Shown piece after piece: positions 1 to 64,000 of a stretch of 64,000 bases of DNA. Below the pieces are notes generated by a model. The model worked only from the letters and a program-made list of their open reading frames with translations. It made no database searches and was not told where the DNA came from. Positions within the stretch are counted from its first letter, which is position 1, and every line of letters starts with the position of its first letter. Location of the stretch: NCBI RefSeq assembly GCF_944388875.1, contig NZ_CALXKQ010000008.1:1-64000 (forward strand). Reading direction: 5' to 3'. This stretch comes from an uncultured Brachyspira sp. GTDB taxonomy: Bacteria > Spirochaetota > Brachyspiria > Brachyspirales > Brachyspiraceae. Both the position numbers and the translations under genes were made by a program.

Positions 1-1103
1 CCTTTAGATACAGCATTCATTAATTCATCATATCCGTCTATATTGTTTGAATCTTCGCTTGATAATAATTTTTCCATTTCATAATATTTTTGCTTCTTTG
101 CTAATTCTATAGCTTGTTCTATAGTTGTATTAGTATTAAGATTAAAAACATCATTATCTATTAATAATTTAGCTATATCATAATTACCATAATCTATTGC
201 ATTATATATATAATCATCGCTTGAGTTTAAATTGGCACCTTCATCAATTAAAAGTTTAGCTATTTCTATATTGCCATTTTGAGCTGCTACTTTCATAGGA
301 GAGTTAATCCAACCTCCATCTGCAAATATTTGAGCATTTACATCTTGTCCTATAGATATTAAATATTTAACCATTTCTATATTATTTTCTTCTATGGCAT
401 CAGGAATTAAGCTTGATTCCAAATCAATATCTCCGCTTTGTACAAGTATTTTAAGCATATCAAGATTATTATTGTTTATTGCAGCATCTGTTAAATAATA
501 AGGATATTCATAACCATATTCTCTGCCTGCATCAAGTCCTTCATCAATTAATATTTTACTCATTTCAACATTATTATTTTCAACAGCATAATAAAGCATA
601 TCAATACCATCTTCTGTTTCCATATCGCTTGCTCTGGCATTAACATCAGCACCTTCTTTTATTAGCTCTTTTGCCAAATCATTGTATCCGAATTGTACTG
701 CCAAAAACAAAGGAGTAGAATCTTTATATATATATTTATCACCAAAATTTGTCATTTCAGTGATTTTTCCTTCTAGTCCTTCCTCTGCTAATAATTTTGA
801 TATTTCATATATTGGTGCTTTATATTTATATTGATTAAGTATTTCATCTATTTTGCTATATCCTGTAGGCATAGGATCTAACTCTGTACCTTGAATATAT
901 TCATTAGTATGTTTAGTTTTATTAATATCAATATCTGTATTATGATTTTCATTTGTAGTTGTAGGATTAACATATACTTTATTAGTTTCTGTTTGATTAG
1001 TTTGAGTATTTTCTGTTTGTTCTCTTTTTTTATTACCGCCGCCGCATGAAATTATCGAAACTATTAAAACAAAAATAGAAATAATGTAAATAAAATTTTT
1101 CAT
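1..1103 (-). CDS. Ankyrin-repeat lipoprotein, 3' end outside window
   Basis: Read on the minus strand from the ATG at 1103, the frame stays open to the window edge, so about 367 codons are present and the C-terminus is missing. Residues 1-20 form a lipoprotein signal: a hydrophobic core, then the lipobox IISC with Cys20 followed by GGG. An Asn/Thr/Gln-rich linker runs to about residue 75. From about residue 120 to the edge there are successive ankyrin units of the type TPLFLAVQFGYNDLAKELI, with the GADVNA turn repeated. Ankyrin repeats mediate protein-protein binding, and the signal places this protein on a membrane facing the periplasm or outside. Ankyrin lipoproteins are common in Brachyspira (family knowledge); the partner is unknown. 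The call of a repeat lipoprotein is firm, the specific role is not known. Confidence 0.85.
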   Translation of the reverse strand, partial: MKNFIYIISIFVLIVSIISCGGGNKKREQTENTQTNQTETNKVYVNPTTTNENHNTDIDINKTKHTNEYIQGTELDPMPTGYSKIDEILNQYKYKAPIYEISKLLAEEGLEGKITEMTNFGDKYIYKDSTPLFLAVQFGYNDLAKELIKEGADVNARASDMETEDGIDMLYYAVENNNVEMSKILIDEGLDAGREYGYEYPYYLTDAAINNNNLDMLKILVQSGDIDLESSLIPDAIEENNIEMVKYLISIGQDVNAQIFADGGWINSPMKVAAQNGNIEIAKLLIDEGANLNSSDDYIYNAIDYGNYDIAKLLIDNDVFNLNTNTTIEQAIELAKKQKYYEMEKLLSSEDSNNIDGYDELMNAVSK

Positions 1104-1232
1104 ATTTTTACCCTCTGTATGTATTGTTATTTTTGTATAATAAATTAAAATGATTAAAATTTCAATTATAGTATTAAAAATATGTTTTTTTATCAATAGA
1201 GTAAAATTTAATATAGAAAATTATTCGAAGTA

Positions 1233-2114
1233 TTACTGCAGTAAACTGTTTATATCAAATTCTCCTTTATATTTTATATCTTTCCAGCTGTATCCGCCCC
1301 AAGTACTAAAATCAGCCTGACCTTTTACAACATTCGGCAGGTATAATGTTATTTTATTTGCAGGTATGCCATTGAATATTCCTGATTCAAATCGTACAGT
1401 ATTTACTTTATCTCCATAATATATTATTGTTTCTAAATTTGAAGAATATGATAATGCATTCATTCTAAATAAAGCAAAAGAGGCATTTACAACCAATGTT
1501 TTTAAACTTTGACATGAACCTAAAGCTTCTATACCTATACGTTCAAAACTGTCTGACATTATAAATTGAACTAAACCTGAGTTTTTAAATGTTTCCTGAT
1601 ACATTGCTATTGAAGAATCAGGTATTTCTATTTCTTTTAGGCTTCTTGTATTTTTAAAAGAATAATCTCCTATTGAATTTAATGATAAAGGTAATCGTAC
1701 ATTTGTTAATTTAGTGCAGTTTTGAAATGAGTATTTTCCTATTGTAGTTGTATCATGGGGAAGTTTTATACCTACCAAATTATTTACTCCAGAAAAAATA
1801 GATTCTGGTATTGTAGATAAACCAGTGCAGTTTTTTAAATCAAGATAAATATCCTTTCCGCAATTATTTATATAATTTTTTATTGTTCTTATAATAGCAT
1901 CTGTTAAATTTCCGCAGAAACACAGCATATATCCGTTTCCATTTGCTAAGTATTCATCCATAACTTGTGTAGTTAAGGCAGTATTTGACAAGTCAATATA
2001 GTCTTTTGTAAGATAATATGAATTTGGCATATCAGATATTACATCAGGTTCCAAAAATTTAATTTTACATGAGGTTAATGTAATTAAAAATAATAATACT
2101 ATATATTTTTTCAT
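1233..2114 (-). CDS. BspA-type leucine-rich-repeat lipoprotein
   Basis: This 293-residue protein starts with a lipoprotein signal (MKKYIVLLFL then LTSC, Cys16). From about residue 95 it has BspA/LRR_5 repeats, recognisable by units such as IGKYSFQNCTKLTNVRLP and IGDYSFKNTRSLKEIEIP of about 23 residues. The C-terminal 50 residues (NKITLYLPNVVKGQAD, FSTWGGYSW) are the usual end of these proteins. BspA-type LRR proteins of spirochaetes and oral bacteria bind host proteins or other bacteria, so a surface adhesin-like role is plausible but inferred. It ends just before the ankyrin lipoprotein on the same strand. Confidence 0.85.
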   Translation of the reverse strand: MKKYIVLLFLITLTSCKIKFLEPDVISDMPNSYYLTKDYIDLSNTALTTQVMDEYLANGNGYMLCFCGNLTDAIIRTIKNYINNCGKDIYLDLKNCTGLSTIPESIFSGVNNLVGIKLPHDTTTIGKYSFQNCTKLTNVRLPLSLNSIGDYSFKNTRSLKEIEIPDSSIAMYQETFKNSGLVQFIMSDSFERIGIEALGSCQSLKTLVVNASFALFRMNALSYSSNLETIIYYGDKVNTVRFESGIFNGIPANKITLYLPNVVKGQADFSTWGGYSWKDIKYKGEFDINSLLQ

Positions 2115-2126
2115 ATATAAAATCTC

Positions 2127-3424
2127 CTATATTTCAGGTTCGCCTGCAAATCTGTATACAAACGGCATAAACATTATTGAAAAACTCTTTGATAAAAAAG
2201 CATATTCAATAGATAATGACTGATAAAAAATATCTATATTTAGTCCAACTCTTATATCATAAGCAAAATATTGTCCGCTGCTTGAATTCTTATCATGATA
2301 AGATGTTTTTATTATATAATTTGGGTCATTTTTATTATTTGGAGATATTAAATACATATCTCCTACATTTATATTATATTCGCCATTGTAAAATGCATAT
2401 ATTAAATCAACTCCAAGCATTCCATATATAGCAAAATAATCTATATAGGCACTTTTTCCTGAAATTTAAATCCGCCTGTTATTTTAGGCGTCAATGAAAA
2501 AGATGTCCATTTTCCTCCCATATATGTGCTTGAATTAAATAAAACTCCGCTGTTTGCGGCATTCTCTATAGGCACTTCAAAAAATAATTTTTTGTTTGCT
2601 ACATTTAAATTAATTTCTCCCATATCAAAATTAAAATCAGCTCTAGTATCTACGAAAAAATATTTATCTCTATAAATAAAAAATTTTAAATCTAAACCTG
2701 CATGATATGCTATAGAATCAACTTCTATATCTTCTATAAATGGTTTGTACAAATCCTTAAATCCTGGTGCAAATGCAAATCTAAGCCCTATAGACATTGG
2801 GGCTGTCCAGCAGTTTATTTGGGTAGATAATTGTATATATGGTATTGGTATATGATCTAAAGCATTAAGCATATCATTCCAATATCCAATTCCTTCTATT
2901 TTATTGTCTGGAAGCTGAAAATTAACATACGTACTTAATCCTATAGTTCCAAGAGGATAATGAAGAGGGATTATAAGTCCGTAATTATCACCAGAAGCTA
3001 CGTTCATGTTTATTTTTCTTTTTAATTTATTTACAAGTGTATTCATTTTATCAATATTTCCTTCATATAAATATGCTAATCCGCTTGAAGCTCCCAAGAG
3101 AAGAGCAACATCATTATTATCCGTATATCTATATATTTTAGAAGGATCTTTCATTATAGCAATCCAGTTACTTGAGCCTAGATTTTCTATATATTGATAT
3201 GTATTTCCCCACAGTTTTTGTATTGATGGGACTTTTGCTAAAAAATCAATATCACCTGCTATGTATTTATCATAAACAGAATACTTATTCATAAATTCTT
3301 CAAATGTAGGTTTTGCATTATTATTTTGTGCATATAGGTTATATGATATAAAAGAATATAATATTATAGAAAATATAACATAGAAATTACTTATTTTATT
3401 AAAATAAATAACCGTATTAAACAT
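2127..3424 (-). pseudogene. Secreted envelope protein broken by a -1 frameshift
   Basis: Two open frames on the minus strand look like one gene. The first runs from the ATG at 3424 (AGGG ribosome site just upstream) to a TAG at 2441. The second continues in the -1 frame through 2453 to the stop at 2127, with sensible sequence (AYIDYFAIYGMLGVDLIY) across the break. One extra A in the A5 run near 2453-2457 would join them into about 432 residues. An N-terminal signal peptide ends near YNLYAQNN. The C-terminal part alternates polar and hydrophobic residues and ends in Phe-rich strands, as in outer-membrane barrels. I do not recognise the family. The break could be a real mutation, phase variation, or a homopolymer sequencing error. 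The upstream in-frame ATG-like start at 3472 is less likely because it would precede the signal peptide with a non-signal stretch. Confidence 0.6.
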
Positions 3425-3547
3425 AAATAACCCTGATACTTTATAGTTTATATAAAAAAAATTAATAGTCAATGGTATACAAAAGTACTATTGATAAAAA
3501 TACAAACAAGTATTATATTATCACTGATTAAAATTTTAGGATTTATT

Positions 3548-4246
3548 ATGATAGCCGTTTTCGTTAATATGGCAGCTGTATTGATAGGCTCTTTTATAGG
3601 GCTTATATTTAAGAATAAACTTTCCAAAAGATATGAAAGTCCCGTATTTGTATCGGCTGGTATTATATCGCTTACTATAGGTATTATGATGGCAATAACT
3701 ACAAAACATATATTAATATTTGCTATATCCATGATGCTTGGAGGATTAACTGGTACTTTTATCAGAGTTGAGGAAAAAATTGAATATTTCGGAGAGTTTT
3801 TAAAGAGAAAATTTACCCTTAAAGAGAATTCAGGTAATTTTGCTTTGGGTTTTTTAACTTCATCCATACTTTTTTGTTCAGGCTCTATGTCTATAGTAGG
3901 TTCTTTTCAGGCTGGTACTCAGGGAGTATATGATTTAATATTTACTAAGAGCGTTATAGACGGATTTGTAGCAATATTTATGTCTACTGTTTATGGTGTC
4001 GGAGTATCTTTTTCTATAATAAGCATACTTCTATATCAGGGTACTTTAACCATACTTTCATCATTTTTGGAACCTTATGTATCACAGACAATGCTTACAG
4101 AAGTTTCTGCTGTAGGAGGTGCTACTGTTATGATGATTGGTATTAATTTGCTAAAGCTTGCTAAAATAAAAACTGGAGATTTTCTGCCTGCTTTAATTTA
4201 TTCTATATTGCTTGTTTTACTTATACCATATATTCAATTTTTATGA
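3548..4246 (+). CDS. DUF554 family membrane protein
   Basis: A 232-residue integral membrane protein with about six hydrophobic segments. The N-terminus MIAVFVNMAAVLIGSFIG, the GGLTGTFIRVEEKIE stretch around residue 70, and the GSMSIVGSFQAG motif are typical of the DUF554/YdfK family, whose function is not established. I place the start at the ATG at 3548, which has TTAGGA seven bases upstream, rather than at the in-frame TTG at 3491. The gene is divergent from the broken envelope gene and is followed closely by an unrelated unknown gene. Confidence 0.85.
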   Translation: MIAVFVNMAAVLIGSFIGLIFKNKLSKRYESPVFVSAGIISLTIGIMMAITTKHILIFAISMMLGGLTGTFIRVEEKIEYFGEFLKRKFTLKENSGNFALGFLTSSILFCSGSMSIVGSFQAGTQGVYDLIFTKSVIDGFVAIFMSTVYGVGVSFSIISILLYQGTLTILSSFLEPYVSQTMLTEVSAVGGATVMMIGINLLKLAKIKTGDFLPALIYSILLVLLIPYIQFL

Positions 4247-4286
4247 TATAATATGTATGATAGTAAAAATGTTAGGAGATTTATTT

Positions 4287-5411
4287 ATGGAAAGTGTTGT
4301 AAAAGAATATCTTGATTATGCTAAAGAAAAATCTAATATTGATGAAGTTGTAAATAAAAAATTAGTATCTCAAAATGAGAAATTTTTAAATTTGAAGGAA
4401 TATGTTAAAATTAATCCTGAAAAAGAGGCAGATATATGCAGAGAAATTTCTTTAGAATTGAGCAATATGGATATATTAAAATCGTATTATGCCGCTAATT
4501 TTATAGGGCATTTTCTTTATCATTGCAAAAATATTGATGAAGATATTGGAAAGAGAATTATAGATTTATTTTATACTAATATAGATAATGCCTGCAGATT
4601 TATAGAAAATGCAGCACAGCTATATAATGTAGATGAGGATGATCTTACAGAAGATGATATAGCAAAAATCAATATAGATATTATGTATAGATTAGATTAT
4701 AAGCCATTGGAAGCATTTATAGGTATTGATATGATGATTGCACCTATTATGACTATAATATGTTCCAATCAGAGTTTAAGAAAATATTTTAATAGCTTTA
4801 ATTTTGAAGATCATATTGAATATTTGGAGCCATATATAAATGCATTATCTTATATATATGTAGGAATAGAAGCATGCTGTAAAACTAAAATTTTGGTATT
4901 ATCCCCAAAGATGGAAAGAGGTTTTTATATAGAAGCTTCAGATATGAGCAATGGATATTATCTTATAACTTTATTGGAAAGCGAACTTTATAAGAAAAAT
5001 TTGCTTAAAAGATATGGAATAGATAATTATGAATTTGATGAACATGTATATAATATAGCAATAGGTGAGGAGCATGCTAGAGAAATAGTAGAAGCACAGG
5101 CACATCAGCAGTATTATACAATTTATGCTGTTCAAAAAGACGGAAAGTATAATGTAGAAGATGAGAATGGCGAATTGGATTTAAATAATATAGTATATGG
5201 AGATATGTCGCCTGAAGAGATACCTGATATAGAAGGCACTCATATAATTATTATGGACAGTGAAGGAATGTGGAATAAGCCTATAAAATGGGGGATGGAA
5301 TATTTCTCTAAGGTGCATCAAAAATTGAATCCTTATGTGAAAATTCTGGATGAAATATCTGATGAAGAATATAAAAATTGGATGGAAAAAATAAAAAATT
5401 ATAATTCTTAA
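4287..5411 (+). CDS. Unknown cytosolic protein
   Basis: A 374-residue protein that I do not recognise. The start at 4287 is chosen because TTAGGAGA lies seven bases upstream; an earlier in-frame start inside the preceding gene has no ribosome site. There is no signal peptide or membrane segment. The first 150 residues are helical and acidic. Residues around 200-330 (ILVLSPKMERGFYIEASDMSNG, IGEEHAREIVEAQAHQQYY) look like a mixed alpha/beta domain. The C-terminus is rich in Glu, Lys and Trp. It stands alone on the plus strand between the DUF554 gene and the convergent VWA gene. Confidence 0.7.
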   Translation: MESVVKEYLDYAKEKSNIDEVVNKKLVSQNEKFLNLKEYVKINPEKEADICREISLELSNMDILKSYYAANFIGHFLYHCKNIDEDIGKRIIDLFYTNIDNACRFIENAAQLYNVDEDDLTEDDIAKINIDIMYRLDYKPLEAFIGIDMMIAPIMTIICSNQSLRKYFNSFNFEDHIEYLEPYINALSYIYVGIEACCKTKILVLSPKMERGFYIEASDMSNGYYLITLLESELYKKNLLKRYGIDNYEFDEHVYNIAIGEEHAREIVEAQAHQQYYTIYAVQKDGKYNVEDENGELDLNNIVYGDMSPEEIPDIEGTHIIIMDSEGMWNKPIKWGMEYFSKVHQKLNPYVKILDEISDEEYKNWMEKIKNYNS

Positions 5412-5477
5412 ATATTATAAGGTATTTGATTTTTTATATATGAAACATTTATTTATAAAATAATTATATTTTTTGTA

Positions 5478-6398
5478 TTATTTGTTTGATATACCTAGAA
5501 TTTTTTTCTTTTCTTCTATTTTTGTGGACTGCTCCTTTATTTTTTTAAGTACAGGTATTTTTATTGATGCAGTATTGTTTTTTACTTCTTTTTCTAATTC
5601 ATCTATTTTTCCTGCATCTTTTGCTGCCATTGCCTGTATTATATCTACTATGTCATCAATATTATTTATGCCAATAGCAATACCGCCTGTAACATTTGCA
5701 GCCCAAGAAAAAAATTCTCCGTTATTTAAATTTACTGGTCTTTTAGAAAAATCTCCTATATCAACTCTATACAATTTTTCAACATCATCTGCATTCTCAC
5801 AATAAACCGTATTAACAGCAATTTTATTTTTGTAAAGTTTTTCCATTATTTGAAAATAATCAAGATTTTCTGGGCATTCATGAGGATTATGAGGTTTGGC
5901 ATCTCCGAATAAGACTATAGACTTTATACCTTCTTTATTCCAATTAATATTAAGAGCATCGTATAAAGCATCTTCAACAGCTTCATCCTCATCACCTCCG
6001 CATCCATTTGGAGTATTTTTGATAAAATCAAATAAAGAATTTGTATCTTTAGAAAGTTCATGTATTTTTGTTATATATGGATCTCCGCTTCCATGATCTA
6101 AATAAAATATTATTCCTATACGTAAATTATTTATTAATTTGAATAAAGTTTTTGAAATTTCTTTGAATTTATTTTTTAATACTTCTCTATACATTTCCAT
6201 AGAACCTGTAAGATCTCCTATTAAAAGTAAATCAAATGCTGTACTTTTTTCTATTTCTTTTTTTATGCTGTTTTCTTCACTGAAAATTTTAGATATATTA
6301 GGCTTATTCAAATTTACTGATTTTAATTTATTATTTGTATTGATGGATAAATTTCCTTTTTTTAATTCTGGTATAATTAATTTCTTTTTATCTGACAT
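5478..6398 (-). CDS. VWA-domain protein
   Basis: A 306-residue soluble protein with a von Willebrand factor A fold. The metal-ion-dependent adhesion site reads DLTGSM near residue 57, the 'TGSM' variant seen in VWA proteins linked to kinases and signalling. Further VWA markers are LRIGIIFYLDHG, a GGDEDEAVEDAL segment that supplies the second metal loop, and SIVLFGDAKPH. The last 60 residues are a charged coiled coil. The ATG at 6398 has AGGAGA upstream, and the gap to the J-domain gene is only 15 bases, so they form an operon. A role in assembling or sensing a protein complex with the J-domain partner is inferred from this pairing. Confidence 0.8.
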   Translation of the reverse strand: MSDKKKLIIPELKKGNLSINTNNKLKSVNLNKPNISKIFSEENSIKKEIEKSTAFDLLLIGDLTGSMEMYREVLKNKFKEISKTLFKLINNLRIGIIFYLDHGSGDPYITKIHELSKDTNSLFDFIKNTPNGCGGDEDEAVEDALYDALNINWNKEGIKSIVLFGDAKPHNPHECPENLDYFQIMEKLYKNKIAVNTVYCENADDVEKLYRVDIGDFSKRPVNLNNGEFFSWAANVTGGIAIGINNIDDIVDIIQAMAAKDAGKIDELEKEVKNNTASIKIPVLKKIKEQSTKIEEKKKILGISNK

Positions 6399-6413
6399 AT
6401 AAATCTCCTAAAA

Positions 6414-7217
6414 TTATTTGTATTTTCTTCTAAAATATTCTAAATATATTTCATCATATCTATCTCTATATTCAAACAAAATATCTTTGGCGTTTTGTAT
6501 TTCTTTGAATTTAGCTTCAGCTTTTTCTTTATCATCTGCATGCTTATCAGGATGATATTTTTTTGCCATTTTTTTGTATTGCTTGTCTATATCTTTTCTT
6601 GTATATTTTACATATTTCTCATATTCTGATTCTATATACTCATCTTCCCATAAAATTTTATAGTAATTAACTAAACTTCCGTCTTCGTTTCTAAATTCAT
6701 CTGGAATATCACTATATGAACTTTCTTCTTTATATTCTGTTCTGCTTTCTTCTGAAGATGATCCGCTTCCAAGTATCTTTATTATATCTATCATAACAGC
6801 ATAACTATAACAATAGGCTAATGCTAATAAACAGTTTTTGTATGCTTTATCATATGCATAGTATTCTCTATTTTCAGAATAAAGATTTATATATTTGTCA
6901 ATTTCTTCAAGCCATATAGTAAAAGGATATCCAAATTCTTCAATACTATTCTTTACAATATTGTAATTATTTTTTAATTCTTCCTCTATTTCTCCAAACT
7001 CATAAAGAGTAACAGCAAAATGCAGATGAGTACCTTCAGAATATTTTTCATTTAGGTCTTTTAGTTTATTTAAGAATTTTTCAACCAATTTTATGCCTAT
7101 ATTAATTGCAGTTGTAACAGCTATTTTATCTTTTTTAGTTTCTTCTTCCTCTTCCATTTTTATTTTTTCAAGCATTTCTTCTATTCTTTGCTCTTTTTCT
7201 TTTAATTTTTCTTTCAT
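6414..7217 (-). CDS. J-domain (DnaJ-like) protein with coiled-coil N-terminus
   Basis: From the first in-frame ATG (7217) the protein has 267 residues. The last 65 residues form a J domain: YTRKDIDKQYKKMAKKYHPDKHAD carries the HPD tripeptide that stimulates DnaK/Hsp70 ATPase. The first part is Glu/Lys coiled coil, and a hydrophobic helical block lies around residues 100-150. The same frame is open for a further 75 codons upstream (to 7442) with clearly protein-like coiled-coil coding (EIELEKREKELEEKERD), but with no ATG, GTG or TTG. The true protein therefore probably begins further upstream through a frameshift from the membrane-protein gene at 7418-7774. It is 15 bases upstream of the VWA gene. 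Confidence 0.8.
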   Translation of the reverse strand: MKEKLKEKEQRIEEMLEKIKMEEEEETKKDKIAVTTAINIGIKLVEKFLNKLKDLNEKYSEGTHLHFAVTLYEFGEIEEELKNNYNIVKNSIEEFGYPFTIWLEEIDKYINLYSENREYYAYDKAYKNCLLALAYCYSYAVMIDIIKILGSGSSSEESRTEYKEESSYSDIPDEFRNEDGSLVNYYKILWEDEYIESEYEKYVKYTRKDIDKQYKKMAKKYHPDKHADDKEKAEAKFKEIQNAKDILFEYRDRYDEIYLEYFRRKYK

Positions 7218-7417
7218 AGCCTCAGCTTCTGCAGCTTTATTTAAGGCATCTCTCTCTTTTTCTTCCAGTTCTTTTTCTCTTTTTTCTAATTCTATTTCTT
7301 TTTCCCTTAATTTATCTATTTCTTTTTTTATTTTTCTGAATATTGATGCAGCTTTATCTTTATCTTTATAATCTTTTTCCGTCCCTATATCAAAATCTTT
7401 GTAATATGAATCATCAT

Positions 7418-7774
7418 CTAATCCATCAGAAAATTTTTTTCTTTAATTTTATTATCATATTCCTTATTGATGGTTATTGCTATTGTTAAAAATACAAATG
7501 ATGATACAACAAAAAATATTATACCAAACCACATTTTAGATTGACTTATGCTGTATGATATAATAATCACAACTAAATATGCCAAAATTTCTAATAAAAC
7601 ATTTTTAGCACTATATTTTTTTGTTTCAGAAATTATTGTAATAAATAAAATTGAGGATACTATAAATACTACTATAGATAATAAAATGCTAAATTCAATT
7701 AAAGTATAGGAAATAAAAATTATTCCTAAGAATATTAATACCTTTACTAAATTACCTCTCATATTATAACTCAT
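7418..7774 (-). CDS. Small membrane protein, probable N-terminal part of the J-domain protein
   Basis: A 118-residue protein made of four hydrophobic segments arranged as two similar halves (ILFITIISETKKYSAKN and FVFLTIAITINKEYDNK end each half). Its last codons overlap the open frame that continues into the downstream J-domain gene in the -1 frame. I do not recognise a family. The start could be the ATG at 7774 or the in-frame ATG four codons later. Membrane anchoring of a J domain would be a natural use, but this depends on the frameshift being real. Confidence 0.6.
   Translation of the reverse strand: MSYNMRGNLVKVLIFLGIIFISYTLIEFSILLSIVVFIVSSILFITIISETKKYSAKNVLLEILAYLVVIIISYSISQSKMWFGIIFFVVSSFVFLTIAITINKEYDNKIKEKNFLMD
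7433..7439 (-). other. Candidate -1 frameshift slippery heptamer (A AAA AAT)
   Basis: On the minus strand the zero-frame codons GAA AAA AAT at the end of the 118-residue membrane-protein gene form the heptamer A AAA AAT inside an A7 run. A -1 slip here leads directly into the open frame of the J-domain gene, four codons before the zero-frame TAG at 7418. The product would be about 453 residues: two to four membrane helices, a coiled coil and a J domain. A single-base indel in the A7 run, or transcriptional slippage, would give the same result. Confidence 0.4.
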
Positions 7775-8051
7775 AATCCATTATATAGTCTATATATAAT
7801 AAATAATAAAATAAAAAAATCAATATTATATATTAATATATAATATAATTTATCTTAATTTTTTATTGATTATTATTTTATTAAATATTTGCTTTTTTTT
7901 AAATTTTTATTATAATTATAAAATATTCATAGACTTTTTACTTTTTTGATTTTTAACTTTTATATATTTAGACTTTATATATTCACTTTAATACTTTTAT
8001 ATTTAATCTTTAACCTATAAAGAATTTTTTATAAATGAAGGAGTTTATATT

Positions 8052-9974
8052 ATGGCAGAAAAACAAATACTAAATTTTGAAGCCGAAACTAAACAAATAT
8101 TAAATTTAATGGTGCATTCTATATACACTCATAAAGAAATATTTTTAAGAGAGCTTATCTCAAATGCAAGCGACGCTTTGGATAAGGCCAGATTTGAATC
8201 CATAACTCACGGCGATAAATATACTGATATAGATAATTTAAGAATAAAAATAGATACGGATGAGCAAAACAGAACTCTAACCATTCAGGATAACGGTATA
8301 GGTATGACAAGAGAGGATGTTATCAATAATATAGGCTCTATTGCAAGAAGCGGCACTAAAGCGTTTTTGGAAAGAATACAAAAGGATAAGGAAGCATCTA
8401 AAGAAAGCGGAATCGATTTAATAGGGCAGTTCGGAGTTGGTTTTTACTCTGCTTTTATGGTTGCTGATAATATTGTAATAGAAACAAAACATGTTGATAG
8501 TGAGAAAGGCGTACGTTGGGAGAGCAGCGGAGATGGTTCTTATTCTATAGAAGATATTGATAAGCAGGATAGAGGAACTAAGATAATATTAAAATTAAAA
8601 GGCAAAGATGAAAAATTAGAAGAAGATGGATTTGTTGATGATGATTACTGCAATAAATATACATTAGAGCGTTTAATACATAAATATTCTAATTATGTTC
8701 ATTATCCTATAGTTATGGATATGCCTATACCTAAAAAAGATGAGAAAGATATTCAGCAGTATGAAGAGAAAACTATTAACTCTATGATAAGTATATGGCA
8801 GAAATCTAAAAATGATGTTAAACTAGAAGAGTATAATGAGTTTTATAAAGAGCATTTCCATGATTATGCTGATCCTTTTGAGGTTATACATACTAGAGCA
8901 GAAGGTACTATAGAGTATACAGCACTTTTGTTTATACCTTCAAAAGCACCTTTTAATTTCCTTCATCCTGATTTTGAAAGAGGACTTGAACTTTATTCAA
9001 GAAATGTATTTATAATGAGTAAATGTAAAGACTTGCTTCCTGAGTATTTAAAATTTGTAAGAGGATTGGTTGATTCTCCAGATTTTTCACTCAATATTTC
9101 AAGAGAGATTTTACAGCATAGTACTCAATTAAAGAGAATAGCATCTAATGTTGAAAAGAAAGTTCTCGAGGCTTTGGAAAATATACTTAAAAATGATAGA
9201 AAAAGATATGAAAGTTTTTTCAAGGAGTTTGGAGAGTCTATAAAAATAGGCATATATTCTGATTTCAGTAAAAAAGATAAACTTGCTAATCTTTTATTAT
9301 TTGAATCTTCTAACACAGCAGAAGGCGAATATACTACATTAGCAGAATATAAATCAAGAATGAAAGAAGGTCAGGAGTTTATATATTATGCTGCTGCTAA
9401 AGATAAATCGGCAATAGAAAAATTACCTCACATGGAAGGCATGAAAGATAAAGGTTATGAAGTTTTATATTTTACAGACAGAGTAGATGAGTTTATGGTA
9501 AGCATGATGAGGGAATTTGATGGTACTAAACTTCATTCCATACTTCAGGCTGATGAAAAAAGTGCTGAAAATAAAGATGATAATGAAGATTCTGCTAATA
9601 AAGATGTACTTAACGCTATAAAAGAGGTTCTAGGCGAAAATAGGGTAGCAGAGGTTAGAGAAACTGATAGGCTTAAAGAAAGTGTGGTTTGTTTGTCTAA
9701 TAAAGAAAATTCTATAAGTTTTAATATGGCTAAAGTTCTTGCTGAAACTGGTAACAATATATTTGGTATGAAGCCAGAAAGAGTGCTTGAAATTAATACT
9801 TCACATGAAGTTTTCAAAGCAATAGAGAAAGAATATAATGCAAATAAAATATCTGATTTATTCAAAGAGTACAGCGAGCTTTTATATGATGAAGCATGCA
9901 TACTTGAAGGACTTCCTCTTGAAGACCCTAAACTATTTGCAGGCAGAATGAGTAAATTAATGCTTAAATTGTAA
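8052..9974 (+). CDS. htpG: Molecular chaperone HtpG (Hsp90)
   Basis: A 640-residue Hsp90 homologue of the usual bacterial length. The N-terminal ATPase domain has the GHKL motifs: FLRELISNASDALDK (ATP/Mg Asn and Asp), DNGIGMTREDV, and GQFGVGFYSAF. The middle domain carries the catalytic Arg segment LNISREILQ, and the C-terminal dimerisation domain runs from about residue 510. HtpG remodels cytosolic client proteins using ATP. The ATG follows GAAGGAG by eight bases. The gene is monocistronic: a strong terminator follows at 9992. I saw no CIRCE element upstream. Confidence 0.98.
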   Translation: MAEKQILNFEAETKQILNLMVHSIYTHKEIFLRELISNASDALDKARFESITHGDKYTDIDNLRIKIDTDEQNRTLTIQDNGIGMTREDVINNIGSIARSGTKAFLERIQKDKEASKESGIDLIGQFGVGFYSAFMVADNIVIETKHVDSEKGVRWESSGDGSYSIEDIDKQDRGTKIILKLKGKDEKLEEDGFVDDDYCNKYTLERLIHKYSNYVHYPIVMDMPIPKKDEKDIQQYEEKTINSMISIWQKSKNDVKLEEYNEFYKEHFHDYADPFEVIHTRAEGTIEYTALLFIPSKAPFNFLHPDFERGLELYSRNVFIMSKCKDLLPEYLKFVRGLVDSPDFSLNISREILQHSTQLKRIASNVEKKVLEALENILKNDRKRYESFFKEFGESIKIGIYSDFSKKDKLANLLLFESSNTAEGEYTTLAEYKSRMKEGQEFIYYAAAKDKSAIEKLPHMEGMKDKGYEVLYFTDRVDEFMVSMMREFDGTKLHSILQADEKSAENKDDNEDSANKDVLNAIKEVLGENRVAEVRETDRLKESVVCLSNKENSISFNMAKVLAETGNNIFGMKPERVLEINTSHEVFKAIEKEYNANKISDLFKEYSELLYDEACILEGLPLEDPKLFAGRMSKLMLKL

Positions 9975-9991
9975 TTTAATTGTTATAAAAT

Positions 9992-10027
9992 AAAAGGGAT
10001 TGCTGTTAAAGCAGTCCCTTTTTTTAT
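9992..10027 (+). terminator. Rho-independent terminator of htpG
   Basis: AAGGGA pairs with TCCCTT and TGCT with AGCA around a five-base loop, followed by seven T residues, 18 bases after the htpG stop codon. Confidence 0.9.
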
Positions 10028-10142
10028 AGTATGCTATATTAAAAAAATAGTTTACTATATATTGAATGTATGAAATGTATTATTATATTATTTTTATAGT
10101 TATCGTTTTCATAATTTTATTTATATAAATTAAATTTAACTA

Positions 10143-10170
10143 TTGACAATAATTCCATACATCGTATACT
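10143..10170 (+). promoter_or_regulatory. Sigma70-type promoter of a probable small RNA
   Basis: TTGACA at 10143-10148 and TATACT at 10165-10170 are separated by 16 bases. This spacing recurs at other clear promoters in the window. No gene of any size follows on the plus strand before the terminator at 10216. Confidence 0.65.
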
Positions 10171-10176
10171 ATATAT

Positions 10177-10257
10177 CAGATTGTTTTTATTTTTTATCAT
10201 ATGTTTTCTTAAGTGCCTACCATATAAACCCCATTTTAATATGGTAGGTAATTTTTT
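10177..10257 (+). ncRNA. Candidate small RNA of about 80 nt
   Basis: A near-consensus promoter (10143-10170) is followed about 80 bases later by a perfect 10-bp hairpin (CCTACCATAT with ATATGGTAGG, 10216-10248) and a run of seven T. Between them the sequence is U-rich and single-stranded-looking, with no start codon and ribosome site. The T-run lies on the plus-strand side only, so it is not the terminator of the convergent minus-strand gene that ends at 10263. The transcript boundaries are inferred from the promoter and terminator. Confidence 0.5.
10216..10257 (+). terminator. Rho-independent terminator of the small RNA
   Basis: A perfect 10-bp stem with a 13-base loop is followed by TAATTTTTTT. 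It lies well beyond the htpG terminator, so a separate transcript must use it. Confidence 0.75.
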
Positions 10258-10262
10258 TACTA

Positions 10263-10496
10263 TCACTTTTTATCCAAAAGAAACTCCCTAGCTATAAATA
10301 TGCTGAATACCACTAATATAACAGCACTTATACCCGCACTTATATATGGCGTGATTCCGAATAATAATGATATAATAGCAGTTGTAACTATAGCCAATAT
10401 AATAGCTATTATCTCTACTATAACGAGAAATATTATTCTTTTTTTATCAGTTGGTTTCTTCTCTTCTGGTTTTTTGTATGGTATCGGTTTTCTCAT
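10263..10496 (-). CDS. Small membrane protein, two helices
   Basis: From the ATG at 10496 the protein has 77 residues: a charged Pro/Lys-rich N-terminus (IPYKKPEEKKPTDKKR) and two hydrophobic helices (IIFLVIVEIIAIILAIV and ISAGISAVILVVFSIFI) ending in LLDKK. An earlier in-frame ATG at 10565 lies inside birA, so the later start is preferred; GGATG lies just upstream. It is 26 bases downstream of birA and probably cotranscribed. No family is recognised. Confidence 0.6.
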   Translation of the reverse strand: MRKPIPYKKPEEKKPTDKKRIIFLVIVEIIAIILAIVTTAIISLLFGITPYISAGISAVILVVFSIFIAREFLLDKK

Positions 10497-10522
10497 ATAT
10501 TTACATCCATTAATTAATTTTT

Positions 10523-11308
10523 TTAATAATTTGTATCTATATCTAAAGAAGCTCTTGATATCCAAGTTTCAGTTTTATTATCAACTTCCACTATTAAATA
10601 TCCTTCTTCTGTAATATCTTTTACTATTGCTTCTATTTCTTCTTTATCTTTTACAGCTTTTATAGTTTTACCAATCATTTTACTGTATATTCTAAAGTAT
10701 TCTGTTAAACTTTTACTGCTAGTATATATTTCTTCAAAATAATAAATTAAATCTTTATAAAAATTTTCTATTTCAGTTTTTTTATTTGTTTCTATGAATA
10801 ATGAAACTGCCTTATCACGTATATCATCAGGAAAATCATCCTTTTTATGGTATAGATTAACACCAGTACCTATTATACATGCATTTTTATTGTTATCTAT
10901 TGGTGTAACTTGTATAAGTGTTCCTGATATTTTTTTATTTCCAACTAAAACATCATTAGGCCATTTAACATGGGCATCTATATTATATTTTTCTCTTAAA
11001 TATTTACTCAAAGCAATACCTGGCAAAAAACTTAATGCTTCTTTTTTAAATGGAGAATATACAAGCACGCTGAACCATAATCCTAAATTATTATCAGACT
11101 GCCATGCATTTCCGTAACTGCCTTTACCTGATGTCTGCTTTAATGCTATATAAACGGTTCCTTCATCTAATATTATTTTATTATTTAAATCTTCTATCAT
11201 TTTTTTATTTGTACTTTCTAATGATTCAAATAATATAGTATTTTTTCCGTATATTTTACTTTTCAAACCGTTTGTAAATATGTTAACTTCCATAATAGTA
11301 TTATACAT
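10523..11308 (-). CDS. birA: Biotin--[acetyl-CoA-carboxylase] ligase
   Basis: A 261-residue BirA without the N-terminal DNA-binding domain, so it is a ligase and probably not a repressor. It joins biotin to the carrier lysine of biotin-dependent carboxylases via biotinyl-AMP. The biotinyl-AMP loop, usually GRGRxGRxW, appears here as TSGKGSYGNAW near residue 60. KWPNDVLVGNKKISGTL is the catalytic core with the conserved Lys, and GTGVNLYH follows. The C-terminal SH3-like domain ends in TETWISRASLDI. Translation may start at the ATG at 11308 or five codons later. Confidence 0.93.
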   Translation of the reverse strand: MYNTIMEVNIFTNGLKSKIYGKNTILFESLESTNKKMIEDLNNKIILDEGTVYIALKQTSGKGSYGNAWQSDNNLGLWFSVLVYSPFKKEALSFLPGIALSKYLREKYNIDAHVKWPNDVLVGNKKISGTLIQVTPIDNNKNACIIGTGVNLYHKKDDFPDDIRDKAVSLFIETNKKTEIENFYKDLIYYFEEIYTSSKSLTEYFRIYSKMIGKTIKAVKDKEEIEAIVKDITEEGYLIVEVDNKTETWISRASLDIDTNY

Positions 11309-11818
11309 TAAAAAAACTTTATATCAATATTATGATAACTTTATTTTTATGCTAATAATATAAGATATAAAAAAGCATCTCTTTCAATAGTTTTAATTAG
11401 TATGCTTATTTGAATCGCAAAAAGATTAGTTATAAATAATTTAAATGAGTTATGTTATTATTTTTTATATATTATCAATATCTAATATTATATATGTAGG
11501 AAATATAAAAATTGAATCACAAAGCAAGTATTTTATTTTAATAAATAGCTTACAATATATAAAAAATAGTTATAAAAAATGATTAACATACTTTACTTTA
11601 TTTTTTATTAATATATAATATAGGCATAGGGTGATAATATGTATTTAATTAATAATTTTCGATTAATAATTTTCTTAAATCAGGATACTTTTCCCGAGAT
11701 TCGTTCTCTATAATATACCGTGCGTATATTCCATTTTTACATCTATTAATAATCATAAGTAATTAAAATAATAAACAATTTGTTTTATGAATTTAATATT
11801 TTATTAGAGGTTTTTTAT
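11309..11818. other. 510-base leader region before the sao operon
   Basis: No gene of normal size is present. A weak promoter-like pair (TTTACT then TATAAT around 11591-11620) is followed by a 24-codon open frame at 11639-11713 with AGGGTGA before its ATG. The frame ends at a TAA that overlaps a hairpin (AATATAC, loop CGTGC, GTATATT; 11712-11730). The stretch 11690-11730 is richer in GC than its surroundings. This could be a regulatory leader for the downstream operon; I cannot match it to a known riboswitch. Confidence 0.35.
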
Positions 11819-12076
11819 ATGTCTAAAGTATTAGTAGAATTTATAAATACATGTCCTACTTGCGATGGTTATTCATCATATTTAAATGAACTTCAAAAAG
11901 AGTATGATGGTAAGATTGAAGTAAAATTATATTATGCAGGCAAAGACTTTGATTATTTAGAGAAATATGGAATGGTAGACAGAGGCACATTAATTATAAA
12001 TGGAAAAGATAGATATGATGTATTAAGCAAAAAATTAATAGAAAAAGAGATAAAAAAAGCTGTAGAAGCTTTATAA
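11819..12076 (+). CDS. saoT: Thioredoxin-fold CxxC protein, SaoT-like
   Basis: An 85-residue protein beginning MSKVLVEFINTCPTCDG, a thioredoxin/glutaredoxin-type first strand followed by a CPTC redox or metal-binding motif (Cys12, Cys15). The ATG at 11819 has AGAGG eight bases upstream; an earlier in-frame start has no ribosome site. It is first in a nine-gene operon that ends with a selenocysteine-containing MerB-like lyase. Its natural jobs would be reducing a disulfide or selenenylsulfide of a partner, or passing a thiophilic metal along. In some organisms this family carries selenocysteine in place of a Cys (recalled). Here both are cysteines. The Sao name is from memory. Confidence 0.75.
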   Translation: MSKVLVEFINTCPTCDGYSSYLNELQKEYDGKIEVKLYYAGKDFDYLEKYGMVDRGTLIINGKDRYDVLSKKLIEKEIKKAVEAL

Positions 12077-12098
12077 ACGAGGATTGATATAGAATAAT

Positions 12099-13205
12099 AT
12101 GCTTATGCGTTTTTTGTATGTATTTTGGGACTTTCTTCTTATAAGTTCTGAATGGATTATTATAAGTTTATTATTATCTGGTATAATACATGCTTTTGTA
12201 CGTCCTCAAGTATTACAAAAATCAATAGGAAATAAAAAGATATCCTCTTTATTAAAAACAACAATATCGGGTGCTATTTTACCGATATGCAGCTGCGGAG
12301 TTTTGCCTTTAGCATTAAGTTTATATAGAACAGGTGCTTATTTAGGACCTACTCTTTCTTTTTTGGTGGCAACACCAATAATAAACCCTGCTGCAATAAT
12401 AATGTCATTTGCTATGTTAGGTAAAGAGATTACTTTTATATATATATTATGCGGGATATTGCTCCCTATAATTATAGGAATATTAGGAAACACTTTTGGT
12501 GGTAAAGAATTAATAGCTCCTGAAGTTTTAAAATTGCAAAGTATGAATATTAAAATTCCTGAACAAACTTATGTTGATAAAACTCCATGGTATAAAAAAC
12601 TGTACAATGGTGTTTTATGGGGGTTTAATAATCTTGGAATAGAAATCAGCAGATTTATATTGATAGGCACTTTATTTGGAACTATTTTAATAACGATTGT
12701 ACCTCAGTCATTTGTTATGCAGTATTTAAGTAATCCTAAATTAGTGTCAATATTGGGTATAACAGCAGTAGGCTGTATAATGTATGTATGTGCTTTAGGT
12801 CATATACCATTAATTGCAGCATTAATATCTGCTGGGGCTTCTCCAGGTGTGGCAATAACATTTTTAATTACAGGAGTTGCCACAAATATCTCTGAATTAA
12901 TTAGCATGTATAAGCTCATAGGTAAAAGGACTTTAATCATATATCTCGTTTCTATGCTTTTTTTTGGTATCTTGATAGGTTACATTACAAATATTTTATT
13001 AACGGACAATTTTACGCCCATCTTTGATTTATCAAATTCCCAAAAGCAAATGGAAATAGCCAATAATATTAATATTACTTTCCCCAATTGGTTTAAAAAT
13101 GTATGTGCAATTATAGTGTTATTTATGGGCTTATATTCATGGTTTATGATTTTTATAAAGAAGATAAAGGTATTAGTAAATAGGGAAAAACAAGTTCAAT
13201 GTTGA
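12099..13205 (+). CDS. saoE: ArsP/DUF318-type permease, SaoE-like efflux protein
   Basis: A 368-residue membrane protein with about eight to ten helices. The hallmark of the ArsP_1/DUF318 permease family is the ICSCGVLPLALSLYRTGA stretch near residue 63, with Cys64 and Cys66 inside a membrane segment, followed by FLVATPIINPAA. ArsP members export trivalent organoarsenicals (family knowledge), and the CSCG cysteines fit a soft-metal substrate. It follows saoT by 22 bases. Its last codons are TGT TGA, and the ATG of the next gene overlaps by seven bases, suggesting coupled translation. The direction and substrate are inferred; product efflux after carbon-metal cleavage is likely. Confidence 0.8.
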   Translation: MLMRFLYVFWDFLLISSEWIIISLLLSGIIHAFVRPQVLQKSIGNKKISSLLKTTISGAILPICSCGVLPLALSLYRTGAYLGPTLSFLVATPIINPAAIIMSFAMLGKEITFIYILCGILLPIIIGILGNTFGGKELIAPEVLKLQSMNIKIPEQTYVDKTPWYKKLYNGVLWGFNNLGIEISRFILIGTLFGTILITIVPQSFVMQYLSNPKLVSILGITAVGCIMYVCALGHIPLIAALISAGASPGVAITFLITGVATNISELISMYKLIGKRTLIIYLVSMLFFGILIGYITNILLTDNFTPIFDLSNSQKQMEIANNINITFPNWFKNVCAIIVLFMGLYSWFMIFIKKIKVLVNREKQVQC

Positions 13206-13648
13206 AAATATTGTGTACTTTATTTATTTTTATACTGATATCTTGTAATAATAGAACAGAGAATATCAAAAGTGCTGATGGAATAAATAATAATGATCTT
13301 TATCAAGTTTATATAAATAAATATGCTGACAAAGAGTTGCTGACTTTTTTGGAGGGAGATTTCAGCGGAGATGATATAGATGATTTGATAATAATTTATA
13401 GGGAATCAGAATATTCAAATAAATTAGTAGGAATATATAAGGACTCTAATGGTAAGATATTGATGACTGATCCAATACCTGCACCAATAGAAAACTATAT
13501 TATCAAATTCTATAATATTGATGAAAAAGTACCTAATGAAATTTTGGTATCTGGTCAGAAGGGTGCTCATATAGGTTTTGCTGTTTACAGGCTTGAAAAT
13601 GGAGTGTTTATAAGTTTATTTGAAAATGGAATGGAAAACTGCTGTTAA
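13199..13648 (+). CDS. saoC: Lipoprotein ending in Cys-Cys-COOH, SaoC-like
   Basis: A 149-residue lipoprotein (lipobox ILISC, Cys16) whose last two codons before TAA are both cysteine (TGC TGT), giving a free Cys-Cys-COOH tail. This matches the 'Cys-Cys-COOH (seleno)protein SaoC' family as I recall it; some homologues have selenocysteine at the penultimate or last position, here both are Cys. The body has FG-GAP-like beta features (LEGDFSGDDIDDLIIIY). The start overlaps the end of saoE by seven bases. A vicinal dithiol on a tethered protein is a good trap for mercury-like or arsenic-like ions, so capture or hand-over in the periplasm is inferred. Confidence 0.75.
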   Translation: MLKILCTLFIFILISCNNRTENIKSADGINNNDLYQVYINKYADKELLTFLEGDFSGDDIDDLIIIYRESEYSNKLVGIYKDSNGKILMTDPIPAPIENYIIKFYNIDEKVPNEILVSGQKGAHIGFAVYRLENGVFISLFENGMENCC

Positions 13649-13690
13649 ATTTTTAAAATATATATAATTAATTTTTTAAGGAGAACAATA

Positions 13691-14860
13691 ATGAAAAAAA
13701 GTATGATTATCTTTTTAATGATGATATTTGCTGTTTCATGCGGAAGCGGTGATAATTCATCTAAAGATGCAGCTCAAATACCTGAAGATGTACAGGCTAT
13801 AGTTGCTGATTATAATTTGGAAGAATTAAGTGATGAAGATAAAAAATATAAAATTAATTTGGGCTATTATAATTGCGATCACATGACTGCTGCTTGTGTA
13901 GGAGAAGATACTGGAATATATAAAGCATTAGGATTGAATGTTACAGTTACAGGTAATGGAAATGTTCCTGAAGCTATGAGTGCTGGACAGATGGATATGG
14001 CTTATGCTGGTTTTGCTACTACATTGAATGCTGTAAAGAATAAAGTACCTCTTTTTATAGCGGCAGAAAATCATACAGGCGGTGCTGAGTATTTTGTTGT
14101 TTCTAAAGATATTCAAAAACCAGAGGACTTATTAAACAAAAGAATATCTATGGGTGCTAATCCTGAAACACAAAATTTAAACTGGGCAGAATGGTCAGAG
14201 CAGTTAAATATACCTAGAGATATTACTTATTATGAAAACTTCTCTATGAGCGATTCTGATGCTTATTTTGCATTTAAATTAGGTCAATTAGACGGCTATG
14301 GTGCCTGCGATCCTTGGGGTTCTATGGCTGAATACGAAGATACAGGAAAAGTATTAAAAAGACAAAATACTGACAGAGAAATAGACGGACATGGAACTTG
14401 CTGTAAAGTTTGTATGAATTATAACTTTGCAAAAGCTCACCCAAAATTGGCTGAACGCATACTTCTTGCTCATGCTATGTCTATAGAATATATGTATCTT
14501 CATCCTTATAAAGCAGCTCAAATATTTGCTGAAAATTATAATGTTCCTTTGGAAGTTGGTCTTATGACTTTATGGAAAAAACTCAATGAGGAAGGAAGAA
14601 CTATTACTTGGAAATTAAACAGAGATTATGTTCATAATCAAATGAAAACTATGAGGAGATTAGGTGTAAGAGATGATATTAACTCTCTTGATATAGATGA
14701 TTATATAGATTTATCATACTTTGATAATTGCGGTGCTAGAGATTTTGATGAATTTATAAAAGAAGAAGTTGATCCTATATTCCCTCTTGGTATGAGTTAT
14801 AAAGAATGGAGAGCTAAAGCTGTAGAAGTAGATAACATAAAAGAAGAACCTAAAGTTTGA
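13691..14860 (+). CDS. saoX: NMT1/NitT-TauT-type binding lipoprotein rich in Cys, SaoX-like
   Basis: A 389-residue substrate-binding lipoprotein for an ABC importer (lipobox AVSC, Cys17; AAGGAGAA before the ATG). The fold follows the NMT1/SsuA pattern: GLNVTVTGNGNVPEAMSAGQMD, then the DLLNKRISMGANPE and LGQLDGYGACDPWG lobes. It differs from usual members by its cysteines: Cys62 and Cys69 in NCDHMTAAC, Cys206, and the cluster GTCCKVC (Cys237, 238, 241), plus Cys347. These could bind a thiophilic organometal cargo. It is 42 bases after saoC and is followed by its transport partners. Confidence 0.8.
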   Translation: MKKSMIIFLMMIFAVSCGSGDNSSKDAAQIPEDVQAIVADYNLEELSDEDKKYKINLGYYNCDHMTAACVGEDTGIYKALGLNVTVTGNGNVPEAMSAGQMDMAYAGFATTLNAVKNKVPLFIAAENHTGGAEYFVVSKDIQKPEDLLNKRISMGANPETQNLNWAEWSEQLNIPRDITYYENFSMSDSDAYFAFKLGQLDGYGACDPWGSMAEYEDTGKVLKRQNTDREIDGHGTCCKVCMNYNFAKAHPKLAERILLAHAMSIEYMYLHPYKAAQIFAENYNVPLEVGLMTLWKKLNEEGRTITWKLNRDYVHNQMKTMRRLGVRDDINSLDIDDYIDLSYFDNCGARDFDEFIKEEVDPIFPLGMSYKEWRAKAVEVDNIKEEPKV

Positions 14861-14896
14861 TTATTATATATAGTGATTAATAAATAAAGGTAAAAG

Positions 14897-15721
14897 ATGA
14901 AGCATATAATAAAAGGTAATAAATATGTTATTATATTTACCATGATTTTTATATTATGCTTCATTTTATTTCAAAATTATAAGAATAATTTGGGCAGTAA
15001 AAAGGATAAGATGACAATAGCATGCGGTAATGATGCTTCAGGGATGCTGTTTGACTATATTATAAATGATAAAGATTCTAATATAGAATTATCTGATGTT
15101 GATTATATACAGTTTTTAGACTGCTGCGGTTCTCAGGCTGAATTTGCTTTTATATCTGGAAGAGTTGATATGGCAGTATTATGTCCTGATGCTGCATTTC
15201 AGTTAATATCTATAGATACTAACTATTATATAGTTGATTCTATAGTTAATGGTTCTAATGTTTTAGTATATTATGATGAAAATTATGATAAAAATATAGA
15301 ACCTAAAAATATTGGATATATGAATAAGAGATTATTGCAGGAAGCTTTATTAAAAGAAAGATATTCCAATTCTAATTATTATCCTATGTTGGCTACAGCT
15401 TTACCTTATGCTTTGGAAAAGAAAACTGTTGATGCTATTTTTATTGATATTATATTGGCTTTAAAAACTAAGAATACTAGATTTAAAAAAATAGATACGG
15501 ATAAGGCTGATTATTATCTTGTTGCATCAAAAAAATTGAAAGACACTGTTATTCTTAATAATTTCATAAAAGTTTATAATGAGGCAGTTGATGATATTGA
15601 AAATGATACTATATTGTCCAATGTACTTATTAGTTATTTAGATATTTCAAATTCTGAAGGAGAAATGAATATATGGAAAACAATGGGAGTCAAGTTCCGC
15701 AAAATAAAAGCAGAGTTATAA
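14897..15721 (+). CDS. saoB: Second binding-protein-like, membrane-anchored, SaoB-like
   Basis: A 274-residue protein with an N-terminal membrane anchor (residues 10-27, no lipobox) and a periplasmic two-lobe domain resembling SBP-type folds. The motif LDCCGSQAEFAFISGRVDMAVLCP (Cys76, Cys77, Cys96) aligns with the ligand-binding turn of NMT1 proteins, where sulphonate binders lack the cysteines; Cys43 lies in IACGND. The paired Cys76-Cys77 again suggests soft-metal binding. AAAGG lies before the ATG. The next gene starts inside this one. Name by recollection of the Sao families; a role distinct from SaoX is unknown. Confidence 0.7.
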   Translation: MKHIIKGNKYVIIFTMIFILCFILFQNYKNNLGSKKDKMTIACGNDASGMLFDYIINDKDSNIELSDVDYIQFLDCCGSQAEFAFISGRVDMAVLCPDAAFQLISIDTNYYIVDSIVNGSNVLVYYDENYDKNIEPKNIGYMNKRLLQEALLKERYSNSNYYPMLATALPYALEKKTVDAIFIDIILALKTKNTRFKKIDTDKADYYLVASKKLKDTVILNNFIKVYNEAVDDIENDTILSNVLISYLDISNSEGEMNIWKTMGVKFRKIKAEL

Positions 15722-16500
15722 ATTTGGGAAATGCTGGAAATAGTATTTTTATGAAATTTTACAGTGTTTCTGTGCTTATATTTATAATGATAGTTTGGTA
15801 TTTTCTTGCTAAAAAGATAGATAATAATTTGCTTCTTCCAGATTTTATTACAACTTGTAAAGAGTTTTTTAAATCTTGGGTAGATCCTTATACGGTTAAA
15901 AATTTACTTATAACATTAGAGAGGGTATTCAGAGGATTTCTTATAGCTTGTTTAATAGGTTTGCCGCTTGGGCTTTTTATGGGGTATTCTAAGCCTATAC
16001 TATTAGCCATTTCGCCTATAATAAACTCTATAAGACAAGTACCTATAATGGCTTGGATACCTTTAGCTATAGTATGGTTTGGTCTTGGCGACGGACCTAC
16101 TATATTTTTAATAACTATGAGTGCAATATTTCCTCTTATAATCAATACTATAGACGGAGTTAGAGGAATAGATCCTAACTATATCAATGCTGCAAGAAGT
16201 ATGGGGGCTAAAAATATAGATATAATGCTTGATATAATATTGCCTGGTGCTTTGCCTGCATTTCTGACGGGATGCAGGCTTGCTTTAGGATTAGGATGGA
16301 TGAGTGTTATATGTGCGGAGTTTATAGCTACAAGTAAGGGGTTTGGATTTATATTAGTTGAAGCTCAGCAAAGACTTGAAACTCCAAAACTTTATGCTCT
16401 TATGATAGTATCTGCCATAATCGGTTTTAGTATGGATAGAATATTAATTATTTTAGAAAAACTGCTTACTTCTTGGAGATTTAAAAATGGCAATTCTTGA
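15673..16500 (+). CDS. saoP: SsuC/TauC-type ABC permease, SaoP-like
   Basis: A 275-residue inner-membrane permease with six helices and the ABC EAA loop NAARSMGAKNIDIMLDIILPGALPAF near residue 175, which contacts the ATPase. The family is BPD_transp_1 of the nitrate/sulphonate/taurine class. The ATG at 15673 has AAGGAG 11 bases upstream and overlaps the previous gene by 49 bases; an alternative start is 15751. It pairs with the downstream ATPase and with the two binding proteins upstream to form one importer. Confidence 0.85.
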   Translation: MENNGSQVPQNKSRVINLGNAGNSIFMKFYSVSVLIFIMIVWYFLAKKIDNNLLLPDFITTCKEFFKSWVDPYTVKNLLITLERVFRGFLIACLIGLPLGLFMGYSKPILLAISPIINSIRQVPIMAWIPLAIVWFGLGDGPTIFLITMSAIFPLIINTIDGVRGIDPNYINAARSMGAKNIDIMLDIILPGALPAFLTGCRLALGLGWMSVICAEFIATSKGFGFILVEAQQRLETPKLYALMIVSAIIGFSMDRILIILEKLLTSWRFKNGNS

Positions 16501-17260
16501 GGTAAATAATGTATGCAAATCTTTTAAAACTTCAAAAAAATCTCCTGAAGTTGAGGTTTTGAAAGATATTAACTTTAAAATAGAAAAGGGAGAATTTGTT
16601 ACATTACTTGGTCCTTCAGGATGCGGAAAAACTACTCTTTTAACTATAATAGGAGGTTTCCAAAGTACTACTTCAGGAGAGGTATTGCTTGAAGGAAACA
16701 AAATAGAAAAGCCTTCTTCCGAGAGAGGATATGTTTTTCAAAATTATGCTTTGTTCCCATGGATGAATGTTGAAAAGAATATACTCTATCCTTTAAAATT
16801 TTCAAAGATGACTAGAGAAGAGAAGAAAAAAAGATTAGAGGAGCTTCTTGAAATGTCGCATCTTAAAGGACATGAAAAGAAATATCCTATATCGCTTTCT
16901 GGAGGTATGCAGCAGAGGGTAGCTGTTGTAAGGGCATTGGCACCTAACCCTAAGATACTGCTTTTAGATGAGCCTCTTGGTGCAATAGATTTGCAGATGA
17001 GAGAACATATGCAAAATGAGCTTTTACAATTAGTTAAAGAAAGCAACAGCACTATACTTATGGTTACTCATGATGTGTCTGAAGCAGTTTATATGAGCGA
17101 TAGAGTTATAGTTATGAGTTTGAATAAGGGGGAGATCGTTGCTGATATAAGGATAGGTATTAAACATCCTAGGGAGAGAGATAGTTCCCAGTATATAGAA
17201 GCTGTTAGAGAACTTACTAATAGTGTTAAAAAGGCTTTTATCAATAAAGTGCCTGTTTAA
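16487..17260 (+). CDS. saoA: ABC transporter ATPase, SaoA-like
   Basis: A 257-residue ATPase of the SsuB/TauB class: Walker A GPSGCGKTT (residues 42-50), Q-loop region QNYALFPW, signature LSGGMQQR, Walker B ILLLDEPLGAID, and H-loop MVTHDVSEA. It energises import through the adjacent permease. The start overlaps the permease gene by 14 bases. Nothing in the sequence separates it from sulphonate-type ATPases; the assignment to this system rests on context. Confidence 0.88.
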   Translation: MAILEVNNVCKSFKTSKKSPEVEVLKDINFKIEKGEFVTLLGPSGCGKTTLLTIIGGFQSTTSGEVLLEGNKIEKPSSERGYVFQNYALFPWMNVEKNILYPLKFSKMTREEKKKRLEELLEMSHLKGHEKKYPISLSGGMQQRVAVVRALAPNPKILLLDEPLGAIDLQMREHMQNELLQLVKESNSTILMVTHDVSEAVYMSDRVIVMSLNKGEIVADIRIGIKHPRERDSSQYIEAVRELTNSVKKAFINKVPV

Positions 17261-17309
17261 ATATAAGTAGTTTTCTTTAACATATAAATATTTTATAGGA
17301 GTAAAACAA

Positions 17310-17642
17310 ATGAAAGTAGCTTATATTTTTAGCAGCCAAAATTCACATATGATTTTGGATAAAATGATAGTACCTCAGCTTTTAAATGATAAGCATGGAG
17401 CTGAGGTTGTAGGTATGATGTTCTTTGCTGACAATACTTTTTTGCTAACTAAAGGAAGCAGTGTAGGAGATAGACTTGCAAAAGTATTGGAAAGCAAAAA
17501 AATTCTTCTTATGGCATGCAATATATGTGCTATAGAGAGGGGTATCGATGACAAACTCATTGATGGTGCTTGTATAGGTTGTTTCCCAGACTTATATAAG
17601 GCTTTGGAAGGAAGCGGGGTTGAGCAGGTTATAACTTTATAA
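17310..17642 (+). CDS. saoD: DsrE-like four-cysteine protein, SaoD-like
   Basis: A 110-residue DsrE/TusD-fold protein (MKVAYIFSSQNSHMILDKM, then KILLMACNICA and DGACIGCFPDL). DsrE proteins carry sulfur or related atoms on cysteines. This one has two CxxC pairs, Cys70/Cys73 and Cys88/Cys91, in the two loops facing the usual active site. AGGAG precedes the ATG, and it ends ten bases before the lyase gene. A carrier role for metal, sulfur or selenium between lyase and efflux is inferred from the context. Confidence 0.75.
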   Translation: MKVAYIFSSQNSHMILDKMIVPQLLNDKHGAEVVGMMFFADNTFLLTKGSSVGDRLAKVLESKKILLMACNICAIERGIDDKLIDGACIGCFPDLYKALEGSGVEQVITL

Positions 17643-17652
17643 GGATTTGTTT

Positions 17653-18276
17653 ATGATGTTTGATTCAAATTTTATGGATAAATATGGTGTATCAGATAAG
17701 TATCATAATCTGTCTGAGGATATACAAAATGCCAGATTGAGATTAATGAATAGAGTTATAGATACTGGATGCACTATTTCAGAAGACGAAGCTATAAAGA
17801 TATGCGGCGATGAAGAATTATACAGAACTTTAATAGAAAAAGAAATTATAACTATGAGTGGAAATGATGTGGCTTTTCTTTATCCTGTATCTGCTATGGA
17901 AACCAATCACAGAGTAAAACTTGCTGACGGCAGAGAGTTCTGTTCTATGTGTGCAATAGATGCACTTGGTTCTTATAGTTTATTTCATCAGGATACTGAA
18001 ATCAATTCTGTATGCAGCCAAACTGGAAATAAAATATTTGTTAAAATTAAAGATAGACAAATAGCCGAATATTATCCTAAGGATATTCATGTAATTCATG
18101 TTGATTTGAATAAAAATAAGAATTGGGCTAGTACATGCTGAAATATTATGAATTTCTTTGGGTCAAAGAATGATATGAATGAATGGCTTAAAGGGCAGGA
18201 TGTAGATAATAATACAATATATCTTTTAGACTTAGAAACTGCTTTTAAAGTAGCAACAGCCATATTTAGATTATAA
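17653..18276 (+). CDS. saoL: MerB-like organometal lyase with selenocysteine at UGA 163, SaoL-like
   Basis: Read through the in-frame TGA at 18139-18141 the gene encodes 207 residues, close to MerB (212). MerB cleaves the carbon-mercury bond using Cys96, Asp99 and Cys159. Here MCAIDAL supplies Cys100 and Asp103, and the TGA is codon 163. The spacing from Cys100 to 163 is 63, exactly that of Cys96 to Cys159. Downstream of TGA, NIMNFFGSKNDMNEWL corresponds to MerB HVHFFASVPTAEDW, and the frame stays protein-like to the TAA at 18276. A SECIS-type hairpin lies 18-19 bases after the TGA. Stopping at TGA would remove the catalytic position and a conserved C-terminal helix. The ATG at 17653 follows AAGGA. 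If the cell lacked Sec insertion the gene would be a truncated pseudogene. Confidence 0.88.
18142..18176 (+). promoter_or_regulatory. Bacterial SECIS hairpin for UGA 163 of saoL
   Basis: Immediately after the TGA, TTCTTTG (18154-18160) pairs perfectly with CAAAGAA (18164-18170) around the tip GGT, so that GGTC stands at the apex. The E. coli fdhF SECIS, which SelB binds, also presents GGUC at its tip, about 17-18 bases after its UGA. Here the tip is 19 bases after the UGA. The match in tip, stem and distance is seen directly; SelB binding is inferred. Confidence 0.75.
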
Positions 18277-18305
18277 CATTTCCTTAAAATTAATTATATA
18301 TTTAT

Positions 18306-18341
18306 TGTGATAGATATTAGCTTTTTTTAATATCTATCACA
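18306..18341. terminator. Bidirectional terminator hairpin between saoL and pyrC
   Basis: A perfect 14-bp stem (TGTGATAGATATTA with TAATATCTATCACA) with an eight-base loop lies between the two convergent operons. The flanking T-runs are weak on either side. Confidence 0.7.
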
Positions 18342-18346
18342 CACTT

Positions 18347-19561
18347 TTAATATTCTATTTCCTTTCCAATACATTTATCTGAGAATATGCCTTTATTATA
18401 AGCTATATTTCCGCGTACTATTGTAGTTAATACTTTTCCGCCTCTTTCAAAACCTATATAAGGGGACCAGCCTGCTTTTGTGATTATATCTTTTTGTTCT
18501 ATTTCTGATCTGTCATTTAAATCTATTATAACCAAATCAGCATCATAATTTTCTTTAAGCAGTCCTTTATTTTTTACAGCAAATATTTTAGATGCATTTT
18601 CACTCATTATTTTTGTAAGAAGTTTTAAATCTATAGTACCGTCATTTACTTTTTTAAGCATTAATTCTAATGAATGTTCTACAGAAGGAACACCGAATGT
18701 AAGTTTTTCTAGTTTTTCGCTTATCAAGTGGGGAGCATGATCCGTCCCTATTGTATCTATTGTGCCGTCTAATACAGCATCCCATAAAGCTTTATTGTCT
18801 GATTTTTCTCTTAATTCTGGTTTCATTCTAAGAAGCATTTTATTTTTTTCATTTTTATTTACATCTTCAGTATTTAAAAATAAATGATGGGGTGTAGCTT
18901 CTCCATATATTATCATTCCAGAATCTTTAGCCCTTTTTAATGAATCAATTTCACTTGCTAATGATAAATGGCATAAATATAACGGTGTCTTTGTTGCTTT
19001 GGCTATATTAATTGCTTTATCAACCATTTTATCTTCAGCATGAACTGTTACTATTTTTGAGCTTTCAAATAATTTTTCTAATACTTTATCATTTTCTACA
19101 AGCATATTTCCAGTAGAGGCATTAAAGAAAATTTTTGTAGAAGCAGATACATTAATTACATCTTTTATGTCATCACTATTATCAGACTTACTTCCTCCAA
19201 AATGAAAACCATAATCAACATAAGATTTCCCAATCATCATTGATTTTTTGGCAATAAGGTTTTCCTTTGAAATAGTATTTGGTATAGTATTAGGCATATC
19301 AAAAAATACTGTGACTCCTCCTCTGGCAGCAGCCTTGCTTCCAGAATTAAAATCTTCTTTATGAGTAAGCCCTGGATCTCTCATGTGAGTATGAGGATCT
19401 ATTATGCCGCATAGTACATAATTATAATTTGCATCTATTATATTATTATCTTTATATATTGAAAAATTATTATCAGCATCTATTTTTTTTATTATTTCAT
19501 TTTCTATTATGATAGAAACTATTTTGTCATTATTTATAATTTTGGCATTTTTTATTATCAT
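18347..19561 (-). CDS. pyrC: Dihydroorotase
   Basis: A 404-residue class I dihydroorotase, which cyclises carbamoyl aspartate to dihydroorotate in pyrimidine synthesis. Metal ligands include the DPHTHMRDPG motif near residue 56, the later His residues in VHAEDKMVD and CHLSLASE, and the metal Asp in GTDHAPH. The C-terminal AWSPYIGFERGGKVLTTIVRGN is also typical. It lies 60 bases after pyrB in the same orientation; a hairpin at 19578-19610 sits in the gap without a T-run, so read-through from pyrB is likely. Confidence 0.95.
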   Translation of the reverse strand: MIIKNAKIINNDKIVSIIIENEIIKKIDADNNFSIYKDNNIIDANYNYVLCGIIDPHTHMRDPGLTHKEDFNSGSKAAARGGVTVFFDMPNTIPNTISKENLIAKKSMMIGKSYVDYGFHFGGSKSDNSDDIKDVINVSASTKIFFNASTGNMLVENDKVLEKLFESSKIVTVHAEDKMVDKAINIAKATKTPLYLCHLSLASEIDSLKRAKDSGMIIYGEATPHHLFLNTEDVNKNEKNKMLLRMKPELREKSDNKALWDAVLDGTIDTIGTDHAPHLISEKLEKLTFGVPSVEHSLELMLKKVNDGTIDLKLLTKIMSENASKIFAVKNKGLLKENYDADLVIIDLNDRSEIEQKDIITKAGWSPYIGFERGGKVLTTIVRGNIAYNKGIFSDKCIGKEIEY

Positions 19562-19621
19562 AGTTTTTAATCTTTTTATATGGATTATATTATTTAAATA
19601 TAATCCATATATCTTATTTAT

Positions 19622-20701
19622 TTATTTTTCAATTTCTTTATTGCAGTAGTAGCAGAAATCACCATAGCTTCTTCTAGCAACTTTATTTTTTGTTTCTTCA
19701 AAATGAGTAACACATTTTTTATTGGTACAAACTACATTTTTATTTTCTATTAGTTCATAATCAATATCTTTCTTTTTAGCCTTTGATTCTATAATTCCAG
19801 TAGCAAGCGATATCATAGCCATTCTTGTAGGAACACCATTTCTAGCTTGTATAAAATATTTAGCATGTTTTGTATCATCCAAATCTATGCTTATTTCATC
19901 AACTCTAGGAAGAGGATGCATTATTATCATATTATCTTTACATTTTCCAAGTATAGTTTCTCTTGATATATTAAAAGCATGTTTTACTTTTTCATATTCA
20001 TTAGGATCATCGAATCTTTCTCTTTGTATTCTAGTCATATATAGGCAGTCTATATCTTTTAATATTTCTTCGTATTTATTAAGTTTTTTATATTTTGTTC
20101 CTGCTTGATCTAGTTCCTTTAATATATAATCAGGTATTTGTATAATATCAGGTGATATGAAATAAAACTCTCCATTAAACATCATTAATGCTTTTGATAA
20201 TGAATGAACCGTTCTTCCATATTTAGTATCTCCTACGAATGCTACTTTTTTATTTTCAAGACTTCCAAGCTCATCTCTTAAAGTATATAAATCAAGTAAA
20301 GTTTGGCTAGGGTGTTCATTAGCTCCATCTCCTCCATTGATAATAGGGCAGTCAGTAACTTCTTCAGCAAATTTAGCAGCACCGTCAATATTATGACGCA
20401 TAACTATAACATCAGAATAAGCAGAAACCATTATTATAGTATCTCTTAATGATTCTCCTTTTTTTATAGAGCTTATATCAGGGTTATCAAAGCCTAATAC
20501 CTGACATCCCATTTTGTATGCTGCAGAAGTAAATGATAATCTTGTTCTTGTGGAAGGTTCAAAGAATATGCTAGTCATTATTTTTCCTTCCATCATTTTT
20601 CTTCTCTTTTCACTATCAGTGTTATCTAGTTTTTTAGCTACATCCAATACCTCAATAATTTCATCTTTTGATAACTCTTTGATAGATATAAAGTTTTTCA
20701 T
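19622..20701 (-). CDS. pyrB: Aspartate carbamoyltransferase with PyrI-type zinc ribbon
   Basis: A 359-residue protein. Residues 1 to about 318 are the catalytic chain: carbamoyl-phosphate motif FFEPSTRTRLSF, the HPSQTLLDLYT aspartate-side motif, and HPLPRVDEI. The last 35 residues carry C-x4-C then C-x2-C (CTNKKC and CYYC), matching the zinc domain of PyrI, which in E. coli joins regulatory to catalytic chains. The nucleotide-binding allosteric domain of PyrI is absent, and the linker is short (about ten residues). So this is a catalytic chain with a built-in zinc ribbon. The first step of pyrimidine synthesis is its role. It is preceded by a leader-peptide attenuator at 20757-20885. Confidence 0.95.
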   Translation of the reverse strand: MKNFISIKELSKDEIIEVLDVAKKLDNTDSEKRRKMMEGKIMTSIFFEPSTRTRLSFTSAAYKMGCQVLGFDNPDISSIKKGESLRDTIIMVSAYSDVIVMRHNIDGAAKFAEEVTDCPIINGGDGANEHPSQTLLDLYTLRDELGSLENKKVAFVGDTKYGRTVHSLSKALMMFNGEFYFISPDIIQIPDYILKELDQAGTKYKKLNKYEEILKDIDCLYMTRIQRERFDDPNEYEKVKHAFNISRETILGKCKDNMIIMHPLPRVDEISIDLDDTKHAKYFIQARNGVPTRMAMISLATGIIESKAKKKDIDYELIENKNVVCTNKKCVTHFEETKNKVARRSYGDFCYYCNKEIEK

Positions 20702-20756
20702 TGTTTTCCCCTTTTTTTAAATAATTTTGTTGTTGTAAGTTTTTTGATTTTGGCAT

Positions 20757-20801
20757 AAAAAAAAGGAATAAAATCACTAAATAGTAACTTTATTCCTTTT
20801 T
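20757..20801 (-). promoter_or_regulatory. Transcription attenuator before pyrB
   Basis: On the minus strand AAAAAGGAATAAA pairs with TTTATTCCTTTTT (13 bp), extended by a second short stem, and is followed by a run of eight T, 55 bases before the pyrB start. The stop codon of the upstream leader peptide falls inside the 5' arm of this stem, the arrangement needed for translation-coupled attenuation as in E. coli pyrBI. Confidence 0.75.
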
Positions 20802-20885
20802 AGAAATTCCAAAATTCGTTAATTTAAAAATCAAATAGGGTAATAAATAAAAAATTATTTTATTTTCCAAAAATATATTTTTCAT
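20790..20885 (-). CDS. pyrB leader peptide (pyrL-like), 31 residues
   Basis: An ATG at 20885 with TAGGTGA five bases upstream opens a 31-codon frame (MKNIFLENKIIFYLLPYL at its start, ending FGISKKE) that stops at TAA 20790, inside the terminator stem. The mRNA has U-rich tracts in it (ATTTTTTATTTATT). In E. coli, UTP shortage makes RNA polymerase pause in such a tract, the trailing ribosome catches up, and the terminator cannot form. The gene order and overlap here match that scheme; the peptide sequence itself is not expected to be conserved. Confidence 0.6.
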   Translation of the reverse strand: MKNIFLENKIIFYLLPYLIFKLTNFGISKKE

Positions 20886-21034
20886 ATTTTCACCTACTAT
20901 TTATAAATTGAAGGGATTATATCATAAATATAATAAAAGTCAAGAATAAAATTTCTAATTTATATTTTTTAATTATTGAAATAAAATCTTTTACAGTTAT
21001 AATTGCTTTGTAATAGTTTAGTATAAGGCAATAT

Positions 21035-22894
21035 ATGTATTTAGAAAAAATTAATAGTCCGTCAGATTTAAAAAAATTAACAACAGAGGAATTAAAATCA
21101 CTATCTTCAGAGATAAGGGAGTTTATAATAAATAATGTTTCAAATACTGGAGGACATTTAGGCAGTAATTTGGGTGTAGTTGATTTAATTTTAGTTTTGC
21201 ATTATTTATTTGATTCGCCTAGAGATGCTTTTATATTTGATGTGGGGCATCAGTCATATACTCATAAAATTATAACTGGAAGAAAAGATAGATTTAATAC
21301 ATTAAGAACTCTCGGAGGAATATCAGGCTTTCCAAAAAGAAATGAATCTGAACATGACATAGAAGAAACGGGGCATGCTTCCACTTCATTATCATTTGCT
21401 TATGGTCTTGCATGTTCAAAAAATATATTAGGATATAGGGGAGATGTTATAGCAGTTATAGGTGATGGTGCTATGACTGGAGGCATGGCATTGGAGGCTA
21501 TGAATAATATTGCTAATACTGATACTGATATAATTATTGTATTGAATAATAATGAAATGTCTATAGGTAAAAATATAGGGGCTATATCAAAGTTTCTTAA
21601 TACTACATTAAATGATAATTTAGTTCAGGAGGCTTCAGAAAAGGTTAGGGGATTAGTTTCTTCTTTGCCTTTTGGAGATATTGCAAATGAATTTATAGAC
21701 AGAGGCAAAGGGGCTATTAGAACTTTTGTTGCCCCAGGTATTGCTTTCAGAGAGATGGGATTTAAGTATTTCGGTCCTGTTGATGGTCATAATTATGATG
21801 AACTTATAAGCACATTTCAGAAGGTGAAATCTATAAGAGGTCCTAGATTAGTTCAGGTTAATACTGTTAAAGGAAAAGGTTATAAAATAGCCGAGGAGAA
21901 TCCTTCTAAATTTCATGGAATAGCTCCGTTTAATATTGAAACTGGAGAGTTAAAATCTAAATCAAGTTCAAAAACTTTTTCTAATCTTGCTGGAGAATGT
22001 ATAGTTAATGCTGCAAGAGAAAATAAAAATATAGCTGCTATAACTGCTGCTATGGAATCAGGTACAGGTTTAACTGAGTATGCAGAACTTTTTCCAGACA
22101 GATTTTTTGATGTAGGAATAGCTGAGCAGCATGCTGTTACATTTGCTGTAGGGCTTGCTGAAAATGGCATAATACCTTTTGTTTGTTTGTATTCTACTTT
22201 TTTACAAAGGGCTTATGATCAGGTAATACATGATATTGGTATAATGAATGCTAATGTTAAACTTATGATAGACAGAGCAGGATTAGTGCCAGAAGACGGT
22301 GATACACATCAGGGAGTTTTTGATGTATCTTTTTTAAGAATTATACCAAATATTACAATCATGGCTCCTGTAGGAGAAAAAGATTTTAAAGAAATGGTAA
22401 AAAAATCTATAGAATATAAGGGACCTACTGTTATAAGGTATAATAAATCTGCTGTTAGAGATTTAAAAGAAAATATTGTATCTGATAATTTTGAGATAGG
22501 AAAAGCTCATATTATAAGAGAAGCTAAGAATACTAAGAATCTTATCATAAGTTATGGTCAAACATTAATTGATATAACTGATGCTTTAGATGAAATTAAT
22601 TTAGATGCGTCTGTAATAAATCTTTCTACTTTAAAACCTCTTGATGAAGAAACTATTTTAAATATGGTAAAAAAATCTGATAGAATTTTAATTATCGAGG
22701 AGAGTATGAAAAAAGGCGGTATTGGGAGTGCCATATTGGAATTAATGTCTGATAATGAAATATATAAGACTATAAAAGTCCATGCTTTGCCTGATAAATT
22801 TTTTGAAACTGCTACTAGAAATGAACTTTTAAAAATATACAAATTAGATAAAGATGGTTTGAAAGATATTATTAGCAATTATTTTATAATTTAA
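21035..22894 (+). CDS. dxs: 1-deoxy-D-xylulose-5-phosphate synthase
   Basis: A 619-residue thiamine-diphosphate enzyme that makes DXP from pyruvate and glyceraldehyde-3-phosphate, the entry to the MEP isoprenoid pathway. Seen motifs: GGHLGSNLGVVDL, FDVGHQSYTHKI, the ThDP motif GDGAMTGGMALEAMNN, GPVDGHNYDEL, and in the pyrimidine domain DVGIAEQHAVTFAVGLA and DRAGLVPEDGDTHQG. The ATG at 21035 is divergent from the pyr operon. Its 3' end overlaps the convergent HD-GYP-like gene by 11 bases. Confidence 0.97.
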   Translation: MYLEKINSPSDLKKLTTEELKSLSSEIREFIINNVSNTGGHLGSNLGVVDLILVLHYLFDSPRDAFIFDVGHQSYTHKIITGRKDRFNTLRTLGGISGFPKRNESEHDIEETGHASTSLSFAYGLACSKNILGYRGDVIAVIGDGAMTGGMALEAMNNIANTDTDIIIVLNNNEMSIGKNIGAISKFLNTTLNDNLVQEASEKVRGLVSSLPFGDIANEFIDRGKGAIRTFVAPGIAFREMGFKYFGPVDGHNYDELISTFQKVKSIRGPRLVQVNTVKGKGYKIAEENPSKFHGIAPFNIETGELKSKSSSKTFSNLAGECIVNAARENKNIAAITAAMESGTGLTEYAELFPDRFFDVGIAEQHAVTFAVGLAENGIIPFVCLYSTFLQRAYDQVIHDIGIMNANVKLMIDRAGLVPEDGDTHQGVFDVSFLRIIPNITIMAPVGEKDFKEMVKKSIEYKGPTVIRYNKSAVRDLKENIVSDNFEIGKAHIIREAKNTKNLIISYGQTLIDITDALDEINLDASVINLSTLKPLDEETILNMVKKSDRILIIEESMKKGGIGSAILELMSDNEIYKTIKVHALPDKFFETATRNELLKIYKLDKDGLKDIISNYFII

Positions 22895-24020
22895 TTTTCT
22901 TTTTATCTTTAATGTATTGAATAAATATATCCGTCATTATAGGATCAAGCATTATTTCTTTTTCTAAAAAATTTTCTGTCATAAATTGTATAGTTTCTTT
23001 ATGAGATTTTTTTAACCCATTTATCAATGTATCGTACACATCAATAACTTCCAATATTTTAGCAGGCAGATATGTAAGGCTTTGCAATGTTAATATGTCT
23101 TTATAATCATAAGATACTATATATTCTATTCTCTGTTTTGGATTTCTTCTTAATGCTGCTTTATATAATTCGGTAAAAAGTCCGTATCCATGACTGTAAT
23201 ATTCATGATGCAGTGAAACAGTTAGTGCTACTCCCTCGCTTCCTCTCATAAAATATTTTGCAAAAGCATAATCCTGCAAAGAATGATTATCTTTTTCATC
23301 AGTCATTATTGGTATATAATCCCTGTTTTTATTCAATGATATGTCATGCATCAAAATACCAATAACTGTGTCTGTGATTGTATTATTTTCTATCTTTCTA
23401 ACACCCAATTTTACATTTGAATCTAATGTATTGACACTATCTGTTAAATTATATCTTTGGTATATTCTCTCTGAGTACTTATAATAACTTTTCTTAAAAT
23501 CTATTCTCATTTTATTGGCAGCACCCTGTTTTAATTTTTCATTGAAATATGCAATAGCTTCAACTGCCATTATAAATACTCTATTAATATGTCCTATTGT
23601 ACTGTCTGTTTTTAGTTCTTTCATATTATCGAACATATTATCACTTTCATATTCTTTAGCATATATTATCATTGCTATTTCTGCTATGAGAAGCTGAATC
23701 ATTTTTGATAATGAATTTATTTCGTCATCATTGCTCAAAGTATGATGTTCTTTTTTATATAAATAATCTGTATATTGTATTCTTAATATAAAACCTAATT
23801 CTATAAGTATTTTTACTATTTCTTCAGCAGTTTTAGAATCTAAGAAATTTTTATTATAATGAGTTAGTTTTGCCACATACTGCCTTATGTATGCTGTAAC
23901 TTCTTTATTAGACATGTTTATAATGTTTTCAAGTATTTTCTCTTCTTCCTTTGCTCTCTGTGAATCAGACGGAATACAAAATTGAAATGTATTGTAAAAT
24001 TCGCTTATTTTATTATTCAA
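22884..24020 (-). CDS. HD-GYP-like protein, degenerate
   Basis: A 378-residue protein that begins with TTG at 24020, preceded by GAGGAAGACA. The C-terminal half is HD-domain-like: GHINRV, ILMHDI (the HD pair), LHHEYYSHGYG in the place of the usual HHERxDGxGYP, and ILEVIDVYDTL resembling the D-x-Y-D-A-L segment of HD-GYP enzymes. HD-GYP proteins hydrolyse cyclic di-GMP. The GYP-like triplet here reads HGYG rather than GxGYP, so activity is uncertain. The N-terminal 130 residues are helical and unassigned. Confidence 0.7.
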   Translation of the reverse strand: MNNKISEFYNTFQFCIPSDSQRAKEEEKILENIINMSNKEVTAYIRQYVAKLTHYNKNFLDSKTAEEIVKILIELGFILRIQYTDYLYKKEHHTLSNDDEINSLSKMIQLLIAEIAMIIYAKEYESDNMFDNMKELKTDSTIGHINRVFIMAVEAIAYFNEKLKQGAANKMRIDFKKSYYKYSERIYQRYNLTDSVNTLDSNVKLGVRKIENNTITDTVIGILMHDISLNKNRDYIPIMTDEKDNHSLQDYAFAKYFMRGSEGVALTVSLHHEYYSHGYGLFTELYKAALRRNPKQRIEYIVSYDYKDILTLQSLTYLPAKILEVIDVYDTLINGLKKSHKETIQFMTENFLEKEIMLDPIMTDIFIQYIKDKKKIKL

Positions 24021-24094
24021 TGTCTTCCTCTTAAAATTATTTGTATATAGTATATTATAAACTATAAAGTTATATTTTTCAATTATATTATTAG

Positions 24095-25477
24095 TTATGA
24101 TATACCCAATTTTTTTATGGCTTCAGAAATATGATCTACTCCTATAATTTTAACATCTTCTATATTTTTTATTTCTTTTAATGCTCTTTTAGAAATATAT
24201 ACTTCTTTTAAATAAAATTTTTTCATTTCTTTTATACGTCTTTCTATAAATCTCACAGGTCTTACTTCTCCAGAAAGCCCAAGCTCTCCAATATATGCTG
24301 TAGATCTTTGAATGGATATTCCAGACATACTAGAAGCTATTGCCATTGCTATAGAAAAATCGCTTGCTGTTTCTTTAACATTAAGTCCGTTTGCTATATT
24401 TATATATACATCCTGATTTGAAAGATTTAAATGTGCTCTTTTTTCAAGTATGGCTATTATAATAAGAAGTCTGTACTGATCATACCCTATAGTAAGCCTT
24501 CTAGGATATCCGAATGCACTGCTTCCAACTAAAGCTTCCTGTTCAACACAAAATACTCTGCTGCCTTCTATTACGGGAGCTATAATACTTCCTGCAAATA
24601 CTGCATCATTAATTCCTCTGGTAAATACTCTTGAAGGGTCTTTTACTTCCATTAATCCTTTTTCAGCCATTTCAAAAATACCAACCTCATCGACTGCACC
24701 GTACCTATTTTTTACAGCTCTTAGTATTCTGTATATTCCTTTATCATCTCCCTCAAAATATAATACACAGTCAACAATATGCTCTAGTATTTTAGGTCCT
24801 GCTATAGTGCCTTCCTTTGTTATATGTCCTACTAAAAATATTGTTATATTTTTAAGCTTTGCTGTCTGCATTAATGCCCATGCACAGTTTTTTATTTGTG
24901 CTGGGGAGCCTGCTATACTGTTTGTTGAAGGACTGTATACTGTTTGTATAGAGTCTATTATCGCAAGTGTAGGCGTATTATCTAGTAAAGTATTTATTAT
25001 ATTGTCGCAGTTTGATTCTGATGATATTAAAAAGTCAGAATCTTCTAATGCGAGTCTGTCAGCTCTTAATTTAATCTGTTCAAGAGATTCTTCGCCTGTA
25101 AAATAATAAACTTTTTCATTTTTAGCAATATTTGAGGCTGCTTGAAGAAGAAGGGTAGATTTACCTATACCAGGCTCTCCTCCTATAAGTATTACGCTTC
25201 CTTGTACTATTCCGCCTCCTAATACTCTATTAAGTTCATCTATATTTGCAGATATTCTTGTACTTTCATTAGTTTTTATTTTTTTTATAGATGTTAATTG
25301 TGCCTTATCAGATGATATGCTTGATCTTTCTCTTATAGTTTTATTTGTATCCTGCGATGGTTCTGTAAATGGTTTTAATGTATTCCAAGAACCGCATGAA
25401 GGACATTTACCCATCCAGTTAATTGTGCTTTCTCCGCAATTATCACATACAAATATAGTATTGTTCTTTTTAGCCAT
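24095..25477 (-). CDS. radA: DNA repair protein RadA/Sms
   Basis: A 460-residue RadA when started at the ATG at 25477 (MAKKNNTIFVCDNCGE), the normal family start; the longer frame overlaps the upstream gene by 23 bases. It has an N-terminal C4 zinc finger (CDNC then CPSC), the RecA-type Walker A GGEPGIGKSTLL, the RadA-specific KNRYGAVDEVG motif (usually KNRFG), and a C-terminal Lon-protease-like domain (SDFSIAMAIASS, SGEVRPV). It processes branched recombination intermediates and drives branch migration. Confidence 0.93.
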   Translation of the reverse strand: MAKKNNTIFVCDNCGESTINWMGKCPSCGSWNTLKPFTEPSQDTNKTIRERSSISSDKAQLTSIKKIKTNESTRISANIDELNRVLGGGIVQGSVILIGGEPGIGKSTLLLQAASNIAKNEKVYYFTGEESLEQIKLRADRLALEDSDFLISSESNCDNIINTLLDNTPTLAIIDSIQTVYSPSTNSIAGSPAQIKNCAWALMQTAKLKNITIFLVGHITKEGTIAGPKILEHIVDCVLYFEGDDKGIYRILRAVKNRYGAVDEVGIFEMAEKGLMEVKDPSRVFTRGINDAVFAGSIIAPVIEGSRVFCVEQEALVGSSAFGYPRRLTIGYDQYRLLIIIAILEKRAHLNLSNQDVYINIANGLNVKETASDFSIAMAIASSMSGISIQRSTAYIGELGLSGEVRPVRFIERRIKEMKKFYLKEVYISKRALKEIKNIEDVKIIGVDHISEAIKKLGIS

Positions 25478-25505
25478 ATTTATTATTATATAGTTTACCC
25501 TATTT

Positions 25506-27542
25506 TTACTTACTATTAAACTTTTCAAATATTTTCTGCCTTCTTTTTTTGTCTGAACTCCATAACATAAGCCCGAATACTATAACAGCAATAGGAAGCA
25601 TAACTATATTTATAACTCTTACAAATAATTTAATACTTTCAGGTACAGTGTAAGGCGGATTAAATATAGCCCCTTTTCTTCTTATGCTCATGAGTCCAGT
25701 ATCGCCAACCATATAATCAACCAAATTCATTAAGAATATTTTATTAACATTATATGCACTGTTTTTAGCCATTTCATAAGAACCTACAACTATAACTCTT
25801 CCGCTTGTAGTAGAATTAATTCTATTTATACTGCTGTTAATATTATTCTGAGCATTTATTGATGAAGGTATCTCTTTTCCTTCAAATGCACTATTCATTT
25901 TTCCTTCAAATGAAGCAGCTAAAAGCCTTTTTGATAATTTGCTCTCATCCGTAGGTATTCCAGTCATTGAAGCAGCGAAGTTCTCTGTTTCAGTCCAGCT
26001 TTTATCACTAGTATAAATAAGAGGTGTAACTTTTATATCAGTATTATTTGTATTTGTTATGATTTCTGATGATATAGGAGTAAGCAGAATATTAATGCTC
26101 TTAGTTATATCATTTTTAGCATTTATATTTTCAGAAGCTATCAAAGGTATATAATACATTTTCTGTTCAGGCATTCCCTGCTGTAATTGTGCTTTGTATG
26201 CATTATCATCAAATATCATATTTTCTGCTACAGTAAATCCATAATTAGTAAGTATTTCATTAAGTCTGTTTGTAACAGGTATAAGAGTAGGACCATACAT
26301 TTGTGCATTAGGATCATCCTGATTAATTTGTACGCCGTTAAGCATAAACAGTACAGGCTTTCCGCTCATAATGAATTGATCTAATTTATAAAGTTCATAG
26401 TCGCTGAATGCAGTTTTACTTCCTGCTATTATTAAAGCGTCTATATTTGAAGGTATATCGTTTAATGAAATATCTACAGGTTCAAAATTATAATTAGCTT
26501 CTATTTCAGAAACATATTCACTGACACTATCATAAGCATCATTAGGATTTCCGCCAAATTGAGGAGGTATAGTTATATAATTAGCCTCTTCATGTCCTTG
26601 TATATATCCTATTGTTGCTTTTAATCCAAGCATACTGTCTATGCTTTTTAATATTTCATTTTCAATTTCATCAAAAGCACCATATAATATATATGATGTT
26701 GAAAGCTCTCTTATATCATCTCCGTTTTCTAATACTAATGAAAAGTATGCACTTCCTTTATTTGCTACAATATTTCCGTTAGGGTCTTTTATATCATTCC
26801 ATTCTATTTTTTTTATATTTAGTTTTTTTAGTAAATCTTCATTTTCTTTTGAAGGATTTGTCATATCAACATTTATAAATTGAACTTTATTCATAAGGTT
26901 TTTATTTGCACTTGCAACAGCTTTCATTATGGAATCAGGTATAAGTTCAACAGCACCTATAGGTAGAAGATCATATATTTCAGGCGATGAAACATAATAA
27001 ACATTTAAATTATTTTCTAATCTTGTCAGCTTATCATTTTTATCCATCATCTTTCTTATGGTAGTATCTATATTGTATTCTAAGCCTTCTGTTGATTGTA
27101 TAAATGGTATTGTTTCTATGGAATCTCCATATATAAATGCCAATCCCATATATGCAACCTTTGTCTGAGTTTGATCTTTCTCTAATACGCTTATTTGTGT
27201 AGGGCTTACTCCATACTGACTAGCCTGAGCAGAATCTTTTGATGCATCTACTACTTCAAAACTCAAATTTTTTCCGCCTGCTGATTTATAGCCTTCAAAT
27301 ATATCTTTTATATATTTCTCGTAAGCAGAGAATGGGGGAGGAAGGTTAGGTGTTACAAAGAACTTTACAGTCATAGGTTCTTTTAAATTTCTTACTAATG
27401 TTTTGCTTTCTTTACTTAGAGAGTATACTTTATCTCTAGTTAGATCTATTGCTGGCGTAAATTGATTTATTATTGCATTTATTAAAAATATTATTATTAG
27501 TATTAGTATAAAAGTGATGATTCTGTCTTTTTTTTTTGTCAT
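25506..27542 (-). CDS. GldG-like ABC-transporter auxiliary protein
   Basis: A 678-residue protein: one N-terminal membrane helix (ITFILILIIIFLINAII), a long periplasmic domain with LTRDKVYSLSKESKTLVRNL and PMTVKFFVTPNLPP (the GldG/ABC_transp_aux signature), and a C-terminal helix near residue 650. In gliding bacteria GldG works with GldA (ATPase) and GldF (permease). Neither lies next to it here, and the gene stands at the head of its own unit, 163 bases from tRNA-Phe. Its function in spirochaetes is not established. The ATG at 27542 is followed directly by a Lys-rich start. Confidence 0.8.
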   Translation of the reverse strand: MTKKKDRIITFILILIIIFLINAIINQFTPAIDLTRDKVYSLSKESKTLVRNLKEPMTVKFFVTPNLPPPFSAYEKYIKDIFEGYKSAGGKNLSFEVVDASKDSAQASQYGVSPTQISVLEKDQTQTKVAYMGLAFIYGDSIETIPFIQSTEGLEYNIDTTIRKMMDKNDKLTRLENNLNVYYVSSPEIYDLLPIGAVELIPDSIMKAVASANKNLMNKVQFINVDMTNPSKENEDLLKKLNIKKIEWNDIKDPNGNIVANKGSAYFSLVLENGDDIRELSTSYILYGAFDEIENEILKSIDSMLGLKATIGYIQGHEEANYITIPPQFGGNPNDAYDSVSEYVSEIEANYNFEPVDISLNDIPSNIDALIIAGSKTAFSDYELYKLDQFIMSGKPVLFMLNGVQINQDDPNAQMYGPTLIPVTNRLNEILTNYGFTVAENMIFDDNAYKAQLQQGMPEQKMYYIPLIASENINAKNDITKSINILLTPISSEIITNTNNTDIKVTPLIYTSDKSWTETENFAASMTGIPTDESKLSKRLLAASFEGKMNSAFEGKEIPSSINAQNNINSSINRINSTTSGRVIVVGSYEMAKNSAYNVNKIFLMNLVDYMVGDTGLMSIRRKGAIFNPPYTVPESIKLFVRVINIVMLPIAVIVFGLMLWSSDKKRRQKIFEKFNSK

Positions 27543-27668
27543 GCTTTACCCACTGTAATTAATGAAAATTGATTATTAATTATATATTCAATAATCCTAT
27601 TTGTCAAAATTTGATTATGCAATAAAACCTTTAAATATGCTTTTTGTAATAAAATTATTAAATAGTAC

Positions 27669-27696
27669 TTGACATTTTTTATTGCTATGCTATAAT
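27669..27696 (+). promoter_or_regulatory. Promoter of tRNA-Phe
   Basis: TTGACA (27669-27674) and TATAAT (27691-27696) are both perfect consensus hexamers, 16 bases apart, starting the transcript just before the tRNA at 27708. Confidence 0.85.
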
Positions 27697-27707
27697 AATT
27701 TTCACTT

Positions 27708-27780
27708 GCCGAGTTAGCTCAGTAGGTAGAGCAAAGGACTGAAAATCCTTGTGTCTAGGGTTCGATTCCCTGACTCGGCA
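27708..27780 (+). tRNA. tRNA-Phe (GAA)
   Basis: A full 73-base cloverleaf: acceptor GCCGAGT with ACTCGGC, D arm GCTC/GAGC, anticodon loop with GAA, and T arm GGTTCGATTCC. The CCA end is not encoded (A then CATT follows). Confidence 0.97.
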
Positions 27781-27850
27781 CATTCCTTTTATTTCCTAAT
27801 CAAAATATATTAATAAATTATTCGCTGCTTTAATAATCAGTTTTGTTTAC

Positions 27851-27878
27851 TTGACAATAGCTTTTAATGTTTTAAAAT
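27851..27878 (+). promoter_or_regulatory. Promoter of the pseudouridine synthase gene
   Basis: TTGACA (27851-27856) and TAAAAT (27873-27878) lie 16 bases apart, 28 bases before the start codon. Confidence 0.6.
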
Positions 27879-27905
27879 ATTATTAAAATACATAGAGATA
27901 AAAAT

Positions 27906-28616
27906 ATGAATATAGAAAAAGAAATAACAAATTATATTAATCCCATTTATGAGGATAATCATATAATAGTAGCAGTTAAGCCTCCTAATGTTCCCACTCA
28001 AAGCGATATTACAGGTGATATATCATTTTTTGATAATATTAAAGATTATTTAAAAATAAAATACAATAAAAAAGGCAATGTATTTTTAGGTCTTGTTCAT
28101 AGATTAGACAGACCAGTATCTGGAATAATGGTTTTTGCTAAAACTTCTAAGGCTGCTTCAAGATTAAGTGAGGCTATAAGAGATAGAAGATTTGAAAAGA
28201 CTTATTATGCTGTTGTAAAAGGCATACTTTTAGATAAAGAGGGCATGCTTGAAAATTATCTTATAAAAAAAACAAATAAATTAGGAAATATTGCTCAGGT
28301 AGTTTTTGAAAATACTAAGAATGCTAAGATAGCTAAACTTAAATATAATGTTATAAACGAGAATATAGCAAAAAATTTAAGTTTATTAAAAATAGAGCTT
28401 GAGACAGGCAGATTTCATCAGATAAGAGTTCAGCTTTCTAATATTGGGCATGCTATATATGGGGACAGGAAATACGGAAGTTATATAAAATATGACAGAG
28501 ATGATGTTCCTCTAGCTTTATTTGCTAAAAGTTTGAAATTTCCTCATCCTACTAAAGATGAAATGGTTTATGCTGAAGCTGATTTGCCTAAATATAATCC
28601 TTGGGATATTTTTTAA
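27906..28616 (+). CDS. RluA-family 23S/tRNA pseudouridine synthase
   Basis: A 236-residue RluA/RluD-class enzyme that isomerises uridine to pseudouridine in RNA. The catalytic Asp lies in HRLDRPVSGIMVFAK near residue 66. TYYAVVKG and LETGRFHQIRVQLSNIGHAIYGDRKYG are family motifs. There is no S4 domain, which RluD and RluC have, so it resembles the small RluA-type or YlyB-type forms. The target uridine cannot be told from sequence. It sits between tRNA genes. Confidence 0.9.
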   Translation: MNIEKEITNYINPIYEDNHIIVAVKPPNVPTQSDITGDISFFDNIKDYLKIKYNKKGNVFLGLVHRLDRPVSGIMVFAKTSKAASRLSEAIRDRRFEKTYYAVVKGILLDKEGMLENYLIKKTNKLGNIAQVVFENTKNAKIAKLKYNVINENIAKNLSLLKIELETGRFHQIRVQLSNIGHAIYGDRKYGSYIKYDRDDVPLALFAKSLKFPHPTKDEMVYAEADLPKYNPWDIF

Positions 28617-28636
28617 TATTATTTTTTGTTATGCAC

Positions 28637-28664
28637 TTGACAAAATAAATTAATATTGTATAAT
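28637..28664 (+). promoter_or_regulatory. Promoter of the tRNA-Lys/tRNA-Glu unit
   Basis: TTGACA (28637-28642) and TATAAT (28659-28664) are 16 bases apart, 30 bases before tRNA-Lys. Confidence 0.8.
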
Positions 28665-28694
28665 GTACAAACATTTGATTGATATAAAAATCAC

Positions 28695-28767
28695 GGGCCA
28701 ATAGCTCAGTCGGTAGAGCATCGCCCTTTTAAGGCGGTTGTCGAAGGTTCGAACCCTTCTTGGCTCA
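28695..28767 (+). tRNA. tRNA-Lys (TTT)
   Basis: A 73-base cloverleaf: acceptor GGGCCAA with TTGGCTC (one G-U pair), anticodon loop CTTTTAA with TTT, T arm GGTTCGAACCC. CCA is not encoded. Confidence 0.96.
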
Positions 28768-28794
28768 TATAGAAATCACTTTCTATTTGTATAT

Positions 28795-28868
28795 GCCGGT
28801 GTGGTGAAGAGGTTTAACACACAGGATTTTCATTCCTGCATTCGCGGGTTCGAAACCCGTCACCGGTT
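28795..28868 (+). tRNA. tRNA-Glu (TTC)
   Basis: A cloverleaf with acceptor GCCGGTG and CACCGGT (first pair G-U), anticodon stem CAGGA/TCCTG around TTTTCAT with TTC, T arm GGGTTCGAAACCC. It lies 27 bases after tRNA-Lys and shares its transcript. Confidence 0.94.
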
Positions 28869-28877
28869 CATTTAATG

Positions 28878-28902
28878 CCGCTCTTGATTAGGGCGGTTTT
28901 TT
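28878..28902 (+). terminator. Terminator of the tRNA-Lys/tRNA-Glu unit
   Basis: CCGCTC pairs with GGGCGG around TTGATTA and is followed by six T. Confidence 0.85.
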
Positions 28903-28916
28903 ATGTATTAAATTTT

Positions 28917-29735
28917 TTAATTATAAAAAATATATTCATTAAAAATATTTGAAGCATTTATTTTATTATAAGAATCTCCGCCTCTCCAATTCATTAATTT
29001 TTCTGATAATTCTGTATCTCTATATTCTCTCTCTTCTTTTGCCTCTAAAATATCTAAATATGATAATATTTCTAAAAGTATAATTCTTTCATATTTTGAT
29101 GATGGTAATATATCTTTTAATGTTTTTTCCATTTTATTCACAGAATGATTTTTTATATTGTAAGAATCTATTTGCTTTAGTATTTTATTAAAAATTTTTA
29201 TGTCTTCTTGAGTTGGATTTAATTCATATTTATTAAAGTTAATCTTTTTAAACTCGCATAAATCAAAATAAATATATGACAAATTATCTAGTCTTACTCC
29301 TCCCCATTTAAACTTTTCAAAGTTGTATACATTTTTATATTTTAAATAGAAATCATCTCCAAGGATATAATATTTATAACATTCTTCACAATATGATTTA
29401 TTTCTATCTCCAGTAAAATTATGAGGCTTTATTTTTTTAGCTAAATAATAACTGGATATAAAACTTCTTAAATGCAATGATCTTGATGATAAACTGCATA
29501 GAAATGCTTTAACCGTATTATTAAAATCAATTTCATCTAGTAAATTTTTAATACTTTTTATAAGCTCATCATGTTTAATAATTTCATCAGAGAAATCAAA
29601 CATTAATCCCTTTTCTTTGGCATACAAAAAATCATCATCATTTATTGACATTTTTTTATCATCTATCCAGCCATTTTTCCAGAAATAATTGAATAATATT
29701 TTTTTAGCTTTTTTATCTATTTCTATTATAGACAT
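28917..29735 (-). CDS. Unknown protein with a CxxC pair
   Basis: A 272-residue cytosolic protein that I do not recognise. YCEECY near residue 117 and isolated Cys residues at about 84 and 160 could bind zinc. The rest is helical and charged, with several Lys/Asp/Tyr blocks. AAGGAAC lies before the ATG at 29735. It is downstream of the TPR gene's terminator, so it has its own promoter. No signal or membrane segment. Confidence 0.7.
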   Translation of the reverse strand: MSIIEIDKKAKKILFNYFWKNGWIDDKKMSINDDDFLYAKEKGLMFDFSDEIIKHDELIKSIKNLLDEIDFNNTVKAFLCSLSSRSLHLRSFISSYYLAKKIKPHNFTGDRNKSYCEECYKYYILGDDFYLKYKNVYNFEKFKWGGVRLDNLSYIYFDLCEFKKINFNKYELNPTQEDIKIFNKILKQIDSYNIKNHSVNKMEKTLKDILPSSKYERIILLEILSYLDILEAKEEREYRDTELSEKLMNWRGGDSYNKINASNIFNEYIFYN

Positions 29736-29753
29736 GCAGTTCCTTACAAAAAA

Positions 29754-29774
29754 ATAAGGGGCATAAAGCCCCTT
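29754..29774 (-). terminator. Terminator of the nusB-TPR operon
   Basis: AAGGGGC pairs with GCCCCTT around five bases; on the minus strand a T-rich tail follows. Confidence 0.85.
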
Positions 29775-29793
29775 AAAATTTAGGTTTGAGAAT

Positions 29794-31689
29794 TTAATTA
29801 TTGTACATAAGTTCTTTTTTAGTTAATACTTGTCTTAATCCTTCCTTAGCTTGAGAATCACTTCCATTATAACTTAAAGCATTTCTGTAGCTTTCTTCAG
29901 CATTATCAAGTTCATTCATCCTATAATAACATTTTCCTAAAGCTAAATTAATATCAAATAAATCCCTTTTAGATGTTGCAGTGTTCAAAGCTTCATTATA
30001 AGCATATATGGCGTCATTATACTGAAGTCTTCTGTATGAGAAAGCACCGTACATCATAAAATTTTCAACACTAGGGGACATTTCTACAAGCTGTCTATAG
30101 TATGCAGCTGCATCATTATATGAACGTATCTCCTCCATCATAGTAGCAAGTGTAATCCAAGCATTTTCCCTAACTAAAGTTGTATTATTTTCATCATTAG
30201 CAGCTATAAGCAGAGATTCTTTTGCCTTTTCATAATCTTTTGTCTTATAATAAAGCATTCCTCCTCTGTATATACTTTCTCTGTCTTTAGGATATTTTGA
30301 AAGAGTATAATTATAATAGTTTAATGCTTCAACATTATTTCCTATGCTTTCATAGTAGATGGCAAGCGTTCTGCTAGGAAATGCATTACCAATATCCTCT
30401 TCAATAGACTGTTTTAATAATTTTATACCTCTGTCAGAGTTTCCATAATATAGTTCCAACTCTCCAAGTCTAGGCATAAATATTGCATTATTAGTTTCTA
30501 TTTTATATATTTCCTGATAATATTTTAGAGATGGAATGAAATTCTTTTGTCTGTATGTTATATCCCCAAGTCTTTCCAATGCTGTTTTATACAAATCATC
30601 CTTATTATCAGCCATTATAATCTTTTTATAATTTGCTTCAGCTTCTTTAAGCATGCTTCCCTTATAATAAGCATTGGCAAGAAGTCCAGTAGCCTCATAA
30701 GTATTTGTATAATCTTTCATTTTTGTTAATTTTAAATAATATTTGATAGCTCTGTCATAAGCATTTTCTTTTTCATATAATTCGCCTAATGCAAGTATAG
30801 TATCTACATCATTTGGATTTTGATCTAATATCTGTTCATATACTTTTTTTATTCCGTCATAATCTTCAACTTGTTCATATATTTTTACAAGCCTTCTTAC
30901 AGAATCAGGCTTAGTTTCAGAATTAACCAAACTTTTTAAATACATTTCTATAGCACTGTCGGTATCTCCTGATATTACATATATATCTCCAAGTATTGTA
31001 GCAGCTTTATCAGCATATTCGCTTTTGCTTCTTCTAACCAATTTGCTTAATGTATCATAAGCTATGCTTTGAAATCCCTCATTAAGTGCTATAAGACCTA
31101 CATAAAATAATGCCTCATCATTTTCTTCTAATGATAATACTCTCTCATAGTACCCCTTAGCCAAACGAGGTAAATCTCTTTCCATATAGAAGCGTCCCAA
31201 AGTAAGAAGGCTAGGTATATAATTGCTGTTTATTGATAATGATTTTTCTAATGATGTTAATGCTTCATCATACATTTCTTTTTCTAAATATGAAATTCCC
31301 AAATTATGTTTTAGCTGCTCATCCAAATATAATGAATTTGTCATTTTATTGAATACTTTTATTGCAGAATCATAATCTTCTGTTTCATTATATATTTTTC
31401 CTAGAAGTATATTTGCTTCATACTGTTTTTTTGGGTCTATAGTGTCTTTGATTTCTTTTTGTAAAATAGATTTAGCTTTTCCGTAGTCTTTATTTTTATA
31501 ATACTCTTTTGCCAAAGTATATTCATCAACTATCTGTGAGTTCATTCTAACTTTTCCCTGAATTATAGCCACATTTAATGATATTATAGCAATGAATCCC
31601 AAAGCACCTATACACAATATGAAAACTATTGTTTGAATATTTTTATATTTTTCTTTTCTTTTATTGTATGTCGCTTTCTTGTATGCCAT
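29794..31689 (-). CDS. Membrane-anchored TPR protein
   Basis: A 631-residue protein with one N-terminal membrane helix (residues 20-42, IVFILCIGALGFIAIISLNV) and then about fifteen tetratricopeptide units, seen in strings such as AKEYYKNKDYGKAKSIL and SYLEKEMYDEALTSLEKSL. TPR arrays scaffold other proteins. The gene overlaps the end of nusB by 29 bases on the same strand, so the two are coupled. The partner is unknown; a periplasmic or envelope-linked scaffold is plausible from the anchor. Confidence 0.88.
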   Translation of the reverse strand: MAYKKATYNKRKEKYKNIQTIVFILCIGALGFIAIISLNVAIIQGKVRMNSQIVDEYTLAKEYYKNKDYGKAKSILQKEIKDTIDPKKQYEANILLGKIYNETEDYDSAIKVFNKMTNSLYLDEQLKHNLGISYLEKEMYDEALTSLEKSLSINSNYIPSLLTLGRFYMERDLPRLAKGYYERVLSLEENDEALFYVGLIALNEGFQSIAYDTLSKLVRRSKSEYADKAATILGDIYVISGDTDSAIEMYLKSLVNSETKPDSVRRLVKIYEQVEDYDGIKKVYEQILDQNPNDVDTILALGELYEKENAYDRAIKYYLKLTKMKDYTNTYEATGLLANAYYKGSMLKEAEANYKKIIMADNKDDLYKTALERLGDITYRQKNFIPSLKYYQEIYKIETNNAIFMPRLGELELYYGNSDRGIKLLKQSIEEDIGNAFPSRTLAIYYESIGNNVEALNYYNYTLSKYPKDRESIYRGGMLYYKTKDYEKAKESLLIAANDENNTTLVRENAWITLATMMEEIRSYNDAAAYYRQLVEMSPSVENFMMYGAFSYRRLQYNDAIYAYNEALNTATSKRDLFDINLALGKCYYRMNELDNAEESYRNALSYNGSDSQAKEGLRQVLTKKELMYNN

Positions 31690-32197
31690 CTAAAATCCCA
31701 TTAACAAATTTATAAGAATCTTTATCGCTGAATATTTTAGCGATTTCTACAGCCTCATCTATAACTACAGATTTTGGTATGTCTTTTAAAAATATTAAAG
31801 AATATATAGACATTCTTATAATTGACTTGTCTACATACTGTATTCTCTTTATATCCCAGTTATTAGAATATTTTTCTATTAAATTATCTATTCTTTCTAA
31901 ATTTTTTATAGTACCTTCTACTAGATTCTTAGCAAATACAAATATATTTTCAGGTATTTTTTTATCATAATCAAAATTCAAAATTTCATTAATATCAGCT
32001 TTTCTGTCATTAATTTCATAAGAATATAATGACATTACAGCATATATTCTAGCCTGTCTTCTAGCCCCATAAGATGATAAATCCACATCTTTTTTTATAT
32101 TGTTTTTAGTTTTTACTAAAACTTTCTTTTTAACAGCCTTCTTAGGTGTAGACTCATTATTTTCAGATGTATTATTCATATCTTTTTCTTCAGGCAT
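31661..32197 (-). CDS. nusB: Transcription antitermination factor NusB
   Basis: A 178-residue NusB with an extra Lys/Asn-rich N-terminus of about 40 residues. The core starts at SSYGARRQARIYAVMSLYSYE and ends at NKFVNGILDGI-type sequence (here SYKFVNGILDGIQE). NusB binds boxA RNA with NusE to protect rRNA transcription. It lies downstream of adk with a terminator between them. Confidence 0.92.
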   Translation of the reverse strand: MPEEKDMNNTSENNESTPKKAVKKKVLVKTKNNIKKDVDLSSYGARRQARIYAVMSLYSYEINDRKADINEILNFDYDKKIPENIFVFAKNLVEGTIKNLERIDNLIEKYSNNWDIKRIQYVDKSIIRMSIYSLIFLKDIPKSVVIDEAVEIAKIFSDKDSYKFVNGILDGIQESDIQ

Positions 32198-32298
32198 ATT
32201 TATAAATCCACAAACTATTTAGTACTTGATAATTATCGGAATATATATCATAAAAATAATTTTGTGTGATATTTATTTTTATATAAGGTGATAACGGC

Positions 32299-32340
32299 AA
32301 AAAGGCTATGGAAAATTTGATTTATCATCCACAGCCTTTT
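32299..32340 (-). terminator. Terminator of adk
   Basis: AAAAGGCT pairs with AGCCTTTT, with TGGA/TCCA inside the loop. On the minus strand it ends in five T. Confidence 0.85.
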
Positions 32341-32370
32341 ATATATTGATTTCTATTAATTTTTTTTAAT

Positions 32371-32931
32371 TTATTTTATAGCATCTAATTCTTTTTTGAT
32401 TCTAGCATAAACTTCTTCAGGTGTTCCTACACTTTCTATTTTTATAATTTTTGCTTTATCATTATAATAGTCTAGTACAGGTTTGCTTTGGCTTTCAAAT
32501 ACTTTTAATCTGTTTTTTATAGTTTCCTCATTATCATCAGCACGTCCTCTTTTCAATAATCTTTCTATAATGATTTCTTCTGATGCGTATATATCTATAA
32601 CAGCACTTATTTTATAGTTTAAACTATCCAATATTTTTGAAAGTTCTTTTGCCTGCTCCATAGTTCTAGGAAATCCATCCAGCATAAAACCATTTTTGCA
32701 GTCATCTTTCTTGATTCTATCCGTCAGCATATCAATAACTAAACTGTCAGGCACTAATTCTCCCTTATCCATATAAGATTTTGCTGTTTTTCCTAATTCT
32801 GTTCCATTAGAAATGTTTTCTCTTAGCATATCGCCTGTAGCAATATGGGCTATTGAATAATCTTTCTCTATTAAAGCAGATTGAGTTCCTTTACCTACGC
32901 CAGGAGCTCCTATGAAAATTATATTAAGCAT
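32371..32931 (-). CDS. adk: Adenylate kinase, short form
   Basis: A 186-residue adenylate kinase: Walker [30 protein letters not shown], and [18 protein letters not shown]. The LID insert is replaced by the short RGRADDN turn, so it belongs to the short type, about 30 residues less than E. coli Adk (214). It converts ATP + AMP to 2 ADP. A strong promoter lies upstream. Confidence 0.96.
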
Positions 32932-32962
32932 ATTAAAACTCCAATAAGATGTTATTATATGC

Positions 32963-32990
32963 AGTATAGTAAATAATACTGTTTTGTCAA
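32963..32990 (-). promoter_or_regulatory. Promoter of adk
   Basis: On the minus strand TTGACA (32985-32990) and TATACT (32963-32968) are 16 bases apart. Confidence 0.7.
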
Positions 32991-33042
32991 ATATTATTGT
33001 AAAAAAGTTTTATATATAGTATTATATGTACAATATGTATTA

Positions 33043-34650
33043 TTACCACCGTAACGAATATGTTAAATTAGCTCCGCCATAACCAGCATTGAATGATAAT
33101 CTTTCTACAGAAAAGTTTTCTTCATTTACCCAAAGCATATAATATATACCTGTAGTTAAAGCAAAAGCCCCTGTAAGAACCATACCTGCTATATATACAT
33201 TCATTGCCGTATTATAATGCCTTAAATCTATAGGAGGTCTTGTAGGAGAATTTTTATACTGATCATAGTATTTAACCATAGTTGAATCTAATATCTCTCC
33301 TGCATATATATATGTTCCAGCTGCAAATATTGCACTTGCTATTGTTAATCCCAAAAATATTTTTGTATTTCTTTCATAATTTTTGAATATTCTATCTGCC
33401 AATGTAGGTTCTTTAAATCTTTTCATAGTAGGTGTTAATAGCAAAGTATTCGTACTATTTACAGTAAATGTTCCGTAATAATCTATATAATTTGTATTGG
33501 TTATCTTTATAGAATATGTTCCGAATCCAAAGTATCTGTCTATTGTATTTGTAGGTTTTTCTTTTATACCGTTTATAACAACTGAACTTGAATCTTCTCC
33601 CTGTATATTTATCTGAACTCTGGCTCTGTTTGTAAGCTCTTTTAATTTAAAATTTAATAATATATTTTCATTAGGTTCTTCAAATGAAAGCATTGTATCT
33701 ATTGTTTCATAAGTTTCTTTCTGTATTGTAAATCTATGGCTGTTTGTAGTTAATGCTGGAACATACAAGGTTTGTCCGCTTTTTCCTATAAATACATCAT
33801 CCACATAAACAAATGCATCTTCAGGACTTACATCTATAGCTATTATTCCTGTTTTGTCTAAATAACTTATTCTATTTGCTATTTCTAATGCATAGTTTGG
33901 TATTTGCTCATCTATTCTCGCTTCTGGTATTGTAACAGAGTATGAGTTAATTTTTCTGTCTTTTATATATGCTATATATGTTACTACATTTATATTAGGT
34001 CTTTTATATTCTACTGTACCAAATATTGCTATGTCTGCATTTCTAGTGAATACATATTTTTTTATATCATCTCCGAAGTATTCATAATAGCTTTTTCCTA
34101 TATCAACTTTTTGTATAAAATTGTTTGTGCTTTTTAATATTACATTGCTGCCATTATAATCAAATAATATTTCATCCTTTTCTAAAACAAATCCTTTAGT
34201 TTCTGGGGTTATTAATCTTACATTGCTTCGTACATCTCCCCAATTTGTATAATATGTTTTTTCATAATTCGTTACTATAGAAATATTTGTGCCGTTTTGC
34301 CTGCTTGTATACGTTATATTTGTAAATTGAAATACTTTATAGTTATAAGCTCTTTCAAAATCTTTAGGAGTAATTGTATAATTAGTTTCCGACTGCAGTT
34401 TCAAAGTTTTATTATACTCTATCTGATTTGCAACGGCATCTGCTATGGCGAATGATAAATAATTATAATTCGTATTGTTTCCTATATTCGTATATATATA
34501 AATATCTATTTTAGCAGTTTCAGAGCTTGTATAATAAGGTCTTACTTCTTGTATCCTAATGGGCTTTCCTCCGAAAGAATATAGAGGCGAATATAATAAA
34601 ACAGCGGAGAGCATCAGCAATAATAATTTAGCAATTTGTTTTATATACAT
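33043..34650 (-). CDS. Exported PEGA-domain protein
   Basis: A 535-residue protein with a signal peptide ending near LLYSPLYSFGG. The start at 34650 (AGGA upstream) fits the signal peptide better than the earlier ATG at 34695. Residues 260-345 form a PEGA domain (IDVSPEDAFVYVDDVFIGKSG), a small beta domain found in extracytosolic and surface-layer proteins. Two membrane helices lie near residues 445-510. The N-terminal domain has Tyr/Asn-rich strands. The function is unknown; an envelope role is inferred. Confidence 0.75.
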   Translation of the reverse strand: MYIKQIAKLLLLMLSAVLLYSPLYSFGGKPIRIQEVRPYYTSSETAKIDIYIYTNIGNNTNYNYLSFAIADAVANQIEYNKTLKLQSETNYTITPKDFERAYNYKVFQFTNITYTSRQNGTNISIVTNYEKTYYTNWGDVRSNVRLITPETKGFVLEKDEILFDYNGSNVILKSTNNFIQKVDIGKSYYEYFGDDIKKYVFTRNADIAIFGTVEYKRPNINVVTYIAYIKDRKINSYSVTIPEARIDEQIPNYALEIANRISYLDKTGIIAIDVSPEDAFVYVDDVFIGKSGQTLYVPALTTNSHRFTIQKETYETIDTMLSFEEPNENILLNFKLKELTNRARVQINIQGEDSSSVVINGIKEKPTNTIDRYFGFGTYSIKITNTNYIDYYGTFTVNSTNTLLLTPTMKRFKEPTLADRIFKNYERNTKIFLGLTIASAIFAAGTYIYAGEILDSTMVKYYDQYKNSPTRPPIDLRHYNTAMNVYIAGMVLTGAFALTTGIYYMLWVNEENFSVERLSFNAGYGGANLTYSLRW

Positions 34651-35040
34651 AAATCCTATTCTAATTTTTATTATTAATTCTATATTAAAAAGCATCTTTT
34701 ATCAATAGACTTGTTTCAAAACTAATTTTATTTATAATAGTGCGGACTAGCCTACATGAAATGTGTACCGATAAAGTACTCCGCTTATTTTAGATGCGGC
34801 AAAAAGAATATTAAGTAAGCCTTGGCGAAAGACTGCAATTTAGATACTAAAATACAACATATAATAGATTATATTTATATTTTTTTAATTAAATTATGAA
34901 TATTTAAATATATTTTAAACTAAAAATAATCACTTTATATGCTATATTTTTATAAAAGATTATCATATTTTTTATTTAATAATGTTTTATATTAGTATAT
35001 TATCTAATTTTTTTTATTTATTTTTTGATTATTATTTAAT
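34651..35040. other. 390-base intergenic region
   Basis: The region between two divergent genes is mostly AT-rich. It holds one GC-richer island at 34742-34850, described as a structured RNA candidate, and otherwise nothing I can identify before the promoter at 35048. Confidence 0.5.
34742..34850 (+). ncRNA. Candidate structured RNA
   Basis: A -35/-10 pair (TTGTTT 34711-34716, TATAAT 34733-34738, 16 apart) points to a start near 34745. GCGGA and TCCGC enclose two small hairpins (ACAT-GAA-ATGT and GTAC-CGATAAA-GTAC), which suggests a three-way junction. A 20-codon open frame from an ATG in the same stretch lacks a ribosome site. I cannot match it to a known riboswitch, 6S or SRP RNA; it may instead be a decayed repeat. 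Confidence 0.25.
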
Positions 35041-35047
35041 AAATATA

Positions 35048-35076
35048 TTGACAATTTTTTCAGTTTAATATATCCT
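35048..35076 (+). promoter_or_regulatory. Promoter of the first aminotransferase gene
   Basis: TTGACA (35048-35053) and TATCCT (35071-35076) are 17 bases apart. The surrounding text TTGACAATTTT, CAGTTT, ATATATCCTAT and GTTAGATTA recurs before the second gene, so promoter and perhaps operator were duplicated together. Confidence 0.6.
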
Positions 35077-35117
35077 ATCTAGTTAGATTACTATATATAA
35101 TAATACGGAGAAGTTTT

Positions 35118-36314
35118 ATGGATATATCTAAAAGAATTCAGAGATTAAAAGTTTCACCTGTGAGAAAATTGAACCCTTATGCTGAAGATGCATTAAAGAG
35201 AGGAATTAAGATTTACCATCTTAATATTGGGCAGCCTGATATAGCGACTCCTAAGATTTTTTTTGAAGCAATTTCTAAATATAATGGTACTACCCTTAGA
35301 TATGAACATTCAAGGGGATTAGCTTTGCTTATTGATAGAATACAAAAATATTATGATAAACTAGGCGTTCATTATGATGTTGAAGATATAGTTATAACTA
35401 GCGGAGGAAGCGAGGCTATATCATTTGCAATGCTTGCTATATTTGATGAAGGGGATGAAATACTTGTATCTGAGCCTTTATATGCTAATTATAAAAGTTT
35501 TTACGATGTGTATGATATAAAATACAATGCTGTTAGAACTTATGCAGAAGATGGATTTCATTTGCCTAGCAGGGAAGAAATAGAGAAGCACATTACACCG
35601 AAAACAAAAGCATTTATGCTTGCAAATCCTTCAAACCCTACAGGTGTTGTATATACCAAAAGAGAATTGGATGATATAGCATATTTAGCTAAAAAATATG
35701 ATTTATTTATCATAAGCGATGAAGTTTACAGAGAGTTTGTATATGGGGATAGAAAAGCTATCAGTTTTGGCACTTATAAAGATTTAGAAGAGAATGTTAT
35801 AATAATAGACTCTATATCTAAAAGATTTTCTGCATGCGGTGCTAGAGTAGGATGTCTTATAAGTAAAAATAAAAAATTAATGACTGCTGTATTTAGGGAA
35901 TGTCAGGCAAGATTATCTCTTCCTACACTTGATATGCTTGGAGCAGTTGCTTTATATGAACTTCCTGATGACTATTTTGATGACGCTTTAAAAGAGTATG
36001 ATTATAGAAGAAGAATAATATTTGAAGAACTTAATAAAATGGAAGGAGTTGTTGCCAGAGAACCTGAGGGAGCTTTTTATGTTCTTGCTAAACTCCCAGT
36101 AAAAAATGCTGAAGATTTTATTATATGGCTTTTAAAAGACTTTAATATTAATGGGGAAACTGTTATGTTTGCACCTGCTGAGGGTTTTTATGCTACTCCT
36201 GGACTAGGCAAGGATGAGGTAAGGATTTCTTATGCTTTGGACAGCAATGATTTGAAAAAGGCTATGAACATACTAAAAGAGGCTTTAATTAAATATAAAG
36301 AGGTAGAAAAATAA
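35118..36314 (+). CDS. PLP aminotransferase class I (aspartate/aromatic type), copy 1
   Basis: A 398-residue fold-type I aminotransferase. LNIGQPDI at residue 33, ANPSNPTG near 176, SDEVYREFVYG, and the PLP-lysine segment IDSISKRFSACGARVG (Lys in SISKR) are characteristic, as is the C-terminal Arg in KDEVRISYAL. The family exchanges amino groups between amino acids and 2-oxo acids. Substrate preference cannot be settled by sequence. The next gene is about 80% identical, so it is a tandem duplicate. Confidence 0.88.
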   Translation: MDISKRIQRLKVSPVRKLNPYAEDALKRGIKIYHLNIGQPDIATPKIFFEAISKYNGTTLRYEHSRGLALLIDRIQKYYDKLGVHYDVEDIVITSGGSEAISFAMLAIFDEGDEILVSEPLYANYKSFYDVYDIKYNAVRTYAEDGFHLPSREEIEKHITPKTKAFMLANPSNPTGVVYTKRELDDIAYLAKKYDLFIISDEVYREFVYGDRKAISFGTYKDLEENVIIIDSISKRFSACGARVGCLISKNKKLMTAVFRECQARLSLPTLDMLGAVALYELPDDYFDDALKEYDYRRRIIFEELNKMEGVVAREPEGAFYVLAKLPVKNAEDFIIWLLKDFNINGETVMFAPAEGFYATPGLGKDEVRISYALDSNDLKKAMNILKEALIKYKEVEK

Positions 36315-36362
36315 TATTGTAAATATAAGGCTGCTTTTTTTAAAGTTGATTTTTTATTTATA

Positions 36363-36390
36363 TTGACAATTTTACAGTTTGATATATCCT
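36363..36390 (+). promoter_or_regulatory. Promoter of the second aminotransferase gene
   Basis: TTGACA (36363-36368) and TATCCT (36385-36390), 16 bases apart, with flanking sequence nearly identical to the promoter at 35048. Confidence 0.6.
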
Positions 36391-36429
36391 ATTTCGTTAG
36401 ATTATTATTAATTTTATTGGAGAAGTATT

Positions 36430-37629
36430 ATGGATATATCCAAAAGAATTCAGAGGTTAAAAACTTCGCCTGTAAGAAAGTTGAATCCTCATGCAGAAGA
36501 TGCTGTAAAAAGAGGAATAAAAATTTATCATCTTAATATAGGGCAGCCTGATATAGAAACCCCTAGTGTATTTTTAGAAGCTATTTCTAAATATAATGGA
36601 AAAACACTTAAATATGAACATTCAAGAGGTATGAAGCCGCTTATAAACAAGATTCAGGAATATTATGATAAATTAGGTGTTCATTATGAAGAGGATGAAA
36701 TCACTGTAACTAATGGAGGCAGTGAAGGAATATTATTCAGTTTGCTTGCTATTTTCGATGAAGGCGATGAGATTTTAGTAGGGGAACCTTATTATGCTAA
36801 TTATAACAGCTTTTACGATGTGTTAGATATAAAACGTAATGCTGTTAGAACTTATGCAGAAAATGGTTTTCATCTTCCTAACCGTGATGAAATAGAAAAA
36901 CATATTACTCCGAAAACAAAAGCATATATGTTTTCTAACCCTTCAAATCCTACTGGTGTTGTTGCTACTAAACAAGAGCTTGATGATATAGCTTATCTTG
37001 CTAAAAAACATGATATGTTTATTATAAGCGATGAAGTTTATAGAGAGTTTGTATACGGAGATAGAAAAGCTATTAGTTTTGGTACTTATAAAGATTTGGC
37101 AGATAATGTTATTATAATAGACTCCATATCAAAAAGATTTTCTGCATGCGGTGCAAGAATAGGATGCGTTATAAGTAAGAATAAACCATTTATAAGTGCT
37201 GTATTCAGAGAATGTCAGGCAAGATTATCAGCTCCTACGCTTGAAATGGTTGGGGCCGCTGCTTTATATGATTTGCCTGAGAATTATTTTGAAGCTGCTA
37301 GAAAAGAATATGATAATAGAAGAAAAATATTATTTGAAGAGCTTATAAAGATGGACGGAGTAGTAATGAAAGAGCCAGAAGGTGCTTTCTATGTATTAGC
37401 TAAACTTCCAGTAAAAAATGCTGAGGACTTTGCTATTTGGCTTCTTAAAGATTTTAATATTGATAATGAAACTGTTATGTTTGCTCCGGGAGAAGGTTTC
37501 TATGCTACACCTGGTCTTGGAGTAGATGAAGTTAGAATGTGCTATGCTTTAGATGCTAAAGATTTAAAAAGAGCTATGGAAATTTTGAAACAAGGTTTAA
37601 TCAAATATAAAAAAGAAGTTGAAAAATAA
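36430..37629 (+). CDS. PLP aminotransferase class I, copy 2
   Basis: A 399-residue paralogue of the preceding gene, with the same motifs (LNIGQPDIETP, SNPSNPTG, SDEVYREFVYG, IDSISKRFSACGARIG). Its differences lie mainly on the surface and around substrate-contact regions (ATKQELDD against YTKRELDD; MCYALDAKDLK against ISYALDSNDLK). GGAG precedes the ATG. The two genes have separate copies of one promoter and no terminator between them, and a terminator follows at 37642. Confidence 0.88.
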   Translation: MDISKRIQRLKTSPVRKLNPHAEDAVKRGIKIYHLNIGQPDIETPSVFLEAISKYNGKTLKYEHSRGMKPLINKIQEYYDKLGVHYEEDEITVTNGGSEGILFSLLAIFDEGDEILVGEPYYANYNSFYDVLDIKRNAVRTYAENGFHLPNRDEIEKHITPKTKAYMFSNPSNPTGVVATKQELDDIAYLAKKHDMFIISDEVYREFVYGDRKAISFGTYKDLADNVIIIDSISKRFSACGARIGCVISKNKPFISAVFRECQARLSAPTLEMVGAAALYDLPENYFEAARKEYDNRRKILFEELIKMDGVVMKEPEGAFYVLAKLPVKNAEDFAIWLLKDFNIDNETVMFAPGEGFYATPGLGVDEVRMCYALDAKDLKRAMEILKQGLIKYKKEVEK

Positions 37630-37641
37630 AAAATAATTAAA

Positions 37642-37668
37642 AAAGGGGCTATAAAAAATAGCCCCTTT
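37642..37668. terminator. Bidirectional terminator
   Basis: AAAGGGGCTAT pairs with ATAGCCCCTTT around AAAAA, between the convergent aminotransferase and OLD-nuclease genes, with T-rich flanks on both sides. Confidence 0.85.
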
Positions 37669-37692
37669 AATTTTTTGAATGTTTAATAAATA

Positions 37693-39729
37693 TTAGCTTA
37701 TCTCTTTAATAACTTTAAAGAAGTTATTGATAGTTTTATCAGATATTAGTTCTTTCTCATAATAATCTATTATATTATTTTTAAATAAACTAGAATATAG
37801 AGCATCTTTATTTTTATTATCTATCTTATAAGTTTCTTTATCTTTTTCATTGAATAAATCTTCTATTGTAATGAAATTTTTATTTATATCCGTAAGCTGA
37901 GTAATTTTTAAATTTGTTCCTTCAGCCAATTTATCGAATTGATTAGCAGAATTATCTCCGTCAATTAATAATGTAGGATTTTTTGATAGTTTGCATAGAG
38001 AATCTATTATTATCTTTTTTTTATCTTCATCATTTTCCCTTCCAACACCATTAATAGGCATAAATGCAATATTTGTTTCTTTATTTTCAATATGTTCCAT
38101 TAATATTTTAAAAGCAGTAAGATAATTATAATCTGTAATTCCTTCTACATATATTATTTTTATATCTCTGGTAATATCTATATGTTTTACTCCGAATGCA
38201 TTGATAATTTTTTCCAATGTATCAACTTTTCCATAAGTTGCCGAGAAGTCATTTTCTATTTTTACTCCTATATTATCCTGTTTTGATTCTACTATCTTTA
38301 ATTCATCTAAGTAGTTTATATCAGCAAAATACGGTATTTGTATAGATGTTATTATAGTAACTCCATTATCTTTTGCAAACTGTTTCAAAAATTCTCTAAG
38401 CTCTCTTATAAGAGGTACAGATAAATGCTGTTCAGGCTCATCTATTATAATTATATCTCCTTTTTTTAATTCATCAGAATTCAATGTATTAAAAAATAGG
38501 CTAAAGAACCAATTAAATCCGTCTGATTCATTATCAAGATTCGTAAGACCGTTTTTGGTTTCAAAATATATTTTTATAAAATTTTCTTCTAATGATATTT
38601 TAAAAATGTATTCATTATTTGATCTGTATAATTTATTAAATTTCTTTGATATGGTATTTTCAAAAAGTTTATTTATTTCTTTTTCTATTTGTTTTACAAA
38701 AGCTACATCTAATGGAGAGTTTCTATATATGTTTATTAAATATTCATAAATTTCCATATTATTAGTTGATTTGAATAATGAGTATAAAAAATTGGATTCT
38801 CTAATAAAATTAAAACTATTATTATTATCTCTGCGGGTATTAACATTATAACTTGCTTTTTTTGAGTAGCAGGATATTGTAAGTTCATCGCTTTTTATAT
38901 TTTTTCTGTGAACGTATATTTTTGTATTTTTTATACCGTCAATTTTAGCTAATATACTTGATAAGTGCCTTAAATTATTATTATTGATTTCATTTTCATC
39001 TAAAATTAAATTATAATAATTATTGTCTTTATCTATTTCATAGAATTTAGAGTCGATAATAGATGCTATTAATTTTAATTTATTTATATCATCGTATTCT
39101 TTATATTTATCAATTATATGCATGGTTTTTGATACTGCATAATTTAATATTATATCATAATGCATATTTTCTTTTTTATCTTCATTGTTATATTTATTCT
39201 CTATAATATCATTATTTTCAATTAATAGATTATCGCTATCCATTTTATAATTATTTTCATAAACATAAAAAAGCTGATTATAGTAATTATCATTATTATT
39301 TCTAAACTTAAAAATATTATCTAATATTTTGTATATATAATTTTTATTTATTATAATATCCATTATATTATTAGTTTCTGATATATCCCATATAATATCA
39401 TTATCTTCAGCTTTTCCTTTATATATGATACCATTATAAGATTCAATAAATACATTTAATTCAGTTTGACAGTTTATAAATCCATCTATTTTTGGGCTAT
39501 CTTTTTTATAATCTATATTACCAGTAAATGTTTTTTCAATAGCAGAAAGCACATTTGTTTTGCCTGTTCCATTGGCGCCTATAATACTTATCAATGTCCC
39601 CTGATCCATATCTCCATTGAGATATAATCTTCCGTATTTAAGTTCATGCTCTTTTTTATTTGAGGAATTTTCATTGATTATTATTGGATTAATATTTCTA
39701 AAATTTTTAATTGTTAAATATCTTTTCAT
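37693..39729 (-). CDS. OLD-family ATPase/TOPRIM nuclease
   Basis: A 678-residue protein. The N-terminal half is an SMC/RecF-like ATPase: Walker A GANGTGKTNVL near residue 51, and Walker B IIIIDEPEQHLS near 425, followed by IITSIQIPYF. The C-terminal half carries a TOPRIM domain: EGITDYNYL (catalytic Glu) and LLIDGDNSANQ (acidic pair). OLD-family enzymes are nucleases found as phage-exclusion or defence proteins (P2 Old, GajA). No UvrD-type partner for a Gabija pair lies next to it. AAAGGAA precedes the ATG. It is the last gene before recF on this strand, with a DUF285 gene between. Confidence 0.78.
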   Translation of the reverse strand: MKRYLTIKNFRNINPIIINENSSNKKEHELKYGRLYLNGDMDQGTLISIIGANGTGKTNVLSAIEKTFTGNIDYKKDSPKIDGFINCQTELNVFIESYNGIIYKGKAEDNDIIWDISETNNIMDIIINKNYIYKILDNIFKFRNNNDNYYNQLFYVYENNYKMDSDNLLIENNDIIENKYNNEDKKENMHYDIILNYAVSKTMHIIDKYKEYDDINKLKLIASIIDSKFYEIDKDNNYYNLILDENEINNNNLRHLSSILAKIDGIKNTKIYVHRKNIKSDELTISCYSKKASYNVNTRRDNNNSFNFIRESNFLYSLFKSTNNMEIYEYLINIYRNSPLDVAFVKQIEKEINKLFENTISKKFNKLYRSNNEYIFKISLEENFIKIYFETKNGLTNLDNESDGFNWFFSLFFNTLNSDELKKGDIIIIDEPEQHLSVPLIRELREFLKQFAKDNGVTIITSIQIPYFADINYLDELKIVESKQDNIGVKIENDFSATYGKVDTLEKIINAFGVKHIDITRDIKIIYVEGITDYNYLTAFKILMEHIENKETNIAFMPINGVGRENDEDKKKIIIDSLCKLSKNPTLLIDGDNSANQFDKLAEGTNLKITQLTDINKNFITIEDLFNEKDKETYKIDNKNKDALYSSLFKNNIIDYYEKELISDKTINNFFKVIKEIS

Positions 39730-39862
39730 AAAATTTCCTTTAATTCACTTTGTTTTATCAGCAATTAATATTATATTTAATTCATAAAAATGTAAATTGC
39801 ATGCTATGCGAATAAAGTTTCACAATTATATATTGTAATTATATAAACTATGTAATTAATTT

Positions 39863-40393
39863 TTATACCAAAGAAGGCGTATTATTTTTCATTGCTGAAT
39901 TATTAAATACATCTCTCATACGATTAGATACATTCCAAAATTCTAAATTCTGATTAAAACTTTCAGCTTCATAAAATATAGCATTCATATATTCTACATT
40001 AGAAACGTCCCAATTATCCAAAGGATGATTAAATGATGAAGCATAATGAAATATCTGACTAATACTCGTAACATTAGAAACATTCCAATTATTAAGAGGC
40101 TGATTAAAACTTTTAGTAAAGCAGAACATTAATGACATATCTTTTACATTAGATACATTCCATTTGTCCAAAGCACTATCAAAATTAATAGCTCCTTCAA
40201 ACATACTTTCCATATTTACAACATTAGATACATCCCAAGTTTCAATACCGTCAAAATTTTTTCTTTTACTATCTTGAAATAAGTATGACATGTCAATCAT
40301 ACTGCTTGTATCTATCTCAGAGAGATTTATATTTTCATCTTTTAGTAAATCAAGCAAGGCATATTTATATTTTACTATGTATTTTTTATTCAT
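39863..40393 (-). CDS. DUF285 (BspA-like) repeat protein
   Basis: A 176-residue protein with five units of the DUF285 repeat (WDVSNVVNMESMF, WNVSNVKDMSLMF, WNVSNVTSISQIF, WDVSNVEYMNAIF and a final partial one). These units of about 25 residues are common in Mycoplasma and Brachyspira surface proteins. No signal peptide is present, so the localisation is unclear. It may be a single-repeat-block relic of a longer protein. Confidence 0.75.
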   Translation of the reverse strand: MNKKYIVKYKYALLDLLKDENINLSEIDTSSMIDMSYLFQDSKRKNFDGIETWDVSNVVNMESMFEGAINFDSALDKWNVSNVKDMSLMFCFTKSFNQPLNNWNVSNVTSISQIFHYASSFNHPLDNWDVSNVEYMNAIFYEAESFNQNLEFWNVSNRMRDVFNNSAMKNNTPSLV

Positions 40394-40419
40394 TTTATAG
40401 TTTTCTTTATTTTGATTTT

Positions 40420-41487
40420 TTAAACTCTTATATTTGGTATATCAAAAACTTTTCCGTTTTCAAAGTTTTTCACTTTTTCTTTTTCTGTAACAGTAATAAA
40501 TACCTGCCCTAATGTTTTTATGTATTCAAGTATATTATCGCGTCTTGTATTATCAAGTTCAAGCATAGCATCATCAATGAGTAAAATAGGTGATTTTTTT
40601 CTGTATTCTGATAATATCTTTTCGCTTGCAAGTTTCATTATAAGGGTAAACATTCTTTTCTCGCCTTGAGAGGAGAATTTTTTTGAAAGTGAATCTTTAT
40701 AAAAAAATTGATACTCTGCTCTGTGTATTCCAAAATATGTTGTACGCATTCTTATTTGCTCGTTTAAAGTGCTTTCTAGTTTTTTTACGTATTCATTTTC
40801 ATTTAAAATATCTTCTATAGTTGACTGATACTTTATTGCATAAGGGTTTTCATCATTAAAAATATTTTTGTATATTTCATTCATTTTATCTTCTAAAATA
40901 GAAGAATATTTTTTATTTTCATTTGCTATATATAGTGATAATTTGGCTATATCATTATTATAAATATACGCTTCATTGGGTTTTGTGCTTAAGCAAATAT
41001 TTCTCATTTTTAATAGTTTATTATATTTTATTAATGCTGTTAAATATTCCAATGATATTGTTGATATAAGCATATTAAAATAATCTCGTCTTAATTTTGG
41101 CTCAGATATTACTAAGTCTGTATCATTAGGCATAAATATAACATAAAGTATTCTTCCTATTAAATCTTTTCTTGATGAAACTTCTTTTTTATCTATAAAT
41201 ACTTTTTTTAATTTTTTTTGATATGCTATTTCTATATTTGTGTCATAATTTAATTCATCTTCTCTGAAAACGCCTCTTAAAAAATAGTTATCATTTCCAT
41301 TTTTTACAAGCTCTCTGTCAAGTCTTGTCCTAAATGATACGCCGTTTCCGAGCATGTATATTGCCTCAAGTATATTAGTTTTGCCGCATCCATTATGTCC
41401 GTAAAGTACATTGATTTTATCAGAAAATTCAAACACATTTTCATTATAATTTCTAAAAGAACGGATTGTAAGTTCTTTGAGTATCAT
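40420..41487 (-). CDS. recF: DNA repair/replication protein RecF
   Basis: A 355-residue RecF: Walker A GHNGCGKTNILEAIY at residue 30, the SQGEKRMFTL signature region, and Walker B ILLIDDAMLELD near 315. RecF loads RecA at single-strand gaps with RecO and RecR. The usual dnaN/gyrB neighbours are not in this window. It ends 26 bases before the DUF285 gene. Confidence 0.93.
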   Translation of the reverse strand: MILKELTIRSFRNYNENVFEFSDKINVLYGHNGCGKTNILEAIYMLGNGVSFRTRLDRELVKNGNDNYFLRGVFREDELNYDTNIEIAYQKKLKKVFIDKKEVSSRKDLIGRILYVIFMPNDTDLVISEPKLRRDYFNMLISTISLEYLTALIKYNKLLKMRNICLSTKPNEAYIYNNDIAKLSLYIANENKKYSSILEDKMNEIYKNIFNDENPYAIKYQSTIEDILNENEYVKKLESTLNEQIRMRTTYFGIHRAEYQFFYKDSLSKKFSSQGEKRMFTLIMKLASEKILSEYRKKSPILLIDDAMLELDNTRRDNILEYIKTLGQVFITVTEKEKVKNFENGKVFDIPNIRV

Positions 41488-41706
41488 TTAATAAACCTTT
41501 TGCTTTATTTGTGAAAGCTATTATATATTAAAAAATTAAAAATAGAAGTTTTTTAAAACTAAAATGATATGTCTATTATTTTATTTATAGCTACTAATGA
41601 AAAAATTATAAACTTAAAAATTTTTAGTATATATGCCAAAAAAGCGTCAGAATTTGTCATACATGCATATTATAATTAAATTAAAAATTTTAAAGGACAT
41701 AATCTT

Positions 41707-42864
41707 ATGGAAGAATTAGGCAGACAAAATAAAAAATATATTATACAAGATAAAAACGATTACTATTATAGCAAACATTCATTAAATTATTTTTTAAAAG
41801 AACTTGATAAACTTATAGAAAAAAATAATATAAAAATAGAAGAAGCAGATAAACTCATAATAAATGATCATCATAATTGTTCAGTATATACTTTTATAAG
41901 AGTATTAGAAAAATATTTAATAAGAATTAATTTTGAACAGTTTGTGCATCCAGACCCTGAAACTCAGAAAGATTTATTGGATTGGGGTGAATATAAATGT
42001 TTATTAGAAAAGGATAAATTTCCAGATATTTATGAAAAGTATCATAATGATAAATTTCCTATACTAGATGATGAGTTTTCAGAATTGCATGTATATGAAG
42101 AAGATGACGGAATGTATGAACTATTAATTCCTTCTTGGTATTATGAATATGATGACGGAGAGTACAGAGATTTTATAGAAAAAGAAAGAAAAGAGTATGA
42201 TGAAGAAGATAAAAAAGAAATTATTTCTGAAAAGTATAGAAAGAACGGTTATATATATTTTGAAACTAAAGAATTGGTTGATGAGTTTTTTGAAAGCGGG
42301 GAAGTTGATTCAAGAACTTGGTTTAGAGAATGGGGGAGCGAAAATAAGAATGAAGCGATGAAATATTTTAAAGAAAGGATTGATAAACATTGGGAAGAAG
42401 AATACCAGAGAGAATTGGATAAATATAATATTACAGATGATGATGACTGTATGAAAAGTTATATTGTATACGACGAAGAAGATATTGATTATTATTTTGA
42501 AAATAGAGATTTATTTTCATTTCCTTTTTTTATAACAGGATACAATGAATTATTTGAACATTTTTATAAAAAACTAATGAATGACAGAGAAGAAGTTAAT
42601 AATTCTATAAATGATGACATAAAAGAGAAATGCGACAGGCTTTTATATGATTATATATTAGGATACAGTACTAATCATAGATTTGCTCCTAATAAAGCTC
42701 TTTATGTATTAAAAGAATACATCAAAGAGAATTACAAAGACAATTACAAAGAGTATATTGATTTGTCACTTCGATACATTATGAATTATACAAGACATTT
42801 AGACAGGGATAAACTTATAGAAAAGTATTTTAAAGGTGATAAGAGATTTTTATATAAGCTGTAA
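41707..42864 (+). CDS. Unknown acidic protein
   Basis: A 385-residue soluble protein, very rich in Asp, Glu, Lys and Tyr. AAAGGACATAATCTT precedes the ATG. I recognise no family. Repeats of Tyr-Glu-Asp blocks (YYEYDDGEYRDF, EYDEEDKKE) and the RYIMNYTRHLDRDKLIEKYF end suggest a helical protein. It precedes a TPR gene on the same strand by 94 bases but with an independent ribosome site. Confidence 0.65.
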   Translation: MEELGRQNKKYIIQDKNDYYYSKHSLNYFLKELDKLIEKNNIKIEEADKLIINDHHNCSVYTFIRVLEKYLIRINFEQFVHPDPETQKDLLDWGEYKCLLEKDKFPDIYEKYHNDKFPILDDEFSELHVYEEDDGMYELLIPSWYYEYDDGEYRDFIEKERKEYDEEDKKEIISEKYRKNGYIYFETKELVDEFFESGEVDSRTWFREWGSENKNEAMKYFKERIDKHWEEEYQRELDKYNITDDDDCMKSYIVYDEEDIDYYFENRDLFSFPFFITGYNELFEHFYKKLMNDREEVNNSINDDIKEKCDRLLYDYILGYSTNHRFAPNKALYVLKEYIKENYKDNYKEYIDLSLRYIMNYTRHLDRDKLIEKYFKGDKRFLYKL

Positions 42865-42958
42865 TTATTTATACTGATTTATTATTTAAAAACCTACCGT
42901 GAAGCCGTTTTTTGTTCCTCTATATAATTAAAAAAAATAAAAATATAGGAGCTACACT

Positions 42959-45106
42959 ATGAAAAAATCATACAGTTTAGAAGAAATCGAAAATATAATA
43001 AACAAAGAGTGTTCTTATGAACCCGATGAATTTGATAATCAATCAGATAATAAAGAAAATGATGAAGATTATCAAAATAATTATGAGAATAATAATGAAA
43101 ATATAATTTATCAAGTTATAGAAGTATTAAAAGAGTATATTAAAAAATATAGAAATAATGTAAAAGCTTTAACTTTATTAGGAAGGGCATATTATTATAG
43201 GGGATATTATTCTACTCATGATAATAAAAAAGCAGAAAAGCTATTTAAAAAAGTTTTGCTGCTAAATCCTAATGATGATAAAGTATTATACTATACAGCA
43301 GTCAATTATATATATAATTTTAGAGGAAATGAAAAATATAATGAAGCATTAAAACTTATTAAAAAAGCTATAGAATTAAATGAAAATGATTCAGCATATT
43401 GGCATCTTTTAGGATATATTAATCAGAAAAATAAAAATTATTATGCGGCAATAGAGTATTCTCAAAAAGCAGTTAAGTTAAATAAAAGCTATGTTGTTGA
43501 TGGTAGTAATTATATGGAATATTATCTTACTGTGATAGGAGAATCATATTTTAAATTGGGTAAATATGATGAAGCAATAAATATATTCAAAGAAATAATA
43601 AAACTTCCTCGTCATGATGAAAGCGATTTTATGTATTTAGGGTTATCATATTTTGAGAAAAAAGAATATGATAAGGCTATAGAAAATTATGAGAAGGTAT
43701 TAGAAATTCATCCTTCTTTTGATTATATAGAAAATACCAGTGCAATAAATGCATTAGCTAAATCTTATATGGCTTTAGGAGAGTATCAGAAAGGTATTGA
43801 TGCATATAAAGAATATATTAAAAAACATGAGTGGCGTTGGATAAGAGATCTATATAATAAAGATATTGAAGACTATAAATATTTGATAGAAGCATTTAAT
43901 CAGCTTATAGAGGAAGAGCCTAATAATTTTGAATATTATGACGGATTAGAAACTATATATTCTTATGATTTGAATATATATGATAAAGCGGCTAATGTAC
44001 TTGACAAATATTTACTGAATAATACAGAGAATATTAATCATAGAGTTTATAAAACTTTGGCTTATTTATATAAAAATATTTACAGATATGATAAAGCTAT
44101 TGAAATGTATAATAAACTTATAGAAATTAATCATTTTGACAATTATGATTATTGTTTTTTAGGTGATATTTATAAAAAAATTAAAAATTATGATAAGGCT
44201 TTGGATATGTACGAAAAATATTTGGATTATAAATTTAAAAACAAAGATAAAGATAATGAAAAGACTTGTTATAATATCATAAAATTATTAGATTTGTATG
44301 ATAAACTTTCAAAACATGAAAAAAGAAATTTACTTATTGATAAAGCTGTTAATTATTACATTGATAAGAATGATTATAAAAAATTATCTGATTTATATTT
44401 GCATATAGGCGAAAAATATAAGGCTATTGAATATTATAAAAAATATGTCAATTTAGATGATAATAAAAATTATAGATATAATTTTGCAGGTATTGCAGAG
44501 ATTTATGAGAGTTTAGGAGAAAAGGAAAACGCAGAAGAATATTATAAAAAAGCAATAGAGGTTTATGAAAATGAAAAAGATAAAAATTATTGGGATTTAG
44601 ATATGATAGGTGATTTATATAATTCTATAGGTAATAAAAACAAAGCTATTGAAGCATATAAAAAAGCTATAAAACTTGAAATAAAAAGTGCTAGTTGTAT
44701 GTTCAGCAGAGAAAAAAGATTTGATAGAGAAGAGTTTGAAGGTTTTTATTCAAAAGAGATAGGTGATTTATATATAAAAATAGGCAATAAAAATAAGGCA
44801 TTAAAGTGCTATAAACATGCCGTTTCATTAGAGCCTAACAGTAAAGAGTATTATGTTTCTATTGCTGAAGTTTATGATGGTATGAATGAAAAAGAGTTAG
44901 CAAAAGAATATTATCAAAAGGCTATAGATATTAATAAAAAATATTTTGAAGATCGTCCATACAGATGTGATATTCTAAAACATATTGCTGAATTATATTT
45001 AAAAATTGATGATAAAGAAAATGCTAAAGAATGCTATAGAAAAATTTTAGAGATTAACCCTTATGATGATGAGGCTGCAGATTATTTTAAAAACTTGAAT
45101 GATTGA
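42959..45106 (+). CDS. Large TPR-repeat protein
   Basis: A 715-residue protein without a signal peptide. The first 60 residues are acidic and Asn/Glu-rich. From about 70 to the end there are roughly sixteen TPR units (AKALTLLGRAYYYRGYY-type, LNPNDDKVLYYTAVNYIY, and YIKIGNKNKALKCYKHAV). TPR arrays bind peptides or partner proteins. The partner is unknown. GGAG precedes the ATG at 42959. Confidence 0.85.
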   Translation: MKKSYSLEEIENIINKECSYEPDEFDNQSDNKENDEDYQNNYENNNENIIYQVIEVLKEYIKKYRNNVKALTLLGRAYYYRGYYSTHDNKKAEKLFKKVLLLNPNDDKVLYYTAVNYIYNFRGNEKYNEALKLIKKAIELNENDSAYWHLLGYINQKNKNYYAAIEYSQKAVKLNKSYVVDGSNYMEYYLTVIGESYFKLGKYDEAINIFKEIIKLPRHDESDFMYLGLSYFEKKEYDKAIENYEKVLEIHPSFDYIENTSAINALAKSYMALGEYQKGIDAYKEYIKKHEWRWIRDLYNKDIEDYKYLIEAFNQLIEEEPNNFEYYDGLETIYSYDLNIYDKAANVLDKYLLNNTENINHRVYKTLAYLYKNIYRYDKAIEMYNKLIEINHFDNYDYCFLGDIYKKIKNYDKALDMYEKYLDYKFKNKDKDNEKTCYNIIKLLDLYDKLSKHEKRNLLIDKAVNYYIDKNDYKKLSDLYLHIGEKYKAIEYYKKYVNLDDNKNYRYNFAGIAEIYESLGEKENAEEYYKKAIEVYENEKDKNYWDLDMIGDLYNSIGNKNKAIEAYKKAIKLEIKSASCMFSREKRFDREEFEGFYSKEIGDLYIKIGNKNKALKCYKHAVSLEPNSKEYYVSIAEVYDGMNEKELAKEYYQKAIDINKKYFEDRPYRCDILKHIAELYLKIDDKENAKECYRKILEINPYDDEAADYFKNLND

Positions 45107-45117
45107 TACAAAATATT

Positions 45118-45145
45118 TTGACAATTATATTTTTGCTAGTATAAT
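45118..45145 (+). promoter_or_regulatory. Promoter of the gamma-glutamyltransferase gene
   Basis: TTGACA (45118-45123) and TATAAT (45140-45145), both perfect, lie 16 bases apart, 38 bases before the start codon. Confidence 0.85.
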
Positions 45146-45182
45146 TAACTGATTAAATAAAAATAAAGTATTGGATTTTATT

Positions 45183-46802
45183 ATGAATTTTTATGATAAT
45201 ACTTACACATCTAAACGCAATGTGGTTTTTGGAAGGAATATAGTTTCTACAAGCAATATACTTGCTTCTGAGGCAGGGATAGAGATTCTAAAAAAAGGCG
45301 GTAATGCAGTGGATGCGGCAATTGCTTCTGCTGCTGCACTTACCGTTGTTGAGCCTGCTTCAAACGGACTTGGAGGCGATGCTTTTGCTGTAATAAATTT
45401 TGAGAATAAAATATACGCTATTAATGGAAGCGGGTTTTCTCCTAAAAGTTTGGATGTTGATAAAGTATTATCATATAATTTTGATAAAATGCCTTTATAC
45501 GGAGTTCTGCCTGTAACTGTTGGAGGCATTCCATCAGTTTGGGCTGCTCTTATAAAAAAATTCGGTAAATTAAAACTTATTGATGTGCTAGAACCTGCTA
45601 TTAGATATGCAAAAGAAGGTTATGCGGTTCAGCCTCAAGTAGTTCTCGATTGGAAAGAGGCTTATAATATGTATTTGAATGCTTCTGATAATTTAAAAAA
45701 AGAAGAGTTTAAATATTGGTTTGATACTTTTACTTTTAATGGTAAAACTCCTGAACTTGGTGAAATAGTAAAACTTCCATATCATGCAAAGACTTTATAT
45801 GATATAGGAAAAACAGATGCGGAGTGCATTTACAGAGGAGAATATGCTGAAAAGATAGATGCATTTATGAAAAAATACGGAGGTTATTTATCTAAAGAAG
45901 ATTTAAATGAATATTATCCCGAGTTTGTTACTCCTATAACTGCTAATTACAGGGGCTATGATATTTATGAAATTCCTCCAAACGGACATGGCATTACCGT
46001 GCTTATGGCTTTAAATATTTTATCTAATTTTGATTTTAATAATTTAAGCGAATTAGAAAAAGTACATTATCAAATAGAGGCTTTAAAATTAGCTTTTACA
46101 GATACAAAAAAATATGTAGCCGATATCAATTGCATGAAAACATCTATTGAAGAAATGCTTTCAAAAGATTATGCTAAAAAAAGAGCTTCACTTATAAATA
46201 AAAATAAATCATTAGAGCCTATAAATCATATATTCTCGTCAGGAGATACAGTTTATTTGGCTTCTTCAGATAGTTACGGAAATATGGTTTCATATATACA
46301 AAGTAATTATACAGCATTTGGTTCTGGCATAGTAATTCCAGAAACAGGCATAGCTTTGCAAAACAGAGGAGCTAATTTTTCATTAGACCCTAATTCTGAC
46401 AATTTTATAGCACCTCATAAGAAGCCTTATCACACTATAATACCAGCCTTTATATGCAAAGATTCAAAACCTTACGGAGCTTTAGGAGTAATGGGAGCTT
46501 TTATGCAGCCTCAGGGACATGTTCAGGTTATAAGCAATTTGATAGATTATGATTTAAATCCTCAGGCGGCATTAGATAAACCTAGATGGCAATGGGTGGG
46601 TGATAAAAATATAGAGTTGGAATATAATTTTGACAATAATATCTATAAAGAGCTTTCATCACTTGGGCATAATATAACAAAAAAAGATCATATTACATAC
46701 TTTGGATATTTCGGACGCGGACAGGTGATATTAAAAAATGATAATGATGTTTATTTTGCAGGGTGCGATGGAAGGACTGATTCTGCTATTGCGGCTTATT
46801 AA
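45183..46802 (+). CDS. Gamma-glutamyltransferase family protein
   Basis: A 539-residue Ntn-hydrolase of the GGT family, which transfers or hydrolyses gamma-glutamyl groups, for example of glutathione. The motif SGDTVYLASSD near residue 355 carries the catalytic Thr that becomes the N-terminus after self-cleavage. GGNAVDAAIA near 35, SNGLGGDAFAV near 60 and GVMGAFMQPQGH near 440 are family motifs. No signal peptide is visible, so it appears to be a cytosolic form. The ATG at 45183 is preferred to the in-frame TTG at 45171. Confidence 0.88.
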   Translation: MNFYDNTYTSKRNVVFGRNIVSTSNILASEAGIEILKKGGNAVDAAIASAAALTVVEPASNGLGGDAFAVINFENKIYAINGSGFSPKSLDVDKVLSYNFDKMPLYGVLPVTVGGIPSVWAALIKKFGKLKLIDVLEPAIRYAKEGYAVQPQVVLDWKEAYNMYLNASDNLKKEEFKYWFDTFTFNGKTPELGEIVKLPYHAKTLYDIGKTDAECIYRGEYAEKIDAFMKKYGGYLSKEDLNEYYPEFVTPITANYRGYDIYEIPPNGHGITVLMALNILSNFDFNNLSELEKVHYQIEALKLAFTDTKKYVADINCMKTSIEEMLSKDYAKKRASLINKNKSLEPINHIFSSGDTVYLASSDSYGNMVSYIQSNYTAFGSGIVIPETGIALQNRGANFSLDPNSDNFIAPHKKPYHTIIPAFICKDSKPYGALGVMGAFMQPQGHVQVISNLIDYDLNPQAALDKPRWQWVGDKNIELEYNFDNNIYKELSSLGHNITKKDHITYFGYFGRGQVILKNDNDVYFAGCDGRTDSAIAAY

Positions 46803-46815
46803 ATAAAAATTATTA

Positions 46816-47355
46816 TTAAAAATTAATAGTAACAATTTCTGTATAATTAACAAAATCGCTTGAATATAGTGTTATTGAATGAGCAGTAAATGATAATGGA
46901 GTAAAATCTAAATCATTTATCTCTTCAATTTTTTCTTTTAATTTTTTATTATCATAAACTCTTTTTACTCTTGCTAATGTGATATGAGATTTAAAATCTT
47001 TTTTATCATATTTAAGATTCTCTATATTGTTTAGATTTTCTCTTAAGGTTTTTACATAGCTTTCTAATTCTTCACTTACAGCTTTTACAAATATCACATT
47101 TATATCTTTGAATTTATTCGTGAAATAGGAAATATTCTCAAAGTTTATATTAAATGGAGCAGGGGAGGAGTTTATTACTTTTTCTTTTATTAACTCTATT
47201 TGTTCTTCTTTTATATTATCAAAAAATACCAATGTTATATGCATTTTATTTTTTGATACCTTTTTTAATTCAGCAGTATTTTCATTTATTCTCAAAATAT
47301 CAGAATATTTATTTTTTATTTCTTTATTTAAGTTTAATGCTAAAAATGCTCTCAT
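46816..47355 (-). CDS. thpR: RNA 2',3'-cyclic phosphodiesterase (2'-5' RNA ligase family)
   Basis: A 179-residue 2H phosphoesterase with two HxTx motifs, HITLVF near residue 40 and HITLARVK near 125, which form the active site that opens 2',3'-cyclic phosphates on RNA ends. Length is usual. It is convergent with the gamma-glutamyltransferase gene and directly downstream of the paralogous secreted pair. Confidence 0.88.
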   Translation of the reverse strand: MRAFLALNLNKEIKNKYSDILRINENTAELKKVSKNKMHITLVFFDNIKEEQIELIKEKVINSSPAPFNINFENISYFTNKFKDINVIFVKAVSEELESYVKTLRENLNNIENLKYDKKDFKSHITLARVKRVYDNKKLKEKIEEINDLDFTPLSFTAHSITLYSSDFVNYTEIVTINF

Positions 47356-47360
47356 AATAT

Positions 47361-47924
47361 TTATAGTTCTATATTTAATGATTTATATATTGTATCCATT
47401 GTAACATCTTTATAGAGAATTTTATTTTGTATTACATTTCCGTTATATTGATTTGTATATGTTTCATTTTCTATATTGCTTATTTCAAGCATACTGATTT
47501 TGTATAAATATATTTTTTTATCATCATTGTATTTAAATGTTATATACAATTTACGGTTATTTCTTATATGATGTTCTAAAGTAAAATAATCATCTTTATA
47601 AACCACATTTGCAGTAAGTCCGTCAATATTAAATATAGCAGTATTTAATGATATATTTCCTATATATTTATATTGATTATTTTTCTCTATTTGAAATAGA
47701 GAATAGTAATACCAATATTTGTTTTTTAATATTATCATTTCATAAGCACTATTATCTTTAAATCTCATTTTTCTTATAATATTAATTTTTAGATCTGCTT
47801 TTTCTTTTAAATTACCGTCATCAGTGAAATAATTTTTATTTATTTTTATAGGCTTATCATCAATATTTTGAGAATAAAGATTAAAAGAAAATATAATAAT
47901 AAATATCAATACAAATTTTTTCAT
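47361..47924 (-). CDS. Secreted protein, paralogue of the next gene upstream
   Basis: A 187-residue protein with a signal peptide ending near FSFNLYSQ. The following block (NIDDKPIKINKNYFTDDGNL) is nearly identical to that of the upstream gene, and the two match over most of their length, so this is one of a tandem pair. No known domain is recognised. It is 18 bases downstream of the paralogue and five bases before thpR. Confidence 0.75.
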   Translation of the reverse strand: MKKFVLIFIIIFSFNLYSQNIDDKPIKINKNYFTDDGNLKEKADLKINIIRKMRFKDNSAYEMIILKNKYWYYYSLFQIEKNNQYKYIGNISLNTAIFNIDGLTANVVYKDDYFTLEHHIRNNRKLYITFKYNDDKKIYLYKISMLEISNIENETYTNQYNGNVIQNKILYKDVTMDTIYKSLNIEL

Positions 47925-47942
47925 ATTTAATAATCTTAAATT

Positions 47943-48530
47943 TTATATATCAAGACTTAATAATTTAGATATCATATCCATTGTAACATTTTCATATAAA
48001 ATTTTATTAGGCACTACATTGCCATTAACTTGTTTAGTATTTGTTTTCGCCTCATTAGTATTTATTACTGTGCTGTTATCAATAAATTCTATAATCATAC
48101 TAGCCTTATCTAAATATATTTTTTTATCGTCATTATATTTAAATGTTACATACATCTTTAAAGTTGACATAACACTATGTTCTATAGTGAAAAAATTATC
48201 TTTATAAACTATATTACCTATAAGTCCTTCTATATTATTATTGAAACTTTTTAAAGCAATAGTTCCAATGTAATTGTATTCATTATTTTGTTCTATTTGA
48301 AATAGAGAATAGTAATACCAATAATTATTTTTTAATATTATCATCTCATAGGCTGAGTTATCCGTAAATCTTATTTTTCTAATAGCATAAACTGATAAAT
48401 CTTTTTTATTTTTTAAATTGCCGTCATCAGTGAAATAATTTTTATTTATTTTTATAGGCTTATCATTAATATTTTGAGAATAAAGATTAAAAGAAAATAA
48501 AATAAAAAATATTGCTATTATTCTTAGCAT
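47943..48530 (-). CDS. Secreted protein, paralogue of the next gene downstream
   Basis: A 195-residue protein with a signal peptide (MLRIIAIFFILFSFNLYSQ). It shares AYEMIILKNxYWYYYSLFQIE and the KFNDDKKIYL segment with its neighbour and differs by an insertion near residue 160. The family is unknown. The gene order suggests a recent tandem duplication. Confidence 0.75.
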   Translation of the reverse strand: MLRIIAIFFILFSFNLYSQNINDKPIKINKNYFTDDGNLKNKKDLSVYAIRKIRFTDNSAYEMIILKNNYWYYYSLFQIEQNNEYNYIGTIALKSFNNNIEGLIGNIVYKDNFFTIEHSVMSTLKMYVTFKYNDDKKIYLDKASMIIEFIDNSTVINTNEAKTNTKQVNGNVVPNKILYENVTMDMISKLLSLDI

Positions 48531-48600
48531 ATATAAAACTCCAATTTATGATAAATTAATTTATACCCTATAACTCTTTATTTGTCAATAATTATAATAA

Positions 48601-48634
48601 AAAAGCCCAACTTAAAAATTTAAGAAGGGCTTTT
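48601..48634 (-). terminator. Terminator of flbB
   Basis: AAAAGCCC pairs with GGGCTTTT around an 18-base partly paired loop; on the minus strand it is followed by T residues. Confidence 0.85.
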
Positions 48635-48665
48635 ATATTGTATATAATAATATTAATTTATATTT

Positions 48666-49385
48666 TTATGCTCCCATATCCATTATGCCTTCATTTAACA
48701 TAGCGTCATTGTTGTCAGGTAAATAATTAGGGAAATCATTAGGTGAAGAAGGTACTGTATTATTACCTGGGTTGGACCTTGCTTCATACTTCTCTAATAT
48801 TCTAGCAGCCACAGTAGGATCCATCAAACTTAATAGGTAAGAAGTAGTACTGTTTCTTCCCTCAGCAGCAGCAATCGAATCCATTTCTAATAATACATCT
48901 ATAACTAAATCATCAGAACCATTTGCTGCTAATTGATTAAGTAATGCCACAGAGTTTTGCGGAGGCATGCTATTAACTTTATTTGCTAAATCAGCAAGAA
49001 CCAACTGATACTGTGATGATTCATCCATAGTTGCCTGATAATTTGACCATGCATTCAATAGATTTTGTCTGTCTTGTTCTATTAATTCAGACTGAGTATT
49101 TAATTCTATAGCTTTGCTTGCTATTAGAGATTCCTGAGCCTGTATATCTTTTTCTCTTAAATTAAATGATTCCCTCATTTTATTTAAATCATCTCTAGCT
49201 AAAAGAGACATATCTTCAACTCTAGGTTTTTGTGTGAACCTAGTTAAAAATCCGGGAACATTAGGAGCTATTTTAGTACGCATTAATGTATAGTAATTTA
49301 CAACTCCGAATATATCAAACATATAGAGCAATGCTATAAATGCTATTAAATTTACTATAGTTAAAATTGCTATTTTTAATCTCAT
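48666..49385 (-). CDS. flbB: Flagellar collar protein FlbB
   Basis: A 239-residue protein with one N-terminal membrane helix (IAILTIVNLIAFIALLYMF), a coiled coil (residues 65-125), and a C-terminal MotE/MgtE-like helical domain (LLNQLAANGSDDLVIDVLLEMD, LLSLMDPTVAARILEKYE). This matches spirochaete FlbB, which in Borrelia organises the collar of the periplasmic flagellar motor. No other flagellar genes lie nearby in this window, so it stands outside an obvious flagellar operon. Confidence 0.75.
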   Translation of the reverse strand: MRLKIAILTIVNLIAFIALLYMFDIFGVVNYYTLMRTKIAPNVPGFLTRFTQKPRVEDMSLLARDDLNKMRESFNLREKDIQAQESLIASKAIELNTQSELIEQDRQNLLNAWSNYQATMDESSQYQLVLADLANKVNSMPPQNSVALLNQLAANGSDDLVIDVLLEMDSIAAAEGRNSTTSYLLSLMDPTVAARILEKYEARSNPGNNTVPSSPNDFPNYLPDNNDAMLNEGIMDMGA

Positions 49386-49523
49386 AACTTTTTATCACCT
49401 TATAATATTATTATAACATAATATAGAAAAAACTGTAATATGTCAACTAAATTTTGTTATCATAATTATTATCGTAATAATCAAATATTTAGTTATCATA
49501 TTTTTTTTATTTATGCAAATAAA

Positions 49524-49545
49524 AAGGGACTATATATAGTCCCTT
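49524..49545 (-). terminator. Terminator of the acetate-uptake gene
   Basis: A perfect palindrome AAGGGACTATA with TATAGTCCCTT, followed by five T on the minus strand. Confidence 0.85.
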
Positions 49546-49566
49546 CAGAAAATTATTATGTTTTAA

Positions 49567-50184
49567 TTATGATGTTTTTTTAAATATCCCCAATGGTTTT
49601 CCAACAGGAAGTACAACTCTTCCTAAATTTTTATTTAATACTCCAGCAGCAGCTCCATAGAAACCTAATAATCCAGCAATAAGTTCAGAAATACCAGATA
49701 CAATTTGAGTTTCTTTTTGAGCTATTCCTAAATAATTTAACGCCATAGCTACTAATAATACATCAACAGCAACAAATATGAAGAATAAAACTTTATGAGC
49801 TTCAGCAGCACCAAAAGTTAAAGGTCCTACAAGGAATAGATAAGCTATACATACAACGCCAAATTGTTTAAAGTCAATTGTATTTTTCATCTCTTCTCCA
49901 AAAACTCCTAAAGTAGTAAGCCAAATAAAACCAACAGCTATCCAGAATAATCCAAAAGAACCAAAAACAGTAGCACCAAAAACATTGTCTTTTTTGAAGT
50001 CAATAATAGCGGCAACAAATTGAGTGATGCATCCAAGAAATATAGCCCAAGGAATAAGACCTGCAAATCCTGATGTAAGTCCTAATTTTTGCGTTGAAGC
50101 TACAAATGTTATTACTGCAAGTCCGAATAAACCAAAAGGTGAAGGATCTGCAAGTGTTTGTGTTACTTTTACTTCATTATTCAT
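49567..50184 (-). CDS. satP: Acetate uptake transporter family protein (GPR1/FUN34/YaaH, SatP-like)
   Basis: A 205-residue membrane protein with six helices. The family motif NPAPLGL appears here as DPSPFGLFGLA at residue 13. GLIPWAIFLGCITQFVA and FGLFWIAVG follow, with the conserved GxFxA patterns. SatP-type proteins carry acetate or succinate with protons. A strong promoter lies upstream and a strong terminator downstream, so it is monocistronic. Confidence 0.9.
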   Translation of the reverse strand: MNNEVKVTQTLADPSPFGLFGLAVITFVASTQKLGLTSGFAGLIPWAIFLGCITQFVAAIIDFKKDNVFGATVFGSFGLFWIAVGFIWLTTLGVFGEEMKNTIDFKQFGVVCIAYLFLVGPLTFGAAEAHKVLFFIFVAVDVLLVAMALNYLGIAQKETQIVSGISELIAGLLGFYGAAAGVLNKNLGRVVLPVGKPLGIFKKTS

Positions 50185-50212
50185 ATATACTCCTATACTG
50201 TATTTATTATAG

Positions 50213-50240
50213 AGTATAGTAAAAAATTCCTATATGTCAA
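50213..50240 (-). promoter_or_regulatory. Promoter of the acetate-uptake gene
   Basis: On the minus strand TTGACA (50235-50240) and TATACT (50213-50218) are 16 bases apart. Confidence 0.75.
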
Positions 50241-50327
50241 ATAAAATTACGATTTTTTTACAAAAAATTTAATATATTGTGATATATTTGAATTTTTATT
50301 ACAAAATACAAATATTAATTTATACTA

Positions 50328-51479
50328 TTATTCTGTCCTTCTAAGCATTATCATGCTTATATCATCCTGCAAATTATTATTGGAAAATGTTTTCAATTCT
50401 TTTATAATATTCTCTTTTATCACTTTAATATCTTTTTTTACATGCTTTGAAAATATATTTTTTAATTCATCATCCCCAAGCATTTTTCCTTCTTCATTAA
50501 ATATTTCATAAGCACCATCTGTAAATATAAACAGCATATCATTATGATTTAATTTTATTTTTGATTCATAATATTCACTTTCTTCTGTCATTCCAATTAA
50601 AGGACCTTCGGTTTCTAACTCTTCTATATTGTCTTTAGAATAATAGAAAGGTTTTGGTGATCCGCCTGATGAACATATAAAATCTCCTGTATCATTATTG
50701 TATACAGCATAAAACACAGAAGCAAATAAATTTTTATCAAAATTTTCTTCTATAAAGAAGTTATTTAATTCTTTTAAAAATTGAGAAGGGGAAGTATTTT
50801 GATTATCAATAATAACATGAGAATCAAAGAAAGATTTTATAAGTATGGTAAGCATGCTTGCTGCCACTCCATGTCCTGAAACATCCGCAAGAAGTATGGC
50901 ATACCATCCGTCATTGATTGCTTTTATACCGCTGTAATCTCCAGATACTTCATTTGGGGCATAATGGTATATTGATATGTCATTTTTAGGAATAGAGGTA
51001 TTGCCATAAGAGAGTATACTTTTTTGAAGCCTAGATGCATACTCTATATCTTTTTTTAAAATATTCATGTACATTATGTTAGACTCTATGGCTTTTTTTA
51101 ATCTTATATATGCCTTCATTTTTGATAGGAATATATCTGTATCTATAGATTTTAAAAAGAATCCGTCAGCACCGCATTCATAAGATTTTAAGCATTCATT
51201 TTTATTATCAGTGGCAGTTAAAAATAATACAGCTATATTTTTTAGTATATTATCTTTTTTTATATGCTGCGAAAGTCTGCATGCACCTGCATTAGGAAGC
51301 ATATAATCAACAAGTATGCAGTCTGGTATTTTATCATAAGACATTTGTATAGCTTCTTCATAGGATGTTGCTATATATGATAAATATCCAGATTCTTTTA
51401 ATAAATTTTGTATAAATTTAGCATAATCTATATTTGAATCTACTATTAAAACTTTTTCTGTTAAAATATTACTTTTCAT
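50328..51479 (-). CDS. Response regulator with PP2C/SpoIIE phosphatase output
   Basis: A 383-residue two-domain regulator. The N-terminal receiver has the phospho-acceptor Asp in ILVDYMLP near residue 58, and Lys in GADGFFLKS. The C-terminal domain (residues 165-380) is a PP2C phosphatase of the RsbU/SpoIIE type: VSGDYSGI, LLADVSGHGVAASML and FIFTDGAYE, all with metal-binding Asp residues. Such proteins dephosphorylate anti-sigma antagonists. It is 14 bases after rodA, so it belongs to the cell-wall operon. Confidence 0.88.
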   Translation of the reverse strand: MKSNILTEKVLIVDSNIDYAKFIQNLLKESGYLSYIATSYEEAIQMSYDKIPDCILVDYMLPNAGACRLSQHIKKDNILKNIAVLFLTATDNKNECLKSYECGADGFFLKSIDTDIFLSKMKAYIRLKKAIESNIMYMNILKKDIEYASRLQKSILSYGNTSIPKNDISIYHYAPNEVSGDYSGIKAINDGWYAILLADVSGHGVAASMLTILIKSFFDSHVIIDNQNTSPSQFLKELNNFFIEENFDKNLFASVFYAVYNNDTGDFICSSGGSPKPFYYSKDNIEELETEGPLIGMTEESEYYESKIKLNHNDMLFIFTDGAYEIFNEEGKMLGDDELKNIFSKHVKKDIKVIKENIIKELKTFSNNNLQDDISMIMLRRTE

Positions 51480-51493
51480 ATCAATATCTTTAT

Positions 51494-52810
51494 CTAATGA
51501 ACATATCTTCTGGCTTCTACATTAAATATAAGCCCTATGGATATAGAAAAAGTCCATATAGATGAACCTCCGCTGCTTATAAAAGGCAATGTTAAACCAG
51601 TAATAGGCATCATTCCAACAACCATACCAATATTTATTATTACATGGCATAAAAACATAGCAATAACGCCTGATACTATTAAAGCACCAAGTCTGTCTTT
51701 AGCAAAATATGCTACCATAGTTCCTCTAATAAATATAGTTGTATATGCCAAAACCACTAATGCACTTCCTATAAATCCCCATTCTTCACATATATTAGAA
51801 AAAATGAAGTCATTAACCTGCTGCGGTATGAAGTTTAATTGTGATTGGCTTCCATTTAAGAAACCTTCTCCAAATAGTCCTCCGCTTCCTACCGCTATAA
51901 GCGATTGTATGATATTGTATCCTGAACTTAATCTGGTTAATTGAGGATTCATAAATACAAGAAGCCTTTGTTTCTGATACTCTTTTAATCCTATATCAAA
52001 TACTAAGGCAGCTCCCATACATAAAAATAATACAAAGAATGAGAATGATAATAAACTCACATATTTACTATTCATATAGAAATTTAGTGTGAGAAGAAGT
52101 GCTGCTATAAATAAAAATATTCCAGCTAAATATCCTATATATATTCTTTGTGATAAAAAGTTAAAAAGTATATTATCTATATCATCAGACATTCTTTTAT
52201 ACTCTAAAAACATTGGTATAGACAATCCTATTACCCCTATACTTATTAAAGCTATAATATATCTGGTAGGAACACCTCCTACAAAAAGCATTATAAATAC
52301 TATAAAACAGTATACTAATACAGTACCTAAGTCTGGCTGAAGAAGTACTAATCCTATAGGTATAGCAATAAAAAAACCAGCTAATGCAAAATATTTAACC
52401 TCTTTTATTTTATCTCCTATTTGATCTAAATATCCTGCAAGGAATATTATAACAACTATTTTTCCAAATTCGGAAGGCTGCATACCAAATAACCAGCTGC
52501 TGCTTCCATTAACAGTTGTACCTACACCAGGAATTAAAACAAGTATAAGAACTCCAAGCATAGGTATATATAAAGACATTCTATGCTCAGCTAATTTAGT
52601 ATAGTTTATGAACATACTAATAAATATTAACACCAAACCAGTTGCACAGAAAAATAAGAATTTCAAAAACATCCAGCTGGTTTTACCCGATTCAGGAGAA
52701 TATGTAGATGAATAAACAGCTATAGCCCCTGCAATCATTAAGAATATAATAGCTGCTAATATTTTCCAATCGAATATAAATAGCTTTTTTAATTCTTTTT
52801 TTTCATTCAT
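51494..52810 (-). CDS. rodA: Peptidoglycan polymerase RodA (SEDS family)
   Basis: A 438-residue membrane protein with about ten helices. Family motifs are SSWLFGMQPSEFGKI, VLLQPDLGT, GSGGLFGEGFLNGSQSQLNF and the extracytosolic NDFIFSNICEEWG stretch, ending in GLTLPFISSGGSS. SEDS proteins polymerise glycan strands with the partner PBP2. It overlaps the mrdA gene by eight bases, showing coupling. Confidence 0.95.
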   Translation of the reverse strand: MNEKKELKKLFIFDWKILAAIIFLMIAGAIAVYSSTYSPESGKTSWMFLKFLFFCATGLVLIFISMFINYTKLAEHRMSLYIPMLGVLILVLIPGVGTTVNGSSSWLFGMQPSEFGKIVVIIFLAGYLDQIGDKIKEVKYFALAGFFIAIPIGLVLLQPDLGTVLVYCFIVFIMLFVGGVPTRYIIALISIGVIGLSIPMFLEYKRMSDDIDNILFNFLSQRIYIGYLAGIFLFIAALLLTLNFYMNSKYVSLLSFSFFVLFLCMGAALVFDIGLKEYQKQRLLVFMNPQLTRLSSGYNIIQSLIAVGSGGLFGEGFLNGSQSQLNFIPQQVNDFIFSNICEEWGFIGSALVVLAYTTIFIRGTMVAYFAKDRLGALIVSGVIAMFLCHVIINIGMVVGMMPITGLTLPFISSGGSSIWTFSISIGLIFNVEARRYVH

Positions 52811-54797
52811 ATTTTATCCTTTCATCTTCATTGGATTTTTTCTCTTCTTTTTGATTTTCATCAGCATCAATACTAGCTTCTCCATTTTCTAAGGCAGCCT
52901 GTTCTCTTGCAAGCCTTATTTGCTGATAAATATACTGCATTCTATTATATATAGCATTTCTAGCTTCCATAACATTTTCTCCGCCTAATATAGAACGAAG
53001 CATAGCAGTAGCAATAGGTCCTGCAGTAGTACCGCCTCCGCCTCCGCTGTGTTCTAACATAACAGTAACAGCTATCATATCATCTGACGGTCTTTGATCA
53101 TAAGGTCCGAATATTGTAACCCAAGTATGGTCTTTACCTTGTGCGTTTTGGGCTGTACCTGTTTTAGCTGCCAATTTTATATTAGGCGACCAAGCACCAT
53201 TTCTAGCAGTACCTCCAGTTACAGCCATTCTCATACCTTCTTTTACTACTGTAAATATATTTTTATCTATATCCAATTTTTTTATTATTACCTTATCATT
53301 ATTGTATATAACCTCATCAGTTTGAGAGCTTCTTATTTCTTTTACAACATGCGGTCTGTACATGATACCGTCATTTATTATAGCAGAAGTAGACATGTGT
53401 ACAGCAATAGGTGTAGCGGACATATAACCTTGTCCCATAACATATTGAATAGTGTCTCCGTCCCACCAATATTCTCCGATTTTTCTTCTTTTCCAATCGG
53501 CACTAGGAACTACTCCAACTTTTTCACCCGGTAAATCTATTCCAGTAATATCTCCAAATCCCAGCATTTCTGCATATCTTTTTATGAAATTAGGACCAAG
53601 TTCATAAGCTAAGTTATAAAAATATGTATTACATGAAAACTGAATAGCCCTATACATATTTACAAATCCATGCTGTCCAGTACATCTGTAGAATCTATTT
53701 TCAAGAAGCATACCGCCGCCGCAGTATCTTGTTGTATTAACTCCTATTCTTTTTTCAGCCAATGCTCCTACAGCAGTTACTAATTTGAATGTAGAACCTG
53801 GAGGATATCTTCCCCTTATGGCTTTATTCCAGAATGGATTTGCTGGATTATTTATAAGTTCAGCATATTTTTCTCTGTCTATTTTACCTATAAATATATT
53901 AGGATCATACCAAGGAGAACTAACCATAGCAAGTATCTCTCCTGTTGTAGGTTTTGATACTATTACAGTACCAACTTGTCCTTTTATTAAATCCTCAGCA
54001 TCCTTTTGTATTTTTGAATCTATACTTAATATAAGTTTTTTACCAGGTATAGGTTTTCCTATTGCTGGGCTTATAGTTTCTTTTACCCTGTTTCTTGAAT
54101 CTACTATCCATTGAACATAGCCGTCTATACCGCGTAATTCTTTATCATAGAATTGTTCTACACCTTCTTTACCTATCATACTGTTTCTTCTGTAGCCTTC
54201 TGCTTGTTTGCTTTCAAATTCTTCCTGAGATATGTTTCCTATATACCCCAATATATGAGTCATAGTTTCGCCTAGAGGATAATGTCTTATGGATTTGCTT
54301 CCATAATATACCCCTGGATATTCTTCAGACCTTTCAGCCAAATAGCTCATTTGCGGCATTGTTATACTTTCTGATATTTCTACAGATTCATAGCTGTTTT
54401 TTGATACTTTCTCTAAACTTGATTTTATATGTCCCAAATCTATATTAAATACTTTTGAAACTCTGTACAATAATTCTTCTCTTTCAAAATAATTCTTAGG
54501 TAAATAAACAGGTATCATATACATTGTGTATGTTTTTATATTTTCAGCAACTATAATACCGTTTCTATCATAGATTTCTCCTCTGTATGCATCTATTGGT
54601 ATTATTTGTTCTTTATTATTCCTTGCCAAACTATCATAATGTTCATTTTGTATTATCTGCAAATAAAATAATCTTATCAGCAAAAGCACTGATACTAATA
54701 TTGAAATTGCAAAAACTACTATTAATTTTTTTCTATATTTAAAATCTTCACTTATGATTTTTTTATCTTTATTTAATTCTATTTCTAAAAAATTCAT
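52803..54797 (-). CDS. mrdA: Penicillin-binding protein 2
   Basis: A 664-residue class B PBP that cross-links peptidoglycan during elongation. One N-terminal helix (residues 27-48), a dimerisation domain, then the transpeptidase: SxxK motif STFKLV near 335, SxN motif SCNTYF near 390, and KTGTAQ near 545. An acidic Glu/Lys-rich tail ends the protein. It is first in mrdA-rodA-PP2C, with about 245 bases of AT-rich sequence upstream. Confidence 0.95.
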   Translation of the reverse strand: MNFLEIELNKDKKIISEDFKYRKKLIVVFAISILVSVLLLIRLFYLQIIQNEHYDSLARNNKEQIIPIDAYRGEIYDRNGIIVAENIKTYTMYMIPVYLPKNYFEREELLYRVSKVFNIDLGHIKSSLEKVSKNSYESVEISESITMPQMSYLAERSEEYPGVYYGSKSIRHYPLGETMTHILGYIGNISQEEFESKQAEGYRRNSMIGKEGVEQFYDKELRGIDGYVQWIVDSRNRVKETISPAIGKPIPGKKLILSIDSKIQKDAEDLIKGQVGTVIVSKPTTGEILAMVSSPWYDPNIFIGKIDREKYAELINNPANPFWNKAIRGRYPPGSTFKLVTAVGALAEKRIGVNTTRYCGGGMLLENRFYRCTGQHGFVNMYRAIQFSCNTYFYNLAYELGPNFIKRYAEMLGFGDITGIDLPGEKVGVVPSADWKRRKIGEYWWDGDTIQYVMGQGYMSATPIAVHMSTSAIINDGIMYRPHVVKEIRSSQTDEVIYNNDKVIIKKLDIDKNIFTVVKEGMRMAVTGGTARNGAWSPNIKLAAKTGTAQNAQGKDHTWVTIFGPYDQRPSDDMIAVTVMLEHSGGGGGTTAGPIATAMLRSILGGENVMEARNAIYNRMQYIYQQIRLAREQAALENGEASIDADENQKEEKKSNEDERIKYE

Positions 54798-54942
54798 GTA
54801 TAAACCTTTTACCTTCTAAGAATTATTATTAATATAAGTAATATTATACTAACAAAAAATTTTTATCAATACTATAAGTAACGGTATTTTTTACTATATT
54901 ATTAACATTATTAGTTTTATTTATATTTATATAATAATATAA

Positions 54943-54986
54943 TGTTTCAGCATTAAAAAATAATTAATATTTAAAATGCTGAAACA
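54943..54986 (-). terminator. Hairpin downstream of the NAD(P)H oxidoreductase gene
   Basis: A perfect 12-bp stem (TGTTTCAGCATT with AATGCTGAAACA) around a 20-base AT loop. It lacks a strong T-run, so its role as a terminator is probable, not certain. Confidence 0.5.
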
Positions 54987-55042
54987 TATAATTTGATAAT
55001 AAAGAATATTATCAAAAGTGATATTGATTAAGTGTTCTTATA

Positions 55043-55546
55043 TTAATTTTGCTGCAAATGCTTATGATATTCATTCAAATCCAAATTATCAGCATTAGCC
55101 TGATATATACAGAAAGGATTTTCTATTTTTAATCCTAAATATTTAAAACTTGTTGTTATAGGAGATAGAAGAGTATTAATACCGAACTCTAAAGAATCAT
55201 AAAAAGATTTTTCTCCTCCTGCTGTAGTAACTATTTGAAAAGTTTTGCCTTCTAAACATTTGCTTTCACTTCCATAAAGTATATCAGTTAAAACAGTATC
55301 CTGCCATTCTTTTAATAGACTTGGAGTGCTGAACCAAAATAATGGGAACTGAAATATTATTTTATCATGCTCTTTTAATAAAGATATTTCTGACTTTACA
55401 TTATCTTTAGTTATTTTATTATCCTTATATTTTTCATTTAAATTATGAATTGTAATATCTTTGAAATCTTTTATTGATTCTAATAATTTACGATTAACTT
55501 TTGAATCATTCCAATAGGTATGTGAAAAAATTATAAGTGTTTTCAT
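55043..55546 (-). CDS. NAD(P)H oxidoreductase, flavodoxin fold (KefF/MdaB type)
   Basis: A 167-residue flavodoxin-like quinone reductase. TLIIFSHTYWNDSKVNR is the flavin-phosphate loop, FQFPLFWFSTPSLLKEW the quinone-reductase stretch, and TTAGGEKSF the third flavin loop. These enzymes reduce quinones or azo dyes using NAD(P)H. The ribosome site AAAGGAG precedes the ATG. It is the last gene of the 55-64 kb cluster, with no export signal. Confidence 0.85.
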   Translation of the reverse strand: MKTLIIFSHTYWNDSKVNRKLLESIKDFKDITIHNLNEKYKDNKITKDNVKSEISLLKEHDKIIFQFPLFWFSTPSLLKEWQDTVLTDILYGSESKCLEGKTFQIVTTAGGEKSFYDSLEFGINTLLSPITTSFKYLGLKIENPFCIYQANADNLDLNEYHKHLQQN

Positions 55547-55591
55547 TTTATTTTGCTCCTTTTGATATATTAATTTTTATTATATTATTTT

Positions 55592-56251
55592 TTAAATATT
55601 ATTATTTTTTCTAATTTTTATTTTTGGTAAATAGTAGCTTATGAATATAAATAAACCCATTATAGATAAATAATCCATAAAGAAAAGTATTACAGGCTCT
55701 TCATAATTAAAAAAAGCAAACTCTACAAGCAAAAACATTTTATTATATAATTCTCTTTTAATGAATGCAATAATACCATATACGGCAATTAATGAAGCTA
55801 TTATTAATGCTATTTGTTTTTTTATATTGATAAACTTCTTACTCATATTGATAAACATACCCCAATGCATTCCCAAATGTGCTGACATAAATATAAATCC
55901 CCAAGAGTTTGAAATCATGTGAAGGCGTCTTGTAAACATTCCGCTGTTATGAATATTTAAAAATCCCAACACCCTTTGAGAAAAGAGTATTCCACTTATC
56001 ATTAATCCTATCATACATAAAAAAAGCATAGTATTAATAAATGTACTTAAAATTCTATTAAAGCTATATTTTCCTTTAGGCAGGTTTTTGTACCAATTAA
56101 AATTAAGTATATGATGAAGTATGAAAAATACAAATAGAAGAAAACCCAAATATTCATGTACGGCATCTCCTGTGAAATGATAAGCCATCAAAATAAAAAA
56201 TAGTAAAGTCATTATTATGTCAACGATTATTTTTATTATTTTTTTAGTCAT
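55592..56251 (-). CDS. DUF4405-type membrane protein
   Basis: A 219-residue protein when started at the ATG at 56251 (AAGGAG upstream), which fits the first membrane helix better than the ATG at 56290. Four to five helices carry His residues in AYHFTGDAVHEYLG, FILHHILNFNW and RRLHMISNSWG with AHLGMHWGMF. This His arrangement resembles cytochrome b-type heme or quinone-binding membrane proteins, including DUF4405. It sits inside a cluster of flavodoxins and reductases, so an electron-transfer role is inferred. Confidence 0.7.
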   Translation of the reverse strand: MTKKIIKIIVDIIMTLLFFILMAYHFTGDAVHEYLGFLLFVFFILHHILNFNWYKNLPKGKYSFNRILSTFINTMLFLCMIGLMISGILFSQRVLGFLNIHNSGMFTRRLHMISNSWGFIFMSAHLGMHWGMFINMSKKFINIKKQIALIIASLIAVYGIIAFIKRELYNKMFLLVEFAFFNYEEPVILFFMDYLSIMGLFIFISYYLPKIKIRKNNNI

Positions 56252-56296
56252 ATATATTTTTGCTCCTTTTGTATTATTTATATTCATCATAATTTT

Positions 56297-56989
56297 TTAA
56301 TAATCCAACTTTCTAAGCCAGTCTAAAACCTTATTTTTTGATGTTTTTACCTCTGGTCTGTATATTCCTATAGGCTCTAATACTTTGCAGTCATCTGGGA
56401 GTAAGTTTCTCAAATCTCTTATAGTTCTTGAAAGTCCTCCTGTTCCATGCGTACAAAATGGTATTATAGTTTTTCCAGATAAATCATAGCTTTCAACGAA
56501 TGTAAAAATAGCCATAGGACAAGTATACCACCAATTAGGAAAGCCTAAAAATATAACATCATAATCATCTATATTATTAATTTTTTCAGTAAGTATTGGT
56601 CTTTCATTATTATCTCTTTCTTTTCTAGCTTGATTAAGACATTCATTATAATCGCTTGAATATTTATTTTGTGTTTTTATGCTGAATAAATCTCCTCCTG
56701 TTTCTTCTTGTATCCATTCAGCAATTAATGCTGCATTACCGGGAGGAAGCACGCTTGCAGAAGTTTCAGCATCTGGGTCTATAGATGAATGATTTTCTAC
56801 TACAGTATTGTCTGCCCAAGTAAAATATGCTATTAATATTTTTGAATTGCTTTGAGTATAATTAATATTAACATAATTATTTTGAGTATTATAATTATTA
56901 TCATTTGTACTTTCTATATTAGAAGTATTATTGTTACTGCATGATATAATTATTGATAATAGTAAAAAAATTAATATTAAATTTTTCAT
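56297..56989 (-). CDS. Flavodoxin-fold lipoprotein
   Basis: A 230-residue protein with a lipobox (IIISCSNN, Cys17) and a Asn/Thr-rich linker to about residue 50. The flavodoxin domain begins at ILIAYFTWADNT, and contains FLGFPNWWYTCPM and FCTHGTGGLSR, matching flavodoxins of the FldA-like secreted group. FMN on an outer-membrane-facing lipoprotein is unusual. It is followed by the DUF4405 gene. Confidence 0.8.
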   Translation of the reverse strand: MKNLILIFLLLSIIISCSNNNTSNIESTNDNNYNTQNNYVNINYTQSNSKILIAYFTWADNTVVENHSSIDPDAETSASVLPPGNAALIAEWIQEETGGDLFSIKTQNKYSSDYNECLNQARKERDNNERPILTEKINNIDDYDVIFLGFPNWWYTCPMAIFTFVESYDLSGKTIIPFCTHGTGGLSRTIRDLRNLLPDDCKVLEPIGIYRPEVKTSKNKVLDWLRKLDY

Positions 56990-57027
56990 ATAATATAATC
57001 TCCTTTGATATTTGATATTATTTTTAT

Positions 57028-57069
57028 GCCGCTTATTATTTTTGGTAAGTATTTAGTTTAATAAGCGGC
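57028..57069 (-). other. Perfect hairpin between flavodoxin and SDR genes
   Basis: GCCGCTTATTA pairs with TAATAAGCGGC (11 bp) around 20 bases, just after the SDR stop codon. No T-run is present. Confidence 0.6.
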
Positions 57070-57077
57070 TTAAAATA

Positions 57078-57911
57078 TTATTTATTATTTGATAATTCTC
57101 CGTACCACCAAGAAGCTGTTACGCCTCCGTCCATAAGAAAATCGCTTCCAGAAATGAAAGAACCTCTATCACTCATTAAAAGCTCAGCCACATTTGCTAC
57201 ATCATCTGGAGTTCCTGCTCTTTTTGAAGGGCAAAGTTCAAGCATTTTTCTGTAGCTTTCTCCTCTTGGTCCGTTTAATTCATCATTTGCTAAAGGCGTA
57301 ATTATTATACCTGGGCTTATTGAATTTAATCTTGCTCCTCTTTTACCCCAATTACCAGATTCATACATTACCCTTAAGCAATTGCATCTTTTTGATAATT
57401 GATATGCTTTTAAAGTATCTGCTGCTTTATCAAGTATAGGCAAAGATAATAATTTTTCAGTAGGAGTAGTTGCGAGTATTTTATTTTCTTCATCAGTCAA
57501 AGAGCCTAAACGATATCCAGATTGAGAGGATATTATTACTCCGCTTCCGCCTTCTTCTATTACTTTACCGAATTCCTCAAGAAGTACGGCAGTTCCATAT
57601 AAATCAACTTTTAAAATATCTTGAATAGGTGCTTGAGAAGGTGAAACTCCAGCAGCATTAACAAAATATTTTATTTTTCCTAAGCTTTTTGAGAAATCTA
57701 TAAGTTTTAAAATTGATTCTCTTGAAGAAATATCTGTTTCACATACAGAAGTTTGAAATCCTGCATTGTATAATGTTTTAGATTCTCTTTCAGCATTTTT
57801 TATATTGAAATCGGCAAGTACAATATGTTTTCCTATACCTATTCTTCTTGCTATGGCAATTCCTATGGAACCAGCCCCTGTTAAAACTAGAACATCTTTA
57901 CTATTATTCAT
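57078..57911 (-). CDS. Short-chain dehydrogenase/reductase
   Basis: A 277-residue SDR starting at the ATG at 57911 with GAGG nine bases upstream. TGAGSIGIAIARRIG is the cofactor loop (TGxxxGIG), VNAAGVSPSQ the NAG-type motif, and the SxxxxYxxxK catalytic region is unusual: SSQSGYRLG with AYQLSKRCN later. It has GSDFLMDGGVTASWW at its end. The substrate is not known. An insertion near residue 140-170 lengthens the loop between the Ser and the Tyr-Lys. Confidence 0.85.
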   Translation of the reverse strand: MNNSKDVLVLTGAGSIGIAIARRIGIGKHIVLADFNIKNAERESKTLYNAGFQTSVCETDISSRESILKLIDFSKSLGKIKYFVNAAGVSPSQAPIQDILKVDLYGTAVLLEEFGKVIEEGGSGVIISSQSGYRLGSLTDEENKILATTPTEKLLSLPILDKAADTLKAYQLSKRCNCLRVMYESGNWGKRGARLNSISPGIIITPLANDELNGPRGESYRKMLELCPSKRAGTPDDVANVAELLMSDRGSFISGSDFLMDGGVTASWWYGELSNNK

Positions 57912-57936
57912 TTCTATTATCCTCATATTTATTAAA

Positions 57937-58785
57937 TTATTCAAGAACCCTTTCTGATAAGAGTTTTACAATTTTATGATCCTGATGAGAGAAGAAAGAA
58001 CTTTCATTTTTGTCAAGGGATGAAATTAATTTTATATCACTCTCATCTAATTCAAAATCAAAAATATTGAAATTTTCTTCCATTCTTTCTTTTCTAATAG
58101 TTTTAGGTATTACTACAATATTTCTTTTTACAAGCCAATTTAAAATTATTTGTGCTACTGATTTATTATATTTTTTAGCTATACCTAATAATATTTCATT
58201 ATTAAACATATTGTTTCTTCCTTCTGCAAAAGGAGCCCAAGACTGCATTTGTACATTATATTCCTGCATAATAGTTTGATAATCATTTTTTTGATAAAAT
58301 GGATTTACTTCCACTTGATTTACTGCAGGTACTATTTTATTGTGCATTATTAAATCAACCAATCTATCAGCAAAGAAATTGCATACTCCAATAGCTTTAA
58401 TTTTTCCATTTTTGTATAGCTCTTCCATACAACGCCATTCTCCGTAATAATCCCCAAAAGGCTGATGTATTAAATATAAATCTAAATAATCTAATTGAAG
58501 TTTTTCAAGAGAATTATTAAATGCTTTTTTTGTATCTTCATAACCGTTTTTTTGTATCCATAATTTTGTTGTTATAAATAATTCTTTTCTGTTTATACCG
58601 CTTTCTTTTATAGCATCTCCAACAGCTTTTTCATTTTTATATGAGGCTGCAGTGTCTATTAGTCTGTATCCTGTTTCAATAGCATTTAATACTGCTTTTT
58701 TACATTCATCATAATCTTGAATTTGATAAACTCCAAAACCTAAAATAGGCATTTCTAAACCATTATTTAATTTTACGTATTTCAT
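57937..58785 (-). CDS. Aldo/keto reductase
   Basis: A 282-residue AKR. The catalytic Asp-Tyr pair is in DTAASYKNEKAVGDA (Asp45, Tyr50), the Lys in TTKLW, and the His in LIHQPFGDY. GVCNFFADRL and NQVEVNPFYQ are also typical. It reduces aldehydes and ketones with NADPH. AAAAGGATTT precedes the ATG. It lies 26 bases upstream of the SDR gene, so they are cotranscribed. Confidence 0.93.
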   Translation of the reverse strand: MKYVKLNNGLEMPILGFGVYQIQDYDECKKAVLNAIETGYRLIDTAASYKNEKAVGDAIKESGINRKELFITTKLWIQKNGYEDTKKAFNNSLEKLQLDYLDLYLIHQPFGDYYGEWRCMEELYKNGKIKAIGVCNFFADRLVDLIMHNKIVPAVNQVEVNPFYQKNDYQTIMQEYNVQMQSWAPFAEGRNNMFNNEILLGIAKKYNKSVAQIILNWLVKRNIVVIPKTIRKERMEENFNIFDFELDESDIKLISSLDKNESSFFSHQDHKIVKLLSERVLE

Positions 58786-58815
58786 TTATAAATCCTTTTG
58801 AATATTATTTTTATA

Positions 58816-59892
58816 TTATTCTAAATTTTTTTCTTTTAAATATTTTTCAAGCAAATCTGCTATTTCTAAGTTGTTTAAATCTGAAAAAGGAAAATGAGTA
58901 TTTCCATATATTCCAATTTCTGGAAGAATTACAACATTGACATCAGCATTATAAGATTTTAAAGTTTCTTCCCATTTTTTTACTAATTCTACTCTTAATC
59001 TCCATTCTTCCAAATAAGGATTATCAGATTTTTCTTTTGGTATATTATCCCCATAATAAATTACTATAGGTATACTTGCTAATTTTTTGAAATCATCTTC
59101 AGGTATTTCTTTTATAGGAAAATATGCAGGCATAGTAATATTAGTAGGTGAAGTATTCTCAGGAAAAGGTAAACTGCATCCGCCAGGCTCATATAAAACT
59201 AATGCTTTAACATTTTGATTTTTTATTGCTGTAAAAAATGCAGGACCAGCTCCTTGAGAATGTGCTAGTAAAATTCCTTCTCCTATTCTATCAAATAATG
59301 CAGATAAACTATCAGATACTACTTCCTCATCAAAACTGCCTGTATTAGGAGTAACTTGCTGAAAGTATTGAGTTAAAGTTTCTTCATCATTTTTAAATTG
59401 CACATTTTCAAAAAAATCAGGCCAAGAACCTATTCTAAACCAATTAAATAAAGATTGTTCGTCAGGAGTAGGATTAATAGTTATAGGTACAGAACTTCTT
59501 CCAGCTCTTCCTCTCCTTGGCTGATCTACCAAATATACACTATATCCTTTTTTTAAGAAAATATTTTGAAAACCTTCTCTGCCATCTGGAGTAGTTTCAA
59601 AACTTTTAGCAGATTGTCCGCCTCCATGCAAAAATACTATAGGGTATTTTTTAGCATTAACAGGTATTTGATAAAATGTATATCCGTGGTCGCTATGATA
59701 TGTTTGTCCGTTTGAACTTGGAAATAAAGTATCTTTTTCAAATTCTCCATCTGCAGATGATACTTTACCGCCAAATGTGAAACTTCCTTGTTTATCTATA
59801 ATAATTTTACTTTGTGTATTATTAGATATATTGCTGCATGATATAGTTAAAATAGAAGATATTGTTAAAAACACTAATAATAATTTTTTCAT
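58816..59892 (-). CDS. Alpha/beta-hydrolase lipoprotein
   Basis: A 358-residue protein with lipobox LTISC (Cys19). The oxyanion HGGG loop is in FLHGGGQSAKSF near residue 90, and the nucleophile elbow AHSQGAGP near 210. YSVYLVDQPRRGRAGRSS is a family stretch. It is an esterase-like hydrolase of unknown substrate. The export signal places it outside the cytosol. Confidence 0.82.
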   Translation of the reverse strand: MKKLLLVFLTISSILTISCSNISNNTQSKIIIDKQGSFTFGGKVSSADGEFEKDTLFPSSNGQTYHSDHGYTFYQIPVNAKKYPIVFLHGGGQSAKSFETTPDGREGFQNIFLKKGYSVYLVDQPRRGRAGRSSVPITINPTPDEQSLFNWFRIGSWPDFFENVQFKNDEETLTQYFQQVTPNTGSFDEEVVSDSLSALFDRIGEGILLAHSQGAGPAFFTAIKNQNVKALVLYEPGGCSLPFPENTSPTNITMPAYFPIKEIPEDDFKKLASIPIVIYYGDNIPKEKSDNPYLEEWRLRVELVKKWEETLKSYNADVNVVILPEIGIYGNTHFPFSDLNNLEIADLLEKYLKEKNLE

Positions 59893-59920
59893 TATATAAT
59901 CCTTAAAATATTTTTTATTT

Positions 59921-59952
59921 CCTACTGCCTATTAATTATAATAAGCAGCAGG
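59921..59952 (-). other. Hairpin between hydrolase genes
   Basis: CCTACTGC pairs with GCAGCAGG with one mismatch, extended by TATTA/TAATA around ATTA. No T-run. Confidence 0.45.
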
Positions 59953-60005
59953 AAAACAGGAGAATAAAAAAAGTTTTCTAATATATTTATATTTGATAAT
60001 TAATA

Positions 60006-61133
60006 TTATTTTAAATTATTTTTATAAAATTCATCTAATTTACTAACAGCTTCATTTACAGCATCCTGTTTAAAATATGTTTGTATATGTGTGGCATCTT
60101 TAAGTTCATATAGTTCTTTATTTTTTGTTCCTGAAGCATTTTCAAAAATTCTTCTGCTCATATATGCTGTATCTGCTTTGTCTCCGACTAACATTAAAAG
60201 CGGCTGATTTAGAAGTTCTATATTATTTATTACATCAAAACTCATAAGATCTAATAATGAACTTGTTGTATAGGCAAAGCTTGAATGAGGATGGGCATAA
60301 GTATCACCATAATATATTGCTCCTTCTCTGTATAAATCTGTAGGTATTTTTGCCAATTCTTCATCACTCAATTTCACAGGTGCTGAACTTGTATATGTTA
60401 CTTCTCCAGTTAATGCTTCTTTTTGTCTAGCTAGACTCGCTTCTTTTAAACGTTCTTCTATAGAATCAATTTGAGAATCTAAAAATCCGTTCCTCCTTAC
60501 AAGTCCGCTGTCAAACATACTTAAAGTTGCCACAGCTTTAAATCTTTTATCTGTTTGTACAGCTTTTATAGTATATCCACCGCCTCCGCATATTCCTAAT
60601 ACTCCTAAGCGATTTATATCAGCACCTTTAAAAGTTGATATAAAATCAGCTGCAGCTCTTATATCATTTACACGGTTATTTGGTGTATCAATATTTCTTG
60701 GAAAACCTTCGCTTCCTCCTTGATATAAAGCATCAAAAGCTATTGTAATATATCCAAGTTCTGCTAATCTTTGTGCATAAAGACCAGATACTTGTTCTTT
60801 AACTCCTCCATTAGGGTGGGCTACTACTATAGTAGGATATTTTTTATTAGAATCAAAATTTGCAGGTGTATATACATTGGCAACAGCTTTATTTCCTCCT
60901 ATATTATATGAAACGGTTTGTATATTTACTTTACCTTGTTCATTTTTTTCTATAGCTCCATCATAAACTAGACCAAACGGATTTTTTTCTGCGTTTCTTT
61001 TTGCTTCTTCACTTGGATTTACTATATATTTTTCTTCTGCATTCATTTTATTCTCCTTTTCTGTTTGATTTACATTGCATGAATTTAATAGACCAATAAT
61101 AGCTAATATACATAATAGTTTAATTTTATTCAT
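60006..61133 (-). CDS. Dienelactone-hydrolase-type alpha/beta hydrolase, lipoprotein
   Basis: A 375-residue protein with lipobox LLNSC (Cys19). TIVVAHPNGGVKEQ, FDALYQGGSEGFPR and the nucleophile region LGICGGGGYTIKAV near residue 180, with Cys in the position where dienelactone hydrolases have their nucleophile. The His is in DATHIQTYF near the end. The substrate is unknown. Confidence 0.8.
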   Translation of the reverse strand: MNKIKLLCILAIIGLLNSCNVNQTEKENKMNAEEKYIVNPSEEAKRNAEKNPFGLVYDGAIEKNEQGKVNIQTVSYNIGGNKAVANVYTPANFDSNKKYPTIVVAHPNGGVKEQVSGLYAQRLAELGYITIAFDALYQGGSEGFPRNIDTPNNRVNDIRAAADFISTFKGADINRLGVLGICGGGGYTIKAVQTDKRFKAVATLSMFDSGLVRRNGFLDSQIDSIEERLKEASLARQKEALTGEVTYTSSAPVKLSDEELAKIPTDLYREGAIYYGDTYAHPHSSFAYTTSSLLDLMSFDVINNIELLNQPLLMLVGDKADTAYMSRRIFENASGTKNKELYELKDATHIQTYFKQDAVNEAVSKLDEFYKNNLK

Positions 61134-61158
61134 TTATATTTCTCCTATTTTATTTATC

Positions 61159-61185
61159 TGCCATTAATTAAAATAATCAATGGCA
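61159..61185 (-). other. Hairpin between hydrolase and flavodoxin genes
   Basis: TGCCATT pairs with AATGGCA around an AT-rich loop. No T-run. Confidence 0.45.
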
Positions 61186-61201
61186 AGATAATAATAAAAT
61201 T

Positions 61202-61759
61202 TTATAATATATTTATATTTTGAAGCCATGTTTTTATATTATTTTCTGAATTATTAACGCTTCCTCCAGATATACTCAAACCTTCTAGTATAGTTGAATT
61301 AGGACATAATGAAGTTATATCAGTAACACTTCTTCCCATTCTGCTTCCTCCATGAGTACATAAAGGAGCAATTTTTTTACCGCTGAAATTATGAGTTGAT
61401 AATAATTGTTTCACTGCCTGAGGAATAGTGCCCCACCAATTAGGGTAACATAATATTATAGTATCATAGTTAGCTAAATTATTTATATTAGCACTTAACT
61501 TTGGTAAAAAATCATCATTTTGTTCTTTTCTTGCCTGATTTACAGTATCATTATAAGAACTTGGATATGCTTCAACGGTTTTTACTTCAAATATATCTGC
61601 CTGCGTCATGTTCTTTATCATATTGGCAGCTGTTCTCGTATTTCCGCCCCAAGAGAAATATACTATTAAAGTTTTAGAACTTTGAGCATTTAAACCTCCG
61701 ATCAATAATGTACTTGAAAGAAGCAATGACATTAATATTCTTTTAATTATTTTTTTCAT
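61202..61759 (-). CDS. Exported flavodoxin
   Basis: A 185-residue flavodoxin-fold protein with a cleavable signal peptide ending near GGLNAQSS. The flavin loop is VYFSWGGNTRTAANM, with LCYPNWWGTIPQAV and PLCTHGGSRMGRSV. It is the second flavodoxin of the cluster, exported by a different signal type than the lipoprotein copy at 56297. Confidence 0.85.
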   Translation of the reverse strand: MKKIIKRILMSLLLSSTLLIGGLNAQSSKTLIVYFSWGGNTRTAANMIKNMTQADIFEVKTVEAYPSSYNDTVNQARKEQNDDFLPKLSANINNLANYDTIILCYPNWWGTIPQAVKQLLSTHNFSGKKIAPLCTHGGSRMGRSVTDITSLCPNSTILEGLSISGGSVNNSENNIKTWLQNINIL

Positions 61760-61885
61760 TTTTGATCCTCCTATTTTATTATTCTTAAAGTTTTATTTTG
61801 AAAAATATATACCTATCTTGCATTTTTAATTTTCATTATATTTTTATTATGATAGAGTATAATTAATGTAAATTTTTAATCTTAA

Positions 61886-62722
61886 TTATTTTAGATTGTT
61901 AATTATAGCTATAGCATTCAATGTTCTTGGATAACCTATGTAAGGTATGCATTGAGTTACAGCTTCTATTAACATATCTTTACTGTTTCCTATAGATATA
62001 TTAGCACTTGCATGAGAAGCTGCCTGAGGCTCAGCTCCTCCTAAAGATACTATCATTATGAAAGTTAATAACTCTCTCTCTTTCATATTAAGTCCATTTC
62101 TTGTATAAAAATCTCCAAAACAATTAGCTGATAAGAAATTTTGAATATGTTTTTGATTTGCTGGGGCATTATTATGAGCGTCTAATATTCTTGTGCCAAA
62201 TGTATTAGTTTGTATTTCAAGTCCTTTATCGAATCTAGTTTCTTCTGTAACTGTTGATTGAGATTCTATAGGAAGAGAAATATTTTTTTCTTTGAACACT
62301 TCATTTGCTTTTTCTAATGCAGCAAATACTCTAGGAAATCCTACATAAGGCGAACATTGATACAATGCTTCTTTTATCTCTATAGGACTAACTCCAATAT
62401 TTAAAGCTGTTTCTACATGAGGTTTTATCATGTCAGTACCTTGTGAGGCAGTTAAAGAAACTAATGCTACAAGTTCTCTTAATTTAGGATCCAATGTTCC
62501 ATGATTATAAACTTCTCCATATAAGAAATTATTAAATATGCTTTCTAAATCTGGATCATTAGGTTTAGTTAGACTTGCATCTCTTTTGAGTAATTCATTA
62601 TATTTGTTTTTTGCTTTTTCTGTCATAGTTAAATTTCCTCCTTTACTTTGTGAATTTGCTATGCATGAAAATACTATAACTAAGATAGATAAAGATAAAA
62701 TAGTTTTTAAAGTTTTTTTCAT
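61886..62722 (-). CDS. Carboxymuconolactone-decarboxylase-family lipoprotein, two domains
   Basis: A 278-residue protein with lipobox IVFSC (Cys20) and two CMD/AhpD-like domains. Domain 1 has LYQCSPYVGFPRVFAALE near residue 120, and domain 2 has VTQCIPYIGYPRTLNAI near 260, both with GxxxxEIKEAL-type helices. CMD-family proteins are decarboxylases or peroxide-related. Each domain shows one Cys at this place, not the CxxC of AhpD. It is cotranscribed with the neighbours. Confidence 0.85.
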   Translation of the reverse strand: MKKTLKTILSLSILVIVFSCIANSQSKGGNLTMTEKAKNKYNELLKRDASLTKPNDPDLESIFNNFLYGEVYNHGTLDPKLRELVALVSLTASQGTDMIKPHVETALNIGVSPIEIKEALYQCSPYVGFPRVFAALEKANEVFKEKNISLPIESQSTVTEETRFDKGLEIQTNTFGTRILDAHNNAPANQKHIQNFLSANCFGDFYTRNGLNMKERELLTFIMIVSLGGAEPQAASHASANISIGNSKDMLIEAVTQCIPYIGYPRTLNAIAIINNLK

Positions 62723-62750
62723 TTCTTAATAACCTCGCTTTTTAGTTTTT

Positions 62751-63974
62751 TTATTGATTATCTATAGTTTTCATATCTATTACATATCTGAATTTTACTT
62801 CACCGTTAATCACTTTATTGTATGCTTCTGTAATAGCCTGAGCATCAGCATTGATTATTTCAACATCTGGATATATGTTATTGGCTACAGAATAATCTAA
62901 AGCTTCTTGAGTTTCTTTCATTCCTCCTATTAAAGAACCAAATAATTTTCTGCTTCCATTTCCTAGTATTAAAGTTCCTACATTTACACTAGGCATATTT
63001 TCTATTGCAGGTATTCCTAAAATAGCCATTTCTCCGCCTCTTTTTAGCATATTCATATACATTGAAATATCATAGTTGGCAGGTATTGTACTTATTATAT
63101 AATCTAATGTATTATTTAAATTTGTAAGTTCATTAGCATTATTAACATTTACATATTTAACAGCTCCCATATTTAAAGCATCTTCTCTTTTTTCTTCTGT
63201 GATATCAAATACTGTAACTTCTGCTCCTAAATTAACAGCATATTTTACAGCTAAATGTCCTAATCCTCCGAAACCTGCTATTCCAATTTTATCTCCTTTA
63301 GATACATTCATAACTTTTATAGGAGAATATGTTGTTACTCCGGCACATAATAATGGAGCAACTTTTTTAATATCTGCATTATCTGGTATTTTTACAGCAA
63401 ATTTATCATATACTACTATATTATCAGAATATCCTCCTCTTGTTATTTCATTATTATGGAATCTATCTGGGTTATCATAGGTGCCTACAAAAGAGTTTAA
63501 ACAATATTGTTCCTGATTGTTCAGACAATTTTCACATTCCCCACAGGAATTAACCATGCAGCCAACGCCAGCATAATCTCCTACTTTAAATTTAGTAACA
63601 TTTTCTCCTACTTGAGTTACAATGCCTACTATTTCATGTCCCGGTACTATAGGATAGTTTGGAGTTCCCCAATCACTTTTTGCTGAATGTATATCACTGT
63701 GACATATTCCAGAGTATAATATATCTATTAATATATCGTTGCTTCCTACTGCATGCCTTGTAAACTCATAAGGTTCAAACACTCCATTTTCTGAAAATGC
63801 AGCAAAACCTTTTGACGGTATTTTTCCTTCATAATTATTTGTAACATATACTTTATTATTATTTTGAATGTTTGAAGTATTGCTTTCTTGTGTATTATTA
63901 TTACTTTGATTATTGCAAGACAATATTAATGCAAAAGAAATAATTAAAATAAAATTTTTTATATGTTTTTTCAT
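62751..63974 (-). CDS. Zinc alcohol dehydrogenase (YahK/CAD type), lipoprotein
   Basis: A 407-residue medium-chain dehydrogenase with a lipobox (LILSC, Cys20) and an Asn/Gln/Ser-rich linker. The catalytic zinc ligands lie in CHSDIH and GHEIVG, and the structural zinc in CGECENC with the later QEQYC. The cofactor loop is GFGGLGHLAVKYA near residue 215. Such NADP-dependent enzymes are normally cytosolic, so the lipoprotein signal is surprising. This is the first gene of the cluster, with AAGGAG before the ATG. Confidence 0.88.
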   Translation of the reverse strand: MKKHIKNFILIISFALILSCNNQSNNNTQESNTSNIQNNNKVYVTNNYEGKIPSKGFAAFSENGVFEPYEFTRHAVGSNDILIDILYSGICHSDIHSAKSDWGTPNYPIVPGHEIVGIVTQVGENVTKFKVGDYAGVGCMVNSCGECENCLNNQEQYCLNSFVGTYDNPDRFHNNEITRGGYSDNIVVYDKFAVKIPDNADIKKVAPLLCAGVTTYSPIKVMNVSKGDKIGIAGFGGLGHLAVKYAVNLGAEVTVFDITEEKREDALNMGAVKYVNVNNANELTNLNNTLDYIISTIPANYDISMYMNMLKRGGEMAILGIPAIENMPSVNVGTLILGNGSRKLFGSLIGGMKETQEALDYSVANNIYPDVEIINADAQAITEAYNKVINGEVKFRYVIDMKTIDNQ

Positions 63975-64000
63975 TTAATAATCTCCTTAATTTTTAATAT

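Follow-up and report, generated by a model that had tools for sequence, protein, structure and literature searches.

The pyrB gene of this uncultured Brachyspira sp. is preceded by a short reading frame that runs into a terminator, and the locus raises the question of whether pyrB expression in this spirochaete is set by a translated leader and, if so, which signal is read. Attenuation of pyrBI is the textbook example of how coupling between polymerase and ribosome can serve to sense nucleotides, and it is known mainly from enterobacteria. We know of no description of attenuation of this kind in the spirochaete phylum, and none of the papers searched deals with both Brachyspira and pyrB.

Organization of the pyrB upstream region

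Within the window, by which we mean the whole stretch of 64,000 nucleotides analysed here, pyrB and pyrC lie on the minus strand and dxs is divergent from them. The features of the locus are as follows.

20916..20943, minus strand: promoter, TTGACT, 16-nt spacer and TGATATAAT (extended -10); from the sequence
20905..20909, minus strand: predicted transcription start AATTT, 6 nt past the -10; from sequence and conservation
20891..20895, minus strand: AGGTG, Shine-Dalgarno sequence of the leader, 5 nt before its ATG; from the sequence
20790..20885, minus strand: leader peptide frame MKNIFLENKIIFYLLPYLIFKLTNFGISKKE, ATG, 31 codons plus stop; from sequence and conservation
20849..20854, minus strand: T6 tract within the leader, a candidate region for UTP-sensitive pausing; same offset in leaders L003, L006, L019 and L025
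20757..20801, minus strand: intrinsic terminator (attenuator), stem 20801-20783 / 20778-20760, loop ATTT, then T; from folding
19622..20701, minus strand: pyrB, aspartate carbamoyltransferase, 359 aa, with PyrI-like zinc tail; Pfam PF02729 and PF00185
18347..19561, minus strand: pyrC, dihydroorotase, downstream in the pyrB operon; Pfam amidohydrolase, pyrC by context

The initial annotation had described a 31-codon frame with its own ribosome site that ends inside the 5' arm of a strong terminator, 55 bases ahead of pyrB. This description agrees with the sequence: the minus-strand coordinates are correct, AGGTG is present, the leader stop codon (20792-20790) falls within the 5' arm (20801-20783), and 55 nt separate the T run of the terminator from the start of pyrB (20701). 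The -35 TTGA and the -10 are conserved in an alignment of 16 species and also in a list of 24 genomes anchored on the -10, and AGG or GGA is retained at the Shine-Dalgarno position of the leader across the genus.

The terminator hairpin (20801-20760) comprises 19 uninterrupted pairs with a folding energy of -19.4 kcal/mol, compared with a mean of -4.6 for shuffled sequences (z -7.0). Across 15 species 95% of the cells of the stem alignment are paired and five pairs have changed on both sides. Compensatory cells, changed on both sides, number 20 as against 7.2 in shuffles, and the covariation score of the stem exceeds that of all 500 shuffles (0/500) and of all slid registers.

Conservation of the leader frame

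Comparisons across the genus were based on 26 Brachyspira genomes, one per species, 24 of which have pyrB with a readable upstream region; the other two gave distant carbamoyltransferase matches only. When sought across these Brachyspira genomes, leader and terminator were both found, in 24/24 species. The order of parts (promoter, leader frame, terminator, pyrB) is the same in all 24 genomes with readable pyrB, and each has an ATG behind an AGG/GGA-type ribosome site and no stop before the terminator. The position of the leader stop is more variable, being past the hairpin in 18/24, in the loop or 3' arm in 5/24 and in the 5' arm in the window genome alone (1/24). Leaders of the closest relatives have 35 codons and end in the loop, and most others have 47-64 codons and run right through the terminator. 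The window leader carries one extra T (ATTTTGG vs ATTTGG in the closest relatives), which shifts the frame and shortens it from 35 to 31 codons. The 31-codon leader is real in the window, but its length is peculiar to this genome, and the extra T may be a homopolymer sequencing error. A ribosome terminating at the window leader stop should still cover what remains of the 5' arm.

These frames are open more often than neutral evolution would leave them. Neutral leader evolution was simulated 5000 times along the pyrB tree, the branch lengths of which had been fitted to the leader. Two runs left all 24 frames open and the mean was 10.1 of 24; with the two most distant species dropped, all frames were open in 12/5000 runs. 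Codons 2-16, alignable in 18 species, have a pN/pS of 0.28 in frame vs 0.80 and 1.08 out of frame. The neutral median for these codons is 0.52, and values as low as that observed arose in 21/1000 runs. The reading frame of the C-terminal half varies between lineages, yet it always reaches the stem: where 4 nt have been lost from the leader, one additional base just ahead of the stem restores the frame, and other lineages enter the stem in another frame, which is likewise open. Judged from these alignments, selection has kept a frame extending as far as the hairpin, together with a constrained N-terminal half, and the pN/pS of codons 2-16 is lower than a pure ribosome-as-roadblock model would need.

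This low ratio suggests constraint on the peptide, as would be expected if the leader only insulated or boosted pyrB, either as a small membrane peptide or as a reinitiation device, with constitutive partial read-through and no sensing of pyrimidines. Translational coupling is also possible in several species, in which the stop codon of the leader overlaps or directly adjoins the start of pyrB. The change of reading frame in the C-terminal half between lineages argues against such a function, and we consider it unlikely.

Structure of the leader RNA

Folding of individual species gave no shared helix between the 5' arm and the upstream leader (0-18 partners), and RNAalifold found no consensus structure in the leader upstream of the stem. 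The absence of a shared antiterminator helix is expected if the ribosome itself is the antiterminator, and it speaks against amino-acid attenuation of the trp, his or phe kind, whereby scarcity of Phe, Leu or Ile would stall the ribosome and an alternative hairpin would block the terminator. Although Phe, Ile, Leu and Tyr are frequent in the leader peptide, whose codons 2-16 are somewhat constrained, U-rich RNA encodes these residues per se and the residue runs are not kept across lineages. As the pyrB-pyrC operon yields pyrimidines and not Phe, Leu or Ile, we regard this form of attenuation as highly improbable.

E. coli has a pause hairpin before the U-rich stretch, whereas no conserved counterpart was found in the pyrB leaders of the Brachyspira species folded; a roadblock mechanism does not strictly need one. 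Separately, we observed a possible helix, AATAGG/CCTATT (20862-20910 region), that would cover the leader ribosome site; it occurs in several to many congeners and is broken in others.

Start site and U content

UTP-dependent reiterative initiation is known in E. coli from pyrBI, carAB P1, codBA and upp. At E. coli pyrBI an AATTT-type start permits UTP-dependent stuttering, for which spacing and the initiating base matter, shorter spacing giving less stuttering (PMC6245113), and reiterative initiation is widespread in Streptococcus agalactiae (PMC4448216). In 23 of the 24 Brachyspira genomes AATTT stands exactly 6 nt past the -10, the six preceding bases and those that follow being variable, and the neutral probability of its being kept in all 23 is 0.0006-0.0016. 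AATTT was found 5-8 nt past the -10 at only 4/133 promoter-like sites in the genome sample, and TATAAT-N6-AATTT is as frequent genome-wide as in the control (109 vs 108), so that AATTT is not a general start preference. By analogy with E. coli, stuttering at the predicted pyrB start is a plausible second UTP-sensitive step, and plausible only, because AATTT is kept but the spacing is one base short of that in E. coli.

The window leader is 48% U and all 24 leaders are 44-53% T. The T6 tract stands 31 nt from the ATG, as it does in leaders L003, L006, L019 and L025. In the window genome 18% of 84-nt intergenic upstream stretches are equally T-rich (>= 47.6%), and U tracts alone consequently prove little. 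It is mainly the nature of the controlled genes and the analogy with E. coli that point to the identity of the signal. U content as a proof of UTP sensing was rejected as weak in a genome this rich in A+T, and unexceptional U-richness is also what a leader that only insulates or boosts would have.

Proposed mechanism

We think it probable that pyrB is controlled by a translation-coupled attenuator of the pyrBI kind. Its core, ribosome-controlled attenuation, is well supported by the comparison of leaders, which bears out the initial annotation in its claim of a leader-peptide attenuator ahead of pyrB, with a frame overlapping the terminator. UTP is the likely signal, given the analogy with E. 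coli. Sequence and comparison show the signals of promoter and terminator, a frame that is open into the stem, the conservation of all of these and the recurrence of the layout at carAB and pyrKDFE. The AATTT start shared with E. coli pyrBI, this recurrence and the restriction of the 31-codon length to one genome go beyond the initial annotation. We infer translation of the leader in the cell, antagonism between ribosome and hairpin, the UTP signal and stuttering at the start site.

Under this model, polymerase would start at 20909 and make a short U-rich leader translated from the ATG at 20885. With UTP plentiful, polymerase would run ahead of the ribosome, the hairpin (20801-20760) would form and transcription would stop before pyrB. 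With UTP scarce, polymerase would be slowed in the U-rich leader and the lead ribosome would reach, or terminate at, the 5' arm; by masking this arm it would allow transcription to continue into pyrB-pyrC. A first and independent UTP check probably operates at the start itself: at high UTP, AAUUU would allow polymerase to stutter with U.

Other pyrimidine operons and other genera

How specific this layout is was gauged in 1.264 Mb of the window genome (41%), with 713 predicted genes having at least 60 nt of upstream room. A same-strand terminator lies upstream of 74 of the 713, and only 3/74 have a Shine-Dalgarno-like ATG frame leading into the stem, these counts being estimates owing to crude gene calls. 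The three are pyrB, the first gene of pyrKDFE and one further gene, which lies behind an ordinary 80-codon frame (80 aa). In a first sample of 464 kb the layout occurred at the two pyrimidine operons only.

Among congeners, a short ATG frame runs into a hairpin ahead of carA in 22/22 cases, mostly with weak ribosome sites. For the 17 of these 22 frames that were simulated, all were open in 21/5000 neutral runs. The carA leaders lack U-richness (0.31-0.41 in 18/19). A conserved mini-hairpin, CTGC..GCAG, stands ahead of the terminator in carA leaders L092-L094 and L119-L136 (GTGC..GCAC in L131) and could be a candidate pause hairpin. The pyrK leaders are less regular: among six species, two have a frame that extends into the stem, one has a frame ending shortly before it, and the layout is missing from the rest. 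The short frames at pyrKDFE (L101, L098, L097) are nearly leaderless, their ATG being 0-3 nt from the predicted start. A generic insulating or boosting device would not be expected to associate specifically with three pyrimidine operons.

Two genomes of a sister genus have a pyrR-pyrB-pyrC operon, preceded by ATG frames of 53 and 50 codons that run into a terminator. The leader ATG of these (L049 and L052, upstream of pyrR) is close to the predicted start (CAAATGGAA), and the L052 leader has two terminators inside the frame. No such leader was found at pyrB in a third genus of the family, nor in two genomes from a different family of the same order.

In the window genome a strong terminator-like hairpin was also seen 50-20 nt before the start of rpsB (ribosomal protein S2; G000:C3:188390-189202, minus strand), possibly another leader control.

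PyrR as a possible alternative regulator

A Bacillus-like scheme, in which PyrR with UMP binds a leader hairpin and promotes the terminator, deserves consideration as a PyrR-family gene scores above the curated cut-off in 22/26 Brachyspira genomes, the window genome included, and in the sister genus the pyrB operon begins with pyrR. The Brachyspira gene, however, stands alone between flagellar genes, and PyrR control offers no explanation for a frame kept open into the stem. The initial annotation had set its attenuator against a PyrR-type binding site; the PyrR RNA element was sought and not found. Neither an Rfam scan of the window nor a permissive scan of the leader returned a PyrR element or anything else relevant, and a covariance model run on the 26 genomes gave only sub-threshold, chance-level matches, the best of which in the window genome lies near arginine deiminase and not at a pyr gene. 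By pattern, the PyrR motif was about as frequent as a reversed control, and in the 400 nt ahead of each of the 24 pyrB genes the Bacillus consensus ARTCCNGNGAGGYT was matched with 3-5 mismatches at best. There may be a divergent PyrR site at pyrB, and the presence of the gene in the genus leaves room for PyrR as an additional player, but as the principal control of pyrB we rate it as quite improbable. In Brachyspira PyrR may act as a uracil phosphoribosyltransferase.

Comparison with known systems and implications

To our knowledge, E. coli does not attenuate carAB or the pyrKDFE genes by a leader-frame layout, whereas in Brachyspira the layout of pyrB is met at carAB and pyrKDFE as well. At pyrB itself the arrangement resembles pyrL-pyrBI of E. 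coli and Salmonella, which likewise has a TATAAT promoter, an AATTT start, a ribosome site and a frame over the terminator ahead of pyrB. In E. coli at high UTP, polymerase proceeds through pyrL and terminates, whereas at low UTP it pauses and the ribosome prevents the hairpin (PMC10135430, PMC5021804). E. coli pyrL is a 44-codon frame over the terminator with the start AATTTG, and the leader stop in the loop, 3' arm or beyond in the 23 other Brachyspira species is placed as in pyrL, unlike that of the window genome. No similarity of peptide sequence to pyrL was noted. The operon is pyrBC without a separate pyrI, in contrast to pyrBI, and the terminator stem is A+T-rich relative to that of E. 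coli. Reiterative initiation of the pyrBI type has AATTT in common with the Brachyspira start, which is predicted and lies 6 nt past the -10 rather than 7, a spacing shorter by one base. Bacillus PyrR attenuators (RF00515) share with Brachyspira an intrinsic terminator before pyr genes and a PyrR-family gene in the genus, but Brachyspira has a translated leader and the RNA element was not found. On the sequence evidence, the Brachyspira attenuator would work like that of pyrBI and apparently evolved separately; descent from enterobacteria is not implied.

We advance tentatively, with somewhat more doubt than confidence, the broader proposal that pyrBC, carAB and pyrKDFE form a regulon without a repressor in this spirochaete family, run by ribosome-coupled attenuators, with UTP stuttering at AAUUU as a further layer at pyrB; both layers would have arisen independently of those in enterobacteria. 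On this proposal, as the sister-genus leader precedes pyrR itself, such control would have existed alongside PyrR and could have taken its place in Brachyspira. A layout kept in 24 spirochaete species, recurring at three pyrimidine operons and shared by a sister genus, would mark such attenuation as a general and repeatedly evolved solution, and would imply tight transcription–translation coupling in spirochaetes. The approximately 50 leaders are a natural set for asking whether the mechanism needs such features as U tracts, a pause hairpin or a particular stop position.

Enzymes and a possible source of carbamoyl phosphate

The C-terminus of the window pyrB (19622-19770, minus strand) has a CX4C...CX2C tail like the zinc domain of E. 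coli PyrI, with 37% identity over 38 residues, and PyrI_C (Pfam) scores above cut-off in one congener. The tail lacks the nucleotide-binding allosteric domain of PyrI, and the genus yielded no complete pyrI. The gene for the small subunit of carbamoyl phosphate synthetase, carA, is present in 22/26 genomes and absent from the window genome (G000) and from G001, G002 and G020. As the window genome lacks carA and has an arginine deiminase gene (L084) and a second carbamoyltransferase, its carbamoyl phosphate may come from arginine.
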